Source: Vicinamibacterales bacterium
GTDB lineage: Bacteria > Acidobacteriota > Vicinamibacteria > Vicinamibacterales > JAMQPK01
DNA: 64,000 bases
Assembly (NCBI GenBank): GCA_023717525.1
Contig: JAMQPK010000099.1
Coordinates: forward strand, 17,844-81,843
Reading direction: 5' to 3'
A program made the translations under genes and the position numbers. This document shows, in pieces, positions 1 to 64,000 of this stretch (its first letter is position 1; each line of letters starts with the position of its first letter). Under the pieces are notes generated by a model that saw only the letters and a program-made list of their open reading frames with translations, searched no databases and was not told where the DNA came from.

Positions 1-161
1 GTCAGTTGTCCGCCACGGGCGGCGCGCTGCACGTCAAAGATCTCGACAGCACAAACGGCACGTTCGTCAACGGGAAACGCGTTGCGTCTGCCGAGCTTCA
101 GGATGGAGATCGTCTGGCGGTGGGACGCGTCGAGCTCAAGGTTTCACATCAGTCGAACTAG
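1..161 (+). CDS. FHA-domain protein, C-terminal fragment
   Basis: The window opens inside this gene. Frame 3 reads to a TAG at 159-161 and encodes about 52 residues. The segment contains DLDSTNGTFVNG followed by LQDGDRLAVGRVEL, which is the hallmark phosphothreonine-binding loop and closing strands of a forkhead-associated domain (the STNGTFVNG signature). FHA domains bind phosphothreonine peptides and often partner Ser/Thr kinases. A kinase-fold gene lies convergently about 650 bases away, which makes a signalling role plausible but unproven. The 3' end overlaps the stop of the converging metallo-beta-lactamase gene by 4 bases. The N-terminal part is outside the window, so other domains cannot be judged. 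Confidence 0.85.
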   Translation, partial: QLSATGGALHVKDLDSTNGTFVNGKRVASAELQDGDRLAVGRVELKVSHQSN

Positions 162-796
162 ATCAGAAACGGGTTCGACCGCCGTTCCTGGCCGATGGTC
201 GTCGCCGGCCCGTGCCCTGGATACACTCGCGCCGCGTCTCCGAACGCAAACAGGACGTCCTTGATCGATCGCAGCAAAGTCCCGTGATCCGCACCCGGAA
301 GATCCGTGCGCCCGATTGAGCCCGCAAACAGGGTGTCCCCGACGAACAGGTCACGCTTCGCCTCGCCAGCGACGCCCACGGCCAGACAGACACCTCCCGG
401 GCAGTGGCCCGGCGTGTGGTGCACGCTAATCTCCCATTCACCCATCGCAAACGTCTGGGCGGGATCGTAGAAGTGATCGACCGGAGGCGGCCTGGCAGCC
501 TCGAATCCGAAGAACGCCGCCTGTTCGGGCACGGCCTCGTACAGAAAATTGTCGTCCTTGTGGAGATAGATCGGCACCCCGAGCGCACGCTTGGCCGCAC
601 CGACGCCGGTCACATGGTCGACATGGGCATGAGTCAAGAGGATACGCGTCACCTCCAGCCTGCGCTGGCCGACGATGTCGAGCAACTCGTCGACTTCGTC
701 GCCGGGATCGATGACCACCGCCTCACGTGTCTTCTCCGAACCGATGACGAATCCGTTCTTGCCAAACGGGGGAACGGCACGAATCTCCAGAATCAC
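158..796 (-). CDS. Metallo-beta-lactamase fold hydrolase (glyoxalase II-like)
   Basis: The 212-residue protein has the complete zinc-binding set of a glyoxalase II/persulfide-dioxygenase-type hydrolase: THAHVDH, the HTPGHCPG segment, GDTLF with the bridging Asp, and a C-terminal YPGHGPATT. It has no signal peptide and is presumably cytoplasmic, hydrolysing a thioester or a related small substrate. I chose the GTG at 796 because it forms a GTGA overlap with the stop of the upstream kinase-fold gene and has GGAG about 9 bases upstream. A GTG at 826 would add ten residues and overlap the neighbour by 34 bases. It is the last gene of a minus-strand run, translationally coupled to the kinase-fold protein. 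The exact substrate cannot be told from sequence. Confidence 0.85.
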   Translation of the reverse strand: MILEIRAVPPFGKNGFVIGSEKTREAVVIDPGDEVDELLDIVGQRRLEVTRILLTHAHVDHVTGVGAAKRALGVPIYLHKDDNFLYEAVPEQAAFFGFEAARPPPVDHFYDPAQTFAMGEWEISVHHTPGHCPGGVCLAVGVAGEAKRDLFVGDTLFAGSIGRTDLPGADHGTLLRSIKDVLFAFGDAARVYPGHGPATTIGQERRSNPFLI

Positions 797-1701
797 GACA
801 GCAGTCTCCACGGCTGGGTTCGCCACAGCCAGAAGACCAGCGCGACGATCGCAAAGGCAAGCAGCGCGGCCGTGAGGATACTTCGCAGCCGCCGCCCAGT
901 CCGCCTGGGCGGCTCGAACGACATCTCGTCCTCTTCCGCCCGCGCATCGAGCGCCGCCGTGATGCTGCGAAGCTCGGCCGCAATGGTTGCGGCGCTCTGA
1001 GCGCGGCTCTCGACGTTCGCCGCGAGCATGCGAGCGACGAGCTGATCCAGCTCCGGCGGCACATTTGGATTCAACCCGCTCAATACGACGCCGCGTGCGC
1101 GCTGCCTGCCCGTGAGCATTTCGAACAGCACCGCACCAAGCGCATAGATGTCGCTGCGCGGATCCGGCGGCTGGCCCGTCAGCTCCTCGGGCGCTGTGTA
1201 GGGCGTCGGCGGACTGACACGCTGGGCCCCGCCTCCGGTGAATGCCGAAAGGCCAAAGTTCACGAACTTGGCTCGATCCTTCGGCGTGATCATGATCGTG
1301 TCTGGCCTGATGTCTCCGTGAACCACGTCGACGCCATGCGCATCCGCGAGCGCGTCGGCCAGGTTCGTCGCAAACTCGAGTGCACGACGTACGTTCAGCC
1401 CGCGTTCCTTCAGAATCTTCCCGAGTGGATCTCCCTGAACGAACTCGAAGACGAGGTACCGCCTGTCGCCGTCCTCGCCGCTCTCGAAGAGCATGGCGAT
1501 GTTCGGGTGAGACAGTGCAGCAAGCGGCTTCACAGTGTTCAGCAGGTCGGCGAGCCTGGCGGGATCGCCGGCGATCCAGGGAGGGAGCACTTTGACCGCA
1601 ACCGTTCGACCCAGTCGCGTGTCGCGGGCGCGATAGACGTCGCCAAGCCCGCCGGTGCCGAGCTGATCGAGGATCTTGTAGTGGGCGATCGCCTCAGGCA
1701 T
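793..1701 (-). CDS. Membrane-anchored Ser/Thr kinase-fold protein, probable pseudokinase
   Basis: This 302-residue protein has a protein-kinase fold. A glycine loop (LGTGGLGDVY) and the VAVK lysine (K37) are present, and DIYALGAVLFEMLTG matches the alpha-F region. It ends in one transmembrane helix (about residues 278-296) with almost nothing beyond, so the kinase domain faces the cytoplasm. Key residues are altered: the catalytic loop reads HGDIRPDT, so the metal-binding Asn of HRDxxxxN is Thr135, and the DFG triplet is NFG (N148). The usual alpha-C Glu (REA-type motif) is also not visible in NTVKPLAALSHPNI. Catalysis is therefore doubtful and a scaffold role is likely. ATG 1701 lies 5 bases after the SDR stop, so the genes form one transcription unit. 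Confidence 0.85.
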   Translation of the reverse strand: MPEAIAHYKILDQLGTGGLGDVYRARDTRLGRTVAVKVLPPWIAGDPARLADLLNTVKPLAALSHPNIAMLFESGEDGDRRYLVFEFVQGDPLGKILKERGLNVRRALEFATNLADALADAHGVDVVHGDIRPDTIMITPKDRAKFVNFGLSAFTGGGAQRVSPPTPYTAPEELTGQPPDPRSDIYALGAVLFEMLTGRQRARGVVLSGLNPNVPPELDQLVARMLAANVESRAQSAATIAAELRSITAALDARAEEDEMSFEPPRRTGRRLRSILTAALLAFAIVALVFWLWRTQPWRLLS

Positions 1702-1706
1702 GCAGC

Positions 1707-2432
1707 TTACTTGCGTGGCGGTTTCGAGGGGCGGATCTCGACGCGACTCGGCAGGCTGCGCTGATCGTGCGCCACGAGATCGACCACGACCTGAGCGACG
1801 TCTTCCGCCCGCAGCTTCCACTCGTTGGCCGGGTCCGCGTGCCCGACAAAATCGGTGTTCACCGACCCAGGCTTCACATAGCTGACCCGGATGCCGTCCT
1901 GCCGCACTTCCTGCATCAGCGCTTCGCTGAAGACGTCCAGCGCGGCCTTGGACGCGCAATATCCGGCACCACCAACAAACGGATTGGAGCCCGCGAGGCT
2001 GCTGATGTTGATGATCCAGCCGCCGCCGCGCCTGCGCAGATGCGGAATGGCGGCCTTGCAGCAGTTGAACACGCCCGTGACGTTGGTATCCATCACCCGT
2101 CGCCAGTCGTCGTGCGCCTGGCTCTCAACGCTACCGAACCAGCCGACGCCGGCGTTGTTGATGAGGATATCGACACCGCCCAGGCGCCGGACCATCTCAT
2201 CGAAGACCGACTCCACGGCGAGATGGTCGCGAACGTCGGCGGCAAACGTGGATACGCTGGCGCCTCCAGCCGCATGCGACGACAGCACGCGCTCTGCCTC
2301 GGCGAGGTGGTTGGGATTCACGCCGGTGACGGCCACGTGAATGCCCTCACCGAGAAACGCCGCAGCGATCGCCCGCCCGATGCCGCGAGATCCGCCCGTC
2401 ACGATCGCTACCTGTCCAGCGAGGGTCGTCAT
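1707..2432 (-). CDS. Short-chain dehydrogenase/reductase
   Basis: A 241-residue classical SDR. The N-terminal TGGSRGIGRA is the NAD(P)-binding TGxxxGIG motif, NNAG lies near residue 92, the catalytic Ser is in ISSLAGSNP, and YCASK supplies the Tyr-Lys pair. This is a soluble NAD(P)-dependent oxidoreductase of the FabG-like type. The basic C-terminal tail (RPSKPPRK) is typical of the class. The substrate cannot be assigned, and nothing in the neighbourhood (VWFA/TPR upstream, kinase-fold downstream) points to a pathway. The start ATG at 2432 is only 15 bases after the VWFA stop and carries its own TAGAAT box 6 bases upstream, so it may also be transcribed independently as a leaderless message. 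Confidence 0.88.
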   Translation of the reverse strand: MTTLAGQVAIVTGGSRGIGRAIAAAFLGEGIHVAVTGVNPNHLAEAERVLSSHAAGGASVSTFAADVRDHLAVESVFDEMVRRLGGVDILINNAGVGWFGSVESQAHDDWRRVMDTNVTGVFNCCKAAIPHLRRRGGGWIINISSLAGSNPFVGGAGYCASKAALDVFSEALMQEVRQDGIRVSYVKPGSVNTDFVGHADPANEWKLRAEDVAQVVVDLVAHDQRSLPSRVEIRPSKPPRK

Positions 2433-2438
2433 GGGGTC

Positions 2439-2444
2439 ATTCTA
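2439..2444 (-). promoter_or_regulatory. TAGAAT -10-like box, 6 bases before the SDR start
   Basis: The minus strand reads TAGAAT, then six bases, then the SDR ATG. The box sits in the 15-base gap after the VWFA stop. If it works as a -10 element, transcription would begin within or at the start codon. Similar boxes precede several other genes in this window. Confidence 0.35.
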
Positions 2445-2447
2445 TCG

Positions 2448-3299
2448 TTAGTGACTGGACAAGTAGCCGGGACGGGCGCGTACCGTCACGCTGCGTGCCT
2501 TGACACGCACGTCGAGACGATGCCAGCCGCCAGGCGTGACGCCTTCGGGCGAGTAACTGATCAAGTACCGCTGCCGGAACTCGTCGAGGATCCCGCGGAA
2601 TGTCGCGTTCAGATCTCGAGTCGATTCGATTTCAACCAGCCGTCCGCCTGTCGCTGCACTCAGTTCGCGCGAAAAACTGGCGCGTCGAGTCCCCACGTCA
2701 ACGCCGTACACCACCACGTCGCAGCGCTTCGCGGTCTCGAGGACGGCGTCCGCAGTCAACCAGCTGCGGGTGTCGACTCCATCGGTGAACACGATGAGCA
2801 GCGACCGGCCCACGTCGGATTCGCCAATCATCATGCCCGCGTAGGCCGCGTCCACCAGCGACGTCTGGCCAGAGGTCCCGGTTTCCTTCAGCGCCGCACG
2901 AATCCGATTGAAATCGGACGTCAACGGCGAGCCCTGCGACACAACATGGCTGAAGGTGAGCAGCGCTGCCTGATCGGTTTGTTTCAAGCCGTCGAGCAGT
3001 GTGCTGCCGGCCGTCTGAAGATGCCCGATCTGCTGGGCGTTCAGGCTCCCACTCACGTCGAGCGCCAGGACGACATTCAAGGGAATCTCTTCCAGGCTCG
3101 CCAAATCCACTTTTTGAGGCACGCCGTTATCGAGCACCTCGAAATCTCCTGGCGCGAGCCCGGATACGAGCCTGCCATTTTCAGTGACCAGGACGTCGAC
3201 GCGAACGGCCTCGACCCGGCTTGAAAACGACGGCGCCTGTGCGACCACAGTGGTGCTCGCGGCCATCGTCAAGAACACACCAAGGAAATGGCGGCTCAT
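2448..3299 (-). CDS. Secreted VWFA-domain protein (Acidobacteria-type), module 2
   Basis: A 283-residue protein with an N-terminal signal sequence (MSRHFLGVFLTMAASTTVVAQA). It then has the 'vdV.V.d..G..v.gL...DFeV.dnG..q' region typical of the acidobacterial VWFA-related family, and a von Willebrand A domain whose MIDAS motif is DVSGS with TDGVD further on. Proteins of this family are exported and their function is unknown. The MIDAS suggests metal-dependent protein binding. Its ATG overlaps the stop of the upstream TPR gene by 4 bases (ATGA), indicating coupled translation. A second copy of the same architecture lies at 4542-5453, giving a tandem TPR-VWFA duplication. Confidence 0.9.
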   Translation of the reverse strand: MSRHFLGVFLTMAASTTVVAQAPSFSSRVEAVRVDVLVTENGRLVSGLAPGDFEVLDNGVPQKVDLASLEEIPLNVVLALDVSGSLNAQQIGHLQTAGSTLLDGLKQTDQAALLTFSHVVSQGSPLTSDFNRIRAALKETGTSGQTSLVDAAYAGMMIGESDVGRSLLIVFTDGVDTRSWLTADAVLETAKRCDVVVYGVDVGTRRASFSRELSAATGGRLVEIESTRDLNATFRGILDEFRQRYLISYSPEGVTPGGWHRLDVRVKARSVTVRARPGYLSSH

Positions 3300-4537
3300 C
3301 GGACCTCTGTAAGCGCCAGGTCGCGCATCTGATCCAGGAGTCTCTCGGCATCATCACGGTGGACCTCGTAGTAGTCCCACCACGGGTCCCACCGGTCGGA
3401 GGCATCTGGCGGAAGCGCAGTCACACTACGGAGAGCGCCCAGGGCGCCAGCGCGGTCGCCCGACTGACGAGCCAGTTGGCTGAGCGCAAGCCAGGGTGAC
3501 TGTGCTCTCGGGTAGAGCTCGGCCGCGTTCTCGTAGTGGCGCTTCGCTTCGCCCGGCTTTCCGAGCGTCTGCTCTTCATAACCGAGGAATAGCTCCGCAA
3601 AGTAGAGGTCCGGCCCGTCGAGTCTGGCGTCGATCGCACGGCGGAGCTCGCTCGCCGCCTCCTCGTGGCGTCCAAGCTCGCCGAGGGTGTGCCCAAGCCG
3701 GATTCGCGCGCCTGCTGCGGCAGGCTCCAGCGCCAGCGTCTGCCGAAAGAAGCGCTCCGCGCGCTCCAGCTCCATCCGGCGGGAACCGACGTCCGGGTTT
3801 GCACGCGCCGATCGCAGATCCTCGACCGCAGCCTGTATCGTGTCGGACGAGAATTTCTGATGCAGGTATGCGCTATCCAGAAGAAAGTGCGAGCTGTTTG
3901 GAAACAACTGCCGCGCACGATCGAGGTGCACTCGCGATTCGGCGAGATGACCATCGCGGAGAAGGCACGAGGATGCTGCGCGATACCACAACAGCGCGCC
4001 CGCATCGGCGCCGGGGCTGGGGGTGATGCCATCGAGGAGGGCGCGTCCTATCTGCCAATGAGCGCTCTCGTATCGCACACCGCTTCGGCGGCCATCGTCG
4101 ACCATGAAGACGCTGGCGTCCTCGAAGAAGCCGCTCCTGCGGCTCGCATCATCGACAACGAGGACGGCGATGTCGGCGTGCAGAACGGCGCCTTTCTTCA
4201 GCGTGTCATTGCCGTGAAAGACTTTCTCGATCTCGACGAGCGTGAATCGACGGTTGTACAGCTGAATCGTTGGAAGAGGGCCGAGACTTCCCTCCCGGGC
4301 CCTCTGCAGAAATGTCGCAAGCTTTCTGATGTCTCCGGCCAGCACGACGAGCGCGATGCGTGACCAGCGGCCGATCTCGGTGGCCGGAACGTCGGCTTCA
4401 CCGGGCGTGTGCAGTTGTGCGACTTCCAGCCACCGAAGCATTCCGACGAGCGCGGGGTCGTCCGGCCTCGCGTTCTGAGCGAACGCAACCGTGGTGCAGG
4501 CGATAAGGCAGGCGATCAGCGCCCTCTGCCCTGACAT
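3296..4537 (-). CDS. Secreted tetratricopeptide-repeat protein, module 2
   Basis: This 413-residue protein begins with a cleavable-looking signal peptide (MSGQRALIACLIACTTVAFAQ). Its second half, roughly residues 220-390, holds several degenerate TPR helices (for example AAGARIRLGHTLGELGRHEEA and GKPGEAKRHYENAAELYP). The C-terminus ends in WDPWWDYYEVHRDDAERLLDQMR, which parallels the DPWKDYQAGDF... ending of the TPR protein at 5455-6651. It is therefore the TPR partner of the downstream VWFA gene, overlapping it by 4 bases. The role is probably protein-protein interaction in the periplasm. No enzymatic domain was seen. Confidence 0.82.
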   Translation of the reverse strand: MSGQRALIACLIACTTVAFAQNARPDDPALVGMLRWLEVAQLHTPGEADVPATEIGRWSRIALVVLAGDIRKLATFLQRAREGSLGPLPTIQLYNRRFTLVEIEKVFHGNDTLKKGAVLHADIAVLVVDDASRRSGFFEDASVFMVDDGRRSGVRYESAHWQIGRALLDGITPSPGADAGALLWYRAASSCLLRDGHLAESRVHLDRARQLFPNSSHFLLDSAYLHQKFSSDTIQAAVEDLRSARANPDVGSRRMELERAERFFRQTLALEPAAAGARIRLGHTLGELGRHEEAASELRRAIDARLDGPDLYFAELFLGYEEQTLGKPGEAKRHYENAAELYPRAQSPWLALSQLARQSGDRAGALGALRSVTALPPDASDRWDPWWDYYEVHRDDAERLLDQMRDLALTEVR

Positions 4538-4541
4538 TGCA

Positions 4542-5453
4542 CTAGCCTCCGAAGTACCCTTGGCGAGACCTCAGGCTATATTTCGGGAATTTGGGAACGG
4601 TCACCTTCAGCGGGTGCCAGCCGTTTCGCTGCACGCCAGTCGGGCTGTAGTGGAGCACGTAGCTGACGCGGAAGTCCTCGAACACTTTCCTGAAAATATC
4701 GACGGCGTCGGCCGCGGCAAAAAACCCTGCGTCGTGAAGGTCGCCGCCGGTGCGCAACGTGGCGTCGCGAAGCGCGTTCAGATCGCGATCGTGATACAGC
4801 GATCGCATGGGAAACGGGTTGTACTCGCCGGACGTTTCGTTCGTCAGCGCGACGTGCAGGACGGCTTCGGATCGGCTCGCCACGTCCCGCAAGGTTTCAG
4901 CATCGAGCACGCTCATCGTGTCCCACGCGTCGGTCATCGCGACGACCAGATGCCGGCGGTCGAGGTCGACTCTGGTGATAAGAGCGGCCGCTACGGCGTC
5001 GTAGGCCGACGTCATGCCACCGGCGCCGATGCTCTCGGGAATCGTCACCTCGCGCGAGGCCTTCATCGGCAGCAGCTCGTGAACATACGTATCAATCGTC
5101 ATCAGGCGCAGCCGATCTTGCTCCCGCAGGAAACCGGCGATCCGCTTCGTGTCCTTTCTGAAACGCTCGAACTCTGCGCGCGCGCTGTTGCTGGTATCGA
5201 CGACGAGCGTCACGTCAATCGGAATCGACTCGACGGCCACGTCTCCGACTCGCTGGACGATGCCGGAATCCAACAATTGAAAGTCATCGGCGGTCAGCCC
5301 CGTGACCGGGCGGTTTCCGTCGCGCACCGAGACATTCACCGACACCGTGGTCGTCTCGGCACGAAAGGCGGGGCGTCCCTGCCGGGCGGGCGCCGGCGCA
5401 GACATCACGATGACCAGCGCACAGACCACAGCCAGCATCAATCTCGTATTCAT
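4542..5453 (-). CDS. Secreted VWFA-domain protein (Acidobacteria-type), module 1
   Basis: A 303-residue protein with a signal peptide (MNTRLMLAVVCALVIVMSAPAPA). The family-specific strand region follows (SVNVSVRDGNRPVTGLTADDFQLLDSG), then a VWA domain with MIDAS DTSNS near residue 89 and MTDAWD later. The C-terminal YVLHYSPTGVQRNGWHPLKV and RSRQGYFGG are shared with the paralogue at 2448-3299 (YLISYSPEGVTPGGWHRLDV, RARPGYLSSH). I chose ATG 5453 because it follows the upstream TPR stop by one base and begins a good signal peptide. A longer open frame upstream has no such support. It probably acts with the adjacent TPR proteins at the cell surface. Confidence 0.9.
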   Translation of the reverse strand: MNTRLMLAVVCALVIVMSAPAPARQGRPAFRAETTTVSVNVSVRDGNRPVTGLTADDFQLLDSGIVQRVGDVAVESIPIDVTLVVDTSNSARAEFERFRKDTKRIAGFLREQDRLRLMTIDTYVHELLPMKASREVTIPESIGAGGMTSAYDAVAAALITRVDLDRRHLVVAMTDAWDTMSVLDAETLRDVASRSEAVLHVALTNETSGEYNPFPMRSLYHDRDLNALRDATLRTGGDLHDAGFFAAADAVDIFRKVFEDFRVSYVLHYSPTGVQRNGWHPLKVTVPKFPKYSLRSRQGYFGG

Positions 5454-5454
5454 G

Positions 5455-6651
5455 TCATTCGCGATAGGCTTCGCGCAATTCGGCGAGCCGCTGCGGCCAG
5501 AATCGAAAGTCGCCCGCCTGATAATCCTTCCATGGATCAACGACGAGTGCCGTCGAAAACAGATTCCCGACGAGCTCAATCGCTTCATCTCGCGAGTCGG
5601 ACAGAAACAGCAGCGACGCAAGAGCGATGGCCGCCGATTGCGCGCGCGGGACGGCCGCAAGGGCGGCGCGATACGCGTCCTCTGCCATCTGGACATTGCC
5701 AGTCGCCTCGGCTGCCCTTCCTCTCAGGTACTGGGCGAGGTAAGTCAGCGTCGCATCTCCACTTGATTGGGGCGTGTGGTCCAGCGCTTCCAAGGCGAGA
5801 TCCTGGCGCCCCAGTCGAAGGTATGTGTTCGCGAGATGAATGGCGGCTTCACTCCCGACAGACGGGCGTGGCACCAGGTCCTTCCATTGCTCCGTCAAAT
5901 CCCAGAGCCACATACTGCGGCGCGCGGCGTAAAGCACGGGCTGGTGCGTGCGGCTGGAAACCGACAGCATCTGCTTGGCCGTCGCTCGATCGAAGACTTC
6001 GACCGGCGTCGGTTCCCCCGCCATGAACGGTCGCAGGAGGGCCTGCTGACCCTGCTCAAACGAGGATACCCGCGGATGTTTGGGATCCGAACCCAGCGTG
6101 CGAACTTCGTCCACCGTCGCGCGTGCAAGCCGCAGACGATCGTCGTCTGGAAAGCGAAACGCGCTGTGACGAAGGTGATCCATCTCTCTTGGGCCCCGCC
6201 TCGTCTGTGTGAAATCGTGCGCGAGAAGATCTGGATCGTGTGCACCCTGGGCCAGGGCGAGCGCCGCGAGATGCCACGCGCGCTCGACAGGTCTCGGCAG
6301 GCCGCCTGCTCGCAGCAACACGCACGCCCACTCGATGAAATTCCGCGCCTCCTGCCACTGAGGCAGTCCGGCACGCGCCGTCTCGATGGCGAAACCGGCC
6401 ACGATGAGACGCCGGCGAGGCATCTCCTGCGGCCCCGCCGACCGGATCCAGGGGACGGCGATCTTGTCGAGCTGGTTGAGCGCCGATCGGTAGTCGGTGA
6501 TCCCGGTCAGCGCCTCCGCTGCGCCAGCGTAGTCGCCGCCGGCGTAACGTTCGAGCAGCTCGGACATCCGCCGATCCGGCTGGGCGGCCAGCGGCTCCAC
6601 CGGCAGGCAGAACCCCAGCAGAAGCCAGAGGAAACGACATCGCTGGGGCAA
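5455..6651 (-). CDS. Secreted tetratricopeptide-repeat protein, module 1
   Basis: A 398-residue protein with a hydrophobic signal segment (FLWLLLGFCLPVEPLAAQ) and TPR-like helices mainly in the C-terminal half (SEAAIHLANTYLRLGRQDLALEAL; YLRGRAAEATGNVQMAEDAYRAAL). It ends DPWKDYQAGDFRFWPQRLAELR. Start is TTG at 6651. I see no good ribosome-binding site, but no later start would preserve the signal peptide. It is the first gene of the minus-strand run and is divergent from the malate-dehydrogenase-like gene with only 30 bases between them. It pairs with the VWFA gene that follows one base after its stop. Confidence 0.8.
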   Translation of the reverse strand: MPQRCRFLWLLLGFCLPVEPLAAQPDRRMSELLERYAGGDYAGAAEALTGITDYRSALNQLDKIAVPWIRSAGPQEMPRRRLIVAGFAIETARAGLPQWQEARNFIEWACVLLRAGGLPRPVERAWHLAALALAQGAHDPDLLAHDFTQTRRGPREMDHLRHSAFRFPDDDRLRLARATVDEVRTLGSDPKHPRVSSFEQGQQALLRPFMAGEPTPVEVFDRATAKQMLSVSSRTHQPVLYAARRSMWLWDLTEQWKDLVPRPSVGSEAAIHLANTYLRLGRQDLALEALDHTPQSSGDATLTYLAQYLRGRAAEATGNVQMAEDAYRAALAAVPRAQSAAIALASLLFLSDSRDEAIELVGNLFSTALVVDPWKDYQAGDFRFWPQRLAELREAYRE

Positions 6652-6667
6652 GGGGCTACGATAGCAA

Positions 6668-6673
6668 TAAAAT
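6668..6673 (+). promoter_or_regulatory. TAAAAT -10-like box, 8 bases before the MDH-like start
   Basis: TAAAAT is followed by eight bases and then ATG 6682, in a 30-base divergent spacer. There is no Shine-Dalgarno sequence. The geometry fits a leaderless transcript. Confidence 0.35.
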
Positions 6674-6681
6674 GACCGCGA

Positions 6682-7533
6682 ATGTCACGGGTGGCAATCT
6701 TTGGCGCGGGCGAGATAGGCGGAGCGGCCGCCCGCGTTCTCGCGGCCCGCGCACGAATCGACACGGTGCAGCTCATCGACGAGAGCCCGGGCATAGCCGC
6801 GGGCAAGGCGTTGGATCTGCGTCAGGCTTCCCCGATTGTCGGCTCCGACACGAGAATCGAGGGCTCCGACGACTTTTCTGCAGCGGGCGGCGCAACGGTG
6901 ATTATCGTGGCCGATCCGGCGGGAACTCCTGGAGCGGAATGGGCTGGAGATGCAGGCCTGGCGCTGCTTCGCAGGATCAGCGAGTGGGGACACCTCCAGC
7001 ATTCCGTTTTGATCTGCGCCGGCGCAGGCCAACGGGCGCTGATGCAGCTTGCTCTCGATGAGCTGCACTTCCCGCGGCGGCATGTGATCGGATCGGCGCC
7101 CGAGGCCCTCGCCGCAATGGCGCGCGCGCTCGTGGCCATTGAGGCGAACGTGTCGGCTGTTCAAGTCGCCCTGACGGTTATGGGCCGGCCACCCGACCGA
7201 ATGGTGATACCTTGGACTGAGGGCTCTATCGGCGGCAACTCCATCGCGTCTATCCTGTCGGCCGCTCAGCTTCATCGCGTCGAGACGCGACTGCATGGAC
7301 TCTGGCCGCCCGGGGCTGGCGCGCTGGGCACTGCAGCAGCGATGGTCGCTGAAGCCGTCGCCACCGGGTCGCGGCGGCTGTTCAGCGCATTCGTTTCTCT
7401 CGATCGCGATAATGGCACGCGGGCCCCGGTCTGCGCGTGGCCTGTTTCACTCGGCCCGAGCGGCCTCGAGCGCGTAGCTGCGCCGTCGCTGACAGGCCGT
7501 GACCGCGTTGTCATGGATGAGGTTCTGGAATGA
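6682..7533 (+). CDS. Malate/lactate dehydrogenase-like protein lacking the catalytic His
   Basis: A 283-residue protein with the LDH/MDH dinucleotide fold. GAGEIGGAAARVL is the NAD loop, the acidic strand-2 end is LIDESPG, and KALDLRQASPIVG corresponds to the 'G.a.Dl.h' helix. The catalytic landmarks of the family are not conserved. The segment that should read GGHGD reads GRPPDR, so the proton-relay His is Pro170, and the LDSAR segment carrying the Asp and substrate Arg reads EALAAMAR. It may still bind NAD but probably not by the malate/lactate mechanism. It is shorter than the usual 310-330 residues. The downstream M28 peptidase overlaps its stop by 4 bases, which suggests co-expression. 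Confidence 0.8.
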   Translation: MSRVAIFGAGEIGGAAARVLAARARIDTVQLIDESPGIAAGKALDLRQASPIVGSDTRIEGSDDFSAAGGATVIIVADPAGTPGAEWAGDAGLALLRRISEWGHLQHSVLICAGAGQRALMQLALDELHFPRRHVIGSAPEALAAMARALVAIEANVSAVQVALTVMGRPPDRMVIPWTEGSIGGNSIASILSAAQLHRVETRLHGLWPPGAGALGTAAAMVAEAVATGSRRLFSAFVSLDRDNGTRAPVCAWPVSLGPSGLERVAAPSLTGRDRVVMDEVLE

Positions 7534-9368
7534 GGCGTCTGCTTGCGGTCTTCCTTTCGACGGCGTTCGCGATTCAGCTGCACGGCGACGTGCGGCGAAT
7601 CGATCCGCTCGCCTACATTCAGCACGTCAAGTTTCTCGCGTCCGACGAGCTCGAAGGACGCGGCGATGGCGCCCCTGGGATGGAAAAGGCGGCGGACTAC
7701 ATCGAGAAGAGCTTCCGCGCCAGCGGCCTCGAGCCGGCCGGCGACGCCGGCACGTTTTTCCAGACGTTTCAAATCGTCACCGGTGTCTCGCTCGACCCTG
7801 GCAACACGCTGTCACTGATGCTCGGCGGCTCTACCGTGTCGTTCGAGATCGGCCGCGATTACCGAATCGTCTCCACATCCTCCGAGCCCTCGACGTCGAT
7901 ACCGCTGCCGTTCGTCTTTGCGGGCTATGGCATCACGGCGCCCGCGCAGCACTACGACGATTACGCGGACATCGATGCGAGAGGCAAGGCTGTGCTTGTT
8001 TTCACGCACGAACCTCAGGAGGACGACCCCCGTAGTGCCTTCGAGGGGCAAACCAACACCGCCCATTCGACGATCCTCCGCAAGGTCGAAGCCGCGCGCT
8101 CGCATGGCGCGTCAGCCGTCCTGCTGATCGACGACATGAATCATCGCGTGCAGCCTGATCAGTACCGCCGGTGGATGCGCGACCCCCAAGCCGAGGAGTA
8201 TGGCGTCCCCGTGTTCCACGTCTCGCGCGATCGCGTGCAGCAGGCGCTCGGTACCTCACTGAATCTGGCAGCCGTGTCGCGCGAGATTGATCGTGACTTT
8301 GCGGCAAAATCCCGGATCCTGCGCGACACATCGCTGACCGCCGTCGATCGAACCCAGAAAGTCAGGAAGCCGGTACGAAATGTCGTCGGCATCCTGAGAG
8401 GGAGCGATGCAGCGCGTAGTGCCGAGGTTGTGGTCGTGGGCGCTCACTACGACCATCTGGGTCGAAGCGCGCGATTCTCGATGGCGCCCGAAAGCACCGG
8501 ACAGATTCATCACGGCGCCGACGACAACGCGTCGGGAACCGCCGCGATTCTCGAAATGGCGAAAGCCGCTGTCGAGTCGCGGTCTGACATCCGCCGCTCG
8601 ATCGTCTTCATCACCTTTGCCGGCGAAGAGCTCGGGCTGCTGGGATCGTCCCACTACGTCAGTCATCCCGCGGTTCCGCTCGAGCAGACTGCGGCCATGA
8701 TCAACCTCGATATGGTGGGCCGCTCCGGCGGGCGGATCCTCGTCGACGGATTCGCCAACGCGCCCGCGCTCGAGGACGACCTGAAGGCGGCTCAGAACAC
8801 GCAGACCGGCCGCGGCATCAAGCTCGCTGCACTGCATGGGAGCGCCGGCGCCGGCGCGAGCGATGACGCGACATTCCTCGCCAGAAAAATCCCGGCCATC
8901 AATTTCTTCTCCGGCTTCCATTCCGATTACCACCGTCCGAGCGACACGTGGGACAAGATCGACGCAGCCGGAGGCGCGGCAGTGGCGGATCTCGCCCTTG
9001 CGCTCGCCCGGCAGATTGCGAACCGGCCTCAGCGGCCGGAATTCGTGGAGACCGTTCAGGAGCAACACAGTTCCGGCAGCGCAGGAGCACCCGCTTCCGG
9101 CTACGGCCCCTACTTCGGATCCGTACCGGATTTCGCTAACGAAGGACAAGGCGTGAAGTTCTCCGATGTGCGCGCCGGCAGTCCCGCCGCCAAGGCGGGA
9201 TTCAAAGCCGGGGATGTGATGACATCGTTCGGCGGTGCTCCAATCAAAACGCTCTACGACTTCACCTTCGCGCTGCGCGACAAGAAGCCTGGTGACAAGG
9301 TCGCCGTGACGGTGTTGCGCGATGGCAAACCCATCACGGCAACGGTGGAGTTGACGAACAGACCGTAG
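7530..9368 (+). CDS. Secreted M28-family zinc aminopeptidase with PA and PDZ domains
   Basis: A 612-residue protein: short signal sequence (MRRLLAVFLSTAFAIQLHG), a protease-associated (PA) insert near residues 130-240 (FVFAGYGITAPAQHYDDYADIDARGKAVLV), an M28 catalytic domain, then a PDZ domain (about 535-605, FSDVRAGSPAAKAGFKAGD). The metal and catalytic residues are all visible: AHYDHLG (His), HHGADDNASG (bridging Asp), FAGEELGLLG (catalytic Glu plus metal Glu), NLDMVG (Asp) and FHSDYHRPSDTWDKID (His). It should cleave N-terminal amino acids or dipeptides from peptides in the periplasm or outside the cell. The start ATG overlaps the upstream stop (ATGA). It converges on the ECF sigma gene. 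Confidence 0.93.
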   Translation: MRRLLAVFLSTAFAIQLHGDVRRIDPLAYIQHVKFLASDELEGRGDGAPGMEKAADYIEKSFRASGLEPAGDAGTFFQTFQIVTGVSLDPGNTLSLMLGGSTVSFEIGRDYRIVSTSSEPSTSIPLPFVFAGYGITAPAQHYDDYADIDARGKAVLVFTHEPQEDDPRSAFEGQTNTAHSTILRKVEAARSHGASAVLLIDDMNHRVQPDQYRRWMRDPQAEEYGVPVFHVSRDRVQQALGTSLNLAAVSREIDRDFAAKSRILRDTSLTAVDRTQKVRKPVRNVVGILRGSDAARSAEVVVVGAHYDHLGRSARFSMAPESTGQIHHGADDNASGTAAILEMAKAAVESRSDIRRSIVFITFAGEELGLLGSSHYVSHPAVPLEQTAAMINLDMVGRSGGRILVDGFANAPALEDDLKAAQNTQTGRGIKLAALHGSAGAGASDDATFLARKIPAINFFSGFHSDYHRPSDTWDKIDAAGGAAVADLALALARQIANRPQRPEFVETVQEQHSSGSAGAPASGYGPYFGSVPDFANEGQGVKFSDVRAGSPAAKAGFKAGDVMTSFGGAPIKTLYDFTFALRDKKPGDKVAVTVLRDGKPITATVELTNRP

Positions 9369-9391
9369 CAGCCGGGTTCCTTGCGCACTAG

Positions 9392-9979
9392 TTAGTGGAG
9401 CGACAGACCTCCCGAAAAATCCGAGAGGTGCTCGCGCAGCATCAGCCGTCCGCGATGCAGCCGAGACTTCAGCGTCTGCTCTTTCACATGAAGAATGGCG
9501 CTTGCCTCTTCGGTGCTCAGCCCCTGCACGTCTCGCAGCAGCACTGGCGCGCGATAGAGGATCGGCATGTCCTTCAGCGCGTGGACCAGCGTCTTCCGCA
9601 TCTCGGATCGCAGCACCGCCTCGTCGGCGAGCGGCGACCAGTCGACGACTTCCCGCTTCACGGGCTGCAGACCCTCGTCGTCCAGTGCCTTCTCCGGCGC
9701 GTTTGGCAGATTCTGCCTGAACTCGCGCAGCCGCGACATTGCCGCGTTGAACGTGATCCGGTAGATCCACGACGAGAGCGCCGCGTCGCCGCGGAAGGCG
9801 TCGATCTTCTGATACACCTTCAACAGCACATCCTGTGCAACCTCTTCTGCATCTTCACGATTCTTAAGATAGCGGAACGCGAGCTGATAAATTTTGGAGC
9901 CATACGACTCCGATAAGTCCGCCACGGCCGATTGGTCGTGGGCCTTCAACCGATCGACGAGATCCCTAGTGTTGGTCAT
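9392..9979 (-). CDS. RNA polymerase ECF sigma factor (RpoE-like)
   Basis: A 195-residue sigma-70 family factor with only regions 2 and 4. Region 2 is FRYLKNREDAEEVAQDVLLKVYQKIDAF followed by LSSWIYRITFNAAMSRLR. Region 4 ends LLRDVQGLSTEEASAILHVKEQTLKSRLHRGR, the -35-binding helix-turn-helix. The start at 9979 (MTNTRDLVDRLKAHD) was preferred because the upstream 26 codons do not look like protein. No anti-sigma factor is adjacent: the upstream neighbour is a DUF5808-type membrane protein without a zinc-finger motif. Regulation by a cognate anti-sigma therefore cannot be shown from this window. Confidence 0.92.
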   Translation of the reverse strand: MTNTRDLVDRLKAHDQSAVADLSESYGSKIYQLAFRYLKNREDAEEVAQDVLLKVYQKIDAFRGDAALSSWIYRITFNAAMSRLREFRQNLPNAPEKALDDEGLQPVKREVVDWSPLADEAVLRSEMRKTLVHALKDMPILYRAPVLLRDVQGLSTEEASAILHVKEQTLKSRLHRGRLMLREHLSDFSGGLSLH

Positions 9980-10007
9980 GCCTACTAGAACACCGGCAGG
10001 GCCGGTT

Positions 10008-10733
10008 TTATTCCCCGAGCAGGATTCTGATGATGAAAACGGGGGCAGCGACGCCAAAAGCGAGGAAAATCGCCAGGAAAAAGACGGCTCTCGGGCGGCC
10101 GAAATTCAGCGTCCAGCCGATGCCGCTGCGCAGGGGAACGAACATAGCGGGATCCTGGGGGTTGAAATAGAGACCGCGCAGCCGCCAGTGCGCGTCACTT
10201 GTCGGCCGCGTCACCACCTTCGGATGGCGGGTGTACGCGGATGCCCTGATGCCGACCACGATCGACAGGACGATCGCGACAATCAGGCTCTGGTCGTAAA
10301 TGTTGCCCATACCGCAACAGCCTCGCTGCCACATGATGAAGAGCCGCGTCGCGCCCAGTGCCTGCACGCTGACCCAGATCGCCGCGAGCAAGCTGATCGC
10401 TTCCGCCGTTGCTAGCATCCGTTCGCGATCCTGCCGGCTGACTTCGTCTTCGACGGCCTGTCGCGCGCGCTGCGTGCGGTACAACAGCAGGGTGCCAATC
10501 GCGCCGAACACCAACGCCAGCGTGAGCTGGATCCAGACCGGTATGAACACCACGGTCAGCGTTGGCGGAAGCCAGCGATCGGCGATGCCATCCGAATCGA
10601 AATGGACTGCCAGAAAACGCGGCAGGAGCGGACCTCGCCCGAGGATGAAACCAATCGTCCAGAAGGTCGACGCGATGGTCGTCGCGACCCCGACCAGTGT
10701 GGGCACCGTAGGGCGGTAGATTCTCGTCGTCAT
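10008..10733 (-). CDS. Multi-pass membrane protein (DUF1648/DUF5808-type)
   Basis: A 241-residue integral membrane protein with about five hydrophobic helices (for example VPTLVGVATTIASTFWTIGF, TLTVVFIPVWIQLTLALVFG, LIVAIVLSIVVGI and a C-terminal FFLAIFLAFGVAAPVFIIRI). The FLAVHFDSDGIADRW stretch resembles the DUF1648 N-terminus. HWRLRGLYFNPQDPAMFVP with GIGWTLNFGRP matches DUF5808. Such proteins occur with GntR regulators and SdpI-type immunity proteins, but their function is unknown. The ATG at 10733 overlaps the lipB stop by four bases, so it is the tail of the lipoylation operon. Confidence 0.75.
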   Translation of the reverse strand: MTTRIYRPTVPTLVGVATTIASTFWTIGFILGRGPLLPRFLAVHFDSDGIADRWLPPTLTVVFIPVWIQLTLALVFGAIGTLLLYRTQRARQAVEDEVSRQDRERMLATAEAISLLAAIWVSVQALGATRLFIMWQRGCCGMGNIYDQSLIVAIVLSIVVGIRASAYTRHPKVVTRPTSDAHWRLRGLYFNPQDPAMFVPLRSGIGWTLNFGRPRAVFFLAIFLAFGVAAPVFIIRILLGE

Positions 10734-11413
10734 TCGCCAAAGGCACTGGTCATACCCGCGGGTGTGACCACCTGCCGCTCGAACACGTCGGAAAAGCGGC
10801 TGATGATCGCCGCGCCGGCTTCCTGCATGCCGACAGGGCGGCCGGTCGCTCTCGTAAGAGACGTGACGCCCCCGCTGGCAATTCCGCAAGGCACGATGAG
10901 ATTGAAGTAGTCCAAATCGGTCATGACGTTAAGCGCAAACCCGTGGCTGGTGATCCAGCGTGATATGCGGACTCCAATCGCTCCCAACTTATCGGCGCCT
11001 ACCCAGGCGCCCGTCAGCCCCTTCACCCGCCCGGCACCGAGCCCGAAATCTGCGGCCGCCCGAATCATCACTTCTTCCAGATCGCGCACGTACTTGTGGA
11101 CGTCGCAGCGATCGGGCCGCAAGTCGAGAATCGGGTAGCCGACCAGCTGGCCAGGACCGTGGTATGTGATGTCCCCGCCCCTGCCGGAGTCATGGATCTC
11201 GACACGGCGCTCGGCGAGCAACTCTGGGCTCGCAATCAGATGCGAGCGGGCAGCGTCGCGCTTTACACCCATCGTGATGACGTGGGGATGCTCGAGCAGC
11301 AGGAGCAGATCCGGCACCCGCTCCGCACGACGTTCCTCGACGAGCGTGCGCTGCATCTCGGCGGCAACGGCATAGGGAACGACTCCCAGATGGCGAACTT
11401 CAAGGGGACGCAT
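10730..11413 (-). CDS. lipB: Octanoyl-[ACP]:protein N-octanoyltransferase
   Basis: A 227-residue LipB that transfers octanoate from acyl carrier protein to the lipoyl domains of 2-oxoacid dehydrogenases. Visible motifs are RGGDITYHGPGQLVGYPILDL (substrate tunnel), the catalytic Lys in GADKLGAIGVRI and the catalytic Cys in VPCGI. Length is normal for the family. It lies directly downstream of the lipoyl-domain E2 gene and lpdA on the same strand, so the operon makes both a lipoylated enzyme and part of the machinery that modifies it. No lipA is seen in this window. The 97-base spacer upstream holds an imperfect hairpin repeat. Confidence 0.95.
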   Translation of the reverse strand: MRPLEVRHLGVVPYAVAAEMQRTLVEERRAERVPDLLLLLEHPHVITMGVKRDAARSHLIASPELLAERRVEIHDSGRGGDITYHGPGQLVGYPILDLRPDRCDVHKYVRDLEEVMIRAAADFGLGAGRVKGLTGAWVGADKLGAIGVRISRWITSHGFALNVMTDLDYFNLIVPCGIASGGVTSLTRATGRPVGMQEAGAAIISRFSDVFERQVVTPAGMTSAFGE

Positions 11414-11416
11414 TAG

Positions 11417-11510
11417 AGCAACTTGAAACTCGAAACTGTGAACTTGAAAGTAAGTGACAAACTACTTCTCCACTTAGTTTCTAGTTTACAGTTTCCAGTT
11501 TCTAGTTGTC
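11417..11510. repeat. Imperfect inverted repeat built from AACT(T/A)GAAACT units
   Basis: The spacer between the E2 stop and lipB consists almost entirely of short units such as AACTTGAAACT and GAAACTGTGAACTTG. These face their near reverse complements on the other side of a centre near 11460 (CTTAGTTTCTAGTTTACAG). The two sides align over roughly 36 bases with about seven mismatches, so the RNA could fold into a long imperfect hairpin inside the operon. Possible roles are mRNA processing or partial termination. No coding potential was seen. Confidence 0.6.
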
Positions 11511-12818
11511 CTAGGCTTGGTCTGTGAAGTCTTCCAAGCCTTTCTTGAGGTGCACCATGAACTCGTCGGCGATCGCACCGTCGATCGTGCGATGGTCGTA
11601 TCCCAGGCACAAGTAGGCGCGAAGCCTGATGGTGATGGCGTCTTCGATGACGACCGGCCGTTTTTCAACGGCGCCGACGCCGAGGATGGCCACTTGCGGT
11701 TGGTTGATGATCGGCATCCCGAACAGCGCGCCGAACACGCCGGGATTCGTGATGGTGAACGTCCCCCCCTGCACGTCGTCGGGCGTCAGCTTCTTGTCGC
11801 GAGCGCGTGCCGCAAGATCGACGATCGTCTTGCTGATGTCGAAGAGGCTCTTCTTGTCAGCGTCCTTGATGACGGGCACGATGAGACCCCGGTCGAGCGC
11901 CACGGCCATCCCGATGTTGACGTGCTTCTTATAAAGGATGTCTGTGCCGTCGATCGAGGAGTTCACGATGGGCACGGCTTTCAGCGCAGCGGCCACGGCC
12001 TGTGTAATGAAGGCCATGTACGTGATCTTGGAGCCCTTCTGTTCGTATTCCCGTTTCCTGGCCTTGCGAATCTCGTCGACCCTCGTGAAATCGACCTCGA
12101 ACACCGAGTGCACGTGGGCCGATGTCCGGCGGCTCATCACCATGTGCTCGGCGATCTTCCGGCGCATGACGGTCATCGCGAGGCGCTCGACGCCCTCAAC
12201 GTCGGCGGGCACCATTCGAACGGCGGGCTGCAGCGCCGAACTGCCCGACGTCGCCGCGCCAATCGGCGCGCCGGCTTCGAGATAGCCCAAAATATCTGCC
12301 TTCGTTACGCGGCCGCCAGAGCCGCTGCCGGCAATGTTCCGCACATCGATGCGATGTTCCCGCGCGATCTTCCGGACGAGCGGAGATAAACGTAGCGCTC
12401 GCGCCTCGGAAGCGGACCAGGGACGGGAAAGTCCGGGTGCGGGAGGTGCGGAGGGTGCCAGAGGTGCGGGGCGGCTCGCTGCAGCGCGAGGCGCTGAGGC
12501 AGAAGGCGCGGGCATATTCGCGACAGGCGCGAGTTTGTCCGCCGTGGCGCGGGGGGCGGAGGCCGAAGCGGACGCCCCGCCAGCCTCTCCAATCACCGCG
12601 ACGACACTGCTGACCGCGACGGTCTCGCCCTCTTTGACCTTAATCTCGCTGAGGATTCCTGCGGCCGGCGATGGAATCTCGGCGTCAACCTTGTCCGTGG
12701 AGATCTCGAACAGCGGCTCGTCGCGCTCGACGAGATCTCCAACCTTCTTCAGCCATCGGACGATCGTGCCTTCGGCCACCGATTCGCCCATCTGCGGCAT
12801 GACAACAGGTGTCGGCAT
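11511..12818 (-). CDS. Dihydrolipoamide acyltransferase (E2 of a 2-oxoacid dehydrogenase complex)
   Basis: A 435-residue E2 protein. The lipoyl domain is at residues 2-76 with lipoyl-Lys in EISTDKVDAEIP. A long Ala/Pro/Ser-rich swinging linker follows, then a peripheral-subunit-binding domain (LSPLVRKIAREHRIDVRNIAGSGSGGRV, about residues 145-180), then the catalytic acyltransferase domain (about 210-435) ending with the DHRTIDGA active-site motif. It accepts the acyl group from E1 and passes it to CoA. A single lipoyl domain and MPQMGESVAEGTI are shared by 2-oxoglutarate and branched-chain E2s, so the substrate is not certain. No E1 gene is in the window. lpdA (E3) is upstream and lipB downstream. 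Confidence 0.93.
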   Translation of the reverse strand: MPTPVVMPQMGESVAEGTIVRWLKKVGDLVERDEPLFEISTDKVDAEIPSPAAGILSEIKVKEGETVAVSSVVAVIGEAGGASASASAPRATADKLAPVANMPAPSASAPRAAASRPAPLAPSAPPAPGLSRPWSASEARALRLSPLVRKIAREHRIDVRNIAGSGSGGRVTKADILGYLEAGAPIGAATSGSSALQPAVRMVPADVEGVERLAMTVMRRKIAEHMVMSRRTSAHVHSVFEVDFTRVDEIRKARKREYEQKGSKITYMAFITQAVAAALKAVPIVNSSIDGTDILYKKHVNIGMAVALDRGLIVPVIKDADKKSLFDISKTIVDLAARARDKKLTPDDVQGGTFTITNPGVFGALFGMPIINQPQVAILGVGAVEKRPVVIEDAITIRLRAYLCLGYDHRTIDGAIADEFMVHLKKGLEDFTDQA

Positions 12819-12821
12819 TGT

Positions 12822-12914
12822 GAGTTCTCAGTTTTCAGTTGTCAGTTTTCAGTTTGGTCGTCCGTTGTCAGCTTGTAGTGCGGGAACTGACAACTGACGA
12901 CTGACCACTGATAA
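12822..12914. repeat. CAGTT/AACTG repeat cluster with a 13-bp perfect inverted repeat
   Basis: The spacer between lpdA and the E2 gene is made of CAGTTTTCAGTTGTCAGT-type units on the left and their complements (AACTGACAACTGACGACTGA) on the right. A 13-base arm at 12835-12847 is the exact reverse complement of 12885-12897, giving a hairpin with a 37-base loop. The repeat has no spacer regularity, so it is not a CRISPR array. Confidence 0.65.
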
Positions 12915-14336
12915 CTACATGTGTATCGCCGCCCCATGCGTCGCGTGTGCGGCTTCCCCGATCGCCTCCGAGAACGTCGGGTGAGCATGGATTGTGCGAA
13001 TCAACTCTTCGACAGTGCACTCGAGCCGTAACGCCAGCGTGGCTTCAGCGACGAGCTCGGTGGCGCGCGGGCCGATCATGTGCACGCCCAGCACCTCATC
13101 GTACTTCTTGTCGGCAACGATTTTCACGAAGCCTTCAGTCTCTCCTGCCATCTTCGCCCGGCCGAGCACGAAAAAGGGGAAAGTGCCGATCTGCACGTCG
13201 TACCCCTTCTCTGTCGCTTCGCTCTCAGTGAGCCCGACGCTGCCGATTTCCGGATCGCAATACGTGCAGGCCGGAACGTGATCGTAGTTGATAGGCTTCA
13301 CTTCTCGTCCGGCAATCCGCTCGGCCGTAATCACGCCTTCAGCCGACGACACGTGCGCGAGTTGAGGATGAGGTGCCCCGCCAGTGCCGAACGTGATGAC
13401 GTCGCCGACGGCAGAGAATCCCGGCATGCCGGTTCTGAACAACGGATCAACCGACACGTAGCCGCGATCGAGGTTGAACCCGAGCCCTTCGACACCCAAA
13501 CCAGTCGTCACCGGCCCACGGCCGGTCGCGACCAGCAGATAGTCGGCGCTGATCTTCTCGATGCCGCCGTCTGGCAGTTGCGCCTCGACATCGACGCCAC
13601 TCGCCGACGCCACGGCCTTCGTCACCTTCGTCCCGGTGCGAATCACGATGCCCTGTTTCTTGAACGACTTCAGCAGCTCGGCAGAAATCGCTTCGTCCTC
13701 GACTGGCACTAGTCTGGGCAGCAGCTCGATGATCGTGACCTGGCTTCCGAATCGGCGGAAAATCGAGGCGAACTCCACACCCACTGCGCCGCTGCCGAGA
13801 ATCACCAGCGATTTCGGGACCTCGCGGAGTCCGATCGCTTCATCGCTCGTGATGATTCGCTTCCGATCGATCTCGACGCCAGGCACGCTGCGAGGAGCCG
13901 ATCCTGTCGCGATGACAATCTCGCGCGCCGACAGGGCTTGCGCATCTCCGTCGGTCACCTCAACCTTTCCGCGACCAGCGATGCGGGCGGTCCCCTTGAT
14001 CCATTCGATCTTGTTCTTCTTGAAGAGAAATTCGACGCCTTTCGTGAGGCCCGTTACGACTTTGTCCTTGCGCTCCTGCACCCGCTGCATGTCGATGCCG
14101 ACAGCGCCTTCGCCGATCGTCACGCCCCATTCCTTCACGTTCTGGACAACCTTCAGCGCGTGGGCATGTTCGAGCAGCGCCTTGGTCGGGATGCAGCCCC
14201 AGATGAGGCAGGTACCACCAAGCGCCTTCTGCTTTTCGACGACACCGACTTTCAAACCAAGTTGAGCCGCGCGAATGGCTGCGACGTACCCGCCCGTACC
14301 TGCGCCAATCACCACGACATCGAATTCGCTCGCCAT
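12915..14336 (-). CDS. lpdA: Dihydrolipoyl dehydrogenase (E3)
   Basis: A 473-residue flavoprotein disulfide reductase. The N-terminal FAD motif is VIGAGTGGYVAAIRAAQLG and the redox disulfide is GGTCLIWGCIPTK (C-x4-C). The NAD-binding GSGAVGVEFAS lies near residue 180, the second FAD motif is FSAVGDV, and the C-terminal HAHPTFSEAIGEA carries the His-Glu dyad contributed across the dimer. It reoxidises dihydrolipoamide of the E2 and reduces NAD+. I placed the start at ATG 14336 (MASEFD), which has GGAG 7 bases upstream, rather than at the upstream start 11 codons earlier. It heads the lpdA-E2-lipB operon and is divergent from the sigma-54 activator gene. Confidence 0.95.
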   Translation of the reverse strand: MASEFDVVVIGAGTGGYVAAIRAAQLGLKVGVVEKQKALGGTCLIWGCIPTKALLEHAHALKVVQNVKEWGVTIGEGAVGIDMQRVQERKDKVVTGLTKGVEFLFKKNKIEWIKGTARIAGRGKVEVTDGDAQALSAREIVIATGSAPRSVPGVEIDRKRIITSDEAIGLREVPKSLVILGSGAVGVEFASIFRRFGSQVTIIELLPRLVPVEDEAISAELLKSFKKQGIVIRTGTKVTKAVASASGVDVEAQLPDGGIEKISADYLLVATGRGPVTTGLGVEGLGFNLDRGYVSVDPLFRTGMPGFSAVGDVITFGTGGAPHPQLAHVSSAEGVITAERIAGREVKPINYDHVPACTYCDPEIGSVGLTESEATEKGYDVQIGTFPFFVLGRAKMAGETEGFVKIVADKKYDEVLGVHMIGPRATELVAEATLALRLECTVEELIRTIHAHPTFSEAIGEAAHATHGAAIHM

Positions 14337-14418
14337 GTGATCTCCAGCAGGGCAACTTACTGGACCCACTGTGGGGTGTCAAGCAACGAAACGCGCTACA
14401 ATGGCACACGTTCGGCCA

Positions 14419-15807
14419 ATGAATTCCAAGCCAAAAACGGTCCTGATCGTCGATGACGACGAGGGGATGCGCGACACGCTGAACGCGATCCTGCGCCGCG
14501 ATTATCGCGTGCTGCGGGCCGCAAGCGGCGAAGCCGCGCTGGCGATTCTGAACCGCGAGGACGTCGATCTGATGCTGCTCGACGTGCGCCTTCCCGGCAT
14601 CGACGGCTTCGACGTGCTCCGCATCACGAAAGAGAACTACGGGCTCGTCGAGGTGATCATGATCTCGGCGATCACCGAGATTGAAACCGCCGTGAAGGCG
14701 ATGAAGTTCGGGGCCTACCACTACACCACAAAAGAGTTCGACTACGAAACGATTCGCTCGCTCGTCCACAACGCCAGCGAGCGCCAGGATCTGAACCGGC
14801 AGGTGATGACGCTCAGCGCGCAGGTCGCCGACCAGGGCGACCGCGAGTTCGTCGTCGGCCCAAGCAAGCTCACGCGCGATATCGTCGACCTCGTGCAGCG
14901 TGTCGCCAAGCTGTCCGCGACGGTCTTGATCCTCGGAGAGAGCGGGACGGGCAAGGAGCTGCTCGCTCGGCTCATCCATCGCGAGAGCGGGAATGCCGAT
15001 TCGCCGTTCATCGCCGTCAACCTTGCGGCCATTCCCCGCGAGCTCGTTGAAAGCACGCTGTTCGGCCACGAGCGCGGATCGTTCACCGGCGCCATGAAGC
15101 AGCAGCTCGGAAAGTTCGAGCTCGCGTCGGGCGGCACGTTGTTCCTGGACGAGATCGGCGACCTCCCGCTCGAGCTGCAGGCGAAGCTGCTGCGTGCAAT
15201 CCAGGAGGGCGAAATCGAGCGTGTCGGTGGTGCGAAGCCGATCAAGACCGACTTCCGGCTGATCGCCGCCACCAACGTCGACCTCGAAAAAGCTGTCAAG
15301 GACGGGCGGTTCCGGGAAGACCTCTACTACCGGATCAACGTCATCCCCATCAAGTTGCCGCCGCTCCGCGACCGCATGGAAGATCTGCCCGAATTGGCGA
15401 TGTTCTTCCTCAATCGCTACAAGGTGCGATTCCGGAAGGCTATCCAGGGCATCTCCGATTCAACACTCAAGGTCCTTTCGAGCTACTGGTGGCCTGGCAA
15501 TATCCGCGAGCTCGAGAACCTGATTGAGCGCCTCGTCGCGGTAAGCGACAAGGAATGGATTACCGACGAGGATTTGCCCTTCGAGTTCCACTTCGCTCAA
15601 CTCGATCGAGTGCCCATCCACGGCGAGAGCCTCTTTCAGGAGGCAACCAACACGTTCGAGCGGAACTTCATTCTTCGCGCGCTCGAGAAGTCCGGGTGGA
15701 ACGTCACCGCGACGGCGCGCTACCTGGGCATCCCGCTCAGCACGCTGAAGTTCAAGATGGACCGCCTCGACATTCGCGAGCTCGCAAAGAAACTCCGCGG
15801 CGCCTGA
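14419..15807 (+). CDS. Sigma-54-dependent response regulator (NtrC/DctD family)
   Basis: A 462-residue bacterial enhancer-binding protein. Receiver domain at residues 1-120 with the DDD acidic pocket, phospho-acceptor D55 (LLDVRLPG) and the conserved Lys (TTKEFD). AAA+ domain at about 145-385 with Walker A GESGTGKE, the sigma-54 contact loop GSFTGA and Walker B GGTLFLDEIGD. The C-terminal Fis-type helix-turn-helix is ATARYLGIPLSTLKFKM. It should oligomerise when phosphorylated and remodel RNA polymerase-sigma-54. The start is uncertain: in-frame ATGs lie at 14371, 14401 and 14419, and I prefer 14419 because it gives a standard receiver N-terminus. Downstream lie a GG-N10-GC promoter and, five genes on, a histidine kinase that is its likely partner. 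Confidence 0.93.
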   Translation: MNSKPKTVLIVDDDEGMRDTLNAILRRDYRVLRAASGEAALAILNREDVDLMLLDVRLPGIDGFDVLRITKENYGLVEVIMISAITEIETAVKAMKFGAYHYTTKEFDYETIRSLVHNASERQDLNRQVMTLSAQVADQGDREFVVGPSKLTRDIVDLVQRVAKLSATVLILGESGTGKELLARLIHRESGNADSPFIAVNLAAIPRELVESTLFGHERGSFTGAMKQQLGKFELASGGTLFLDEIGDLPLELQAKLLRAIQEGEIERVGGAKPIKTDFRLIAATNVDLEKAVKDGRFREDLYYRINVIPIKLPPLRDRMEDLPELAMFFLNRYKVRFRKAIQGISDSTLKVLSSYWWPGNIRELENLIERLVAVSDKEWITDEDLPFEFHFAQLDRVPIHGESLFQEATNTFERNFILRALEKSGWNVTATARYLGIPLSTLKFKMDRLDIRELAKKLRGA

Positions 15808-16029
15808 TTCGCGGCCAATCCATTGGCCGATCGGCTAACCTCCTGCCGATCTACCTAACCACCTAATTTGTAATTAGTTACAGAGATCGCGTAGGACGGA
15901 CTCCGATTTAGGTCGGCTAATGCGTTAGCCGAAGGCGTTGGAAATCCGGCACGAAATTCAAGACGAACTAGACCGGTAAAGCCTTACTTCACAATAGTTT
16001 AATTCCTGCGCGGTTTCCGCTCCGATCGA
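15808..16029 (+). promoter_or_regulatory. Upstream control region with TCGGCTAA half-sites (probable activator sites)
   Basis: The non-coding stretch contains four copies of one 8-mer. TCGGCTAA is at 15831-15838 and 15913-15920. Its reverse complement TTAGCCGA is at 15925-15932, forming a perfect 8-bp palindrome with a TGCG centre (15913-15932). A one-mismatch copy TTGGCCGA is at 15823-15830. A separate palindrome GGCCAAT-CC-ATTGGCC lies at 15813-15828. The 15913-15932 palindrome is centred about 130 bases before the expected start of the sigma-54 promoter, the usual distance for an enhancer-binding protein. The assignment to the adjacent activator is inference. Confidence 0.6.
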
Positions 16030-16045
16030 TGGAATACCCATTGCT
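16030..16045 (+). promoter_or_regulatory. Sigma-54 promoter (-24/-12) of the radical SAM operon
   Basis: TGGAATACCCATTGCT matches TGG-N9-TTGCW with the diagnostic GG-N10-GC spacing (GG at 16031-16032, GC at 16043-16044). The predicted transcript would start near 16055, about 90-100 bases before the maturase start. A sigma-54 activator gene lies immediately upstream. The CAC after the first GG is replaced by AAT, so this is a good but not perfect site. Confidence 0.7.
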
Positions 16046-16142
16046 CTAGCGTCATACGGAAATTTGTATTCGGGTCTGAACGCGGCCCTGCGGTTCTTTC
16101 CAGAGGCGTTCAATCCACTCTCTACTCCGGGTTTTCGGAGCT

Positions 16143-17546
16143 ATGCAGCAATCGATGTTCAACCTCCGTGTCCCCCTCCCCGAGTCGGGAGAAGTGTTCC
16201 TGATGAACACCTTGACGGACGCGCAGTTGATCGTGCCCCCTGAGATCGCTGGATTGCTCGATCGTCTGACAGACGATCCGCCTTCGATTGAGAGCGAGCG
16301 GCTGAACGAGGACGAGCGTGAAGCGCTCATCACGCTGACCGAGCATGGCTTCATCGTCCCGAATCGCGCGGCCGACACCGAGGCGCTGAACAAGTTCTTC
16401 ACGGACTACCGCGAAGACACCGAGCAGATGCGCGTCACGGTCCTGACGACCCTGCAGTGCAATTTTGCGTGCGACTACTGCTTCCAGGGCGACCACGGCG
16501 ACTACAACAAGCACGCCGACAAGATGTCGCTCGAGGACAGTGCGCGTCTCTCGGCCTGGATCGAAACTCGACTCGATGAGCTGAAACCGAAGCGCCTGAC
16601 GCTGACGTTCTTCGGTGGCGAGCCGCTGCTGAACATGCCGGTCGTGTACGACCAGGCAGAGCGAGCGCTTGCGGCATGCGAGAAGCGTGGCGTGACGCTG
16701 GCGCTTGGCATCATCACCAACGGACTCCTCCTGACCGAAGAAATGGTCGATCGGCTCGTGCCCTACGGGCTGGGCTACGTCAAGGTGACGCTCGACGGCG
16801 ACCGCGACACGCACAACCAGATGCGCCCGCTGCGCGGCGGCCAGGGCACGTTTGACCGGATCGTGGAGAACGTCCGGAAGATCGCCGGCAAGGTCCGCGT
16901 GGCGATTGGCGGGAATTTCGACGCCGACTCGGTGGCGAGCTACCCCGCGTTGCTTGATTTCCTCAAGGAACAGGACTTCGCCGACAAGCTGGCCAAGGTG
17001 GCGTTCAAGCCTGTCGTGCGCGAGCGTCAGGCTCCCAAAAACATCATCCCGCTGACGATCGTCACCGACAAACCGCTGAATGGGACGTGCATGACGGCGG
17101 CCGGTTCTGGCGGATCGAGCATCTGCGACACCTGTCAGTTCGTGGACGAGCAACTCTCGCACTTGCGCGAGGAAACGAAGAAGCGCGGCTTCAAGACGGT
17201 GGACGGCGTCCACATGGGACCGTGCGAAATTCACAAACGGCACGCCTACACGATCGGGCCCAACGGTTCGACGTATGCGTGCCCGGGGTTCACGGGCGAT
17301 CCGATGCTGTCGACGGGCCACATCGACGGCCGCACGGAAAGCTGGCGGATGTCGGCGGCCGAGCGATTCGAACATCTCTCGGCGTGGCACAACTGCGGGG
17401 ATTGCGCGTTCATGCCGGTGTGCGCGGGAGGCTGCTCGGTTGCCTCGCACACCGAGCTTGGTGACATGAATATGCCGACGTGTCACAAGCCGGCTTTTGA
17501 ATCGGCACTCATTTCGCTGGCGCATGACGCGGCCAGCGCATCCTAG
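16143..17546 (+). CDS. Radical SAM/SPASM peptide maturase
   Basis: A 467-residue radical SAM enzyme. Residues 1-95 form an N-terminal region of the type seen in peptide maturases. The 4Fe-4S site is C106-x3-C110-x2-C113 (CNFACDYC), followed by FFGGEPLLN. A C-terminal SPASM domain (about 315-460) carries many cysteines for auxiliary clusters: CMTAAG, ICDTC, GPCEIHKRH, YACPGF, NCGDCAFMPVCAGGC and a final TCHK. It should reductively cleave SAM and modify a peptide substrate, most likely the 32-residue product encoded 11 bases downstream. ATG 16143 has GGAG only 2 bases upstream and ATG 16155 has it 14 bases upstream, so the start is uncertain by four codons. It is not an obvious PqqE, because the partner lacks the PqqA ExxxY motif. 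Confidence 0.93.
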   Translation: MQQSMFNLRVPLPESGEVFLMNTLTDAQLIVPPEIAGLLDRLTDDPPSIESERLNEDEREALITLTEHGFIVPNRAADTEALNKFFTDYREDTEQMRVTVLTTLQCNFACDYCFQGDHGDYNKHADKMSLEDSARLSAWIETRLDELKPKRLTLTFFGGEPLLNMPVVYDQAERALAACEKRGVTLALGIITNGLLLTEEMVDRLVPYGLGYVKVTLDGDRDTHNQMRPLRGGQGTFDRIVENVRKIAGKVRVAIGGNFDADSVASYPALLDFLKEQDFADKLAKVAFKPVVRERQAPKNIIPLTIVTDKPLNGTCMTAAGSGGSSICDTCQFVDEQLSHLREETKKRGFKTVDGVHMGPCEIHKRHAYTIGPNGSTYACPGFTGDPMLSTGHIDGRTESWRMSAAERFEHLSAWHNCGDCAFMPVCAGGCSVASHTELGDMNMPTCHKPAFESALISLAHDAASAS

Positions 17547-17557
17547 GAGTCGGAATC

Positions 17558-17656
17558 ATGGCAAAGATCAAGGTCATCAAGTCAGGTAAGGAAACCGCGA
17601 AGCCACAGAACTACTGCCCGTGGGTTGTAGAGTCCGACGACGCTAAACAGAAGTAG
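17558..17656 (+). CDS. Putative RiPP precursor peptide, 32 residues
   Basis: The frame starts at ATG 17558, 8 bases after a strong AGGAG (17545-17549) and 11 bases after the maturase stop, and ends at TAG 17654-17656. The product has a Lys-rich N-terminal half (MAKIKVIKSGKETAK, leader-like), then PQNYCPWVVE with one Cys (C20) flanked by Tyr19, Pro21 and Trp22, then an acidic-to-basic tail SDDAKQK. Size, position and composition fit a substrate of the adjacent radical SAM/SPASM enzyme. Residues around Tyr19-Cys20-Pro21-Trp22 are the obvious candidates for cross-linking, but the chemistry cannot be read from sequence. I do not recognise the family. It is not PqqA, mycofactocin or a six-Cys (SCIFF) peptide. 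Confidence 0.75.
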   Translation: MAKIKVIKSGKETAKPQNYCPWVVESDDAKQK

Positions 17657-17788
17657 GGCCTAAACATCTGGCGGCCTTGCGCCGAAAAGCGTATCGACCG
17701 CCAGGAGTATGATCCAGGTTTCGGCGGTGGCATGGAGCGTCGCTCCCCCGCCGCCGAACCGTTGCTCCCCCGGTCGAGGGAGCCCCCG
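17657..17788 (+). other. Spacer between the peptide gene and the binding-protein gene
   Basis: This 132-base spacer holds no convincing gene. An ATG at 17709 opens a 39-codon frame, but its AGGAG is only 1 base away and the product is Pro/Ser-rich without a recognisable feature. GAGGGAG at 17776-17782 serves the downstream lipoprotein. No intrinsic terminator with a T-tract was seen, so transcription probably continues. Confidence 0.4.
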
Positions 17789-19306
17789 ATGCTTGCCGTC
17801 CGGTTACTCGGACTCTTCATCTGCCTGAGCCTGCCGGCATGCTCTCATCCGCCGGCTGCCTCGGCTCGTTCTTCCAGCGACTCCGTCACCCTCACCATCG
17901 GGTTACCGTTCATGAGTGGACGAGACTCACTGAACGGTATTCAGCAGGCAGTTCGGCTCCTCAGCTTTGAGGGACTCGCCCAGATCGAGCCGGAGGGGCG
18001 ACCGCAACCACGACTCGCCCAAGGATGGACCGTATCGCCGGACGGACTGTCGTGGACGTTCCAATTGCGCGACAACGCATTCTTTCATGACGGCAGCCCT
18101 GTGGATTCGACCGCGGTGAAGGCATCGCTGGAGCGGACACTTTCAAGTCCGGCCGTGGCTATGTCGCCAGGGTTGGTGGACATCATCGGCATCGACACCC
18201 CAAAGCCTTATCAGTTGGTCATCAAGCTCAGGAGACGGTCGACGTTTCTGCTCGATGATCTCGTCGTCTCCATCTCCAAGCCGTCACCGGATGGTCCGCC
18301 CGTCGGCACAGGGCCATACGTGACAGACTCGACGACGCCGACTGAAGTCACGATGAAGGCTTTCCCCTCTTACTATCGCGGGGTTCCGAGTGCGGATCGA
18401 ATCGTTTGGAAGTCGTACCCGACTGCTCGCGCATCGTGGGCCTCAATGATGAGAGGCGAGATCGATGTACTGTTCGAGGTGCCTCCAGATGCTTTCGAGT
18501 TCATGAGCAGTGAGGACTCGGTCGAGAAATTCTCATTTCTCAGGAACTACGTTCATGGAGTCGTGTTCAACATGCACCGCCCTATCTTTCGCGACTCGAG
18601 GGTCAGGCGCGCGCTGAACCACGCGGTCAATCGAGTTGCTCTAATCAATCAGGCCTTTGATGGCCACGGTGTTCCCGCAAACACTCCAACGTGGCCCGAT
18701 CACTGGGCATCCGACCGGAATCTGCCGAACTACACCTACGATCCCGCCAGAGCCACTGCTTTGATGGAGGAAGCAGGACTGAAGATCGATGATGACCGCC
18801 CCCCGGCGCGGATGCGTTTCAAATGCATCTTTCCGACCAATCCGGTGTGGGAGCGAATGGCGCTTATGGTCCAGCGCGACTTCTCACAAATAGGCGTCGA
18901 CGTTCAATTCGAGGAACTTCCGCTCGCCGAGTTCAACCGCCGTCGTGTGAACGGAGATTTTGACGCTGTGCTCTCTGAGTTGATCGCTGGAAACTCGGCT
19001 GGCCGCCCTTACGTGTTCTGGCACTCAAGCAGCAAGCAGAATTCGGTAGGCTATCAAAACCCCCAGGTAGACAACGCCTTCGATCGCCTCAGGCAAGCGA
19101 CAGATGATGCCCAAACGAGGGCGGCTTTCCGCGACCTCCAATTGCAGATGCTCGACGATCCTCCTGGCGTTTTTCTTGCGTTCGGTCAACTGACACGCGC
19201 GGTCAGTCGACGCTTCACGGTCACCGTAGTCCCTGGGAACGACATCATCCGCTCGATCAATGAATGGCACCTGGCAGTTCAGGGCGCAGAACGGGATTCG
19301 AATTGA
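17789..19306 (+). CDS. Extracytoplasmic peptide/solute-binding lipoprotein (SBP family 5)
   Basis: A 505-residue family 5 solute-binding protein (OppA/DppA type). It begins MLAVRLLGLFICLSLPACS, a lipoprotein signal peptide with lipobox LPAC. The hallmark FEGLAQIEPEGRPQPRLAQGWTVSPDGLSWTFQLRDNAFFHDG and the FRDSRVRRALNHAVNR segment follow. ATG 17789 is preferred (GAGGGAG 6 bases upstream) over an upstream start that would bury the signal peptide. No ABC permease or ATPase genes are near. Instead it sits between a RiPP precursor and a sensor kinase whose TTG start overlaps its stop (TTGA). The likely role is extracellular ligand capture for signalling, perhaps of the modified peptide. That is inference. 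Confidence 0.88.
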   Translation: MLAVRLLGLFICLSLPACSHPPAASARSSSDSVTLTIGLPFMSGRDSLNGIQQAVRLLSFEGLAQIEPEGRPQPRLAQGWTVSPDGLSWTFQLRDNAFFHDGSPVDSTAVKASLERTLSSPAVAMSPGLVDIIGIDTPKPYQLVIKLRRRSTFLLDDLVVSISKPSPDGPPVGTGPYVTDSTTPTEVTMKAFPSYYRGVPSADRIVWKSYPTARASWASMMRGEIDVLFEVPPDAFEFMSSEDSVEKFSFLRNYVHGVVFNMHRPIFRDSRVRRALNHAVNRVALINQAFDGHGVPANTPTWPDHWASDRNLPNYTYDPARATALMEEAGLKIDDDRPPARMRFKCIFPTNPVWERMALMVQRDFSQIGVDVQFEELPLAEFNRRRVNGDFDAVLSELIAGNSAGRPYVFWHSSSKQNSVGYQNPQVDNAFDRLRQATDDAQTRAAFRDLQLQMLDDPPGVFLAFGQLTRAVSRRFTVTVVPGNDIIRSINEWHLAVQGAERDSN

Positions 19307-21057
19307 AGCGCATCGCCTCGCGCTTCGCCTTGTTGCTCGCAGCAGCGGGAATCCTGCCGCTGGTCTTGTACGGTGCCGTGTCGATCTTCTCCCTGCGCGA
19401 TGCGACACGGCGCTCGGTCATTTCCGGCAACGAAAATGTCGCCAGGCGCGTAGCGGAACAGATCGGCCTCTACGTCCAGACCAACGTCGACATTCTGAAG
19501 TCCGTCGGCGGGAATCTTGAAGAGACGAACCTCGAGCGGTGGCAGCAGGATCGAATTCTGAAAACCGCAGTCCTCGACTTTCCAGAATTCCGCGAAATCA
19601 CCTTGTACGACGCGGCGGGCGGCCAACTCGCTTCCAGCCGGGTCGGGAAATCGGGCGTTCGGTTCCCTCAGTCGGGAACGCCCTTCGGTTCGAACATCAT
19701 CCTGTCGCCCATCGATATCGACAGCGACTTCCTGCCCCGGGCGGTCGTCGGTATCAAGCTGTCCCATGTTGGTCGAAGCTCCGGCTCTCTAGTCGGCGAG
19801 ATCAGCCTCGAAGAAATGTGGCGGATGGTCGATCGCATCAAGGTAGGCGAGCAGGGGTACGCGCTCGTCGTCGCATCCGGGGGAGCGCTGATCGCCCATG
19901 GCAATCCCGACGAGAAGCCGCGAGTGGCGCGGGGCGACAACCTGAAGGATCAGCCGCTCGTTCAGCTTGTGCATGCAGAGCAGAACAAAGGGCCGGTGTC
20001 GCTCGAATTTGCAAGCGATCGCGGAATTCAGATGCTGGGCGTCGCCGCGCCGCTCGAGCCGCTCGGCTGGACGGTGATGGTCGAACAGCCGCGCAGCGAG
20101 GCCTACGCGGTCGCCGATCGCCTGACGCGACAGCTCGTGATGATCATCGGTCTGGCACTGCTCGTCACCGTCACCGTCGGCTACTTCTTCGGCCGATCGT
20201 TCATCCGGCCGATTTTCGAGCTCATGCGCGGAACCGCGGCCGTCGGCGGAGGCCGCCTGACCGAGCGCGTCAAGATCACGTCGAAGGACGAGTTCAAACA
20301 GCTGGGCGACGCGTTCAACAGCATGGCCGACAAGCTCGTCGAGCTGACAGAGGACGTTCGAAAGAAAGAACGACAAGCCATGTTCGGCCGCATGGCCGCC
20401 GGCCTCGTCCACGATCTCTCACATCCGGTGCAGAACATCGGCAACAGCTGCAAGCTGATCGTCCGCGTGTTCGACGATCCGGAGTATCGCCAGACGTTCA
20501 CCCGCACGATCGATCGCGAGATCGACACACTGAAACGCGTGCTCGACGACCTGCGCAATGTCGCACGGCCGGCGCCAGTCGAACGCTTCCCCCTCGACAT
20601 GAACCGGGCCGTGGCCGACATCGTCGAGTCGATGCGCGGCTACGCCGACGAATCGGGCATCGGCCTCGAGTCGAAATTCTCGAGCGAGCCGGTGATTGTC
20701 GAAGGCGATGCGTTTGCGCTCGGCCGCGTCTACCGCAACCTCATTACGAACGCGATTCAGGCCACACAGGCCGGCGGACGCGTGACCGTGGCGACCGCAC
20801 GCGCCGGCGCCATGGTGGAAGTGAGCGTCTCGGACACCGGCTCCGGCATTCCGCAGGAACGCCTGGCTGCCATCTTTGACGACTTCGTCACGACAAAGAA
20901 ACGCGGCCTGGGTCTTGGCCTTGCGATCACCAAACGCATTGTCGAACAACTCGACGGCACGATCGCCGTCTCGAGCGAAATGGGCAAGGGCACGACGTTC
21001 ACGATGCGATTCCCCGTCGCGGCACGGCCGATGGCCGTCGTGGCCGCGGCAGGCTAG
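19303..21057 (+). CDS. Membrane sensor histidine kinase with extracytoplasmic CACHE-like domain
   Basis: A 584-residue kinase. It has a transmembrane helix near residues 8-30, an extracytoplasmic CACHE-type sensor (about 30-275), a second helix (about 283-302), HAMP (FIRPIFELMRGTAAVGGGRLTERV), then the catalytic core: H-box AAGLVHDLSHPVQNIG with H370, N-box LITNAIQA, G1 DTGSGIP and G2 GLGLGLAI. The H-box form is of the NtrB/DctB-like type that usually works with sigma-54 activators. The TTG start at 19303 overlaps the SBP stop (TTGA), so the two are translationally coupled. An ATG at 19264 in the same frame would add 13 residues without a signal character. The probable partner is the regulator at 14419-15807. 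Confidence 0.9.
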   Translation: MKRIASRFALLLAAAGILPLVLYGAVSIFSLRDATRRSVISGNENVARRVAEQIGLYVQTNVDILKSVGGNLEETNLERWQQDRILKTAVLDFPEFREITLYDAAGGQLASSRVGKSGVRFPQSGTPFGSNIILSPIDIDSDFLPRAVVGIKLSHVGRSSGSLVGEISLEEMWRMVDRIKVGEQGYALVVASGGALIAHGNPDEKPRVARGDNLKDQPLVQLVHAEQNKGPVSLEFASDRGIQMLGVAAPLEPLGWTVMVEQPRSEAYAVADRLTRQLVMIIGLALLVTVTVGYFFGRSFIRPIFELMRGTAAVGGGRLTERVKITSKDEFKQLGDAFNSMADKLVELTEDVRKKERQAMFGRMAAGLVHDLSHPVQNIGNSCKLIVRVFDDPEYRQTFTRTIDREIDTLKRVLDDLRNVARPAPVERFPLDMNRAVADIVESMRGYADESGIGLESKFSSEPVIVEGDAFALGRVYRNLITNAIQATQAGGRVTVATARAGAMVEVSVSDTGSGIPQERLAAIFDDFVTTKKRGLGLGLAITKRIVEQLDGTIAVSSEMGKGTTFTMRFPVAARPMAVVAAAG

Positions 21058-21066
21058 AGAGGCACC

Positions 21067-21312
21067 ATGCTCTTCAAGACACTCGTCAAGACGGAAGATC
21101 TCGAGATGGAGGGGCGGGACTACCCGGTCTGCTACTTCGAAGGCACCACAGCCCGAGGCGCCAAGCGCTACAGCGCCGAGCTGGCGCTCGGACCAGGCGA
21201 TCGAATCATTCTTGACGCGGCAACGCTGAGCGATCTGGAACTGCGAGTCGCGCGACTGATGCCCGCGACGCTCCAGAGCCGGATGCTGGCGGCGAAGTCA
21301 CCAGCGGCGTAG
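21067..21312 (+). CDS. Small protein of unknown function
   Basis: An 81-residue protein starting MLFKTLVKTEDLEMEG. It has no signal peptide, membrane helix or Cys pair (single Cys at about residue 22). The middle (AKRYSAELALGPGDRIILDAATLSDLELRVARLMPATLQSR) looks like a small beta-barrel with a terminal helix. The ATG has GAGAGG about 5 bases upstream and lies 9 bases after the histidine kinase stop, so it is the last gene of the RiPP/sensor operon before a terminator-like hairpin. I do not recognise a family and infer no function beyond its operon membership. Confidence 0.7.
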   Translation: MLFKTLVKTEDLEMEGRDYPVCYFEGTTARGAKRYSAELALGPGDRIILDAATLSDLELRVARLMPATLQSRMLAAKSPAA

Positions 21313-21320
21313 GCCGATTC

Positions 21321-21346
21321 GCGGCGCTCCCCGCAAGGAGCGCCGC
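21321..21346. terminator. Strong GC hairpin between convergent genes
   Basis: GCGGCGCTCC and GGAGCGCCGC form a perfect 10-bp stem with the 6-base loop CCGCAA. There is no T-tract on either strand. It lies between the 3' ends of the RiPP/sensor operon and the HU gene and probably works as a bidirectional transcript end or stabiliser. Confidence 0.6.
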
Positions 21347-21367
21347 CCGAAGGCTCAACCGCGCAAA

Positions 21368-21667
21368 CTACTTGCGCGGCAGGACGGCGTCCTTCAGCTG
21401 CTTGGCGATCCTTGCCTTCACGACGGTCTTCGCCGGAATCTTGATCGCTTCGCCAGTCGCCGGGTTGCGTCCCATCCGGGCCTTGCGATGCTGTTTCACC
21501 AGCTTCACCATCCCGGGCAGCACGAATTCACCCGACCTCTTCAATTCCTTCTCGGCCAGCGTCGTCAGCTCGTCAAAGAATTCACGAGCCTGGGTCCGCT
21601 TCACTTCGAACCGTTCTGCGAAGTGCGAGAAGAGTTCCGACTTGCCCATCCTGCGGGCGTCCGCCAT
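21368..21667 (-). CDS. HU-family DNA-binding protein
   Basis: A 99-residue histone-like protein. Its core reads MGKSELFSHFAERFEVKRTQAREFFDELTTLAEKEL, and the beta-arm motif GRNPATGEAIKIPAKTVVKARIAKQLKDAV is the HU/IHF signature that inserts into the minor groove. It bends DNA and compacts the nucleoid as a dimer. The N-terminus begins MADARRMGKSEL: ATG 21667 has AGGGGGA upstream, while an internal ATG at Met7 is a weaker alternative. Some acidobacterial HU proteins assist long-range sigma-54 activation, but a link to the neighbouring operon is speculative. Confidence 0.93.
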   Translation of the reverse strand: MADARRMGKSELFSHFAERFEVKRTQAREFFDELTTLAEKELKRSGEFVLPGMVKLVKQHRKARMGRNPATGEAIKIPAKTVVKARIAKQLKDAVLPRK

Positions 21668-21833
21668 CGGCGTCCCCCTAACGTAGCGCGCGTGGTAAGG
21701 CCGCAGACGCCTGTGCGCGCAGCGGCGTATGCGGATGACGAGACTTTCGAAAAAAACGCCGTACTCTAGCGCGCGCCCTCTGCGGTGTCAATCGAGAAGG
21801 GGCCAGAAACAGCCATTTTCCGGCCGTAGATGC

Positions 21834-21839
21834 TAGAAT
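21834..21839 (+). promoter_or_regulatory. TAGAAT -10-like box, 8 bases before queF
   Basis: TAGAAT, preceded by ATGC, lies eight bases before the queF ATG, and no Shine-Dalgarno sequence is present. The same ATGCTAGAAT string occurs before the amidohydrolase gene at 29308-29317, which supports a shared promoter type giving leaderless transcripts. Confidence 0.45.
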
Positions 21840-21847
21840 TTTTCAAC

Positions 21848-22195
21848 ATGTCAAGCACGACGATCGAGACGTTTCCCAACCCGCAACCCGCCCGCGATTA
21901 CGAGATCGCCATCAGTTGTCCCGAGTTCACGTCGGTGTGCCCGAAAACCGGGATGCCCGACTTCGGTGAGATTCGCATCACCTACGTTCCCGACCAGTTG
22001 TGCGTCGAGCTGAAGGCGCTGAAGTACTACCTGGTCGAGTTTCGGAACAAAGGCATCTACTACGAGAACGTCACCAACCAGATCCTAGACGATCTTGTGG
22101 CCGCGTGCCGACCAAGACGCATGACGGTTGTCGGTGATTTCTCTGTCCGGGGCGGCATCAAGACCGAGGTCACCGTCCGTTACGAGAAGCCGTAA
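21848..22195 (+). CDS. queF: NADPH-dependent 7-cyano-7-deazaguanine reductase
   Basis: A 115-residue type I QueF of the tunnel-fold superfamily that reduces preQ0 to preQ1 in queuosine synthesis. The active-site Cys lies in EFTSVCPKTGMPDFG, which also supplies the catalytic Asp. The QueF motif ELKALKYYLVEFRNKGIYYENVTNQI follows. Length is typical of the unimodular form. I chose ATG 21848 (MSSTTIETF) over a start six codons earlier because the TAGAAT box lies between them. It is followed 14 bases later by an Smr-domain gene and then a helicase/methylase pair. No other queuosine genes are in the window. Confidence 0.94.
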   Translation: MSSTTIETFPNPQPARDYEIAISCPEFTSVCPKTGMPDFGEIRITYVPDQLCVELKALKYYLVEFRNKGIYYENVTNQILDDLVAACRPRRMTVVGDFSVRGGIKTEVTVRYEKP

Positions 22196-22209
22196 CTGGA
22201 ACGTCCACC

Positions 22210-22479
22210 GTGCAAGATAAGGACCCGATTCCTCTCCCGATCGACGGCATCCTGGATCTGCATGCGTTCCAGCCGGCCGACATCCCCTCGGTGGTTGACG
22301 AATACGTCTCTGCGGCCCACGCTGCAGGCATCAGACAGTTGCGCCTCATCCACGGGCGGGGACACGGCGTGCAGCGCGGCATCGTTCAGCAGCTCCTCGA
22401 CAACCACCCTCTCGTCGCCGAGTTCTTCGACGATGCCGACTCCCACCTCGGCGCGACGATTGCTCTCTTGATTCCCTGA
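22210..22479 (+). CDS. Small Smr-domain protein
   Basis: An 89-residue protein consisting of a single Smr domain, as found at the C-terminus of MutS2. ILDLHAFQPADIPSVVDEYVSAAHAAG is the conserved LDLHG-type start and RLIHGRGHGVQRGIVQQLL is the HGxG motif. Stand-alone Smr proteins have nicking nuclease or RNA-binding activity in some bacteria. The start is GTG 22210, with only a weak ribosome-binding site. It sits between queF and the SNF2 helicase on the same strand and could be co-transcribed with either. Confidence 0.88.
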   Translation: MQDKDPIPLPIDGILDLHAFQPADIPSVVDEYVSAAHAAGIRQLRLIHGRGHGVQRGIVQQLLDNHPLVAEFFDDADSHLGATIALLIP

Positions 22480-22533
22480 GCGCGGCCAGGCGCTCGGTTT
22501 TCAGGGGCAACCTTCAAAAGAGCGAGGCGGCTA

Positions 22534-24957
22534 TTGCAGAACCTGCGACCGCCGTTTGCGGCGGGCGATGCAGTTATTGCACGTGGCGAGCGCTGGGTCG
22601 TCGAAGAGACGACGGCATTCGAGGACTGCGTGCTGCTGCAGCTTGCGGCACCGGCTAGTGGTGCCGGCCACGGCAGGCGGGCGTGCCTTCTGCATCCATT
22701 CGACCGGCCCGTCGCCGCGACGCCCGAACGCAGGACTCGCGTCGTCACACGCACACGCTGGATGAATAATCTGCAGTTTCATCTCGCTGACCTTCGCGGG
22801 CATGGCCAGCTGCGATCGGCCCGCTCGGCCGCAATCGACATTCTTCCGTTTCAGCTCGAGCCGGCGCTCGCAGTCGTCCGCGGACGTGCGGCGCGGGTGC
22901 TGTTGGCCGACGAGGTCGGACTGGGAAAGACCATTCAGGCCGGGCTCGTGCTCGCCGAACTACGGCAGCGAGGGTGGTGCGAGCACGCGCTCGTTCTCAG
23001 CCCGGCGGGTTTGTGCCGGCAGTGGGCCGAGGAACTCGGCCGGCGGTTCGGCATCGCCACATCAGTACTCGATACAAACTCGCTCCGGGGTCTCTCGGCT
23101 GCACTGCCATTCGGCGTCAACCCCTGGTCTGTGGAACGGGTTGTCATCGCCTCAACCGACTTCATCAAGCAACCCGAGGTTCTACATGCCGCCGCATCGA
23201 TTTTGTGGGACATCCTGATCGTCGACGAAGCCCATCAGGCCGCAACGGCGCCTCAACGAGCCGCAGCAGTGAATCTGGTTGCGCGACGATCACGACATCT
23301 GCTGCTCATCACCGCCACCCCGCACGCCGGCGACGAAGCCGCGTATCGATCGCTTTGCGCAATAGGTCGGATCGGCGGCGACGATCCGCTGCTGCTCTTC
23401 CGCCGCACGAGGAACACGGTCGGTTTCAAAGGAACGCGCAAAGTTCGCCTGCTGGCGATTCGCCCCGGACCGGAGGAGCGCGAGATGCACCATCTGCTCG
23501 CCCGCTATGTGCAACGCCTCTGGCAAATAGGCGACAGGGAAGACGCAAGCAGCGTACGACTCGTTGCCATGGTCTTGAGCAAGCGAGCACTGTCAAGCGC
23601 ATCCTCGCTGGCTTCGTCAATCGAACGGCGTCTGGGCTGCCTGACCGATCGCGTTTCGGAGCCCGTTCAGACCGGTCTGCCGATCGGTGCATCCGAGGAC
23701 GACGACCGAGCGGACGCCGAGCCGGGCTTCGGTATTCCTGCCTTTGAGCGCATTGATGAGGAAAGGGCATCACTGCGGGCCATCCTCGCCGCCGCTTACC
23801 GCGTTCGCGAGGAAACGAAAGTGCAGGCGCTCGTCCGGCTGCTCCGCCGTGCAGCTGAGCCTGCTGTCGTTTTCACCGAGTATCGCGACACGCTCGCGTT
23901 GCTGGCAAGCTCTCTGGCGCCGTTCCGACGGCTGGTGTTGCTGCACGGAGGCTTGTCCGCAGACGAACGGCGGATTGGCGTCCAGGCCTTCAACAGTGGA
24001 TCGGCCGATCTGCTACTGGCCACCGATGCCGGCTCTGAGGGTTTGAACCTGCAGCCGCGCTGCCGGCTCGTCGTCAACCTCGAGTTGCCCTGGAATCCGA
24101 TTCGTCTCGAGCAACGCATTGGCAGGGTCGATCGGCTCGGCCAGTCGAGGACGGTTCACGCGGTCAATCTGTTCGCTGAAGGTACGGCCGAGGCCACCGT
24201 GCTCGCGAGCCTCCTCAAGCGGCTCGACAAGATACGGGCAAGCGAGATCGACATTGCCGGGTGCGTCATTGGCGGCCGCGAGCCGAGCTTTTCTCCGTCC
24301 ATGACTGCGGATACGGCCGCCACGATCATCGACCTCCAGAAAGAGTCGGACCGAGAGGCAGAACGATTGCGTGACCTCAAACGCCGGCCGGCCTCGCCTC
24401 CGTGGCATGGCGACTACACTCGACTTCCTGTCTGCGTCCTCAGATCTCGAGACCGCCGGTTCTCCAAATCACCAGAAGCCCTTTGGTTCTATCGAACGCG
24501 AATCGTCAACGGATGCGGCCGGCTCGTTGAGGATGTCCTCGTGCCGGTGCGATCTCCCCTTTCCGCGGCCGATGTGGCCGGCTGCTGCTGGGCCGACGTC
24601 AGGCGACGGAGCATTCGGGCCATCGCCGAGCGACTTCTCGAGCAGTATCAAGGAGCCGCATCGGCGGCGGCCCGACTGCATCTCGAACGGCGCGCCTCCG
24701 TGATTGCTGGCGAAAGCCGCGAGTGGATCGTTCGGGCGCGAACGCGCGAACAGCAACTCTCGCAGACCCTTCAGACCACCAGCCCACTCTTTCAGGCCGG
24801 CTTGTTTGACGGACGAACGCTCAGGCAGCGGGAAGAGGGCCGCGCAGAACACCATCGGCTGATGGCCGAGACGGCGTCTCGCGCTGGGCATCTCGGACTG
24901 GAGGGCCTGACGACCGCCCAGGAACCCGAGCTGGCGCTCCTTCTTCTGCGATGCTGA
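22534..24957 (+). CDS. SNF2-family DNA helicase/translocase (DISARM DrmD-like)
   Basis: An 807-residue superfamily 2 ATPase of the SNF2/RapA type. Motif I is LLADEVGLGKTIQAG (about residue 130), motif II DEAH (IVDEAHQA), motif III ITATPHAGDEA. The second RecA lobe has VVFTEYRDTLALL, motif V TDAGSEGLNLQ and motif VI QRIGRVDRLGQ. The N-terminal 120 residues begin with a small beta-rich segment seen in DISARM-type helicases. The C-terminal 250 residues are helical and unassigned. No nuclease motif was found. TTG 22534 is supported by GAGG 6 bases upstream. Its stop overlaps the methylase start by 7 bases, so the two are co-translated and probably act as one DNA-modifying or antiphage unit. Confidence 0.9.
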   Translation: MQNLRPPFAAGDAVIARGERWVVEETTAFEDCVLLQLAAPASGAGHGRRACLLHPFDRPVAATPERRTRVVTRTRWMNNLQFHLADLRGHGQLRSARSAAIDILPFQLEPALAVVRGRAARVLLADEVGLGKTIQAGLVLAELRQRGWCEHALVLSPAGLCRQWAEELGRRFGIATSVLDTNSLRGLSAALPFGVNPWSVERVVIASTDFIKQPEVLHAAASILWDILIVDEAHQAATAPQRAAAVNLVARRSRHLLLITATPHAGDEAAYRSLCAIGRIGGDDPLLLFRRTRNTVGFKGTRKVRLLAIRPGPEEREMHHLLARYVQRLWQIGDREDASSVRLVAMVLSKRALSSASSLASSIERRLGCLTDRVSEPVQTGLPIGASEDDDRADAEPGFGIPAFERIDEERASLRAILAAAYRVREETKVQALVRLLRRAAEPAVVFTEYRDTLALLASSLAPFRRLVLLHGGLSADERRIGVQAFNSGSADLLLATDAGSEGLNLQPRCRLVVNLELPWNPIRLEQRIGRVDRLGQSRTVHAVNLFAEGTAEATVLASLLKRLDKIRASEIDIAGCVIGGREPSFSPSMTADTAATIIDLQKESDREAERLRDLKRRPASPPWHGDYTRLPVCVLRSRDRRFSKSPEALWFYRTRIVNGCGRLVEDVLVPVRSPLSAADVAGCCWADVRRRSIRAIAERLLEQYQGAASAAARLHLERRASVIAGESREWIVRARTREQQLSQTLQTTSPLFQAGLFDGRTLRQREEGRAEHHRLMAETASRAGHLGLEGLTTAQEPELALLLLRC

Positions 24958-27900
24958 ACGGCCTTAGCGGTTCTCTGCTCTCTCACTACTTCGCCGAGTG
25001 CCGGCTTGCCGGCGAGTTTTCGGGTGCGCTGGGCGAAGAGACTGTCGCACCCGCCTTCCATCGATTCGGTCGCTGGTGGCAGCAGGCGTCGCAATTAGGG
25101 CCGGCGTCGAGTCTTCGGGCGATCACAGACCAGGCTGCGCTGCCACTCGTCGAAGCACTTGGCTTCCGCGTAGCGAGCGGACGCGTCCTCATTCATCGGA
25201 ATGCCCGCGTTCCTTTGCTCGTAGGCGTGTGGACCGACTCGCTCGATGCGCTCTGGAGAAACGCGGTGCGCGCAGGGCTCGCAGCATCGACGCCGTGGTG
25301 TCTGTGCTGCAACGGGCGCGAGCTCAGGCTGGTTGACGCCGAACGCACATACTCGCGCGCGTATCTTCAATTCGATCTGGAACGGCTCGCTGGCGACCTG
25401 CACGCGTTTTCAGTGTTCTGGGGTGTCATGCGTGCGGATGCGTTTGACGCGCGAGGGAACGACACTCCGCTGATCACGCGCATCGTTCGGCAATCGGCAC
25501 GGCACGGCACGGCCGTTGGCCGATCGCTGCGGTCGGGTGTCCTCGATGCTGTGGCTGCGCTGCTGACGGGCCTGCTCGGCCCACGCGGCGGGAACAGACG
25601 GTTGAAGGGCGGCGAGCTCGACGCAGGACTCGACGAGTCGCTCACCCTCGTGTACCGGATGTTGTTTCTGATGTTCGCGGAGGCTCGAGGACTGGTACCG
25701 AATTGGCATCCAATCTATCGCGACCACTACACGATCGAGGCGCTTCGCGACGCCGCAGATCGCCCGGGCCCCGCAAGCGGCCTCTGGCCAGCGCTACAGG
25801 CGATTTCGCGTTTGGCGCATCGCGGATGCCGGGCAGGAACGCTGTGGGTTCCGGCCTTCAACGGTCGCCTGTTTTCGCCGGCCCGTTCACCCATGGCCGA
25901 ATCTTCAGTCTTGCCCGATGATGTTGTGCGGAGCGCCCTCGTTTCGCTATCAAGAACGCCAGCGAGCCAGGGGCGGATCGACTACCGCGACCTCGGCGTT
26001 GAGCAGCTCGGCGCCGTCTACGAAAGCGTGCTGGAGTACCGTCCAGCCTTCACAGAACCCGGAAAAACCGGAAACCGGGTTCTGCTACGGCGGGGCGGCG
26101 ATCAGCGCAAGACGACCGGATCGTTTTACACGCCGCAATCGATCACCGACTACCTGGTTCGCCGGACGCTTCACCCGCTTGTGGACAGCGCGACATCGGC
26201 GGAGATTCTGCAGCTTCGTGTCGTCGATCCTTCGATGGGAAGCGCCGCGTTTCTCGTTGCCGCTTGTCGGTATCTCGCTCGAGCGTACGAACGTGCCTTG
26301 CTGCGCGAGGGCGCATTGCACGAAGGTGAGCTCACAGACGGCGATCGCGCCGGGTTCAGGCGAGCCATCGCCCAGGGCTGCCTGTTCGGCGTCGACCTGA
26401 ATCCCACGGCCGTACAGCTGGCGCGTCTGTCGCTCTGGCTGGCCACTCTGGCAGCTGGCAAGCCATTAAGCTTCCTCGATCATCATCTGGTGTGTGGAGA
26501 TAGCCTCCTTGGCGCATCGCCCGTCGATCTTGCCCGTCAGGCGCCTCCCCGCGCCGGCCGTAAGGCCTCATCGAGAAATATCGAGACGCCGCTGTTCCTG
26601 GAGACCGACTTCGAGGGATCTGTCGCCGCAGCCGTGACGGAGCGCCGATGGATTGCGGATACGCGAGACGATACCGTCGCCGTCGTCTGGGAGAAGGAGA
26701 GACGCCTCGAGCGGATCCACGGTGTGGACCGTTGGAAAACGATAGCGGATCTCTGGTGTGCTTGCTGGATGTGGCCGCGCGACACGAAGTCCCCGGGTGG
26801 TGCCGTTTTTTCGTCGCTGTGCGAGCAGCTGCAGTCCGGGCGGGCTGTCCTGCCAACGCACGTTACGGAGCCATTTCTGGAGACATCGCGCTCGATAGCC
26901 GAGAGCAGGCGATTTCTACACTGGCCGATCGAGTTTCCCGAGATCTTTTTCGACGGCGCTGGCCGGCCGCTCGAGAATCCCGGGTTCGACGCCGTGCTCG
27001 GGAACCCTCCGTGGAACATGCTGCGTGGGGACAGCCCCGAGAAAACCTTTATCCGGGGCTCCGGCGTCTACCGGCACCAGAGCGGTGGCCACCTCAACCG
27101 GTACCAGTTGTTTGTCGAGCGTGCGCTCGCGCTGATGAAGCAGGGCGGACGCATGGGTCTGGTGCTGCCGTCAGGTTTTGCGACCGATCACACCTCGTCT
27201 GGGCTCAGACGGCGCGTGATCGATCACTGCGATATCGACAGCCTCACCGGCTTTGATAACCGGCGCGCGATTTTTCCGATTCACCGAAGCGTCCGCTTCA
27301 TCTTGTTCACCGCGACAGCCGGCCGGCCTACGGCCTCCATCAAGTGTCGGTTCGGAATCGACGATCCGGCCGTCCTGGACACCATCCCGGATCAAGGAGA
27401 TCGCGCGGCCGACCCGATGTACACGATTTCTCTGACGCCCGATCTCATCGGCCGTCTCACCGGCGAGCAACGAGCGATCCCAGAGTTGCGGGCCCCGCGC
27501 GACCTCTCGATCGTGGAACGCATCGTCCATCGATTCCCCAGACTTTCGAGCGCCGACGGCTGGAACGTGCGATTCGGGCGCGAGCTGAACGCCACCGACG
27601 ACAAGGCACATTTTTCGTCGGCCAAGCATCATGGAATGCCCGTGCTCGAAGGAAAACACATTGAATGCTTCGCCGCGAGAGTCGATCGCAGCACCCACAC
27701 CATCTCCGAACGGCAGGCCGCCCGCCTGATCGACCCGGCGCGATCGTTCGGGCGCGCGCGGCTCGCCTATCGGGATGTGGCGAGCTCGACGAACAGAATG
27801 TCCCTTATCGCGGCGATTCTTCCTGCGGGCGTCGTGACGACTCATACGCTGTTCTGCCTGAAGACATTTCTCGGAGCACGCGAGCAGGAGTACCTATGCG

Positions 27901-28229
27901 GGATGCTGAATAGTTTCGTGGCGAACTACCTCGTCCGACAGGTCATGACGACACATCTTGGATCGACGACGGTCGAAAACCTTCGCGTGCCGATGGTCTC
28001 GCAGACGTCCGCGGAGTTTCAGAGGATCTCGTCGCTGGCAGGCGCGCTGGGACGACGGTACTCGCCGGAGGATGCGGCGCGGCTTCAAGCAGCCGCCGCG
28101 CAGGCGTATCAACTAACGGAAGAAGAGTTCGGGCACGTGCTGTCGTCGTTTCCGCTCGTACCCGAATCGGAGCGAACGGCGGCGCTGGAAGCCTTCAGCC
28201 GCTGGCCGGAAACCGCCGGGTCTGCTTGA
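24951..28229 (+). CDS. Large N6-adenine DNA methyltransferase (Eco57I/DrmMI-like)
   Basis: A 1092-residue protein. The N-terminal ~370 residues resemble the nuclease-like region of type IIG enzymes (EALGFRV... CCNGRELRLV), but I could not find a PD-(D/E)xK triad, so it may be cleavage-inactive. GSFYTPQSITDYLVRRTL introduces the methylase core with SAM motif I DPSMGSAAFL (about residue 425) and catalytic motif IV NPPW (about 685). The C-terminal part (about 870-1060: GMPVLEGKHIECF, RARLAYRDVAS, LGSTTVENLRVPMV) is a TaqI-like target-recognition domain. It should methylate adenine in a specific duplex site. It overlaps the helicase stop and is convergent with a small gene, overlapping it by 35 bases. 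Confidence 0.92.
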   Translation: MLNGLSGSLLSHYFAECRLAGEFSGALGEETVAPAFHRFGRWWQQASQLGPASSLRAITDQAALPLVEALGFRVASGRVLIHRNARVPLLVGVWTDSLDALWRNAVRAGLAASTPWCLCCNGRELRLVDAERTYSRAYLQFDLERLAGDLHAFSVFWGVMRADAFDARGNDTPLITRIVRQSARHGTAVGRSLRSGVLDAVAALLTGLLGPRGGNRRLKGGELDAGLDESLTLVYRMLFLMFAEARGLVPNWHPIYRDHYTIEALRDAADRPGPASGLWPALQAISRLAHRGCRAGTLWVPAFNGRLFSPARSPMAESSVLPDDVVRSALVSLSRTPASQGRIDYRDLGVEQLGAVYESVLEYRPAFTEPGKTGNRVLLRRGGDQRKTTGSFYTPQSITDYLVRRTLHPLVDSATSAEILQLRVVDPSMGSAAFLVAACRYLARAYERALLREGALHEGELTDGDRAGFRRAIAQGCLFGVDLNPTAVQLARLSLWLATLAAGKPLSFLDHHLVCGDSLLGASPVDLARQAPPRAGRKASSRNIETPLFLETDFEGSVAAAVTERRWIADTRDDTVAVVWEKERRLERIHGVDRWKTIADLWCACWMWPRDTKSPGGAVFSSLCEQLQSGRAVLPTHVTEPFLETSRSIAESRRFLHWPIEFPEIFFDGAGRPLENPGFDAVLGNPPWNMLRGDSPEKTFIRGSGVYRHQSGGHLNRYQLFVERALALMKQGGRMGLVLPSGFATDHTSSGLRRRVIDHCDIDSLTGFDNRRAIFPIHRSVRFILFTATAGRPTASIKCRFGIDDPAVLDTIPDQGDRAADPMYTISLTPDLIGRLTGEQRAIPELRAPRDLSIVERIVHRFPRLSSADGWNVRFGRELNATDDKAHFSSAKHHGMPVLEGKHIECFAARVDRSTHTISERQAARLIDPARSFGRARLAYRDVASSTNRMSLIAAILPAGVVTTHTLFCLKTFLGAREQEYLCGMLNSFVANYLVRQVMTTHLGSTTVENLRVPMVSQTSAEFQRISSLAGALGRRYSPEDAARLQAAAAQAYQLTEEEFGHVLSSFPLVPESERTAALEAFSRWPETAGSA

Positions 28230-28422
28230 GATACTTCTGCGCTTTCTCCAGCGCGGTCCGTTCGGCGTCTTCCCGTGTTCCACCCTCGGCGCGCGCGAAA
28301 CGCGCGCCGGGGTCGACATTGTCGATCGTGCAGTACCAGCGATCGGCGATCCGATAGGTCACGAGGTTGACGGCCCAGCCGTCGATCGTGTCTTTGCGTT
28401 CAGAAAACTCTTCAGCTCTCAT
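28195..28422 (-). CDS. Small conserved-looking protein of unknown function
   Basis: A 75-residue protein, MRAEEFSERKDTIDGW... ending KAQKYLKQTRRFPASG. A predicted beta-rich N-terminal part (WAVNLVTYRIADRWYCTIDNV) is followed by a helix (REDAERTALEKAQKYL). This resembles small double-stranded-RNA-binding-like or DUF-type folds, but I assign none. Its ATG (28422) shares one base with the stop of the upstream sulfurtransferase, so it is co-translated with it. Its 3' end overlaps the methylase gene by 35 bases in convergent orientation. A longer start at 28470 would lie inside the sulfurtransferase and is less likely. Confidence 0.65.
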   Translation of the reverse strand: MRAEEFSERKDTIDGWAVNLVTYRIADRWYCTIDNVDPGARFARAEGGTREDAERTALEKAQKYLKQTRRFPASG

Positions 28423-29267
28423 TATGGCTTCTCGACGGGCGCGCCCACCAGATTGCCCCATTCGGTCCACGATCCGTCATAGTTCTTCACGTTGTTGTAG
28501 CCAAGGAGGTACTTCAGCGCAAACCACGAATGGCTCGAGCGTTCGCCGATGCGGCAGTAGGCGATGATGGGTTTGTCGCCGGTGACACCGACGCCGTCGT
28601 ATAACGCCTTGATCTCCGCCGGGCTCTTGAACGTGCCGTCGTCGTTGGCGAGTTTTGCCCACGGCATACTCTTCGCCCCTGGAATGTGCCCGCCGCGCTG
28701 GCAGGTTTCCGGGAGTCCGGGCGGCGCCAGAATTTCTCCGGTGAATTCCGCAGGGCTGCGCACGTCGACGAGCGAGGCTTTCCCGCCTTTCACCGATTCC
28801 TGTACTTCAGGCAGAAACGCACGCAGCGAATTGTCCGGGGCTTTCGCGCTGTAGGTCTTCTTCGCCGCCTTCGGCGCCTCAGTGCTGAGCTCTTTGCCTT
28901 CGGCCAGCCACTTCTTGCGTCCGCCGTCCATGATGCGCACGTCTTGATGGCCGTAGAGCTTCAACTGCCAGAATGCCCAGGCAGCGAACCAGTTGTTGTT
29001 GTCGCCGTACAAAATGATGGTGGCGGCGTTGTCGATGCCGGACGCGCCGAGCAGCTCCTCGAGCTTGTTCTTCGGAACGACGTCGCGCACAAGCGTGTCG
29101 CACAGCTGCGTCGTCCAGTTCCAGCCGGCGGCCCCTGGTACGTGCCCCTGGTCGTACGCAGCGGTATCGACATCGACTTCCGCAATTCTGACTGAAGGGT
29201 CCGAGAGGTGCTGGGCGACCCAATCGGTGCTCACCAGAACGTCCGATCCCTGACCTTGAGCTGTCAT
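28422..29267 (-). CDS. Thiosulfate/3-mercaptopyruvate sulfurtransferase (two rhodanese domains)
   Basis: A 281-residue tandem rhodanese. The N-terminal inactive domain (about 8-130) contains the usual RIAEVDVDTAAYDQGHVPGA. The C-terminal active domain (about 150-281) has the persulfide Cys in AYCRIGERSSHSWF. The CRIGERS loop matches thiosulfate sulfurtransferases better than the CGSGVT loop of mercaptopyruvate enzymes. It transfers sulfane sulfur to thiols or cyanide. ATG 29267 was chosen because AGGAGGG lies just upstream. The track start 14 codons earlier is unsupported. No signal peptide, so cytoplasmic. It is divergent from the amidohydrolase-like gene. Confidence 0.92.
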   Translation of the reverse strand: MTAQGQGSDVLVSTDWVAQHLSDPSVRIAEVDVDTAAYDQGHVPGAAGWNWTTQLCDTLVRDVVPKNKLEELLGASGIDNAATIILYGDNNNWFAAWAFWQLKLYGHQDVRIMDGGRKKWLAEGKELSTEAPKAAKKTYSAKAPDNSLRAFLPEVQESVKGGKASLVDVRSPAEFTGEILAPPGLPETCQRGGHIPGAKSMPWAKLANDDGTFKSPAEIKALYDGVGVTGDKPIIAYCRIGERSSHSWFALKYLLGYNNVKNYDGSWTEWGNLVGAPVEKP

Positions 29268-29311
29268 CTTTTCCCTCCTCAGTACTGAAATAGCCCTAGA
29301 TGCTACCATGC

Positions 29312-29317
29312 TAGAAT
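29312..29317 (+). promoter_or_regulatory. TAGAAT -10-like box, 7 bases before the amidohydrolase-like gene
   Basis: ATGCTAGAAT is followed by seven bases and the ATG. The 10-mer is identical to the one before queF. No Shine-Dalgarno sequence is present. Confidence 0.45.
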
Positions 29318-29324
29318 CGTCGAA

Positions 29325-30818
29325 ATGGCGACGCGATTAGCCACACTTCTGGTCGTCGTGATCGTCGGCGCCACGCTGATCGCGGGCCTCATCGTCGGGG
29401 CACAACGCGCCGACGCGAACGGCCCGGTCGACCTCATCATCGTGAATGGCAAGGTCTATCCTGGCGGCGGTAAAGAGCTTCAGGAAGCCGTTGCCGTCCG
29501 CGGCAATCAAATCCTGCGAGTCGGCTCCAATCGCGAGGTGAAGCGCCTTCGCCGGGCCCAGACTCTTGTATTAGACGCACATGGCGCCGCAGTGATTCCC
29601 GGCTTGAATGACGGGCACGTGCGACTGATGTCGGGGGCCTTGGCGCTCGAGCGCCTCGACCTCTCTCCTGCCCGAACAACCGCCGACCTCGAGACCGATC
29701 TTCGCCACTATGCCGAAGACGCGCCGGCGCGGCCGTGGGTGCTCGGACGAAACGGCAATGCCACCCTCCTCACGACGACACACGTGACCGCCCGAAAGGT
29801 ACTCGACAGCGCTGTTCATGATCGGCCGGTGTTTGTTACCAGCCAGGACGGCAGCGTCGCCTGGGCGAATTCGATGGCACTCGAAAAAGCCGGCATCAAC
29901 CGGCGCACGCGCAATCCGGTCGATGGCATCGTGGTCAAGGATCACAGGACCGGCGAACCGACAGGCTTGCTGAAGGATGCAGCGGTGGATCTCGTCGAAC
30001 GAGTACTGCCGAAACCCACACGGGCAGAAAAAACTGCGGCGCTGCTGGCCGCAATTGCAGAAGGGCACCGGCTCGGCGTCACCAGCATGCACACGATGAC
30101 GTCAGCGGAAGAGGAACTCGACCTCCTGAATGCGATCCGCGAGGACGGCGACCTTACCATGCGCGTGTACAGCTCGATCTCCGTCGGCCCGGGAATCACG
30201 GAAGCCGAGGTCGCCAGTCTCGACGAGTTGCGTCGGGAGTACCCTGACGATCCGCTCTTGAAACTCGGAGGCGTTGAGATCGTTTGTGCGAAAAGGGGGC
30301 GGATCACGGCGTCGGCATGCGATCCGGCGACGCTCGATCGCGCGGTCGCGTTGCTCGACAAACACGAGTGGAACGTGACCGTGCGAACGGTGGATGGCGC
30401 GGACGTCCGCGCGGCGGTCGATGCCTTCGATCACGCCGCCACCACAAATCCTGCGTCTGCCCGCAACCGGCGTTATCGAGTCGATGAGACCCTGCTGAGC
30501 GACGGCACTGCGCATCTTCTGTTCGGCAGCAGCTGGCCCGCAGCTCCCCTCGATCCGCGCGAAGCCATTGAGCAGACGGTCACCACGCCTGCCGAGCTGA
30601 AGACGGCCATTGACGCGTACACGACTCAGGTGGCGTACGCGTCGCGCGACGATCAGCGAAAGGGCACGATCGCGGCCGGCATGCTGGCCGACATCGTGAT
30701 TCTGTCGAATAACATTTTCGAAAATCCCCCGGAATCGCTCCGCGAGACAGCCGTGTCGGTCACGATTTTCGACGGGAAGATCGTATATCAACGCCCTGCT
30801 GTCGCGTCTGACGACTAG
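29325..30818 (+). CDS. YtcJ-like amidohydrolase-family protein, metal ligands lost
   Basis: A 497-residue protein with an N-terminal membrane anchor or signal (LATLLVVVIVGATLIAGLIVG) and the amidohydrolase/YtcJ architecture: VDLIIVNGKVYPGGGKELQEAVAVRGNQI, IPGLNDGH, a TIM-barrel region, and a terminal AGMLADIVILSNNIF composite-domain segment. The expected metal and catalytic residues are replaced: HxH reads HVR (H98-V-R100), the HAIGD motif reads RTVDG, the IEH motif reads YRVDE, and GSDWP reads GSSWP. It is also shorter than typical YtcJ proteins (about 540-600). It is probably an exported pseudoenzyme rather than a hydrolase. It is followed 32 bases later by P5C dehydrogenase. Confidence 0.82.
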   Translation: MATRLATLLVVVIVGATLIAGLIVGAQRADANGPVDLIIVNGKVYPGGGKELQEAVAVRGNQILRVGSNREVKRLRRAQTLVLDAHGAAVIPGLNDGHVRLMSGALALERLDLSPARTTADLETDLRHYAEDAPARPWVLGRNGNATLLTTTHVTARKVLDSAVHDRPVFVTSQDGSVAWANSMALEKAGINRRTRNPVDGIVVKDHRTGEPTGLLKDAAVDLVERVLPKPTRAEKTAALLAAIAEGHRLGVTSMHTMTSAEEELDLLNAIREDGDLTMRVYSSISVGPGITEAEVASLDELRREYPDDPLLKLGGVEIVCAKRGRITASACDPATLDRAVALLDKHEWNVTVRTVDGADVRAAVDAFDHAATTNPASARNRRYRVDETLLSDGTAHLLFGSSWPAAPLDPREAIEQTVTTPAELKTAIDAYTTQVAYASRDDQRKGTIAAGMLADIVILSNNIFENPPESLRETAVSVTIFDGKIVYQRPAVASDD

Positions 30819-30850
30819 AAGTACGCTAGGCTCGTCATAGAGACGGCTCT

Positions 30851-32419
30851 ATGGCTCCCAAGATCACCTACGCCACGCTCGGCGGCGATCAACTCGAGGA
30901 CCTCCACCGCGAACTCGACCAGGCGATCGCGCGCGTCCCCGAGTTGTTCGGCCGTGCGCACCCGATCTCGATCAACGGCCAGCCAGTTTTTGCCGAACAG
31001 CAATTCGAGGATCGCAGCCCCATCGATACGAGTATCGTGCTCGGCACCTTCCAGACCGGCACACGCGAGCACGTCAAGAACGCCGTTGCCTCCGCACGCG
31101 CCGCGTTTCCGGCCTGGTCGGCGCTGCCCTGGCAGCAGCGGCTTGTTTACGTCCGTCGGATCGCCGATCGGATTCGCAAGCATCGTTGGAATCTTTCGGC
31201 GCTGATGGGCTACGAGGTCGGCAAGAACCGCCTCGAGTGCGTCGGCGATGTGGAAGAATCGGCGGATCTCATTTCGTACTACTGCGACCGCATCGAATCG
31301 CACGGCGGTTTCGTCGAGAAGATGGGCGTTCTTGGACCCGGCGAGGAAAACGTCAGCGTTCTGAGACCGTACGGCGTCTGGGCTGTCATCGCACCATTCA
31401 ACTTCCCGCTCGCGCTGGCGGCAGGACCGGCGGGCGGCGCGCTCGCCTCGGGCAATACTGTCGTGTTCAAGCCGGCGAGCGACACGCCATTCCTGGGCGC
31501 TCGGCTGAACGAGATCGTCATCGAGGCTGGCCTCCCGCGCGGCGTCTTCAACTTCGTCACGGGCCCGGGGTCGACCGTCGGACAGGAACTCGTCGATAAC
31601 GACGGTATCGACGGCATCGTCTTTACAGGATCGAAGGCCGTCGGGTTGAAGCTGATGCGCGACAATGCCGCGCGTCCCGTGCCGCGGCCCCTCATCATCG
31701 AGATGGGCGGCAAGAATCCAGCCATCATCGCCTCGACGGCCGACCTCGACAAGGCGTCCGATGGCGTCATGCGCTCGGCATTCGGCGCGCAGGGCCAGAA
31801 GTGCTCGGCCTGCTCTCGCGTCTACATTCAGAAAGACGTCCGCAGCAAGTTCGTGGCAATGCTGGTCGACAAAACAAGACGCTTGAAGATCGGCAATCCG
31901 CTCGAGCGCAACGTCTGGCTGGGGCCGGTCATCAACGAAGCGGCGGTCAACACGTATCTCTCGGCCATCGATCGCGCGACGAAGGACGGCGGCAAGATCC
32001 TGGTTGGCGGCAAGCGGGTGACGACGCCCCCACTCGATCGTGGTTATTTCGTCGAACCGACAATCATCGACGGCCTGCCGGCTTCGCACCCGCTCTTTTC
32101 GGAGGAGCTGTTCGTGCCGATTACCGTCCTCGCTGACATCATGACCGTCGATGAAGCTATCGAATTGGCGAATCGCACCGAGTACGGGCTGACGGCCGGA
32201 ATTTATTCTGAGAACGAGAACGAAGTGAAGCAGTTCTTCGATCGCATTCAGGCCGGCGTCACGTACGCGAACCGGCGTGCAGGGGCAACGACAGGGGCCT
32301 GGCCCGGCGTAAATCCGTTCGGCGGCTGGAAGGCCAGCGGCTCGACGGGACGCGGCACGGGCGGGCCGTATTACGTGCAGCAGTTCATGCGGGAGCAAAG
32401 CCGCGTTCGAATTCGTTGA
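30851..32419 (+). CDS. L-glutamate gamma-semialdehyde (1-pyrroline-5-carboxylate) dehydrogenase
   Basis: A 522-residue aldehyde dehydrogenase. The NAD site includes PFNFPLALAAGPAGGALASGNTVVFKPAS and FTGSKAVG, the general-base Glu is in EMGGKNP, and the nucleophile Cys is in FGAQGQKCSACSRV. The C-terminal GPYYVQQFMREQSR and the GQKCSACSR form identify the P5C dehydrogenase group (PruA/RocA) rather than general ALDHs. It oxidises glutamate semialdehyde to glutamate in proline degradation. No proline dehydrogenase gene is adjacent. It is cytoplasmic. A perfect REP-like hairpin begins 2 bases after its stop and may end the transcript. Confidence 0.93.
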   Translation: MAPKITYATLGGDQLEDLHRELDQAIARVPELFGRAHPISINGQPVFAEQQFEDRSPIDTSIVLGTFQTGTREHVKNAVASARAAFPAWSALPWQQRLVYVRRIADRIRKHRWNLSALMGYEVGKNRLECVGDVEESADLISYYCDRIESHGGFVEKMGVLGPGEENVSVLRPYGVWAVIAPFNFPLALAAGPAGGALASGNTVVFKPASDTPFLGARLNEIVIEAGLPRGVFNFVTGPGSTVGQELVDNDGIDGIVFTGSKAVGLKLMRDNAARPVPRPLIIEMGGKNPAIIASTADLDKASDGVMRSAFGAQGQKCSACSRVYIQKDVRSKFVAMLVDKTRRLKIGNPLERNVWLGPVINEAAVNTYLSAIDRATKDGGKILVGGKRVTTPPLDRGYFVEPTIIDGLPASHPLFSEELFVPITVLADIMTVDEAIELANRTEYGLTAGIYSENENEVKQFFDRIQAGVTYANRRAGATTGAWPGVNPFGGWKASGSTGRGTGGPYYVQQFMREQSRVRIR

Positions 32420-32421
32420 TG

Positions 32422-32476
32422 AAAAGGGGTCGGGTGCCTTTTTACGCTTTGAGTAAAAAGGCACCCGACCCCTTTT
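32422..32476. repeat. REP-like palindrome: 24-bp perfect inverted repeat, 7-base loop
   Basis: Arms at 32422-32445 and 32453-32476 are exact reverse complements and carry the core GGGGTCGGGTGCC with flanking A/T tracts. The loop is GCTTTGA. Such GGGTC/GGTGCC palindromes are dispersed in many Acidobacteria and Deltaproteobacteria genomes, often near REP-associated Y1 transposases, though none is visible here. Its position right after a stop codon, ending in TTTT, would also let it act as a transcription terminator. Confidence 0.85.
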
Positions 32477-32610
32477 CCTGGAGGTCGTATGCTCGACCAA
32501 GGCGAGCAATGGGATCCGGCATTTCAGGCACACGTGAGGCCGCGCGCAACGCGCTTCAGGCTGTGACCCATCCCGTAACAATCTGGCCTGCCGATACGTA
32601 TAGATCAGGT

Positions 32611-34416
32611 ATGACCCGGAAAGCATCCCTCGTTCTTGTCGCCGTCGCGCTGGCACTCGCCGTTGCCAGCCTGCAAGCCCAGGATCCCGATGGGGGCCGC
32701 GGTGGACGATTTGGCGGACAGGGACCACTGATCGATCCCAGCCAGCTGCCTCCTGCGCCAGGTGGACGCGGCGGCCGAATCGGCGGCCCGCTTCGCGACA
32801 ACGTGCAGCCGGTGAAGGGCACTTCGAAAATCAGCGGCCGGGTTGTCTCGGCCGACACTGGCAATCCGATCCGCCGGGCGCAAGTTCGTGTGAATGCACC
32901 CGACGTCCGGGTCAACCGCGTCGCCACAACGGATAATCAGGGCCACTTTGAAGTCGCCGAGCTGCCCGCCGCCCGCTATCGGCTTCAGATCAGCAAGGCG
33001 GGTTACGTCACGCTCGAGTATGGCCAGGCCCGGCCCTTCGAAGCCGGCAAGCCGCTCGACCTCGCGGACGGACAACTGCTCGACAAGATCGATTTCAGTC
33101 TGCCGCGCGGGAGCGTGATCGCCGGACGCATTACCGATGAGTTCGGCGAACCGATCGCAGACGCGCAGGTACAGGCGATGCGATATCAGTTCGCCAGCGG
33201 ACAGCGGCAACTGGTGAACGCGGGCCGCACGGCGATCAGCGACGACGTGGGCCAGTTCAGAATTTTCGGGCTGATGCCGGGCGAGTATATCGTCCGTGCG
33301 TCAGTGCGCGACGCCGGAGCAATGGCGGCGGCCGTGATGGCCGCCGAAGAACCGTCCGGATATCCGACGACCTACTATCCCGGCACAACCGACGTCGGGC
33401 AGGCGCAGTCCGTGGCCGTGGCGCTCGGACAGGAACTGGGCTCCGTGATGTTCTCGCTCGTACCGGCACGGTTGGCGCGAGTGTCGGGGAACGTATTGAG
33501 CTCGAGCGGCAGGCCGCTCGGCGGAGCTGTAGTTGTCATGCGTCCTGCGACAGGGGGAGCCGTCGGACCGTTCAATATCGGCGGCGCCAATCAGGTCGGC
33601 GCCGACGGGAGTTTCACACTCAACAACGTTCCCCCAGGCGACTACACGCTCGACGTGCAACAGCGCCCGCGAGACCTGCAGACCATGGCGGGAGGCGAGC
33701 TCGAGTTTGCATCGATTCCGTTAAGCGTCTCTGGTGAGGACATCAAAGGCCTGACCATTCTGACGACGCCCGGCATTTCTATTTCCGGCCGAGTGGCCTT
33801 CGAGGGACAGAAATCGCAAACGATTTCGACGCGGGGCGTGCAGGTGATGGTGGCGCCGGTGTCCGGCCAGCAATCCATTATGGGCATGGCGGGACGTGCC
33901 CTTGGCGGCGGCCGCGTCGGTGATGACGGTACGTTCGAGCTGCGAGGGGTGCTGGGTCCGCAGATAATCCGAGTCAGTGGCATACCGGCCGGCTGGGCGC
34001 TGAAATCGATCGCGCTGAATGGTCAGGACATCACAGACAGCGGGTACGACTTCAAGCCAGGCAACAGTGTGACCGGCGTCGTCGTCACGCTCACCGATCG
34101 GGTGACCGATCTATCGGGAAGTGTTCGCGACGTGAAGGGCCTAGCCGTGAAGGACTACGTCCTGGTGGTTTTTCCGACCGACTCGAGGCTCCTGGGCGGT
34201 CAGTCGCGCTACGTGCGCACAGCCAGGCCAAATCAGGAAGGCACGTTTAATCTGAAAGGCCTTCCGCCCGGTCAGTATCTGGCCTCGGCCATCGAATCTC
34301 TTGAAAACGGCGCCCAAAACGACCCTGCAGTGCTGAATCAACTTCGACCGCGGGCCAGGAGCTTCTCGCTGGGCGAGGGTCAGGCACTGTCGCTGACGGT
34401 GGACATAACGCCATAG
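32611..34416 (+). CDS. Secreted protein with carboxypeptidase-regulatory-like repeats
   Basis: A 601-residue exported protein. Signal peptide MTRKASLVLVAVALALAVASLQAQ is followed by a Gly/Arg/Pro-rich linker and repeated transthyretin-like CarboxypepD_reg domains: ISGRVVSADTGNPIRRAQVRVN, VIAGRITDEFGEPIADAQVQAM, RVSGNVLSSSGRPLGGAVVVM and later degenerate copies ending at LPPGQYLASAIESL. These beta-sandwich domains mediate adhesion or scaffold surface proteins. There is no TonB plug or barrel, so it is not a SusC-type receptor. ATG 32611 was chosen for the signal peptide. The open frame upstream runs through the REP element and is not coding. Confidence 0.88.
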   Translation: MTRKASLVLVAVALALAVASLQAQDPDGGRGGRFGGQGPLIDPSQLPPAPGGRGGRIGGPLRDNVQPVKGTSKISGRVVSADTGNPIRRAQVRVNAPDVRVNRVATTDNQGHFEVAELPAARYRLQISKAGYVTLEYGQARPFEAGKPLDLADGQLLDKIDFSLPRGSVIAGRITDEFGEPIADAQVQAMRYQFASGQRQLVNAGRTAISDDVGQFRIFGLMPGEYIVRASVRDAGAMAAAVMAAEEPSGYPTTYYPGTTDVGQAQSVAVALGQELGSVMFSLVPARLARVSGNVLSSSGRPLGGAVVVMRPATGGAVGPFNIGGANQVGADGSFTLNNVPPGDYTLDVQQRPRDLQTMAGGELEFASIPLSVSGEDIKGLTILTTPGISISGRVAFEGQKSQTISTRGVQVMVAPVSGQQSIMGMAGRALGGGRVGDDGTFELRGVLGPQIIRVSGIPAGWALKSIALNGQDITDSGYDFKPGNSVTGVVVTLTDRVTDLSGSVRDVKGLAVKDYVLVVFPTDSRLLGGQSRYVRTARPNQEGTFNLKGLPPGQYLASAIESLENGAQNDPAVLNQLRPRARSFSLGEGQALSLTVDITP

Positions 34417-34418
34417 TT

Positions 34419-34501
34419 CGTCGATCGTCCATCGTCGATCGTCCATCGTCGTCTGTGGACTATCGTCTCTGACTATCGTCTATCGCCTATCGTCTATCGA
34501 C
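34419..34501. repeat. GATCGTCCATC / ATCGTCTATCG degenerate tandem repeats
   Basis: The spacer before the DUF1800 gene consists of 11-base-like units: GATCGTCCATC twice near 34423-34450, then several ATCGTCTATCG variants. The 29 bases at 34423-34451 occur exactly, in inverse orientation, at 63500-63528. The rest of the spacer (34502-34570) has no repeat and carries a GGAGG ribosome site at its end. Confidence 0.7.
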
Positions 34502-34570
34502 TGATTTAACCCTCCACGCCCCGCCCCGGTCTAACCCTTCGAGCACCCAGTTTTCAACCCGGAGGTGGCC

Positions 34571-36088
34571 ATGTTCGCCCCAGTTCGCAGAATCGTAAGC
34601 GTCGTCGCTGCCGCGTTTCTGGTCATTGCCGCAACCCCTGCAAAAACCGACGACAAAACCGTTGCGCACGTGCTGGATCGCCTCGGCTACGGTGCCAGGC
34701 CCGGGGACATCGAGAAAGTCCGGAGCCTGGGCGTCGTCGCATATATCGAGCAGCAACTGCACCCCGAGCGTATTGCCGACGGCCACGCTGACGCGAGGCT
34801 CGAGCGCCTGAAGACGGTGGGAATGAGCCAGTCGGCGCTGGCCCGGGAGATCTTCATTCCGGCGCAGCGGGCCAAACGCGATCAGAAACAAACGCAGGTC
34901 CAGAACGGCGATAAGGGCGACACACAAGTGCCGCGCATGAACATTTCACCGGAACTGATGAAAGCGCGGCAAGTGATCTCCGAACTGAATGAGCAAAAGA
35001 TCCTTCGCGCGACTTACAGCGAGCGGCAGTTGCAGGAAGTGCTCGCGGACTTCTGGTTCAACCACTTCAACGTCTTCGCGGCAAAAGGCGCCGATCGGCA
35101 GTTGCTGACGGCGTACGAACGCGACGCCATTCGGCCGAACGTGCTGGGCAGTTTCCGGACGCTGCTCGGCGCCACGGCGCACAGTCCCGCGATGCTCTTC
35201 TATCTCGACAATTGGATGAGTACCGATCCCAACGGGCTCCACTTGACCAAGCGCGACGAAATGCAGCAGCAGAACAGGCGCCGGCTGATCGGCGTGATGC
35301 GGCCAGACCTTGCGGACAAACTCGACCAGCAGCAGAAGACACGGCCGACCGGCTTGAATGAAAACTACGGGCGCGAGCTGATGGAACTGCACACGCTCGG
35401 GGTGGACGGCGGCTACACGCAGCAGGACGTCATCGAAGTGGCGCGGGCGTTGACAGGATGGACGATCGACAGGCCGCGCCTCGGCGGCGAATTCAAGTTC
35501 GATCCGCGGATGCACGATCCGGGGGAAAAGCGGGTGCTCGGCCACACCATCAAGGCCGGCGGCGGCGAAAGCGACGGCGAGCAGGTGCTCGACATCCTCG
35601 CGAATCACCCATCGACCGCCAAGTTCATCGCAACGAAGCTCGCGCGGCGGTTCGTGAGCGACGCGCCCCCCCAGGCCCTGGTCGATCGCGCGGCCAAACG
35701 GTTCCTCGACACCAAAGGAGATCTTCGCGAAGTCGTGCGGACGATCGTCGAGTCGCCGGAGTTCTTCGCCCCCGAAGCCCAGCGCGCGAAGGTGAAGACG
35801 CCGCTGGAGTTCGTCGTCAGTTCGCTGCGAGCGACATCGGCGGAGGTGCGGAACGGCACCGGTGTGATGCGCGCGCTCCAACAACTCGGGATGCCGTTGT
35901 ATCAGGCACAGCCGCCGACGGGTTACGCGGACACCGCCGACGCGTGGGTAAACACCGGCGGGCTCGTCAACAGGATGAACTTCGCGGTGGAGCTTGCTGA
36001 GAACCGCTTGCCCGGCGTCCGCATTGAACTCGACAAGACTCAGATCAGCGCGCTGGCCCTTGGCTCGCCGGAATTTCAACGAAAGTAG
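34571..36088 (+). CDS. DUF1800 family protein
   Basis: A 505-residue protein of the DUF1800 family. The N-terminus has an export signal (VRRIVSVVAAAFLVIAATPA). Conserved elements are HVLDRLGYGARPGDIEKV, ADFWFNHFNVF, YGRELMELHTLGVDGGYTQQDVIEVARALTGW and PPTGYADTADAWVNTGGLVNRMNF. The molecular function is unknown. Genes of this family are nearly always followed by DUF1501, as here (9 bases downstream), and the pair is common in Planctomycetes and Acidobacteria. ATG 34571 lies 5 bases after GGAGG. Presumably extracytoplasmic. Confidence 0.92.
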   Translation: MFAPVRRIVSVVAAAFLVIAATPAKTDDKTVAHVLDRLGYGARPGDIEKVRSLGVVAYIEQQLHPERIADGHADARLERLKTVGMSQSALAREIFIPAQRAKRDQKQTQVQNGDKGDTQVPRMNISPELMKARQVISELNEQKILRATYSERQLQEVLADFWFNHFNVFAAKGADRQLLTAYERDAIRPNVLGSFRTLLGATAHSPAMLFYLDNWMSTDPNGLHLTKRDEMQQQNRRRLIGVMRPDLADKLDQQQKTRPTGLNENYGRELMELHTLGVDGGYTQQDVIEVARALTGWTIDRPRLGGEFKFDPRMHDPGEKRVLGHTIKAGGGESDGEQVLDILANHPSTAKFIATKLARRFVSDAPPQALVDRAAKRFLDTKGDLREVVRTIVESPEFFAPEAQRAKVKTPLEFVVSSLRATSAEVRNGTGVMRALQQLGMPLYQAQPPTGYADTADAWVNTGGLVNRMNFAVELAENRLPGVRIELDKTQISALALGSPEFQRK

Positions 36089-36097
36089 GGTGGCAGC

Positions 36098-37330
36098 ATG
36101 ATTTCCCGACGCATCTTCATTCGACACGGCGGTCTCGCCCTGGTGAGCCTTGGGTTCGCGCCGTCGTTTCTCACGCGGACGGTGGACGCTGCCGGGGTCG
36201 CGCGGCGCAAGGTGCTGGTCGCGATTTTCCAGCGGGGCGCGGTCGATGGATTGAACATGGTGGTGCCGTACGCCGAGCGCGACTACTACGCGTCGCGGCC
36301 GACCATCGCGATTCCCAGGCCGGGTTCATCCGACCAGTCTGCGCTCGATCTCGATGGCTTTTTCGCTTTTCATCCGAGACTCGCCCGGCTGCGCGAGCTC
36401 TATGCCCGCCGCGAGCTCGCGATCGTTCATGCGTGCGGGTCTCCTGACAGTACGCGCTCGCACTTCGACGCGCAGGACTACATGGAGACCGGAACTCCAG
36501 GACGCAAGAGTACACCTGACGGCTGGTTGAACAGATACCTTCAGGCGAAACACACAGAAGAGCACTCGACCTTTCGCGCTGTGTCGCTGACACAGCAGCT
36601 GCCACGGACGCTGCAGGGCCGTGAAGCCGCGCTCGCCATCAGCCAGATCGGGCAGTTCTCCATTCGGGGCGGCGATACGATGAGCGCTTCGCTCGAATCG
36701 CAGTACGCGGGGGCCGCCGATAGCGTGCTGGGCGGGACGGGACGGGAGGCATTCGAGGCCATCAGGACGATGCGGGCGGCGATGCCCCAGAAGTATCAAC
36801 CCGCAAACGGTGCCCAGTATCCGCGCTCGCCGTTCGGGCAGTCGATGCTCCAGATCGGCCAGCTCATCAAGTCAGATCTTGGTCTGGAAGTCGCGTTCGC
36901 CGAAGTGGGCGGGTGGGACAATCACGTGAACCAGGGTGGAGCGACCGGACAACTCGCCACGCGGCTGGACGACTTCGCTCAGGGCATTTCCGCGCTCGTC
37001 GCCGATCTCGGCGATCGCATGGACGACGTGGTGATTCTGACGATGTCAGAATTCGGGCGGGCGGTGGCCGAGAACGGCAATCGCGGCACCGACCACGGTC
37101 ACGGCAACGCGATGATGGCGATCGGGGGCGCCGTGAAAGGCGGCAAGGTATACGGAAAGTGGCCTGGGCTGGGCGCTGATCAGCGGTACGAGCGGAGAGA
37201 CCTGGCCGTGACGACCGATTTCCGTGATGTGTTTGGCGAGGTCGTCGTCCGTCATCTTGGCATCAGCGATCCATCGCCGATCTTCCCGGGATACGCGATT
37301 CGGCAAACAAACTTCCCCGGTCTTTTGTAA
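36098..37330 (+). CDS. DUF1501 family protein
   Basis: A 410-residue protein beginning [25 protein letters not shown], a twin-arginine-like signal ([10 protein letters not shown]). The family core includes [66 protein letters not shown] and the C-terminal [34 protein letters not shown], which resembles the metal-binding tail of sulfatase/phosphatase-like folds (DUF1501 is a distant alkaline-phosphatase relative). Partner of the DUF1800 protein upstream. The substrate is unknown. The folded Tat route suggests a bound cofactor or metal. Confidence 0.93.
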
Positions 37331-37350
37331 TCGCGGCGCGGTGTACGTGA

Positions 37351-37356
37351 TACCAT
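37351..37356 (+). promoter_or_regulatory. TACCAT -10-like box, 8 bases before the shell-protein gene
   Basis: TACCAT (in GATACCATCG) lies eight bases before ATG 37365, with no Shine-Dalgarno sequence. It fits the short box-to-ATG geometry seen elsewhere in the window, but the hexamer is weak. Confidence 0.3.
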
Positions 37357-37364
37357 CGCACGCA

Positions 37365-37679
37365 ATGAGCGCTGATACTCGCAAGCCGGCTTCCGGACGA
37401 CCTGAGCTCGGCGAAGCGCTCGGTCTCGTTGAAACGCGTGGCTTTGTCGGGATGGTCGAGGCCACCGACGCCATGGTCAAAGCCGCGAACGTGGTATTCG
37501 TGGGATGGCAGAAAGTCGACGCAGGCCTCGTGACGGCCATCGTGCGCGGTGATGTGGCGTCGGTAAAGGCAGCTACAGACGCGGGCGCCGCCGCCGCGCG
37601 GCGAGTGGGAGAGCTCGTTGGCGTTCACGTGATTCCCCGCCCGGCCGACGATCTCGAAAAGATCTTTCCGATCAGCTAG
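37365..37679 (+). CDS. Bacterial microcompartment shell protein (BMC-H), orphan
   Basis: A 104-residue single BMC domain protein. After a 16-residue N-terminal extension, [77 protein letters not shown] matches PduA/EutM/CsoS1 hexamer-forming shell proteins along its whole length. Such proteins tile the facets of microcompartments and their pores pass small metabolites. No enzymes, BMC-P pentamer or other shell gene are nearby, so this is an orphan or satellite copy. Its 3' end overlaps that of a MerR-type regulator by 8 bases. ATG 37365 gives the usual size. Confidence 0.93.
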
Positions 37680-38151
37680 TCTCCGGTTTCTTTTTCTTCG
37701 CCTTCGATCGCATCCGCATCTTCAGCTCTTTCAACGTGCCCTCGTTGCCCACAACGAGCAGGGGTTGAGCCGGCGCCCGCAGCAGATTGAAAAACTGCCC
37801 GCCTTCAGTGCGCGCGTAGATGTCTTTTCCGTCCGTCAACAACGTGATCGCGCTGCCGCCGCCGATGGCGTCGAACAGCCTGATCCCGAACCGCCGCCGC
37901 AGCGTGTCGAGGAGCTGCTGGATCTTGGCCACCGAGAGCCCGTTGCGGCGGAGATCGGCGAGCACCGCCAGCTCGAAAAGGTCGATCGGCGAATAGCGCC
38001 GCTCCGTGAACCCGCCGGCTTCCGTCGGATGCGACGCAATCGATGGCTTGATGAGCTTGCGGGCATCCCACCATTGCAGCTGTCGGGCGGACAAGCCGGT
38101 AATGGCAGCAACTTCACGTGAGCTGTAGTGCTTTTTCAGATCTAGACGCAT
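37672..38151 (-). CDS. MerR-family transcriptional regulator
   Basis: A 159-residue regulator. The N-terminal winged helix is [29 protein letters not shown], with [32 protein letters not shown] as the second MerR helix pair. The C-terminal part (about 85-159) is not a known effector domain and ends in a Lys-rich tail ([13 protein letters not shown]). No metal-binding Cys. It lies one base after the pterin dehydratase stop, making thiO, dehydratase and merR a likely operon, and it converges on the BMC shell gene. Confidence 0.85.
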
Positions 38152-38152
38152 G

Positions 38153-38440
38153 CTATTTGATAGCGGCCTTCCGATCCGCCATGGCTGCCCCGTCGAAGTC
38201 CTTCTGGGTCAGACCGCCTTCGCTGTGCGTGCTATAGACCAGCGTTACCCGACGGTAGTTGATGGCGATGTCGGGATGATGATCTGCGGCTTCTGCGTCT
38301 GGCACAAGCCTGTTGACGAACGCTATCGCCGCCGGAAAGTCGTGAAACGTGTACTGCCTCCGGATGGCCTTGCCGTCGAGCACCCAGTCCTGCAGCTGGC
38401 GCAACAGCTGCTCGATTTGCTGATCGGATAGTAGCGACAT
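38153..38440 (-). CDS. 4a-hydroxytetrahydrobiopterin (pterin-4a-carbinolamine) dehydratase
   Basis: A 95-residue protein with the PCD/DCoH fold. Active-site motif HHPDIAINYRRVTLVYSTHSEGGLTQKD includes the paired His and the TH..GGLT signature. The N-terminal LQDWVLDGKAIRRQYTFHDFPAAIAFV is typical. It dehydrates the 4a-carbinolamine formed by aromatic amino acid hydroxylases and also suppresses formation of 7-biopterin. No phenylalanine hydroxylase is in the window. Many bacterial homologues are thought to serve molybdopterin or general pterin metabolism. ATG 38440 follows the thiO stop by one base. Confidence 0.93.
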   Translation of the reverse strand: MSLLSDQQIEQLLRQLQDWVLDGKAIRRQYTFHDFPAAIAFVNRLVPDAEAADHHPDIAINYRRVTLVYSTHSEGGLTQKDFDGAAMADRKAAIK

Positions 38441-38441
38441 G

Positions 38442-39554
38442 CTAGTACTCCCCAAAACGCTGCGGCGAAACTGCCGCCAGCAGAGGGTCCTCCTGGTTGT
38501 CGAGCACGACATCGGCCACCGCTTTGGCCGTAAATGGCGCCAGGAGAACGCCGTTGCGGAAATGTCCCGTCGCAAACACGACTCCGGGAACGGCGCGGGA
38601 ACGCCCGATGACCGGCATCTCGTCGGACGTCGCTGGCCGGAGGCCGACACGCGCAGCCACAAGGCTCGCCTGCCAGACCTGCGGCACCAGGTCGCAAGCG
38701 GCATCGAGCAGATCGCGCACGCCGGCGACGGTCGTGCGCTCGTCGTACCCTGCGTCTTCAACGGTCGCACCGACCAGGGCCGTCCCCGGCCCTGACGGCA
38801 CGATGTAGCAGCGCGGTCCCCAGACGATCCGCTTGAGGGGGTCGCCAGACCACGCAAGCTGGAGCAACTGCCCACGAATGGGGCGAATGGGCACGGGCGG
38901 CATGCCATCAATGTCGATCAGGCCGGACCAGCATCCCGCGGCGATGACTACCTGTTGCGACACCAGCCGACCGCCAGACTCCAATTCAATGTCCATTTCG
39001 GCGCCGCGCGACGAAATTCGGCGCACGCGCGCCGGCACTATCAACCGTGCGCCGTGCTTGACCGCGCCCGTGCACAGCGCTGCAGAAAGATCAATCGCGC
39101 CGACGAAACCATGGGAGGGAAACAACAGGCCGCCCATCACATCAGGGGCAAGGGAGGGTTCCCGTTCGAGGGCCTGCCGAGCATCGAGGAGGTCGCATGC
39201 CACGCCGGCAGCTTTCGCGCCGGCCGCGACAACCTTCAGTTCCGCGATCGATTCTTCTTCATTGGCGACGTGCAGCGAGCCGCTGCGGGCGTAGCCAACA
39301 TCGATGCCAGTGTCGCGGAGGATGCGGTCGATGAACGATGCGTACATCTCGAGACTTCGTGCGGCGAGGGGCAGCAGTGGCCTGCCGAAGCCTTCGATGA
39401 AAGGCGCGAGCATTCCCGCGGCTGCCTGCGTTGCGCCCAGGCCGGCGCCGCGGGCGTCCAATAGCGTGACTGCAGCCCCACGAGCCGCGAGCTCGTAGGC
39501 GACCGACTCGCCGATGACGCCGGCACCGATGACGGCGACGTCGCAATCCGCCAT
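38442..39554 (-). CDS. thiO: Glycine oxidase-like FAD-dependent amine oxidase (ThiO)
   Basis: A 370-residue D-amino-acid-oxidase-family flavoprotein. The Rossmann motif VIGAGVIGESVAYELAARGAAVTLLD is at the extreme N-terminus, ATQAAAGMLAPF follows, and GLRPATSDEMPVIG plus ATGHFRNGVLLAP near the C-terminus are the ThiO hallmarks. It oxidises glycine to iminoacetate for the thiazole of thiamine in aerobic bacteria. No thiS/thiG are in the window, so the thiamine role rests on sequence alone. It heads a minus-strand operon with the pterin dehydratase and MerR genes. Confidence 0.88.
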   Translation of the reverse strand: MADCDVAVIGAGVIGESVAYELAARGAAVTLLDARGAGLGATQAAAGMLAPFIEGFGRPLLPLAARSLEMYASFIDRILRDTGIDVGYARSGSLHVANEEESIAELKVVAAGAKAAGVACDLLDARQALEREPSLAPDVMGGLLFPSHGFVGAIDLSAALCTGAVKHGARLIVPARVRRISSRGAEMDIELESGGRLVSQQVVIAAGCWSGLIDIDGMPPVPIRPIRGQLLQLAWSGDPLKRIVWGPRCYIVPSGPGTALVGATVEDAGYDERTTVAGVRDLLDAACDLVPQVWQASLVAARVGLRPATSDEMPVIGRSRAVPGVVFATGHFRNGVLLAPFTAKAVADVVLDNQEDPLLAAVSPQRFGEY

Positions 39555-39682
39555 AATCCCCTATCATCTCACGCGAGAACGCAGTGCTCCCTGCGAAGGA
39601 CAGCCACCTCCGGCGGGGGACACTCGACAGGTTGAGTGCTCAAGAATGCAGGGTTTTTCGGGCATTTCTTGTCGCTGTGGAT

Positions 39683-39698
39683 GGGTACGGCCCTTGCT
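39683..39698 (+). promoter_or_regulatory. Sigma-54-like promoter before the glycine-zipper protein
   Basis: GGGTACGGCCCTTGCT matches the -24/-12 consensus with GG at 39684-39685 and GC at 39696-39697 (GG-N10-GC) and a full TTGCT. A transcript would start near 39708, leaving room for GAGGAG before ATG 39725. No activator site or activator gene is evident nearby. Confidence 0.5.
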
Positions 39699-39724
39699 GA
39701 AGCAGATGACCGAGGAGCATTCCC

Positions 39725-40678
39725 ATGGAAATCAATCGGGCCGCAGTTGGGGCCCTGGCCGTCGTAGGAATCATCGCCGCCGGCGGTGGTGCATACATCG
39801 CGAATCGGCAAGTCGACAGCGAGCCGTCGACAACCGTTACCGAATCGGATGCCACGGCAGGCGTACCTGGTTCGGTAAATGAAACCGAAAACAGCATCGT
39901 TCTAGAGCCGGCGTCGCCGGCGGAGCAGCCTGTCGCGCCCCGGGCGACCGCAGCCCCCGCGCCACGACCGTCGGCACCTGCACCAGCGCCAGTCGCGCGT
40001 CGCCAGGCCCCGGAGCCTCGGATGCCAAGCGCTCCGCCGCCCTCATCCGCTCCGAGCGTCCCTGTCGACCCACCGATAGCCGCTGCCGTCGAGCCGGTCG
40101 ACACGACGACGGTCGAGCGGGCGCCGTATGTGCCGCCCGTTCCACAGAAACTGTACGAGGATCTCGTGATTCCGGCCGACTCCGTCATCGGCCTGCAGAT
40201 CGACAATGCCGTCACGAGCGAACGCGCGAAGGTTGAAGATCAGGTGCGCGCACGTGTCACGAGGGACGTCAAGGTGCGCGACCAGGTTGCGATTCCGGCA
40301 GGCACACGCGCAGAAGGATCGATCACGCTGGTCGAAAAAGGCGGACGGCTGAAGGATCAGGCGCGGCTCGGCATCCGGTTCCACACGATCGTGCTGGCGG
40401 ACGGCACGCGGTTGCCCATCAATACAGAAACGATCTATCGAGAAGGCGATTCCCCGGCCAAGGAGAGCGCGGCAAAGATCGGCGGCGCTGCGGTCGGCGG
40501 TGCGGTCCTGGGCGCTATCCTCGGCGGCAAGAAGGGCGCGATCATCGGCACCACGGTCGGCGCGGGCGCCGGTGGTGCGGCCGTCGCCGCGAGCGAGCCG
40601 AGCGCCGCGACGCTTCCAGCCGGTTCGACCGTGACGGTGCGGATGTCGGCGCCGGCGACGGTAACCGTGGAAAAATAG
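39725..40678 (+). CDS. Membrane-anchored protein with Pro/Ala linker and glycine-zipper segment
   Basis: A 317-residue protein. N-terminal hydrophobic anchor (AAVGALAVVGIIAAGGGAYIA), then a low-complexity Ala/Pro-rich linker (about 45-130), then a folded region (about 140-245) with VIPADSVIGLQIDNAVTSERAKVEDQVRARVTRDVKV. The latter resembles the beta-rich part of VirB10/TrbI-type or LPS-assembly-like domains. A glycine-zipper helix follows (IGGAAVGGAVLGAILGGKKGAIIGTTVGAGAGGAA). Probably spans the periplasm and stabilises the envelope. The ATG has GAGGAG 8 bases upstream. It is divergent from thiO and preceded by a sigma-54-like site. I assign no specific family. Confidence 0.75.
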   Translation: MEINRAAVGALAVVGIIAAGGGAYIANRQVDSEPSTTVTESDATAGVPGSVNETENSIVLEPASPAEQPVAPRATAAPAPRPSAPAPAPVARRQAPEPRMPSAPPPSSAPSVPVDPPIAAAVEPVDTTTVERAPYVPPVPQKLYEDLVIPADSVIGLQIDNAVTSERAKVEDQVRARVTRDVKVRDQVAIPAGTRAEGSITLVEKGGRLKDQARLGIRFHTIVLADGTRLPINTETIYREGDSPAKESAAKIGGAAVGGAVLGAILGGKKGAIIGTTVGAGAGGAAVAASEPSAATLPAGSTVTVRMSAPATVTVEK

Positions 40679-40726
40679 TCCCTGGTCCTTGGTTCCTGGT
40701 CCGGCCTAAGGACCAAGGACCAGGGA
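40679..40726. terminator. 15-bp perfect inverted repeat (TGGTCCTTGG type) between convergent genes
   Basis: Arms at 40679-40693 and 40712-40726 are exact reverse complements separated by 18 bases that contain a further partial copy (CCTGGTCC). It begins just after the plus-strand stop and overlaps the last codons of sixA, whose terminal SSLVLGP is encoded by the right arm. Likely a bidirectional terminator of the repeat class seen in other spacers. Confidence 0.6.
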
Positions 40727-41176
40727 CGAAGGACCTGCGAGCCTCCACCGCTCCACCCACACACCCTGTTTCAGCTCCAAGACGATCATTCCGTGCAGAG
40801 GGAAATCTGCGGGAGCCGCATCGGGTTGCCCAGCGCGCAACACACCAAGCAACCGCGGCATGTGAGGAAAATGCCCGACGAGCATGACATCACGTGTTTC
40901 GCCGGCAAGCGCGTCGACAATCCACGACGGCGGATCGGTCGGCTGTAGTCCGTGGGTTGCCGCAAACGTTGCAAAGGGGTTGCAGTGCCGCCAGAACGCC
41001 TCCGCCGTTTGACGAGCCCGCATCTTCCCCGAGTGCCAGATCACGTCCGGCTTCGCGCCCTTCCCCGCAGCCTCCTTCGCCAGAGTCTCGACAGCGGCGC
41101 GGCCGCGATCCGACAGCGGGCGCATCGGGTTCACGTCGGGGCCGACCGCGTCGCCGTGGTGGACGAGAAGGAGCAC
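40706..41176 (-). CDS. SixA-type phosphohistidine phosphatase, RHG motif altered
   Basis: A 156-residue histidine-phosphatase-superfamily protein. It aligns with SixA: the HGDA motif follows the first strand, MRPLSDRGRAAVETLA is the next helix, SGKMRARQTAE carries the second conserved Arg, and MLVGHFPHM holds the second catalytic His. The canonical RHG reads HHG, so the first Arg is His. The catalytic His itself is kept. It would dephosphorylate phospho-His on Hpt domains or PTS proteins. The start is unclear: GTG 41176 lies 4 bases after rmuC, while a TTG at 41206 overlaps it. Its 3' end is embedded in an inverted repeat. Confidence 0.82.
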   Translation of the reverse strand: MLLLVHHGDAVGPDVNPMRPLSDRGRAAVETLAKEAAGKGAKPDVIWHSGKMRARQTAEAFWRHCNPFATFAATHGLQPTDPPSWIVDALAGETRDVMLVGHFPHMPRLLGVLRAGQPDAAPADFPLHGMIVLELKQGVWVERWRLAGPSSLVLGP

Positions 41177-41180
41177 GGGC

Positions 41181-42263
41181 TTAGGAATCGAGCTTGAAGG
41201 GGCCAATCTCCGCGAGCGGCGGCTGCGTTTCCTCCAACCGGCCGATCTTCACGCCCTGAAGCGTGGCGTCGAAGCGCTCGACGTCGCGAGACGCCCGCTC
41301 GAACTGGCTCTTCGCGTTGTCGAGATGCTTGCCGACCATGTTGAAGTGATCCTGGAACTTGTCGAAGCGGGTCCCCAGCTGCGCAAGGATCTCCAGCACG
41401 CGCTTGGCTTCTTCCTGAATCTTCATGCCGCGAAACCCGACGGCCAGCGCCTGAATATACGCGTACATCGTGTTCGGTGAAACGGCCACGACATGACGAT
41501 CCCTGGCGTAACTGAGCAGCTCCGGCCGGCCAATCAGCTCGTAAAACACATTCTCCGCCGGCACGAACATGAAGGCCACATCGAGCGTCTGCGGAGGAAA
41601 AATGTACCGGTCGGCAATCTCGTTGATGCGCGCTTTCACATCCGAACAAAATGCCTTCATCGCCGCATCGCGCCCGGCGCCTTCGGTGGCCTGCAGTGCG
41701 CGCCTGAAATTGTCGAGTGGAAATTTGCAATCCACGCAGAGCGCGCCATACGGCGTGCGGATGACGGCGTCGACCCTACCCTCGCCGATCGGCGCCTGAC
41801 ATTCGTAATGCTCGGCCGGCAGGAGGTCCCTCAACATCTGCTCGAGCGTGAACTCCCCGAAGTCGCCGCGCAGTTTCGGCCCATGGAGCATCCGCTGAAA
41901 TTCGTCGAGGCTCTTGCTCTGTTCGAGGATGCGGTTGTTGGTCGCTTTCAGATCGCCGAGCGTCTGCGCGACCAGCGCCGATTGCTGCTGAATCGCGGTG
42001 CGTGTGTCCTCACGCACGGCTCTGGTTTCGTCGCGTACGGTGCCAAGGGCGCCGTTCAGGGACTGAGTTGCCTGCTGCAGCGCCTGCGTGAAGGTGCGAT
42101 TCAACTCTCCAGTGACGGCATCGAGGCGGGTATGAATGCTCTCTATCTCCGCTGCAGCCTGATCAGCTCGCCGGCCCGGCTTCAATACGCGAACAACGAG
42201 GGCGCCGACGGCCAGCCCGACCAACAACGCTGCAACCGCAAGGACGACCTCGGACAATGGCAT
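41181..42263 (-). CDS. rmuC: RmuC-family DNA recombination protein
   Basis: A 360-residue protein. N-terminal membrane helix (VVLAVAALLVGLAVGALVVRVL), a coiled-coil region (about 35-125), and the conserved RmuC nuclease-like domain: LRGDFGEFTLEQMLRDLLP, YGALCVDCKFPLDNFRRAL, FMFVPAENVFYELI and VVAVSPNTMYAYIQALAVGFRGMKIQEEAKRV. The D..C-K pattern (VDCKFPLD) matches the restriction-like fold core, where most homologues have DsKfP. RmuC limits inversions at short inverted repeats in E. coli. It is the upstream partner of sixA. Confidence 0.93.
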   Translation of the reverse strand: MPLSEVVLAVAALLVGLAVGALVVRVLKPGRRADQAAAEIESIHTRLDAVTGELNRTFTQALQQATQSLNGALGTVRDETRAVREDTRTAIQQQSALVAQTLGDLKATNNRILEQSKSLDEFQRMLHGPKLRGDFGEFTLEQMLRDLLPAEHYECQAPIGEGRVDAVIRTPYGALCVDCKFPLDNFRRALQATEGAGRDAAMKAFCSDVKARINEIADRYIFPPQTLDVAFMFVPAENVFYELIGRPELLSYARDRHVVAVSPNTMYAYIQALAVGFRGMKIQEEAKRVLEILAQLGTRFDKFQDHFNMVGKHLDNAKSQFERASRDVERFDATLQGVKIGRLEETQPPLAEIGPFKLDS

Positions 42264-42283
42264 GGAGTGGATCCTAGTACACC

Positions 42284-43258
42284 CTATGGGATCAGTACAA
42301 TCTTGCCGTACGCGCCGGCCTTCATGACTTCCACGTGCGCGCGAGACGCTTCGGCGAGCGGCAGCTCCTTCCCAACCTCGGGCTTGAATCCGCTGCGCTC
42401 CATGCCCGCGATGATCGCCGCGTGAGCAGTGGCAAATTCCTTCGGCGTCGCGTTCCAGTTCGTCAAGCCGGTGACGACCGCATCTTTCGACATGATGGCG
42501 CGCGGGTTCAGTTCGATGGATCCCCGGTTGCCGACAATCACGACGCGGCCCCGCACGGCAATCATTTCGAGATCGCGAACCAGGTTCACGTTCGCAAGCA
42601 TTTCGATGACGAGGTCGATTCCCTTGCCATCCGTCTTCGCCGTGATCTGCTTTTGATAGTCCGCGGCGGCATGATCGAACACTTCGTGAGCCCCCTGCCC
42701 CGCCGCGAGCGCTCTACCGCGATCGGTTCCGGCGGTGCCGAAGACGCGTAGCCCTGCCGCGCGCGCCATCTGGACGGCGGCGATGCCGACGGCACCACTC
42801 GCACCGTGAATCAGCACCGTCTCGCCCGGCTGTGCCCGCCCTTTGTCGAAAAGCGCTCGCCAGGCCGTGACGTACGGCACGTTCAGACCCGCGCCCTGCG
42901 CGAACGAGATCGGGTCCGGCAGCCGATGCACCTGCTCGGGCAGGCATAACGCTGCCTCTGCGTACGCACCGACTGCACGGCCGTCGACCGTGCCGCCAAA
43001 ATAGACGCGGTCGCCCTTCACGAAATCTCGCACGCCTGCACCGACCGCATCGACGACTCCGGCGCCGTCGATGCCCGGTGTGTACGGCAGCGACGGGAGG
43101 ACCGCATAAACGCCGCTGCGAATGTAAGTGTCAACCGGGTTGACGCCGGCCGCTTTCACGCTCACGAGCACTTGTCCCTGCCCGGGAGCGCTTCCTGAAA
43201 TGTCTTCCAGCTTCATCACCGAAGGGTCGCCGAACTGGTGGACACGAATCGCTTTCAT
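42284..43258 (-). CDS. NADPH:quinone oxidoreductase-type zinc-free MDR enzyme
   Basis: A 324-residue medium-chain dehydrogenase/reductase of the QOR (zeta-crystallin) group. The N-terminal GroES-like domain has SVKAAGVNPVDTYIRSG, the cofactor site is HGASGAVGIAAVQMARAAGLRVFGTAG, and AVGAYAEAALCLPEQ and GKIVLIP are typical. The Cys/His zinc ligands of alcohol dehydrogenases are absent. It should reduce quinones or enals with NADPH. ATG 43258 (MKAIRVHQFG) is preferred to a GTG six codons upstream, which would overlap the his promoter TTGACA. It is divergent from the his operon. Confidence 0.9.
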   Translation of the reverse strand: MKAIRVHQFGDPSVMKLEDISGSAPGQGQVLVSVKAAGVNPVDTYIRSGVYAVLPSLPYTPGIDGAGVVDAVGAGVRDFVKGDRVYFGGTVDGRAVGAYAEAALCLPEQVHRLPDPISFAQGAGLNVPYVTAWRALFDKGRAQPGETVLIHGASGAVGIAAVQMARAAGLRVFGTAGTDRGRALAAGQGAHEVFDHAAADYQKQITAKTDGKGIDLVIEMLANVNLVRDLEMIAVRGRVVIVGNRGSIELNPRAIMSKDAVVTGLTNWNATPKEFATAHAAIIAGMERSGFKPEVGKELPLAEASRAHVEVMKAGAYGKIVLIP

Positions 43259-43269
43259 GGCCAGTGAGT

Positions 43270-43299
43270 TTGACACTATTTGGGACCGTGCTGTAGTCT
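43270..43299 (+). promoter_or_regulatory. his operon promoter
   Basis: A perfect -35 TTGACA (43270-43275) is followed by an 18-base spacer and TAGTCT (43294-43299). Transcription would begin around 43305-43309, at or just before the AUG of the leader peptide, so the leader peptide would be read from a leaderless or nearly leaderless message. Confidence 0.6.
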
Positions 43300-43308
43300 A
43301 AACAGCTC

Positions 43309-43383
43309 ATGGCCTTCACTCGGAGTCATCTCCACCACGTCCATCATCACCGCCACGCGGCGGGCGAGCGGAGCTCCGGATAA
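43309..43383 (+). CDS. hisL: his operon leader peptide
   Basis: A 24-codon frame, ATG 43309 to TAA 43381-43383, reads MAFTRSHLHHVHHHRHAAGE followed by RSSG. Seven of its 24 residues are His, clustered at positions 7-16. It lies between the his promoter and an intrinsic terminator in front of hisI. This is the classic arrangement for His-tRNA-dependent attenuation: ribosome stalling at the His codons should favour an antiterminator. There is no ribosome-binding site because the promoter is almost adjacent. A second in-frame block of five His codons (43390-43404) follows two codons after the stop and is not part of the peptide. Confidence 0.88.
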   Translation: MAFTRSHLHHVHHHRHAAGERSSG

Positions 43384-43420
43384 GCTGACCATCATCACCA
43401 TCACATCCGAGCACTGACTG

Positions 43421-43447
43421 CCCCGCCACCGTCCGGCGGGGTTTTTT
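43421..43447 (+). terminator. his attenuator (intrinsic terminator)
   Basis: CCCCGCC (43421-43427) and GGCGGGG (43435-43441) form a 7-bp GC stem with loop ACCGTCC, directly followed by six T (43442-43447). It ends 14 bases before the hisI ATG. This is the only classic hairpin-plus-T-tract terminator I see in the window. Confidence 0.92.
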
Positions 43448-43461
43448 GTTTCAGGACACTT

Positions 43462-43779
43462 ATGGATTTCACAAAACTCGACGGGCTCGTGCCCGCAGTC
43501 GTTCAGGATGCCGAAAGCGGCGAGATCCTGATGGTCGGCTTCATGAACGAGACGGCGCTCGACGCCACGCGGCAATCCGGTTTCGCCACGTTCTTCAGCC
43601 GCTCGCGCCAGAAACTCTGGATGAAGGGCGAGACATCCGGGAACAAACTTGCCGTCCGGCAGATCCTCGTGGACTGCGATGATGATACGGTGCTGCTGAA
43701 GGTGACGAGGCTCGGCGACGGCAACGTGTGCCACACAGGAGAGCGGACCTGTTTTTACCGGTCCCTCACAGACCTATGA
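43462..43779 (+). CDS. hisI: Phosphoribosyl-AMP cyclohydrolase
   Basis: A 105-residue monofunctional HisI that opens the purine ring of phosphoribosyl-AMP, the third step of histidine synthesis. [42 protein letters not shown] is the family core. [12 protein letters not shown] supplies the metal-binding Asp/Cys cluster, and [14 protein letters not shown] carries the zinc cysteines. There is no HisE (pyrophosphohydrolase) extension, and no separate hisE is seen in this operon. The ATG has AGGA 5 bases upstream. It is the first gene after the attenuator, which is an unusual position for hisI. Confidence 0.96.
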
Positions 43780-44666
43780 ACAAGCTCAAGCTCGGACTGC
43801 CGAAGGGATCTCTCCAGGACTCGACGGTGCAGCTGTTCGCGCGTGCGGGGTTCAACATCTACGTCAGCTCGCGATCGTATTTTCCGTCGATCGACGACCC
43901 CGACATCGAGTGCATGTTGATTCGTGCGCAGGAAATGGCCCGCTACGTCGCCGACGGCGTGCTCGATTGCGGCCTTACCGGACAAGACTGGATCGCAGAG
44001 CACCAGAGCGGGCTGGCGACGCCGGCCCCGCTCGTGGCGGTGGCCGATCTGATCTACTCGAAGCAGAGCTTCGGAAAGGTGCGATGGGTACTGGCGGCCC
44101 CGGAGGATTCACGATTCAAGAAGCCTCAGGATCTCGAGGGCGCCACGATCGCGACCGAGCTCGTTCGAGCAACCAAAGCCTACTTCGATCGCCTGGGCGT
44201 GAATGTCAATGTGGAGTTCTCGTGGGGCGCGACTGAAGTGAAGCCGCCGGTGCTCGCCGATGCCATCGTCGAGGCTACGGAAACCGGTTCGACCCTGCGC
44301 GCCAACCGCCTTCGGATTCTCGACACGGTGATGGAGAGCAACACGCAACTGATCGCCAACCAAGCGGCGATGGCCGACGGTTGGAAGCGGACGAAAATCG
44401 ACAACATTTCCCTGCTGCTCAGAGCGGCTATCGAAGCCCAGGGACGGGTTGGGCTCATGCTGAATGTTCGACGTGAAGACCTGAAGGCGATCCTGGATCT
44501 GCTGCCAGCCCTTCAGCGGCCGACGATCTCGCCGCTGAGTGAGGACGACTGGGTTGCCGTGAACACCATCATCGAGGAACGGACCGTTCGCGATCTCATT
44601 CCGAAGTTGAAAGCCTCGCGCGCGCAGGGCATTGTCGAATATCCATTGAACAAGATCGTGGTCTGA
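43776..44666 (+). CDS. hisG: ATP phosphoribosyltransferase (long form)
   Basis: A 296-residue HisG that catalyses the committed condensation of ATP with [30 protein letters not shown] is the N-terminal signature, [33 protein letters not shown] follows, and [23 protein letters not shown] is the PRPP-binding loop. The extra C-terminal domain (about 215-296) marks the long, HisZ-independent form that is feedback-inhibited by histidine. ATG 43776 overlaps the hisI stop (ATGA), so the two genes are translationally coupled. Confidence 0.96.
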
Positions 44667-45901
44667 TGAAGATCATTTCTTCCCGGGATTCGAAGGCGGT
44701 CGACCGGCTGCTGCGGCCGGTCAGGGGAAGCGACCGCGCGACGCGCGCGACGGTCGCCGCAATCGTGTCCGGTGTGAGACGGCGGGGGGACACCGCGCTG
44801 CTGCGATATGCACGCACGTTCGACGGCCTCACCGAGCCTCTCGAGGTCTCGCCAGAGGAAATCGAGGAGGGCGCCGCACGAGTGCCGCCGCGAGTCCGCG
44901 CCGCGATTGCCTCGGCGGCCAGGAACATCCGCAAGGTCGCGCGGCGTCAACTTCCACGCGGCTGGAAAGTTGCCACCCAGCCGGGCGTCGTCGTTGAACA
45001 ACGCGTCACTCCCCTCGATCGAGTAGGGTGCTATGTACCAGGGGGCCGGTATCCGCTTCCATCTTCCCTGCTCATGACGGCCATCCCGGCTCGTGTCGCG
45101 GGTGTGTCCGAAGTGATCGTCGCGTGCCCACGACCAGCGCCTGTCGTGATGGCCGCCGCGCGTGCAGCGGGTGTCACCAGACTGTTTCGCGTCGGTGGTG
45201 CGCACGCCATCGCGGCCCTCGCCTACGGCACGAAGCTCGTGCCGCGTGTGGATAAGATTGTCGGCCCCGGCAATCGATATGTGGCAGCAGCCAAGGCGCT
45301 CGTCGCCGAGGACTGTGCCATCGACTTCTACGCCGGACCCACAGAGATTGTGATTGTTGCCGACAAGGGCCCTCCGGAGTGGATCGCGGCCGATCTCATC
45401 GCGCAGGCCGAACATGACCCCGATGCCCGCGCCATCTTCATCACAACCAGCGGGGCGCTTGCATCCCGCGTGTCTCGTGCGGTTGATGCCAGGATGCCTG
45501 GGTCTGGGCCTGCTCGCGCGGCACTCGCCAGGCACGGCGGAATCATCGTCGTGAAGGACGGCGCTGAGGCTGTCGCGCTTGCCAACCGGGCCGCACCGGA
45601 ACACCTCGTGTGCGAAGACCAGCGGGTTGCGGATGGCGTGCGGTGTGCGGGGGCGATATTCATCGGACGATATAGCGCGCAGGTCGCCGGCGACTACGCC
45701 ATCGGGTCGAATCATGTCCTGCCGACGAGCGGCGCGGCTCGATTTCGGGGAGGGTTGCACACGTCGGACTTCGTGCGGATTTCCACCGTTCAGCGGGTGA
45801 GCCGTAAAGGCCTCGAGAGCCTTGCGCCCACGGTGACGACGCTCGCGAGGCAAGAGGGTCTCGAAGCGCACGCGTTGTCGATCGAGGTTCGGCTCCGATG
45901 A
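44666..45901 (+). CDS. hisD: Histidinol dehydrogenase
   Basis: A 411-residue zinc enzyme for the last two oxidations from histidinol to histidine. Characteristic segments are VPGGRYPLPSSLLMTAIPARVAGV, RVGGAHAIAALAYGTKLVPRVDKIVGPGNRYVAAAKALV and IDFYAGPTEIVIVAD. AAPEHLVCEDQ and GSNHVLPTSGAARFRGGLHTSDFVR are near the C-terminus. Its ATG shares one base with the hisG stop (TGATG). Confidence 0.96.
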   Translation: MKIISSRDSKAVDRLLRPVRGSDRATRATVAAIVSGVRRRGDTALLRYARTFDGLTEPLEVSPEEIEEGAARVPPRVRAAIASAARNIRKVARRQLPRGWKVATQPGVVVEQRVTPLDRVGCYVPGGRYPLPSSLLMTAIPARVAGVSEVIVACPRPAPVVMAAARAAGVTRLFRVGGAHAIAALAYGTKLVPRVDKIVGPGNRYVAAAKALVAEDCAIDFYAGPTEIVIVADKGPPEWIAADLIAQAEHDPDARAIFITTSGALASRVSRAVDARMPGSGPARAALARHGGIIVVKDGAEAVALANRAAPEHLVCEDQRVADGVRCAGAIFIGRYSAQVAGDYAIGSNHVLPTSGAARFRGGLHTSDFVRISTVQRVSRKGLESLAPTVTTLARQEGLEAHALSIEVRLR

Positions 45902-46944
45902 CGTACGCGCGTCCGGCCGATCGGATGGGGGCCCTTCGGCTGCACCTCAACGAAAACACTGGCGGCTGCTCGCAGGCCGTCATCGACGCCATTCGCCAGC
46001 TGACGGCAGAAGACGTGGCGTACTACCCGGACTATGCGGCACTTACCAGGGAGTGCGCCGAGTACCTCGGCGTGCGCGAGGGGCAGCTTGTGCTGACCAA
46101 CGGCCTCGACGAAGGACTATTGGCGGCAACGGTCAGCGCTTTCCGCCTGTTCCGCGGCACGTCAGAGCTGCCGGAAGCCATTATTCCAACGCCCGCGTTC
46201 GAGATGTACTCCATTTTCGTGAAGGCGGCAGGCGGACGCACGGTGTCGATTCCGCCGAAGCCGGCGTTTGAGTTTCAACTTCAAGAAGTGTGCGACGCGC
46301 TCACGCCGCGCACGCGAATCATCTTCCTGACGAATCCGAACAACCCGACCGGACAGATCATTCCGCGAGAGGCGCTCAGGGACATCGCCCGGCGCGTGCC
46401 GGCCGAGGTAACGGTCGTGATCGACGAGGCGTACTACGATTTCTGCGGCGAGACGCTGCTTCCGGAGATAGACGCGCACCCGAACGTCATCATTGGCCGC
46501 ACGTTCGCAAAGGCTCACGGACTGGCGGGGCTCCGCGCGGGTTGCCTCATTGGCGATCCCGATCGGCTCAACCAGATTCGCGAAGCCGTTCCGCCGTATA
46601 GCCTCAGCGTGTTTGCTGCCGCCGGCTGGCGCGCCGCGTTGCGCGACCGCGAGTATCTGGGGTGGTATCGCACACAAGTCGAAGAATCGAAGGAGCTGCT
46701 CTACGCGGCGTGCGAGCGCCTCGGTTTGCAGTATTGGAGGAGCGCCGGAAATTTTGTCCTGATCAACGTCAGCCGTGTGGGCGACCCGGGCGAGATCGTC
46801 GATGCCATGGCGACACGCGGCATTCTCGTTCGCGATCGATCGAAAGATCCCGGCTGCGGCGGCTGCATCAGGATCACCGCCGGTCTGGTTCGTCACACCG
46901 AAATCGTCATCGAAGCTCTGGAGGGTCTGTGCGCCGCGCCCTAA
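45898..46944 (+). CDS. hisC: Histidinol-phosphate aminotransferase
   Basis: A 348-residue class I/II PLP aminotransferase. [20 protein letters not shown] opens the protein, TNPNNPTG and [10 protein letters not shown] are PLP-site motifs, and the Schiff-base Lys lies in [16 protein letters not shown]. The context between hisD and hisB fixes its role as imidazole-acetol-phosphate to histidinol-phosphate conversion, although this family can also accept aromatic substrates. The start overlaps the hisD stop by four bases. The 3' end overlaps the hisB start by 16 bases. Confidence 0.95.
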
Positions 46945-47516
46945 TCGACAGACGGACTCGAGAAACGCAGATTCGTGTCCGAATCGGCATCGAGGGCAAG
47001 GGCCGCTACGACATCAGCACGGGCATCCGTTTTCTCGATCACATGCTCGAGCTGGTGGCACGCCACGGCGCTTTCAATATCGAGATTCGCGCGAAGGGCG
47101 ACCTCGACGTCGATCAACACCACACGGTCGAGGATCTCGGTATCGCCCTGGGCGAGGCCGTGTCGAAGGCGCTGGGCAGCCGCAAAGGCATCAACCGGGC
47201 TGGGTACTTCATCATGCCGATGGACGAGACGCTGGGCGTCGCTGCCGTCGACCTTGGGGGGCGCGCGCATGCCGTCGTCGACCTTGGCGTGAAGGTGCGC
47301 CTGGTCGGCGATCTCCAAAGCGAGCTCATCCACGATTTTTTCGAAGGCTTCGCCCTCGGCGTCCGTGGCAACGTGCACGTGAAAGTGATGTACGGCCGCT
47401 CGAATCACCATCGGGTTGAAGCCGCCTTCAAAGCATTTGGGCGCGCCCTGCGTGTGGCGTGCGCCAGGGACAAGCAACTCGCACGGATGCTGCCGAGCAC
47501 GAAGGGACTTCTATGA
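46929..47516 (+). CDS. hisB: Imidazoleglycerol-phosphate dehydratase
   Basis: A 195-residue monofunctional HisB. Motifs [56 protein letters not shown] and [21 protein letters not shown] provide the paired manganese-binding HHxxE sets. The start is GTG 46929 (read as [17 protein letters not shown]), with GGAGGG 3 bases upstream inside the end of hisC. An ATG-initiated frame far upstream would lie within hisC and is not real. There is no fused histidinol phosphatase, so that activity must come from elsewhere. Confidence 0.95.
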
Positions 47517-48133
47517 TCGCCCTCATCGACTACGGCGCAGGCAACCTGACGTCGGTGCGAAAAGCGCTATCTGCCATCGGCGCCGAGGTGGAGGTGCCCC
47601 GCGAACCATCGGAACTCGACGATGCGATGGCCGTCATCGTTCCGGGGGTAGGGAACTTTCAGTCAACTGCGGCCATGAACAATAGGTGGCGTCAGGGAAT
47701 CCTGGACGTGGTCGGTCGCGGGCGGCCGTTGCTCGGCATCTGCCTCGGTCTGCAATGGCTGTTCGAGGGCAGCACTGAAGCACCCGCGTGCCAGGGCCTT
47801 GCCTTGATGACCGGGCAGTGCGACCGCCTCGAAGGCGGCGTGGAAGTGAGCGCCGGCCGAAGCTGGCCGTTGAAGATTCCTCACGTTGGATGGAACGCGC
47901 TGCACTTTCCGCGTGCCTCCCGATTATTCGAAGGCCTGGAAGAGGGCTCCCAGGTTTACTTTACGCACTCGTATGCCGCTCCCGTGACGACAGACGCCGT
48001 AGCGGTGACCGCGCACGGAAGGACCTTCGCGAGCGGAGTCGAGCGGGGCCATGTATTTGGCGTGCAGTTTCACCCTGAAAAATCCGGCGATGCCGGCCTT
48101 CGCGTACTGAGAAATTTTCTCAATGCTGTCTAA
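47513..48133 (+). CDS. hisH: Imidazole glycerol phosphate synthase, glutaminase subunit
   Basis: A 206-residue class I glutamine amidotransferase. [14 protein letters not shown] is the N-terminus, the nucleophile Cys is in [15 protein letters not shown], and the catalytic His-Glu pair is in [14 protein letters not shown]. It supplies ammonia to HisF, encoded immediately downstream with an 11-base overlap. ATG 47513 overlaps the hisB stop (ATGA). Confidence 0.96.
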
Positions 48134-48878
48134 GCGCATCATCGCCTGCCTCGATGTGCGCAACGGCGAGGTCGTGAAGGGCGTTCATTTCGAAGGATTG
48201 CGCAACGCTGGGGATCCGGCCGAGCTCGCGGCGCGGTACAACGAAGAGGGCATCGACGAGGTGGTCATCCTGGACGTCACCGCCACGCTCGAGAACCGGC
48301 GCGCGCTGGCCGAAACGGTCGGCGCGGTCGCCAAACGGATATTCATTCCGTTGACGGTCGGTGGAGGCATTCGTTCCGAAGACGATGCCGCCGCAGCGGT
48401 GGAGGCCGGTGCCGACAAGGTGAGCCTGAATACCGCAGCCCTGACCAATCCGCGACTCATCGCGACGCTGGCCGCGCGCTACGGCAGCCAGGCGGTCATC
48501 GTCGCGATCGACGCGAAATGGGTGGATGGCCGGGCGATCGTGTACGTGCGCAGCGGCCAGCACGGCACCGAACGCGAGGCGGTCGAATGGGCGCGGGAAG
48601 CGGCCGATCGCGGGGCAGGCGAAATTCTCCTGACGTCAATCGATCGCGATGGGACGCGACAAGGTTTCGATTGCGCGTTGACGGCTGCGGTGTCGAATGC
48701 GGTCGATATTCCGGTCATTGCGTCCGGAGGAGCCGGGACGCTCGACCATTTTTCAGAGGTCTTCATCGACGGCTGCGCCGATGCCGCGCTGGCCGCGTCG
48801 ATCTTTCATTTCTCGGAACACAGCGTCAGAACGCTGAAGGAACTGCTTCGCGGCCGCGGCATCCCGGTGCGACTCTAG
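48123..48878 (+). CDS. hisF: Imidazole glycerol phosphate synthase, cyclase subunit
   Basis: A 251-residue (beta/alpha)8 barrel. [51 protein letters not shown] is the HisF N-terminus with the catalytic Asp. PLTVGGGIRSEDDA and VIASGGAGTLDHFSEV are the phosphate-binding loops, and LLTSIDRDGTRQGFD carries the second Asp. It condenses ammonia with PRFAR to give IGP and AICAR. Here hisF precedes hisA, the reverse of the common H-A-F order. Confidence 0.96.
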   Translation: MLSKRIIACLDVRNGEVVKGVHFEGLRNAGDPAELAARYNEEGIDEVVILDVTATLENRRALAETVGAVAKRIFIPLTVGGGIRSEDDAAAAVEAGADKVSLNTAALTNPRLIATLAARYGSQAVIVAIDAKWVDGRAIVYVRSGQHGTEREAVEWAREAADRGAGEILLTSIDRDGTRQGFDCALTAAVSNAVDIPVIASGGAGTLDHFSEVFIDGCADAALAASIFHFSEHSVRTLKELLRGRGIPVRL

Positions 48879-48879
48879 A

Positions 48880-49563
48880 ATGCTCATCCCGGCCATCGAC
48901 CTCAAAGGCGGCAAAGTCGTTCAGTTGATCCAGGGCGAGAAGCTCGCCATCGAAACGACCGATCTCGACTACTGGATCCGGCGATTCACCGGGTTTCCGC
49001 GGGTCAACGTGATCGATCTGGACGCGGCGATGAACTCTGGCTCGAACGATCACCTCGTCAGGGAGATTTGCAGCCGCCTTCCCTGCCAGGTTGGCGGTGG
49101 CGTGCGAACGCCCGCGCGGGCGGTCGAACTGCTCGGCATTGGCGCGACGAAGGTGATCGTCGGCTCCGCGCTCTTCAAGGACAAACGTGCCGACATCGAC
49201 AGCGCCCAGCGGTTTGCTGACGCCGTGGGCGCCGGGCGGCTGATCGGCGCCGTCGACAGCAAGGGTGGCCACGTCGTGACGGATGGATGGAAGAGCACGA
49301 CGGTGACGACGGCGGTGGAAGCCGTCCAGTCGCTCGAGCCTTACTGCGGTGAGTTTCTCTATACCCACGTTGATAAGGAAGGCCTGATGAAGGGAACCGA
49401 CATCGCGGCGATCCGGCGTGTCCGAGATGCCACGAAGAGGCCGCTCATCGCCGCCGGCGGCGTCACGACGCAGGCCGAAATCGACGAGCTCGATTCTCTG
49501 GGTGTCGACGCCGTCGTCGGCATGGCGATTTATACTGGTGCGCTCGACTTGAAGCGCGCATAG
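48880..49563 (+). CDS. hisA: ProFAR isomerase (HisA)
   Basis: A 227-residue barrel homologous to HisF. LIPAIDLKGGKVVQLIQGEK is the N-terminal signature with the catalytic Asp, VNVIDLDAAMNSGSN and QVGGGVRTPARAVELLGIGATKVIVGSALF follow, and YTHVDKEGLMKGTD holds the second catalytic Asp. It isomerises ProFAR to PRFAR. The N-terminal motif lacks the usual VRL[YT]QGD form (VQLIQGEK), but the rest is convincing. It lies one base after hisF and is the last his gene. Confidence 0.92.
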   Translation: MLIPAIDLKGGKVVQLIQGEKLAIETTDLDYWIRRFTGFPRVNVIDLDAAMNSGSNDHLVREICSRLPCQVGGGVRTPARAVELLGIGATKVIVGSALFKDKRADIDSAQRFADAVGAGRLIGAVDSKGGHVVTDGWKSTTVTTAVEAVQSLEPYCGEFLYTHVDKEGLMKGTDIAAIRRVRDATKRPLIAAGGVTTQAEIDELDSLGVDAVVGMAIYTGALDLKRA

Positions 49564-49577
49564 GCAGGCATACAACT

Positions 49578-50312
49578 ATGGGTCACGATCCGCGAAAAGG
49601 CATCGAGCCACCCGATCTCAGCGAGAAGGGTGGGATGAGGAATGGACAGCCGCAGAGGTCCGACGAGCGATTGTTCATGCAGTTGCTGGTCTACGGCGAG
49701 TGCCGGGATACCGGGAAGCTGACAGACGCGCTTGCGTCCGCCGGCATTGAGGGAGCTGTGTATGCCGACGCCAACGACCCGCAAGGGATCGGCCTGCTGA
49801 CCGTCACGAAAGACCCGAATTTCTTCGTCAGCACGCTTCGCCCGCTGCTCGCGGCCCCGCCGTTCGCGTCGCTGGTCCCCAAGCCGGAGCTCACCATGCT
49901 GGGGCGCACGTACGCGCTCGGCTACGAGCCGGACCTTCCGGAAGCCATTCTTCATCGACCCCGCCGAACGGTCTTGAACAGGGACTGGCCGTGGGCTGTC
50001 TGGTACCCTCTGCGGCGGAGCGGACGGTTCGCGCAGCTGCCGCCCGAGGAACAGCGAGTCATCCTGGCCGAACACGGTGCGATCGGAATGTCGTACGGCG
50101 CCGGCGATTACGCCCACGACATCCGGCTGGCGTGCTACGGCCTCGACAAGTACGACAACGATTTCGTGATTGGCCTTCTGGGAAAGGACCTCTTTCCGCT
50201 GTCGCACATCGTGCAGGCGATGCGAAAGACGCAGCAGACCTCGCTCTACCTCGATCGCCTTGGGCCGTTTTTCGTCGGCCGCGCCCTCTGGCAGAGCGCC
50301 GTTACGTTATAA
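49578..50312 (+). CDS. Chlorite dismutase/HemQ-family heme protein
   Basis: A 244-residue protein of the dimeric alpha/beta-barrel chlorite dismutase superfamily. RDWPWAVWYPLRRSGRFAQLPPEEQRVILAEHGAIGMSYGAGDYAHDIRLACYGLDKYDNDFVIGLLGKDLFPLSHIVQAMRKTQQTSLYLDRLGPFFVGR follows the family pattern along its C-terminal domain. In HemQ-type members the equivalent region binds coproheme and performs oxidative decarboxylation to heme b. A chlorite-detoxifying role is unlikely without other perchlorate genes. It follows hisA by 14 bases on the same strand and may be transcribed with the his operon. The first ~33 residues are not family-like, and Met34 is a possible start. Confidence 0.82.
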   Translation: MGHDPRKGIEPPDLSEKGGMRNGQPQRSDERLFMQLLVYGECRDTGKLTDALASAGIEGAVYADANDPQGIGLLTVTKDPNFFVSTLRPLLAAPPFASLVPKPELTMLGRTYALGYEPDLPEAILHRPRRTVLNRDWPWAVWYPLRRSGRFAQLPPEEQRVILAEHGAIGMSYGAGDYAHDIRLACYGLDKYDNDFVIGLLGKDLFPLSHIVQAMRKTQQTSLYLDRLGPFFVGRALWQSAVTL

Positions 50313-50341
50313 TCCGTAACGGTTACGTTATTTACCGTAAT
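50301..50341 (+). promoter_or_regulatory. Two tandem palindromic operators overlapping a TATAAT box
   Basis: The order is TTACG (50302), 8 bases, CGTAA (50315), 3 bases, TTACG (50323), 8 bases, CGTAA (50336). This makes two near-identical 20-base palindromes offset by 21 bases, two helical turns. The first contains TATAAT (50308-50313), a likely -10. The second ends on the ATG of the ATPase gene. Dimeric regulators bound side by side would block both the promoter and translation. The source regulator is unknown. Confidence 0.65.
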
Positions 50342-51485
50342 GGAAAACCCGTTTGTGTACGGCGAGGTCGTGCCGGCGGCGTCCTTCGTCGATCGCATCG
50401 ACGAGCTCGATCGCCTGGTGAGGGATCTGGCCTCAGGCCAGAAGGTCTTTCTCATTTCCCCCAGGCGGTACGGCAAGTCGTCGCTCATCCGCCAGGCGCT
50501 GCGGGCGGCGGGCCGCCGGGGTGCTCTCACCGCTGAGATCACCGTCAGCAGCTACAGCTCCTATCTCGCGTTCCTCGAGGGCTACACACGCACGCTGCTC
50601 ACGGTGCAGACGGGCTGGGAAAAGGCCCGCACCTGGCTTCGCGACGCGATCGGCGCGGCGCGACCCGAGGTGCGGCTGGAAGCCGACTCGTCCGGCGTGA
50701 TGGGGTTCGCGGTGAAGTTTCCCACCGTGCGTACCGAACGCGACATCTCGAGGCTCGCCGCGGATGTCTTTGCCCTGCCCGGCCGCATCTGTGATTTGAG
50801 GGGCCGCACGATGGCGATCGCGCTCGACGAGTTCCAGGCGATTCGAGGCTTCAACGGGGGCAGCGTCGAACACACCATTCGCGCCGCGGTGCAGCATCAG
50901 CGTTCGGTCGGCTACGTCTTTGCCGGATCCGAGCCGAGCTTGATGGAGCGGATGCTCGGATCCAAGCGCCCCTTCTACAAAGCCGGGCCGGTCATGCGAC
51001 TCGAGAAGATTCCACCGGAGCTCTTTGCGCCGTTCATCGAGTCGCGCTTCTCCAAGACGGGCATCAAGCCGGAGCCCGGCCTTGGCATGTCGATCGTGGA
51101 TCTCGCCGGCAACATGCCCTACGACGTCCAACGCCTGGCACATGAGAGCTGGGACGACGCGAAGGCTGCGGGAAAGCGGCGCATCGGCGTCGAGGATCTC
51201 CATCACACGCTGCATCGGCTCCTGGCGGAACAGGACACCATGTTCGAAGCGGTCTGGCAGCGGCTGACGCTTGGCCAGCGTGCCACGCTTCGCGCGGTCG
51301 TGCTGGCCGAGGGCCGCGAGCTGCTCTCGGCGGACCTGCGTGAGAGGTACCGGCTGGGCGGCTCGTCGACCGTGCAAGCTGCACTTCAGGCGCTCGTCCG
51401 CGAGGATCTGATTGCACGCGATCCCGATCGCTACGCCGTCGTCGATTCACTGATGCGCGAATGGATCGCCAGAAAGACCTTCTAG
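50340..51485 (+). CDS. AAA ATPase of the archaeal-type/STAND-like group
   Basis: A 381-residue P-loop ATPase. ENPFVYGEVVPAASFVDRIDELDRLVRDLASGQKVFLISPRRYGKSSLIRQAL holds Walker A (RRYGKSSL), TMAIALDEFQAI holds Walker B, and VGYVFAGSEPSLMERML is the sensor region. The C-terminal part (about 285-381) is a winged helix (LRERYRLGGSSTVQAALQALVREDLIARD). This is the 'ATP-binding protein, archaeal ATPase-like' family. Its function is unresolved and it is often found in defence- or mobile-element-associated contexts. The ATG sits at the end of the second operator, with no Shine-Dalgarno. The MFS gene overlaps its 3' end by 25 bases. Confidence 0.88.
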   Translation: MENPFVYGEVVPAASFVDRIDELDRLVRDLASGQKVFLISPRRYGKSSLIRQALRAAGRRGALTAEITVSSYSSYLAFLEGYTRTLLTVQTGWEKARTWLRDAIGAARPEVRLEADSSGVMGFAVKFPTVRTERDISRLAADVFALPGRICDLRGRTMAIALDEFQAIRGFNGGSVEHTIRAAVQHQRSVGYVFAGSEPSLMERMLGSKRPFYKAGPVMRLEKIPPELFAPFIESRFSKTGIKPEPGLGMSIVDLAGNMPYDVQRLAHESWDDAKAAGKRRIGVEDLHHTLHRLLAEQDTMFEAVWQRLTLGQRATLRAVVLAEGRELLSADLRERYRLGGSSTVQAALQALVREDLIARDPDRYAVVDSLMREWIARKTF

Positions 51486-52780
51486 CCCGGCTGGGTCTGC
51501 ATCGCCGCGAGCTTCGAGCCTGGGCTATGTACGACTGGGCGAACTCGGCTTTCACCACAACCATCATCACCGCCATCTTTCCCGTCTACTTCACAGCCGT
51601 GGCGGGCGCCCACCTGCCTCAGGGCGAAGCGACGAGGCTTCTGGCGCGAACGACCACGATCGCGCTCGCGATCTCAGCAGTCCTTGCACCGCTGCTCGGA
51701 GCCGTCGCCGATTTTGCCCCCGTGAAGAAACGGTTGCTCGGCCTGTTCATGGCCATTGGATCGGCCGCCTCTGCCGGACTCGCGTTTGCCTATGCGGGAG
51801 ACTGGTTGTATGCCGCAGTCGTGTTCGGCATCGGGAACATCGGGTTCGCGGCAAGTCTCACGTTCTACGATTCCCTGCTGCCTCACGTGGCTTCGGACGG
51901 CGAGATTGACCGTGTGTCGACAGCGGGGTACGCGCTCGGTTACCTCGGCGGCGGCATACTGCTGGCGCTGAACGTCGCGTGGATTCTGACGCCGGCAACC
52001 TTCGGATTGCGCGACAGCGCTCAGGCATCGAGGCTCTCATTTCTGAGTGTCGCAGTCTGGTGGGCGCTATTCTCTATCCCGCTCTTTCGTCGCGTGCCCG
52101 AGCCGGCCGTTCACGCCCCGCAGTCTTTCGGATCGCCGCTCGGGTTGATCGCGGCCGCCTTTCGAGGCCTGGCACAGACGCTCCGCGATCTCCGCCGGTA
52201 CAAACACGCATTTCTGATGCTCGTCGCATTCGTGATCTACAGCGACGGCATCAACACCATCATCAGGATGGCCACCAGCTACGGAACCGAGATCGGCATC
52301 GACCAGGGCGCCCTGATTACCGCGATCCTCCTGGTGCAGTTTGTCGGAATTCCATTTGCGTTCCTGTTCGGGATGCTCGCAGGCATCATCGGCCCGAAGA
52401 CGTCGATCTTCATTGCCCTCGGCGTCTACACCCTCATCAGCGTGATGGGCTACTACATGAAGACGGAGCGCGATTTTTATCTGCTCGCGTTGATGGTGGC
52501 GGCCGTGCAGGGTGGAAGCCAGGCCTTGAGCCGATCGCTGTTTGCCAGCATGATCCCGCGCGACCGGTCCTCGGAGTTTTTCGGCTTCTTCTCCGTGTTC
52601 GAAAAGTTCGGCGCCATCGCCGGGCCCGCGACCTTCGCATTGGCCAGCGCGATCACCGGATCGAGCCGAAGCGCGATTCTCAGCGTGATCGCCTTCTTCA
52701 TCATCGGAGCCGGGCTGCTCTCGATGGTCAACGTGGCGGAAGGCCAGCGCGCGGCTCAAGAGCCGCATCCTCAACTTTGA
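51461..52780 (+). CDS. MFS transporter of the UMF1/Atg22-like family
   Basis: A 439-residue membrane protein with about 12 helices. The family signature RAWAMYDWANSAFTTTIITAIFPVYF is at the N-terminus, and LLGAVADFAPVKKRLL is the loop 2-3 motif. The second half contains MATSYGTEIGIDQGALITAILLVQFVGIPFAFLFG and GGSQALSRSLFASMIPRDRSSEFFGF, both characteristic of UMF1 permeases. The substrate is unknown; amino acid efflux is suggested for eukaryotic Atg22. It overlaps the ATPase stop by 25 bases. Its 3' end overlaps the convergent methyltransferase gene by 53 bases. Confidence 0.9.
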   Translation: MDRQKDLLARLGLHRRELRAWAMYDWANSAFTTTIITAIFPVYFTAVAGAHLPQGEATRLLARTTTIALAISAVLAPLLGAVADFAPVKKRLLGLFMAIGSAASAGLAFAYAGDWLYAAVVFGIGNIGFAASLTFYDSLLPHVASDGEIDRVSTAGYALGYLGGGILLALNVAWILTPATFGLRDSAQASRLSFLSVAVWWALFSIPLFRRVPEPAVHAPQSFGSPLGLIAAAFRGLAQTLRDLRRYKHAFLMLVAFVIYSDGINTIIRMATSYGTEIGIDQGALITAILLVQFVGIPFAFLFGMLAGIIGPKTSIFIALGVYTLISVMGYYMKTERDFYLLALMVAAVQGGSQALSRSLFASMIPRDRSSEFFGFFSVFEKFGAIAGPATFALASAITGSSRSAILSVIAFFIIGAGLLSMVNVAEGQRAAQEPHPQL

Positions 52781-53237
52781 TTCGCCAGCTCACCATCGCC
52801 AGATTCAGGATCGAGAAAATGACGGCGTTGCGCAACTGGCCGAAGACGAGCGGCAACAGTGCTATCTCGCCGATCACGACGAGATAGTTCGGATGCCTGA
52901 CGAACCGGTACGGCCCCGTCCGAATCAACGGCTCTCCGGGAATCGTCATCACGCGAGTCGTCCAGAAAGGGCCGAGCGTCCTGATGATCCAGGCGCGCAG
53001 CGCCTGCATCATGCCGAAAAACGCGAGCGGCACCCAGTGAATTGGCGACTCCGGCGTGAGGCCGGCCACGATCGCAACCAGCCAGGAGGTATGCAGCAGC
53101 AAGATGAACGGGTAGTGGCCGCGACCCGCTTCCACTCCGCCCCGCGCCCGCAGCGCGCGTTCGTTCCGCGAGCTGAGCGCGACCTCTGCAAGTCGCTGCA
53201 GGGCGACCAGCAAGAGGACCAGGTAGGCCCGGTTCAT
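52728..53237 (-). CDS. Isoprenylcysteine carboxyl methyltransferase-family protein (BpsB-like)
   Basis: A 169-residue integral membrane methyltransferase. Several hydrophobic helices are followed by the SAM-binding signature LIRTGPYRFVRHPNYLVVIGEIALLPLVFGQ, the RHPxY motif of the ICMT/PEMT fold, and IKVEDAAL at the C-terminus. The start overlaps the type III PKS stop (ATGA). This gene pair matches the Bacillus bpsA-bpsB arrangement, in which the second enzyme O-methylates the alkylpyrones made by the first. That is the likely role here. It overlaps the MFS gene by 53 bases at the 3' end. Confidence 0.88.
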   Translation of the reverse strand: MNRAYLVLLLVALQRLAEVALSSRNERALRARGGVEAGRGHYPFILLLHTSWLVAIVAGLTPESPIHWVPLAFFGMMQALRAWIIRTLGPFWTTRVMTIPGEPLIRTGPYRFVRHPNYLVVIGEIALLPLVFGQLRNAVIFSILNLAMVSWRIKVEDAALEPRAGLPPR

Positions 53238-54274
53238 CGGCCGTCGAAGGCGAGGAACCCGGCGGTGAAGCCCGGACCAAGCGCCGACATCAGCACCCGG
53301 TCCCACCGGTTCTGCATGCGTTCGAGCACGAACAACGCCGTGGCGGCCGACATGTTGCCGTACTCGGAAAGAATGGCGCGGCTGTCTTCGAGGCCACCGG
53401 GCGGAAGTCCGAGCGTTTCCTCGAGTGCATCCAGGACCTTCGCGCCGCCGGGGTGGCAGGCGAACGCGTCGAAGGTCCCGACGGTGAGCTTGTGGCGGCA
53501 GAGATAGTGCTGAAGCACATCCTGGAACTGCTCGCGCACGAGCGTGGGAATGTCCCGTGAGAAGCGGGCTTTCAGGCCGTCCTCCATGACCTCCCATCCC
53601 ATGATGTCCAGCGATGCCGGCCACGTGTGTTCGCCGGCCGGGCCCATCGATGGCCCATCTCCCTCGCACGAGAGAATCGCTCCCGCAGCGCCGTCGCCGA
53701 AAAGCGCAGCGGCCACGACGTTGCTCTTCGACATGTCGTGCAGGCGGAACGTCAGGCCGCATAGTTCAACAACGAGAAAGAGCACACGGCTTCGAGGCGC
53801 GGCTTGAGCGAGCGCGGCAGCACGCGTGAGACCGATGACTCCACCAGCGCACCCAAGCCCGAAGATCGGAAGGCGTTGAATGTCGCGGCGCAGCTGCATC
53901 CGCTCGACGACCAGCGCATCGAGGCTGGGCGTGGCAATGCCGGTGGTTGACGCCACGACGATCGCGTCGAGATCGCGTTCCGAGAAGCCGGTGCTGTCCA
54001 GGCACTGCCGGGTCACATCCTCCAGCAAGGACACCGCGTTCTCGACGTACAACTCGGTGCGTTCGATCCACCCGTGAGCCTCGGCGTACCACTCGAGCGG
54101 TACGCACGAGTGGCGCTTCCGAATCCCGGCGTTGTCGAAGACCGGAAGCATCCGCTCAATGTCGCGACGGCCCACGAACAGCTTCGGAATGCGCTCCCGG
54201 ACTTCCGCCTGCATCAGGACGTGCGGCGGGACTGCAGTTTTCAATGTCAGCAGACGCGGCAGAATCATGCTCAT
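53234..54274 (-). CDS. Type III polyketide synthase (alkylpyrone/alkylresorcinol type)
   Basis: A 346-residue chalcone/stilbene synthase-family enzyme. The catalytic triad is complete: Cys in PIFGLGCAGGVIGLTRAA, His in FACHPGGAKVLDALEE, and Asn in SEYGNMSAATALFVLERM. GIATPSLDALVVERM and the C-terminal SALGPGFTAGFLAF are standard. It extends acyl-CoA starters with malonyl-CoA and cyclises them to pyrones or resorcinols. The downstream methyltransferase favours the alkylpyrone assignment. ATG 54274 (MSMILPR) shares one base with the upstream DUF922 stop. The longer frame upstream overlaps that gene and is not coding. Confidence 0.93.
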   Translation of the reverse strand: MSMILPRLLTLKTAVPPHVLMQAEVRERIPKLFVGRRDIERMLPVFDNAGIRKRHSCVPLEWYAEAHGWIERTELYVENAVSLLEDVTRQCLDSTGFSERDLDAIVVASTTGIATPSLDALVVERMQLRRDIQRLPIFGLGCAGGVIGLTRAAALAQAAPRSRVLFLVVELCGLTFRLHDMSKSNVVAAALFGDGAAGAILSCEGDGPSMGPAGEHTWPASLDIMGWEVMEDGLKARFSRDIPTLVREQFQDVLQHYLCRHKLTVGTFDAFACHPGGAKVLDALEETLGLPPGGLEDSRAILSEYGNMSAATALFVLERMQNRWDRVLMSALGPGFTAGFLAFDGR

Positions 54275-54867
54275 TACTGGAGCTCGCGTCGCACGCGGGA
54301 TTCCCACTGCCGCTGTGTCACCTGGTTCACGCCGTGATCGGTATCCTTGTCGTAGCGGCGCTGCTCGTCCGCCCACGCGGCCTCAATTGCCGCAACCCCT
54401 TTCTCGATCTCCAGGTTGCCTCCCGGCGTGGCGCATGCGCGCGTAAGACCGTCGAACTGTCGGCGAATTCTTCTGGCGGCGACTTCGGTGAGATCGAAAT
54501 GCAGCTGCTCGTGGCGCAGCAGATCGCGATCACGCTCCGTTGCCGTGCGGCGGTTATCGAGCTGCGTGCGCGACAACCCGTCTTCGATGCCTCCCCACAG
54601 GCTGGGTGTGCCGCCGCGCCACCAGGACTGGTCTGGATCGAAGACGGCGCGAGCATGCGAGCGTGGCCGCCCCTCGAGGCATTCCCACGTCACGTCGAGT
54701 GCGACCCAGCTGTGCGCCGTGTCCGCCGACGAATCCGGTGCCTTCCCTCGAAAATCTGCCTGCGTCAGCTTCACGCTCTCCGCCCACTCAATCGGTCCTG
54801 CCGCGTGCAGAATCGCAAACACTGAGAGGGCGGATGGCAGCGAGCGAATGGCAGAGTGACGATGCAT
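54274..54867 (-). CDS. DUF922 family predicted secreted zinc protease
   Basis: A 197-residue protein with a short export signal (AIRSLPSALSVFAILHAAGP). The DUF922 core contains LTQADFRGKAP, then the metal motif RDLLRHEQLHFDLTEVAARRI (HEQLH, equivalent to HExxH) and YDKDTDHGVNQVTQRQWE at the C-terminus. Members are predicted periplasmic zinc-dependent proteases of unknown substrate. It is the first gene of a three-gene minus-strand unit with the polyketide synthase and methyltransferase, joined by one-base overlaps, but a functional connection to lipid synthesis is not obvious. Confidence 0.85.
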   Translation of the reverse strand: MHRHSAIRSLPSALSVFAILHAAGPIEWAESVKLTQADFRGKAPDSSADTAHSWVALDVTWECLEGRPRSHARAVFDPDQSWWRGGTPSLWGGIEDGLSRTQLDNRRTATERDRDLLRHEQLHFDLTEVAARRIRRQFDGLTRACATPGGNLEIEKGVAAIEAAWADEQRRYDKDTDHGVNQVTQRQWESRVRRELQ

Positions 54868-54902
54868 GAGGGCCCGTTCCGCATGTTAGCACGCAGAAAG
54901 GT

Positions 54903-54908
54903 TACGAT
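54903..54908 (+). promoter_or_regulatory. TACGAT -10-like box, 9 bases before metF
   Basis: TACGAT is followed by nine bases and ATG 54918. The 50-base divergent spacer has no Shine-Dalgarno and is too short for a SAM or SAH riboswitch. Confidence 0.35.
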
Positions 54909-54917
54909 ATCTGTCAC

Positions 54918-55808
54918 ATGCGGTTCATTGGCGACATCTTTTCCGAAGCGCGCGCGGCGCAGCGGCCTGTGATTTCTTTCGAATTTTTTCCGACGAAAAC
55001 ACCTGAAGGTGAACGGACGCTGCTCGACAAAACCATCCCTGCGTTGAGTCGGCTGAAGCCCGACTTCTGCTCAGTCACCTACGGTGCCGGCGGCAGCACT
55101 CGTGAGAAGACGCTGACCATCGTCGATCGCATTCAGCGCGATCACGGACTGACGGCGATGGCGCACATGACATGCGTAAATGCCACGAAGGAAGAAACCG
55201 CGTCGGTGCTGGCGCAGGCGCGCGGGCTGGGGATCTCGAACATCCTCGCGCTGCGCGGCGACCCGCCTGGAGGCGTGGGTGACTTCGTCAAGACCGAAGG
55301 CGGCTTCGAATTTTCGCACGAGCTCGTGCGGTTCATCAAGGAAGCCGGGGGATTCTCGATAGGCGTCGCGGGATTTCCGGAAGGACACATCGCCAACCCC
55401 GACGGCAAGCATGCCGACTGGCGCCATCTGAAGCACAAGGTCGATCAGGGAGCGGACTTCGTGATCACCCAGTTGTTTTTCAGCAACAAGGATTACTTCG
55501 AGTTTCGCGACTACCTGACGGCGCTCGGCGTCCGCGTGCCCCTCGTGCCAGGCATCATTCCGATTCTGAGTGCCGGGCAAATCAAGCGGTTTGTCGCGCT
55601 CTGCGGCGCAGACCTTCCGGCGGCGCTGGTGAGCGAGCTGGACAAGCGCGGCGACGATGACGAGGCGGTCGCGCAGTATGGCATCGACTACGCGACGCGC
55701 CAGTGTGAAGAGTTGCTGCGCGAGGGCGCGCCTGGCCTGCACTTCTACACGCTGAACAAGGCGAGGTCTGTGACTCAGATACTCAAGAACCTGGACATTG
55801 CAGATTGA
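54918..55808 (+). CDS. metF: Methylenetetrahydrofolate reductase
   Basis: A 296-residue FAD-dependent barrel enzyme that reduces 5,10-methylene-THF to 5-methyl-THF for methionine synthesis. ISFEFFPTKTPEGERTL carries the folate-site Glu, FCSVTYGAGGSTREKTL follows, and MAHMTCVNATKEE, NILALRGDPPGG, VAGFPEGH and FVITQLFFSNKDYFEFRD are all canonical. LVPGIIPILSAGQIKRFVALCGADLP is near the C-terminus. Length and motifs are complete. A hairpin-forming repeat follows the stop codon. Confidence 0.96.
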   Translation: MRFIGDIFSEARAAQRPVISFEFFPTKTPEGERTLLDKTIPALSRLKPDFCSVTYGAGGSTREKTLTIVDRIQRDHGLTAMAHMTCVNATKEETASVLAQARGLGISNILALRGDPPGGVGDFVKTEGGFEFSHELVRFIKEAGGFSIGVAGFPEGHIANPDGKHADWRHLKHKVDQGADFVITQLFFSNKDYFEFRDYLTALGVRVPLVPGIIPILSAGQIKRFVALCGADLPAALVSELDKRGDDDEAVAQYGIDYATRQCEELLREGAPGLHFYTLNKARSVTQILKNLDIAD

Positions 55809-55883
55809 AGATTGGAGCATTGCAACATTGTTCGAATCGACAATCATCAACAATCTTCAATCTTCAATTTTCCAATCTTCAAT
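55804..55883. repeat. ATTGAAGATTGGA inverted repeat with three TCTTCAAT units
   Basis: A 13-base arm at 55804-55816 is the exact reverse complement of 55871-55883. The interior has further TCTTCAAT copies (55854-55861 and 55861-55868, plus 55876-55883). It lies between the 3' ends of metF and the converging thioredoxin-like gene and can fold on either strand, so it probably ends both transcripts. Confidence 0.65.
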
Positions 55884-55889
55884 AGTGCG

Positions 55890-56450
55890 TCAGTTCCGAC
55901 GCCATTTGATGTTGCACCCGATGCTGGGGCGCTGATGAGGCGAGATCGGGCCGCCGGCGACGAGCGCGTCGAGCGCGGCGCGGAGGTCTTTTCCCGTCAC
56001 CGGAATCTCGTTCCCAGGCCGGCTGTCGTCGAGCTGCCCGCGATAGACAAGTTTTCCCCGCGAGTCATACAGGAAGAAGTCGGGAGTGCACTGCGCATCG
56101 TACGCGCGCGCGACGTCCTGCGACTCATCGAATAAGTAAGGAAAGGTGAAGCCGAGCTCCCGGGACATTTCGGCTAACTTTTCCGGGCCGTCCTCAGGGA
56201 AACCAGACTCGTCATTCGCACTGATCGCCACCATCCCGACGCCGCTTCGCTCGTAGTCGCGCCCGAGCTTCGCGAGCTCGTCCTGGACGTGCTTCACGAA
56301 CGGACAATGCCGGCAGATGAACATTGCCAGTAAACCCTTCGGCCCTGCCGCCCTGTCGCGGGTGACGATCGTTCCAGTGACGACGTCCGGCAGGCGGAAA
56401 TCCGCGGCCCGGCTGCCGAGCTCGACCATCGACGAAGGTGTGCGCGCCAT
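55890..56450 (-). CDS. Thioredoxin-like/peroxiredoxin-family protein
   Basis: A 186-residue AhpC/TSA-Redoxin fold protein. LGSRAADFRLPDVVTGTIVTRDRA is the N-terminal part, the active site is FICRHCPFVKHVQDELAKLG (CxxC as CRHC), and CTPDFFLYDSRGKLVYRGQLDD contains the cis-Pro region. The CRHCPFVKH form with long insertions is that of the 'thioredoxin family protein' found widely in aerobic bacteria, often called resA/alkyl hydroperoxide reductase-like. No signal peptide. It lies 3 bases after the metallo-beta-lactamase gene and is probably co-transcribed. Confidence 0.88.
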   Translation of the reverse strand: MARTPSSMVELGSRAADFRLPDVVTGTIVTRDRAAGPKGLLAMFICRHCPFVKHVQDELAKLGRDYERSGVGMVAISANDESGFPEDGPEKLAEMSRELGFTFPYLFDESQDVARAYDAQCTPDFFLYDSRGKLVYRGQLDDSRPGNEIPVTGKDLRAALDALVAGGPISPHQRPSIGCNIKWRRN

Positions 56451-56453
56451 AGC

Positions 56454-57599
56454 CTAGCCCTTCGACTTATAGGTCTTACTGAATCCGTTCCGCGTGTTGG
56501 TCACCGTAAACGTGCCGTTCGGCTGTGCGGTCACCTTGATCCAGTACGCAGGGGTGTGGGCCGCTGCCGGATTGCCACGGCCACCAGCGCCCCCTCCACC
56601 TCCTCGCCCGCCAGGCGCGCCCGCTCCGCGGGGCGGAGGTGGAGGCGCCGTCAGCACATCCGCGATCGTCTGGTTGTCGTCGATGTTCGCGATGAATGCC
56701 CCCGCCGCGTTGTGCTCGACCGTGACGTTGTACGACCAGTGCAGCTGCCACAGGTCTTCGAGGCCGGGCGAGGCTTCGAGCGTCTGAAATGTTTCAACCG
56801 CCCCGCCTTTGCGCGTGCCGTTGTTCATGATCGCGACACGCGGCTGCACACCATGAACCAGCGCCGCAGAGTTGGACTGGTTGATGCCGTGATGGGACAC
56901 GAGATACAGATCGACCGTGCCAAGGCGATTGGCCGGGCACATCAGCTCGCCCTCCTGGCTCCATGTGAGGTCGCCAAGATCGATCGTGCGGAAGCGCCCG
57001 TAGGCCATGACGAATCCAACCGACTGCGCGTTGTCGGGATCGAATACAGCACTCAGATCTTTCGGAACGAAGGTCGAGCAGGCCGGGTTTGGACGGCCGG
57101 CACCTGGCAGATTCGTCTTCAAGACCTGCCCCGCGGACGAAACCACCGTGACGTCGAGGCCGGCGATGGCGATCTTGTCGCCGGGTTTGGACACGGTGTG
57201 CGGCACGTTCGCGTAGAGCTGCTGGTACATCGCCTGGAATTCCTCGCGGCCCCGCGCTTCGACGCTGGGCCCGTGATCATAAAAATGCTTGATGGGAATG
57301 CGCTTGGCCAGCTCTGCCAGACCCCCGGCGTGATCGCCGTGATAGTGCGTCAGCACGAGATGATCGATTTGCTTCACACCGGCATCCGCGACCGCCAGCA
57401 TGATGCGATCGGTATCGCGCCCGCCGGGATTGCCTGCGTCGACCATGAGCGTTTCACCTGATGGCGAGACAAACAGCGTCGACTGTCCGCCCTCGGTGTC
57501 GATGTAGTAAATCTGGAGCGTCTTTGTAGCCGTCTGTGCGGCTACGGGTACCGCCGCCGCAAGACCTGTCGCAAGCAGAAGCGCAAGTATGATACGCAT
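56454..57599 (-). CDS. Secreted metallo-beta-lactamase protein (ComEC-like hydrolase)
   Basis: A 381-residue exported protein. Signal peptide MRIILALLLATGLAAAVPVAAQ is followed by an MBL core with LQIYYIDTEGGQSTLFVSPSGETLMVDAG, LTHYHGDHAGGLAELA (HxHxDH) and LYLVSHHGINQSNSAALVH. This is the ComEC/Rec2 C-terminal-type subgroup that hydrolyses phosphoesters or nucleic acids in some members. A Gly/Pro-rich low-complexity linker (about 320-350, RGAGAPGGRGGGGGAG) joins a small C-terminal beta segment. A TAGAAT box lies 7 bases upstream. It is divergent from a GNAT gene. Confidence 0.88.
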   Translation of the reverse strand: MRIILALLLATGLAAAVPVAAQTATKTLQIYYIDTEGGQSTLFVSPSGETLMVDAGNPGGRDTDRIMLAVADAGVKQIDHLVLTHYHGDHAGGLAELAKRIPIKHFYDHGPSVEARGREEFQAMYQQLYANVPHTVSKPGDKIAIAGLDVTVVSSAGQVLKTNLPGAGRPNPACSTFVPKDLSAVFDPDNAQSVGFVMAYGRFRTIDLGDLTWSQEGELMCPANRLGTVDLYLVSHHGINQSNSAALVHGVQPRVAIMNNGTRKGGAVETFQTLEASPGLEDLWQLHWSYNVTVEHNAAGAFIANIDDNQTIADVLTAPPPPPRGAGAPGGRGGGGGAGGRGNPAAAHTPAYWIKVTAQPNGTFTVTNTRNGFSKTYKSKG

Positions 57600-57606
57600 G
57601 GTAGAG

Positions 57607-57612
57607 ATTCTA
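57607..57612 (-). promoter_or_regulatory. TAGAAT -10-like box, 7 bases before the MBL start
   Basis: The minus strand reads TAGAAT, seven bases, ATG. The box is half of a small palindrome (GTAGA-GAT-TCTAC) in a 14-base divergent spacer, so it may also influence the GNAT gene on the other strand. Confidence 0.4.
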
Positions 57613-57613
57613 C

Positions 57614-58183
57614 TTGAAGGACCTCATACAGACCACGCGGCTCGATCTGATATCGATGACGCCGGAGTTTTTCGAAGCGTCGCTCGCTGGAGATCGAGCC
57701 CGTCAAGAGGCGCTTCTCGAGGTGGAGATCCCTTCAGACTGGCCAGGTCACCCTCAGTTGATGCGCAGACGCCTGGATGCTCTCCGGGCGGAACCAGACC
57801 TGCAGCCCTGGCTCGAGCGTGCCATGGTGCTGCGTAGCGAATGCAGGATGATTGGACATACCGGCTTTCACGCGAGGCCAGCCGGGATACGCACAGACCC
57901 GCTGCTGCCGGCGAGTGTTGAGTTCGGCTACGTCGTCTTCGAGAAGGACCGGCGGCAAGGCTACGCGCGAGAAGCGTGCAGCGCGCTTATGGAGTGGGCG
58001 TATCGCCAGCATGGCGTCACACGATTTGTGGTCTCGATAAGCCCCGCCAACATGGCCTCTCTGGCACTGGCCCGAGGCCTCGGGTTCGAGCGTATCGGAT
58101 GTCACATAGACGAGGAGGACGGCCTCGAGGACATCCTCGAGCGACGAATCCTCGCCGGACAAGAATTCCCCTTGCCGCGTTGA
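57614..58183 (+). CDS. GNAT-family N-acetyltransferase (RimJ/RimL type)
   Basis: A 189-residue acetyltransferase. The N-terminal TTRLDLISMTPEFFEASLAGD is RimJ/L-like, the middle has GHTGFHARPA and VEFGYVVFEKDRRQGYAREACSALMEWAYRQHG (acetyl-CoA-binding motif A, R-x2-G-Y-A), and SISPANMASLALARGLGFERIG is motif B. It transfers acetyl to an amine, but the acceptor is unknown. The start is TTG 57614; ATG 57656 is possible but would trim the conserved N-terminus. Confidence 0.88.
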   Translation: MKDLIQTTRLDLISMTPEFFEASLAGDRARQEALLEVEIPSDWPGHPQLMRRRLDALRAEPDLQPWLERAMVLRSECRMIGHTGFHARPAGIRTDPLLPASVEFGYVVFEKDRRQGYAREACSALMEWAYRQHGVTRFVVSISPANMASLALARGLGFERIGCHIDEEDGLEDILERRILAGQEFPLPR

Positions 58184-58248
58184 GATCATTTCACTAGTCT
58201 GATCCCGTCCCCTCGAACCATATTCAGTGCCAATCCTGGAGTATCGAC

Positions 58249-60711
58249 ATGGATCGCCGCTTGAAGCTTGTGATCATCGCCGCGCTCGCGATGAGTGTCG
58301 GGGCGTTGTTCGCCCAGCAGGCCGACACCGTCCAGAATCCGCTCGCGTCAAATCCAACAGCGGCCATGGATGGCCAGCGCCTCTTCAACCAGACGTGCCA
58401 GACGTGCCATGGCCCGGCGGCGCAGGGCGATCGTGATCGCGGCGGTCCGGCGCTGAATACTTCGGGGCTTTCGCGTGGCAATACGCCAGGCGATCTCTTC
58501 CGGAATATTCGCAGCGGCATTCCCGGCACGCAGATGCCGCCGTTCGCGCGGCTGACCGATGAACAGATCTGGCAGCTCGTCACATACATCCACAGCCTAC
58601 AGGGCGGTGCGCCGGCAGCCGGCGGTACCGGAGTAAGAGTACCCATCGAGGGTGACGCGGCTGCCGGCGAAACGGTGTTCTTTGGCAAGGCCGCCTGCAC
58701 GACCTGCCATGAAGTGAACGGTCGCGGCGGTGTCGTCGGCCCCGATCTTTCCAGTGCCGGCCGGCTGACGCCCGCAGCACTTCGCCAGAAAATCGTCTCA
58801 CCCAGCGAACCGCTGCCTCCTGTTCCGGGAGCGCGAGGTGGTGGGGGCGGGCGCGGCGCTCCCCCACCGGTGACGCTTGTCGCGAAGCTGCAGGACGGGC
58901 GCGAGATTCGCGGTGTCAGGAGAAATGAAGATACGTTCTCGGTGCAGATGGTGGATGCTGGCGGCCAGCTGCACCTTCTCGACAAGCTGAAGCTGACATC
59001 CGTCACTGTCGACAGCAAGTCCTTGATGCCGGCAGACTATGCGACCCGGTTGTCACCCGCCGACATCACGAATCTCGTGGCGTACCTTTACGCGCAGCAA
59101 GGTCGCGATCTCACGAAGACCGTCCAGCAGCCGATTGCCGGCGGCGTCACGTACGAGCGGCTTCGCAACTCGAAAGCAGAAGCGCACAACTGGCTGATGT
59201 ACTGGGGCGACTATCACGGAACGCACTACTCGCCGCTGAACCAGATCACATCGGCCACGGTGTCGAAGCTGCAGCCAGCCTGGGCATTTCCCAACCTTGG
59301 CGTCTCCGTCATGGAAGGCACTCCACTCGTCGTCGACGGTGTGATGTACGCGACCGGCAGTGGCAATCCGCTGACCGTGACGGCGATCGATGCCCGCAGC
59401 GGGCGGCAAATCTGGCGTTTTACCCGTCAGCAGAAGATCGTCAATCCGTTCGAGATCAATCCGTACTCGCGTGGCGTGTCCGTCCTTGGCAATCGCGCCT
59501 TCGTCGGCACGCTTGACGGCGCGCTGCTGGCGATTGATACGAGGACTGGCCAGGCCCTCTGGGAAACGCAGGTGGCCGACACGATGGAAGGACACAGCAT
59601 CACGAGTCCGCCCCTCGTGCTCAAAGACACGGTGATCACGGGAATCACCGGCGGCGAGTACGGGACGCGCGGGTGGATTGATGCCTACGATTCGGCGACC
59701 GGCAAACGCAAATGGCGTTTCTATACGATTCCCGGCCCAGGGGAGTTCGGACACGATACCTGGAAGGGCGACAGTTGGAAGACGGGAGGCGGGCCGACCT
59801 GGTTGACCGGGACCTACGATCCCGATCTGAATCTGGTGTACTGGCCGATCGGCAATCCTGCTCCGGAGTTCGATCGCGCACCGCGCGGAGAAATGGACAA
59901 TCTGTTCACCAATTCGGTCGTCGCACTCGATCCGGACAGCGGAAAGATGAAGTGGTACTACCAGTTCACCCCAGACGATGGTCACGACTGGGATTCAGTG
60001 CAGGACATGATGCTCGTGGATCGCGTGTGGCGTGGACAGAATCGGAAGCTCCTGCTCCACGCCGATCGCAATGGGCACTTCTATGTGCTGGATCGCGTAA
60101 CGGGCGCGTTTCTGTCCGGCACGCCCCACGTGTATCAGAACTGGAACAAGGGGTTCGACGAAAAGGGGCGTCCGCAAGCCGTGCCCGGATCGAACTCGAG
60201 CACGAATGGCAGCTTTCTGGTTTACCCGACGGTTGGAGGCGCCACTAATTTCCAGGCACCCTCCTATAGCCCGCAGACGGGTTGGTTCTACATGGCATTT
60301 TCCGAAGGCGGGCAGCAGTACGTCAGCGCGCCACAGACAATGGAACGAGGCCGCCAGTATCTTGGCCGCGGACGTGGCGCAGGCCCTGCGCCTGCGCGCG
60401 GACCGAACGAGCCGGCACCGAACGCCGGCATCAGAGCGATTGATCCGGAAAACGGCAAGGCCGTGTGGTCGTTCCCCATCTTCCAGGGATCCAATACCAA
60501 CGGTGTCCTGGCGACTGGCGGCAACGTCGTGTTTGCGTCGATCCGCGACGGCAATATCGTGGCACTCGACGCGAAGACGGGAAAACATCTCTGGCACTTC
60601 CAGACGGGAGGCAACAACGCTGCGTCACCGATGAGCTACGCGGTGAATGGCAAGCAGTACGTCGCGCTCTCGGCTGGCAACGTCATTTTCAGCTTCGCAT
60701 TGCCCGAGTAA
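58249..60711 (+). CDS. PQQ-dependent dehydrogenase with two N-terminal cytochrome c domains
   Basis: An 820-residue exported quinohemoprotein. Signal peptide MDRRLKLVIIAALAMSVGALFAQ, a first heme c site C50-QT-C53-H54, a second heme site C150-TT-C153-H154, a Gly/Pro-rich hinge near residues 190-205, then an eight-bladed PQQ propeller (about 300-820) with W-motif repeats such as GRQIWRFTRQQK, GQALWETQVAD, GKMKWYYQFTPDDGHDWD and GKHLWHFQTGG. It should oxidise an alcohol or sugar in the periplasm and pass electrons through the hemes. The c domains precede the propeller, the reverse of type II alcohol dehydrogenases. Its partners downstream are an aldose epimerase and a propeller lipoprotein. pqq synthesis genes are not in the window. 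Confidence 0.92.
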   Translation: MDRRLKLVIIAALAMSVGALFAQQADTVQNPLASNPTAAMDGQRLFNQTCQTCHGPAAQGDRDRGGPALNTSGLSRGNTPGDLFRNIRSGIPGTQMPPFARLTDEQIWQLVTYIHSLQGGAPAAGGTGVRVPIEGDAAAGETVFFGKAACTTCHEVNGRGGVVGPDLSSAGRLTPAALRQKIVSPSEPLPPVPGARGGGGGRGAPPPVTLVAKLQDGREIRGVRRNEDTFSVQMVDAGGQLHLLDKLKLTSVTVDSKSLMPADYATRLSPADITNLVAYLYAQQGRDLTKTVQQPIAGGVTYERLRNSKAEAHNWLMYWGDYHGTHYSPLNQITSATVSKLQPAWAFPNLGVSVMEGTPLVVDGVMYATGSGNPLTVTAIDARSGRQIWRFTRQQKIVNPFEINPYSRGVSVLGNRAFVGTLDGALLAIDTRTGQALWETQVADTMEGHSITSPPLVLKDTVITGITGGEYGTRGWIDAYDSATGKRKWRFYTIPGPGEFGHDTWKGDSWKTGGGPTWLTGTYDPDLNLVYWPIGNPAPEFDRAPRGEMDNLFTNSVVALDPDSGKMKWYYQFTPDDGHDWDSVQDMMLVDRVWRGQNRKLLLHADRNGHFYVLDRVTGAFLSGTPHVYQNWNKGFDEKGRPQAVPGSNSSTNGSFLVYPTVGGATNFQAPSYSPQTGWFYMAFSEGGQQYVSAPQTMERGRQYLGRGRGAGPAPARGPNEPAPNAGIRAIDPENGKAVWSFPIFQGSNTNGVLATGGNVVFASIRDGNIVALDAKTGKHLWHFQTGGNNAASPMSYAVNGKQYVALSAGNVIFSFALPE

Positions 60712-60726
60712 TGAAGGATGGTTCAT

Positions 60727-61887
60727 ATGATGCAGACACGAACACTGGCGGTTGCAGTCTTTCTGACGATGGCGGTGCCTATGGTCGCTGACGCTCAGCA
60801 GTATTCGGCTCGACGGAACGGCGATATCGTGACGCTCGAAGACTCGAAGGCGCAGACAGTCGTCTCCATCATCACGTCGGTCGGGAACATGGCCTACGAG
60901 ATGAAGGTGAAGGGACAGAATGTCCTGAGATTTCCCTTCGCGTCAATCGACGAGTTCAAGGCAAAGCCTAACGGCCTTCACGGGATTCCGCTGCTCGCGC
61001 CATGGGCGAACCGGCTGGACGAGCAGGCGTTCTACGCCAACGGAAAGCGCTACGCCTTCGACATGCAGCTCGGGAACGTGACGGGCGCCATCCCTATACA
61101 CGGTTTCATGAGCCGCACCGATCAATGGCAGGTCGTCGACGTGAAGGCCGATGGACAATCTGCATGGGTTACAAGCCGTCTCGACGCATCCAGGCAGCCT
61201 GACTGGATGAAGCAATGGCCGTTCCCGCACACGATCGAAATGACGTATCGCCTGCAGGACGGGGTGCTCGAGAACCACACGAAGATCACGAACATGGCGA
61301 CCGACCCGATGCCGGTGTCGCTCGGCTACCATCCGTACTATCAGCTCACTGATTCGCCTCGCGAAGAATGGGTCATCACTGTGCCCGCGCGGACGCGTTG
61401 GATGCTCAGCTACCAAAAGGTGCCGACCGGCGTGACCGAGCCCATCGACAAGTTCTTCCCCGGCGGCAAGGGCGCGCTGAAGGACTACAACCTGGATGAT
61501 GTGTTCAGCGACCTGAACCGGGACGCGCAAGGCCGCGCGACCGTGACGCTGAAGGGGCGCAAGCAACAGCTCGACATCAGCCAGGGACCGAACTACAAGT
61601 CGCTCGTCATGTACTCTCCAAATCCGCTGAACACCGGGCGCGGCAGTCAGATTCCACCGCCAAACCCCAACGCACCGGCGCCACCCGCGGCTGCGCCTGC
61701 GGCCGCCCGCGGCACGCCGCCGCCCGTGAATGCGCTTGCGACTCCGAATTTCATCTGCTTCGAGCCGATGGCGGGCATCACAAACGCGCTGAATCTCGCA
61801 CACAAGGGCACATACAAGGAACTTCAGTACATCAAGCCGGGCGGAACCTGGGAAGAAAGCTTCTGGGTGAAACCGTCGGGATTCTAG
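60727..61887 (+). CDS. Secreted aldose 1-epimerase (mutarotase)
   Basis: A 386-residue galactose-mutarotase-like protein with signal peptide MMQTRTLAVAVFLTMAVPMVADAQ. Catalytic-site segments are GIPLLAPWANRLDE (Arg), IPIHGFMSRTDQW (His), LGYHPYYQLTD (second His) and the late FICFEPMAGITNALN (Glu). A Pro/Ala-rich insert (about 310-335) is unusual. It interconverts alpha and beta anomers of aldoses, here in the periplasm. ATG 60727 was chosen because AAGGA lies 8 bases upstream. ATG 60718 would overlap that site. It lies between the PQQ dehydrogenase and the propeller lipoprotein, suggesting joint sugar oxidation. Confidence 0.9.
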   Translation: MMQTRTLAVAVFLTMAVPMVADAQQYSARRNGDIVTLEDSKAQTVVSIITSVGNMAYEMKVKGQNVLRFPFASIDEFKAKPNGLHGIPLLAPWANRLDEQAFYANGKRYAFDMQLGNVTGAIPIHGFMSRTDQWQVVDVKADGQSAWVTSRLDASRQPDWMKQWPFPHTIEMTYRLQDGVLENHTKITNMATDPMPVSLGYHPYYQLTDSPREEWVITVPARTRWMLSYQKVPTGVTEPIDKFFPGGKGALKDYNLDDVFSDLNRDAQGRATVTLKGRKQQLDISQGPNYKSLVMYSPNPLNTGRGSQIPPPNPNAPAPPAAAPAAARGTPPPVNALATPNFICFEPMAGITNALNLAHKGTYKELQYIKPGGTWEESFWVKPSGF

Positions 61888-61895
61888 GAGAGATC

Positions 61896-63002
61896 ATGAA
61901 GGACTTCAGGCTTTGGGCTCTGGGCTTTGGGCGAGTCACGGGTATCACGCTCTCTTCGCTGGCACTGCTTGCCGCTGTCGCATGCGGAGGAGGTCAACCG
62001 CAGCAGCAAGCGTCGGCACCGGCGCCGGTGGCGCCGGCTCCTGAACCACCGAAGGCGCCTTACTACGTCTACGTGACGAACGAGCCCGGCGGCGATCTCA
62101 CCATCATCGACGGCGGAACGGACACTGCCGTCGTAACGGTGCCCCTCGGCAAGCGCCCGCGTGGCATCAAGGTGAGCCCGGATGGCACGAAGCTGTTCGT
62201 CGCGCTCAGCGGCTCGCCGATTGCCGGTCCCGGTGTCGACGAAAGCAAGCTGCCGCCAGCCGACAAGACGGCCGACGGCATCGGCATTTTCGACATCGCG
62301 CAGAGAAAGATGATCACGGTTCTGCATGGAGGATCCGATCCGGAAGCCGTGGCGCTGAGCCTTGATGGTTCGAAGGTCTACGTATCGAACGAGGATACCG
62401 GCGCCCTCAGCATCCTTGACGTGGCGAGCGGCAAAGTCGTGCAGAGCATTCCAGTCGGCGAGGAGCCGGAGGGAGTCACGACGAGCCCGGACGGCAAGTT
62501 CGTTTATGTGACGTCGGAGGGCGACAACCAGATTTCCGTCATCGACACTGCCACCAGCAAAGTTCTCAAGGTTTTCAAGGTCGGCCCTCGTCCCCGGGCG
62601 TGCGCGTTTCTCCCGGACAGCTCTCGCGCATACTGCACCTCCGAGAACGGCGGAACGATCGCCGTCGTCGACACGAAGAACCATTCCGTCACGAAGACGA
62701 TCAAGCCGACCGGCGAACTGGTCAGGCCGATGGGACTTGCCGTCGCTCCGGACGGCAAACATGTGTACGTCACACTCGGGCGCGGGCAGATGCTGCTGGC
62801 CATCGATACGGCAACCAACGAGGTGTCGGCATCGGTGAAGGCCGGCGCGCGGCCGTGGGGTGTTGGGATCAGCCCGGATGGCAAGAAGCTATACACCGCC
62901 AACGGTCCGTCTGGCGACGTCTCCGTGATCGATGCGGCGACGATGGCCGTCATCAAGACGATTCAGGCTGGTAAGGGACCGTGGGGGGTTGCGGTTAACT
63001 AG
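61896..63002 (+). CDS. YVTN beta-propeller lipoprotein (PQQ catabolism-associated type)
   Basis: A 368-residue lipoprotein (lipobox LAAVAC after the signal SSLALLAAVA) with a Pro/Ala linker and a seven-bladed YVTN propeller: YYVYVTNEPGGDLTIIDGGTDTAVVTVPLGKRPRGI, KVYVSNEDTGALSILD, KFVYVTSEGDNQISVIDTATSKV, KHVYVTLGRGQMLLAIDTATNEV and KKLYTANGPSGDVSVIDAATMAV. Such propellers accompany PQQ-dependent dehydrogenases and may bind or shuttle the quinone or cytochrome. The role is inferred from the three-gene unit with the PQQ dehydrogenase and epimerase. Confidence 0.88.
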   Translation: MKDFRLWALGFGRVTGITLSSLALLAAVACGGGQPQQQASAPAPVAPAPEPPKAPYYVYVTNEPGGDLTIIDGGTDTAVVTVPLGKRPRGIKVSPDGTKLFVALSGSPIAGPGVDESKLPPADKTADGIGIFDIAQRKMITVLHGGSDPEAVALSLDGSKVYVSNEDTGALSILDVASGKVVQSIPVGEEPEGVTTSPDGKFVYVTSEGDNQISVIDTATSKVLKVFKVGPRPRACAFLPDSSRAYCTSENGGTIAVVDTKNHSVTKTIKPTGELVRPMGLAVAPDGKHVYVTLGRGQMLLAIDTATNEVSASVKAGARPWGVGISPDGKKLYTANGPSGDVSVIDAATMAVIKTIQAGKGPWGVAVN

Positions 63003-63119
63003 TTGAACCGGAGAGCTAGCGCTAGCCAGCCTTGAGCAGCCTAGCCCTTGCAGAAACTGCGACCTCCTGAATACCGAACTGCGTGAAATTCTGCAACTCG
63101 GTCCGGACCGAGTTGGTCG
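63003..63119. other. Convergent spacer with a 22-base perfect palindrome
   Basis: The 117-base spacer holds no gene. Positions 63094-63115 form a perfect palindrome (CAACTCGGT-CCGG-ACCGAGTTG), giving a 9-bp stem with a 4-base loop, 4 bases from the YCII stop. It probably terminates or protects one or both converging transcripts; there is no T-tract. Confidence 0.55.
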
Positions 63120-63419
63120 TTAGAAAGTCAGCTTGACCTCGGCGTCTTTCCCGACGACGGTGGTCCACTCGCGCACGCGCCATTTCTGCACGACTCCGTT
63201 CGTCACGTAAGGATCGGCCTCGGCGAACGCCTGAACGATCGCAGGCGAATCGGCCCGAAACAACAGCACCGCTCCGTCTGCCGGATTGGCGAGGGCGCCG
63301 CCAAGAACCAGTTCGCCGCGGGCCGCGGCGGCGCGCGCATGGCCGATGTGCGCTTCGCGAAACGGCTTGCGCCGTCCTTCATAACCCTCACCGCCTTCGT
63401 AAAACAGCAGATAGTGCAC
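63120..63419 (-). CDS. YCII-domain protein
   Basis: A 99-residue YciI-like protein. HYLLFYEGGEGYEGRRKPFREAHIGHARAAAARGELVLGGALANPADGAVLLFRA contains the conserved His-Asp/Gly pattern of the family, and the YVTNGVVQKWRVREW segment is typical. YciI proteins are small dimeric ferredoxin-like barrels with possible dehydrochlorinase-like or regulatory roles. I favour the GTG at 63419 (AGGAG 6 bases upstream, giving MHYLLFYE) because the ATG two codons earlier directly abuts the Shine-Dalgarno sequence. Function is unknown here. Confidence 0.85.
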   Translation of the reverse strand: MHYLLFYEGGEGYEGRRKPFREAHIGHARAAAARGELVLGGALANPADGAVLLFRADSPAIVQAFAEADPYVTNGVVQKWRVREWTTVVGKDAEVKLTF

Positions 63420-63483
63420 GGTCATCTCCTGAAAAAGAGAAACGGCTGCGCGACCCGCGGGTCTTCGCAGCCGTTCATGTTCC

Positions 63484-63528
63484 CGAGACGATCGACGATC
63501 GACGATGGACGATCGACGATGGACGATC
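63484..63528. repeat. GACGATGGACGATC repeats, inverse copy of the 34.4 kb repeat
   Basis: Tandem GACGATCGACGATGGAC-type units fill the space between the YCII start and the isochorismatase stop. Positions 63500-63528 are the exact reverse complement of 34423-34451 (29 bases). The repeat reaches the last codon of the isochorismatase gene. Confidence 0.75.
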
Positions 63529-64000
63529 TACGCGCTATACCCCCGTCCGGCCGCCGCCGCACCGGACTTCTGGCCGCTCAACTCTTTGATGAACTCGTCG
63601 TGGTTCATCGGCCGTGAAAACATCGGGTAGTTCTTCTCGGTCGCCAGGTGCTGTTCCTCGTCGCTCAAAGCGGCCGTGCAGTCTTTCAGTGTGATGACTT
63701 TGTAGCCCTTCTCGTACCCCGTGCGCATAGTCGACTCCACGCAGCAGTTGGTCAGGAAGCCACCCAGTGCAATCGTCTCGATGCCGCGGCTCCGTAGGAT
63801 GAAGTCGAGATTCGTGCTCGCGAAACCGCACAAGCCTCGCTTGCCCTCGATCACGATATCGCCCGGCTGCGGCTTCAGGACGTCGACCATTTCCGCTCCC
63901 CAACTTCCCTTGCGGAACGACTTGCTGTCGACGACACCCTTGAGAATCCCGTAAGGCTCGCTGCTCAGCTCGCCGTACCCCTCGACAAAGGTAATAGGGG
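63528..64000 (-). CDS. Cysteine hydrolase (isochorismatase family), N-terminus cut off by the window
   Basis: The frame is open from the right edge to the TAG at 63528-63530, about 157 residues, so the N-terminal part with the catalytic Asp is missing from the window. The visible region reads PITFVEGYGELSSEPYG... then KSFRKGSWGAEMVDVLKPQPGDIVIEGKRGLCGFASTNLDFILRSRG with the conserved Lys, and LGGFLTNCCVESTMRTGYEKGYKVITLKDCTAALSDEEQ with the nucleophilic Cys (TNCCVEST). The family includes isochorismatases, nicotinamidases and carbamoyl hydrolases. The subtype cannot be set. A Met at 63890 is internal and not the start. Confidence 0.88.
   Translation of the reverse strand, partial: PITFVEGYGELSSEPYGILKGVVDSKSFRKGSWGAEMVDVLKPQPGDIVIEGKRGLCGFASTNLDFILRSRGIETIALGGFLTNCCVESTMRTGYEKGYKVITLKDCTAALSDEEQHLATEKNYPMFSRPMNHDEFIKELSGQKSGAAAAGRGYSA

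Follow-up and report, generated by a model that had tools for sequence, protein, structure and literature searches.

A conserved RiPP-type gene cassette carrying sensor genes of its own and a probable sigma-54 circuit in the order Vicinamibacterales

Genes of the cassette

The window analyzed here, by which we mean the whole stretch of 64,000 nucleotides, comes from a 3.78 Mb draft genome. Among named organisms, the nearest relatives are Luteitalea, a member of the Vicinamibacterales, and further Acidobacteria bins, which points to this order for the genome. Six frames were confirmed on its plus strand between positions 14419 and 21312, and these encode an activator, a maturase, a peptide, a lipoprotein, a kinase, and an 81-aa protein (Table 1), as the first-pass annotation had described. 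The cassette is flanked by a lipoamide-dehydrogenase-type gene on the left and by HU-type and QueF genes on the right. The TTG start of the kinase overlaps the lipoprotein stop as reported earlier (the lipoprotein ends at 19306 and the kinase begins at 19303). The tight spacing that had been claimed for the whole set does not extend to the activator and the maturase, which are separated by 335 nt with a putative promoter inside. The 81-aa product matched no Pfam or NCBIfam model, and its gene was present in only 16 of the 40 loci having a kinase and enough downstream sequence, so it cannot be counted as a core member. A search of the window with Rfam returned nothing at gathering score.

Table 1. 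Features of the cassette, with positions in the window
Feature	Position	Strand	Basis
NtrC-type response regulator (receiver, sigma-54 ATPase, Fis-type HTH), likely cassette activator	14419..15807	+	Pfam Response_reg, Sigma54_activat, HTH_8
Upstream dyad 1, GGCCAATCCATTGGCC, likely activator site	15813..15828	.	dyad search
Upstream dyad 2, GGCTAATGCGTTAGCC, likely activator site	15915..15930	.	dyad search
Sigma-54 type -24/-12 promoter motif, TGGAATACCCATTGCT	16030..16045	+	p 0.04 alone
Radical SAM/SPASM peptide maturase, 467 aa	16143..17546	+	Pfam, NCBIfam, invariant Cys; fold closest to CteB
Precursor peptide of 32 residues, MAKIKVIKSGKETAKPQNYCPWVVESDDAKQK	17558..17656	+	intact in 43/44 loci
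Family 5 solute-binding lipoprotein without neighboring permease	17789..19306	+	Pfam PF00496 (SBP_bac_5); model pLDDT 91.5; NikZ/AppA-like fold
Sensor histidine kinase (Cache-type sensor, HAMP, HisKA, HATPase), TTG start	19303..21057	+	Pfam
81-aa protein of no known family, optional companion	21067..21312	+	present in 16/40 loci

The small frame between maturase and lipoprotein consists of 32 residues plus a stop, and the AGGAG noted there previously lies at 17545-17549, 8 nt before the ATG. For comparison we used the maturase surroundings in genomes of the order and, from named genomes with duplicates removed, 19 further Acidobacteria loci and one Nitrospirota locus. The peptide frame was intact in 43 of the 44 distinct loci having maturase and lipoprotein on one contig, and the sole broken frame (two stops) was that of locus L077; nine loci in which the two genes do not share a contig and seven duplicate records were left out of this count. 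Two non-peptide frames (L037 and L046) were taken out by hand, and a Thr peptide in L037 was seen but missed by the rule. Codon differences in close peptide pairs numbered 117, 96, and 182 at the first, second, and third positions, respectively (17 pairs, which share loci and are not independent). Because nearly all loci keep the frame and the differences fall mostly at the third codon position, the frame is not a chance one, and judged by this conservation the peptide gene is real. The arrangement, a short conserved precursor with leader and core beside a modifying enzyme, is that of a RiPP of the radical SAM type. A hairpin between peptide and lipoprotein was also considered and was no stronger than in shuffles (z -0.44).

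The leader of the peptides is basic and usually reads M-K-I-x-[VI]-[IV]-K-K, and the core has the form C-P-[WF]-x-[IV]-[DE]. In the 52 Cys-type peptides, position +1 is Pro in 43, position +2 is Trp in 36 or Phe in 10, position +4 is V or I in 41, and position +5 is D or E in 46. A conserved Tyr-Cys-Pro-Trp segment had been expected, and this was borne out only in part: the Cys is constant among the Cys-type peptides, while Tyr, Pro, and Trp vary. Most loci carry one peptide, and some have tandem copies (four in L033). Ser takes the place of Cys in three companion peptides (SPWLVDVP and similar, in L033 and L035), and Thr does so in the one from L037; these were always found beside Cys-type peptides and never alone. 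The four peptides that we scanned matched no NCBIfam peptide model, and no signal sequence was seen in the peptide by eye.

In the maturase, Pfam gave a Radical_SAM match, and the SPASM model scored 14.6 bits, below its cut-off of 21.5. The CxxxCxxC cysteines C106, C110, and C113 are invariant among 21 sequences, as are ten further cysteines: C316, C328, and C331 plus C361, C380, C418, C421, C427, C431, and C447. We read the last seven as the SPASM set, so that the enzyme would have both the CxxxCxxC motif and the seven cysteines characteristic of radical SAM/SPASM proteins. The nearest solved sequence is CteB (PDB 5wgg and 5why; E 4e-28). CteB also occupies ranks 1 to 3 of the fold list with nearly the whole length aligned, followed by SuiB, anSME, SkfB, and ChlB, a ranking that is indicative only because the model has a pLDDT of 75.5.

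Existing family names do not fit this maturase. The best-scoring curated model is TIGR04280 (geopeptide), which gave 247.5-250 bits for the window maturase and 257-308 bits for five Nitrospirota/delta-type maturases, being the top model for four of those five. None of the six reached the cut-off of 400 bits, and the window maturase missed it by 150. A filing under SCIFF was likewise rejected (TIGR03974, 102 bits versus a cut-off of 425), as were CefB and FlmE/OhkG, which stayed below their curated cut-offs. A profile of the maturase family had at least 3240 matches at E<=1e-40 among 7998 scored candidate proteins, a number of matches and not of orthologues. By analogy, the most likely product is a Cys-centered cross-link. 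The one argument for thioether chemistry of the sactipeptide/ranthipeptide kind, which we treat as a candidate, is the likeness to CteB. Three-residue cyclophane chemistry was rejected, as the cores CITVVD, CVQMVD, CPLMID, and CPLLID have no aromatic residue at +1 to +5. Because Ser and Thr companion peptides exist, Cys is not needed for everything that the locus encodes, which speaks against a strictly Cys-based modification.

Conservation of the block and its promoter region

Of 80 genomes of the order, counting the own one, 34 have a maturase orthologue and 35 a kinase orthologue, and 33 have both. In the two genomes with the kinase alone (G038 and G011) this gene lies at the edge of a contig, and in the only one with the maturase alone (G071) a contig end cuts through the gene; because the exceptions all stand at contig ends, we take the mismatches to be assembly breaks. 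The first-pass annotation had proposed checking whether the maturase is accompanied by the peptide, the binding protein, and the kinase. These three follow it in the same order in all 31 genomes whose contig continues, four of which have the kinase itself cut by the contig end; in the remaining three maturase genomes (G039, G046, and G071) the contig runs no further than the maturase. Thus, within the order and where contigs continue, no maturase was seen to occur without the peptide or the sensor genes, the broken peptide frame of L077 excepted. Across the phylum, 18 of 396 genomes (own included) matched the maturase profile at E<=1e-60, and all belong to the same order. The maturase-to-kinase block contains no exporter or protease gene, and besides its four genes the conserved block has none for nutrient or metal handling or for a cofactor-using enzyme.

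The activator is more widespread. It was present in 46 of the 80 genomes, and 13 of these have no maturase match at that level, so it is not exclusive to the cassette. Where the contig continues, an HU-type gene comes after the kinase in 27 of 27 loci, at a distance of 69-1267 nt. Of the 13 activator-only genomes, 11 have the same HU-type gene directly after the activator (40-195 nt); in the other two it is 6 kb away (G042) or the contig ends inside the activator (G044). Since the HU-type gene follows the kinase or, with the cassette absent, the activator, the maturase-to-kinase block is gained or lost whole at a single site.

All 44 cassette-bearing loci retain the phospho-acceptor Asp of the activator, as do 11 of the 13 loci that lack the cassette. 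Sigma-54 (rpoN) is encoded once in the own genome. For 45 distinct intergenic regions upstream of the maturase, we took the best sigma-54 motif score within the last 330 nt. It averaged 12.84, against 10.82 for dinucleotide shuffles (s.d. of the shuffle mean, 0.12; highest shuffle, 11.16) and 11.1 for the opposite strand, and 30 of the 45 regions reached p<=0.05.

Two perfect copies of the dyad pattern GGCYAA-N4-TTRGCC, which is of the kind used by NtrC-type activators, are present in the window. The other 44 loci span 687,425 nt, and all 12 of their perfect dyads fall inside the 17,368 nt between activator and maturase, as do 31 of 36 dyads when up to one mismatch is allowed. A perfect dyad is present in only 13 of the 45 intergenic regions, and if up to one mismatch is tolerated the count is 25. 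Where the activator occurs without the cassette (13 loci), there is no perfect dyad and a single one with a mismatch. Of the three perfect dyads in the own genome, two sit between activator and maturase; dyads with up to one mismatch are rarer across the genome than a reversed control (16 versus 31 per strand). A regulon search, in which four further dyad places (C137, C27, C49, and C21) were read, gave no clear target. The activator has the receiver, the ATPase with a GAFTGA-type loop, and the HTH of an NtrC-type protein, and its presumed target has a -24/-12 motif with putative upstream sites. We infer that the activator binds the dyads. Control of the cassette by the activator, as proposed earlier, is suggested by the sigma-54 promoter together with these upstream dyads.

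Outside the order, a Nitrospirota contig (L085) has relatives of the maturase, the lipoprotein, and the kinase (34%, 29%, and 37%, respectively) in the order maturase-peptide-lipoprotein-kinase. Its peptide, MKIIKKGEKKVKSTPVHCTFLIG, has 23 residues and lies directly after the maturase and before the lipoprotein. A sigma-54-like site was found (p 0.04), and the 15 kb of this locus, part of it masked, gave no activator match. Among the best 120 relatives of the L085 maturase, the named ones came from Nitrospirae/Nitrospiria, Nitrospinae/Nitrospinota, Syntrophobacterales, Deltaproteobacteria, or simply "bacterium." Searching a viral collection with the Nitrospirota-type maturase gave distant relatives only (best E 5e-21 at 26%).

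The sensor proteins and their covariation with the peptide core

The lipoprotein has a lipobox (LPAC, identified by eye), and its open frame extends back to 17732. The predicted fold matches NikZ, AppA with nonapeptide, AgaA, and AapF, with the methanobactin binder lower in the list. AppA is also the closest solved protein by sequence, and going by the title of its structure entry it was solved with a nonapeptide. Nickel- and opine-binding proteins match this fold no less closely than peptide binders do.

No permease or ATPase genes adjoin the binding protein as they would in an ABC importer. The window's contig has no BPD_transp_1 match, and when two permeases and four ATPases from the genome's own systems served as queries, neither the window nor any of 76 fetched loci contained a relative (E<=1e-5). 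The two permeases counted are those from contig C202; a frame in C164 that spans both permease places, and is probably no gene, was left out. Elsewhere the own genome has 10 BPD_transp_1 and 5 SBP_bac_5 matches, some of them side by side at C164 and C202. The earlier statement that no ABC permease is present thus holds for the window, its contig, and the 76 loci but not for the whole genome.

For the kinase, HAMP, HATPase_c, and Cache_3-Cache_2 scored above their Pfam cut-offs, while dCache_1 (38.7 of 45) and HisKA (25.9 of 26.9) fell just below. Orphan binding protein, kinase, and regulator are encoded together, as in a three-component system. In the 36 complete loci, the lipoprotein was the most divergent of the four proteins, with a median pairwise identity of 0.35, compared to 0.52 for the kinase, 0.60 for the maturase, and 0.68 for the activator. 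Lipoprotein and kinase distances were the best correlated of the six gene pairs (r 0.87), and it is on this correlation that we suggest the binding protein may touch the kinase sensor domain.

Peptide-core distances were then compared with lipoprotein distances in 36 loci (a set that excludes L085), controlling for activator, maturase, and kinase. The partial correlation was 0.22 (p 0.001). Under the same control, the core gave 0.15 with the kinase (p 0.017), 0.09 with the maturase (p 0.12), and -0.24 with the activator, and we take this negative coefficient as a sign of collinearity among the four distance matrices. The link between lipoprotein and core held for three distinct core windows, with ranks, and without the PMNKK-type peptides (32 loci), and permutation inside 4, 6, and 8 clades gave p values of 0.005, 0.021, and 0.013, respectively. 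Leader and spacer were linked to the activator alone and not to the lipoprotein. Ranks brought the maturase-core link to p 0.004, three other settings gave it 0.042-0.05, and the kinase-core link varied by setting from p 0.002 to 0.5. This effect, modest and drawn from collinear matrices, points to a lipoprotein that meets the peptide core. The first-pass suggestion that the binding protein captures the peptide is strengthened to the extent that core and lipoprotein covary beyond what the other three genes explain, making the latter a candidate peptide receptor.

What the sensor genes may read

Taken together, these data establish, as a gene set, a conserved cassette of RiPP type that includes sensor genes of its own and probably a sigma-54 circuit. 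We see about an even chance that the cassette senses itself, with lipoprotein, kinase, and sigma-54 activator reading the finished peptide and switching the cassette on. In such a circuit, the leader would dock on the N-terminal domain of the maturase, which would install a Cys-centered cross-link in the core, as CteB does. The mature core would exit the cell by an unlinked route, and the lipoprotein would capture it and present it to the kinase's Cache domain, whereupon the kinase would phosphorylate the activator. The activator would drive maturase, peptide, lipoprotein, and kinase together, giving a positive feedback loop that reports the peptide concentration outside the cell. In favor of the lipoprotein as receptor we counted its covariation with the core and its peptide-binding-type fold (AppA), and in favor of the whole circuit the co-occurrence of the genes as a unit, the sigma-54 motif with its dyads, and the gene order kept in L085. 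Against self-sensing we counted the lack of an exporter or protease gene, the lack of a signal sequence, the 13 of 46 activator genomes without the cassette, the Nitrospirota locus without an activator match, the dyads missing from many intergenic regions, the small size of the partial correlation, the Ser and Thr companion peptides, and the equal closeness of nickel binders to the lipoprotein fold.

Alternatively, what the lipoprotein and kinase sense could come from outside (some other peptide, a metal complex, or another solute), and the RiPP would then be the response product, e.g., a metal binder or antagonist, and not the ligand. Such a sensor requires neither exporter nor signal sequence, and the fold resembles nickel-, opine-, and peptide-binding proteins equally. 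There is also precedent in CuaDSR, where an orphan binding protein and two-component partners are reported to sense a nutrient (PMC10384115). However, the core covaries with the lipoprotein beyond the other genes and the conserved block has no nutrient or metal gene, and we consider an outside ligand rather unlikely. The short peptide, the absence of export genes from the block, and the single peptide of most loci would also suit a product that is matured into an intracellular cofactor and stays in the cell, with the sensor genes adjusting its supply. PQQ and mycofactocin are small cofactors matured from peptides. We regard a cofactor as improbable here, given that the maturase-to-kinase block, to which this observation applies, has no gene for an enzyme that would use it, and that L033 and L035 carry up to four near-identical peptides plus Ser forms, which is unusual for a cofactor precursor. 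Finally, the cassette might serve peptide import, its lipoprotein feeding an oligopeptide permease encoded elsewhere and its kinase doing no more than report the permease load. The own genome does encode possible parts in its 10 BPD_transp_1 and 5 SBP_bac_5 matches, yet no permease or ATPase relative occurs in the window or the 76 loci, although kinase and peptide accompany the lipoprotein. That absence excludes a linked permease only, and we think import very improbable.

Parts of the cassette resemble known systems. The geopeptide family TIGR04280 provides the best curated model for the maturase, but the score lies below the cut-off and no peptide model matches; our literature search found no paper on this maturase family, and we know of no sensor set described with geopeptide. 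Thioether-forming SPASM maturases of the CteB/SCIFF kind are nearest in solved sequence and fold. SCIFF peptides are Cys-rich, whereas window-type peptides mostly have one Cys. In CuaDSR, too, the binding protein gene adjoins kinase and regulator; CuaD is reported to sense cellobiose, while the operon described here additionally encodes a candidate ligand and its maturase (PMC10384115). The Rgg/SHP RaS-RiPPs of streptococci are likewise radical SAM peptide clusters tied to quorum sensing, but there an Rgg regulator and separate SHP peptides are reported to act (PMC13361665), where the cassette has a membrane kinase, a lipoprotein, and a sigma-54 activator. Pfam found no Rgg-type domain in the six window proteins, and no second pheromone was seen. 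Two family 5 proteins that bind a RiPP or signal, the methanobactin binder (5icq) and AapF for HEHEAA (7kz9), share the lipoprotein fold at 20-22% identity, and as far as their entries state, their ligands are of the same kind as the one proposed for the lipoprotein. A literature search, subscription papers aside, found no paper joining these parts or describing the gene set.

Peptide autoinduction is known mainly from Gram-positive bacteria. Acidobacteriota are abundant in soil and, to our knowledge, have few known signals. It is possible, at somewhat less than an even chance, that the cassette represents a RiPP acting as its own inducer in Gram-negative bacteria, with core and receptor differing together by lineage, and hence an order-wide class of peptide quorum sensing that extends to at least one other phylum. 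If true, this would be a new kind of bacterial peptide signal with genes in many Acidobacteria genomes, and signal, maturase, receptor, kinase, and promoter logic would all lie in one operon. The cassette also offers a receptor-linked route to the products of a SPASM maturase family that has no family name. It occurs in two single-contig genomes as well (G003 and G015), which makes the proposed loop directly testable.

Companion peptides and distant maturase relatives

At three loci (L033, L035, and L037), Ser or Thr replaces the core Cys in companion peptides encoded between the maturase and the lipoprotein. These peptides adjoin Cys-type peptides. The pairs are perhaps a two-peptide system, or the Ser/Thr form is perhaps a substrate that is bound and not cross-linked. 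The seven radical SAM/SPASM matches from Methanosaeta had ~24 to 28% identity to the window's maturase.

Activators and their putative site

In the window's own genome, only one perfect copy of the dyad, the putative activator site, was found outside the cassette. In G042 and G056, two genomes in which the cassette is absent, we found that the activators (L161 and L159) have Thr or Gly in place of the phospho-acceptor Asp, as if the activator decays once its kinase is gone. The activator-like fragments at L070 are perhaps a decayed duplicate.

Genes beyond QueF

The SNF2-type helicase had DrmD-like matches, and those of the 1092-aa protein were DrmMI/type IIG methyltransferase-like. By eye, helicase-like frames resembling this helicase were seen after the equivalent spot in L156, L159, and L165, which are loci without the cassette.

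Coordinates of the features discussed
Feature	Location	Context
SNF2-type helicase and 1092-aa protein	window 22534-28229	downstream of QueF
Seven tandem radical SAM/SPASM matches	L087:4021-13298	Methanosaeta contig
Fragments resembling activator C-terminal part	L070:7081-8193	after intact activator gene
Perfect dyad (putative activator site)	G000:C137:48958-48973 = L192:5959-5974
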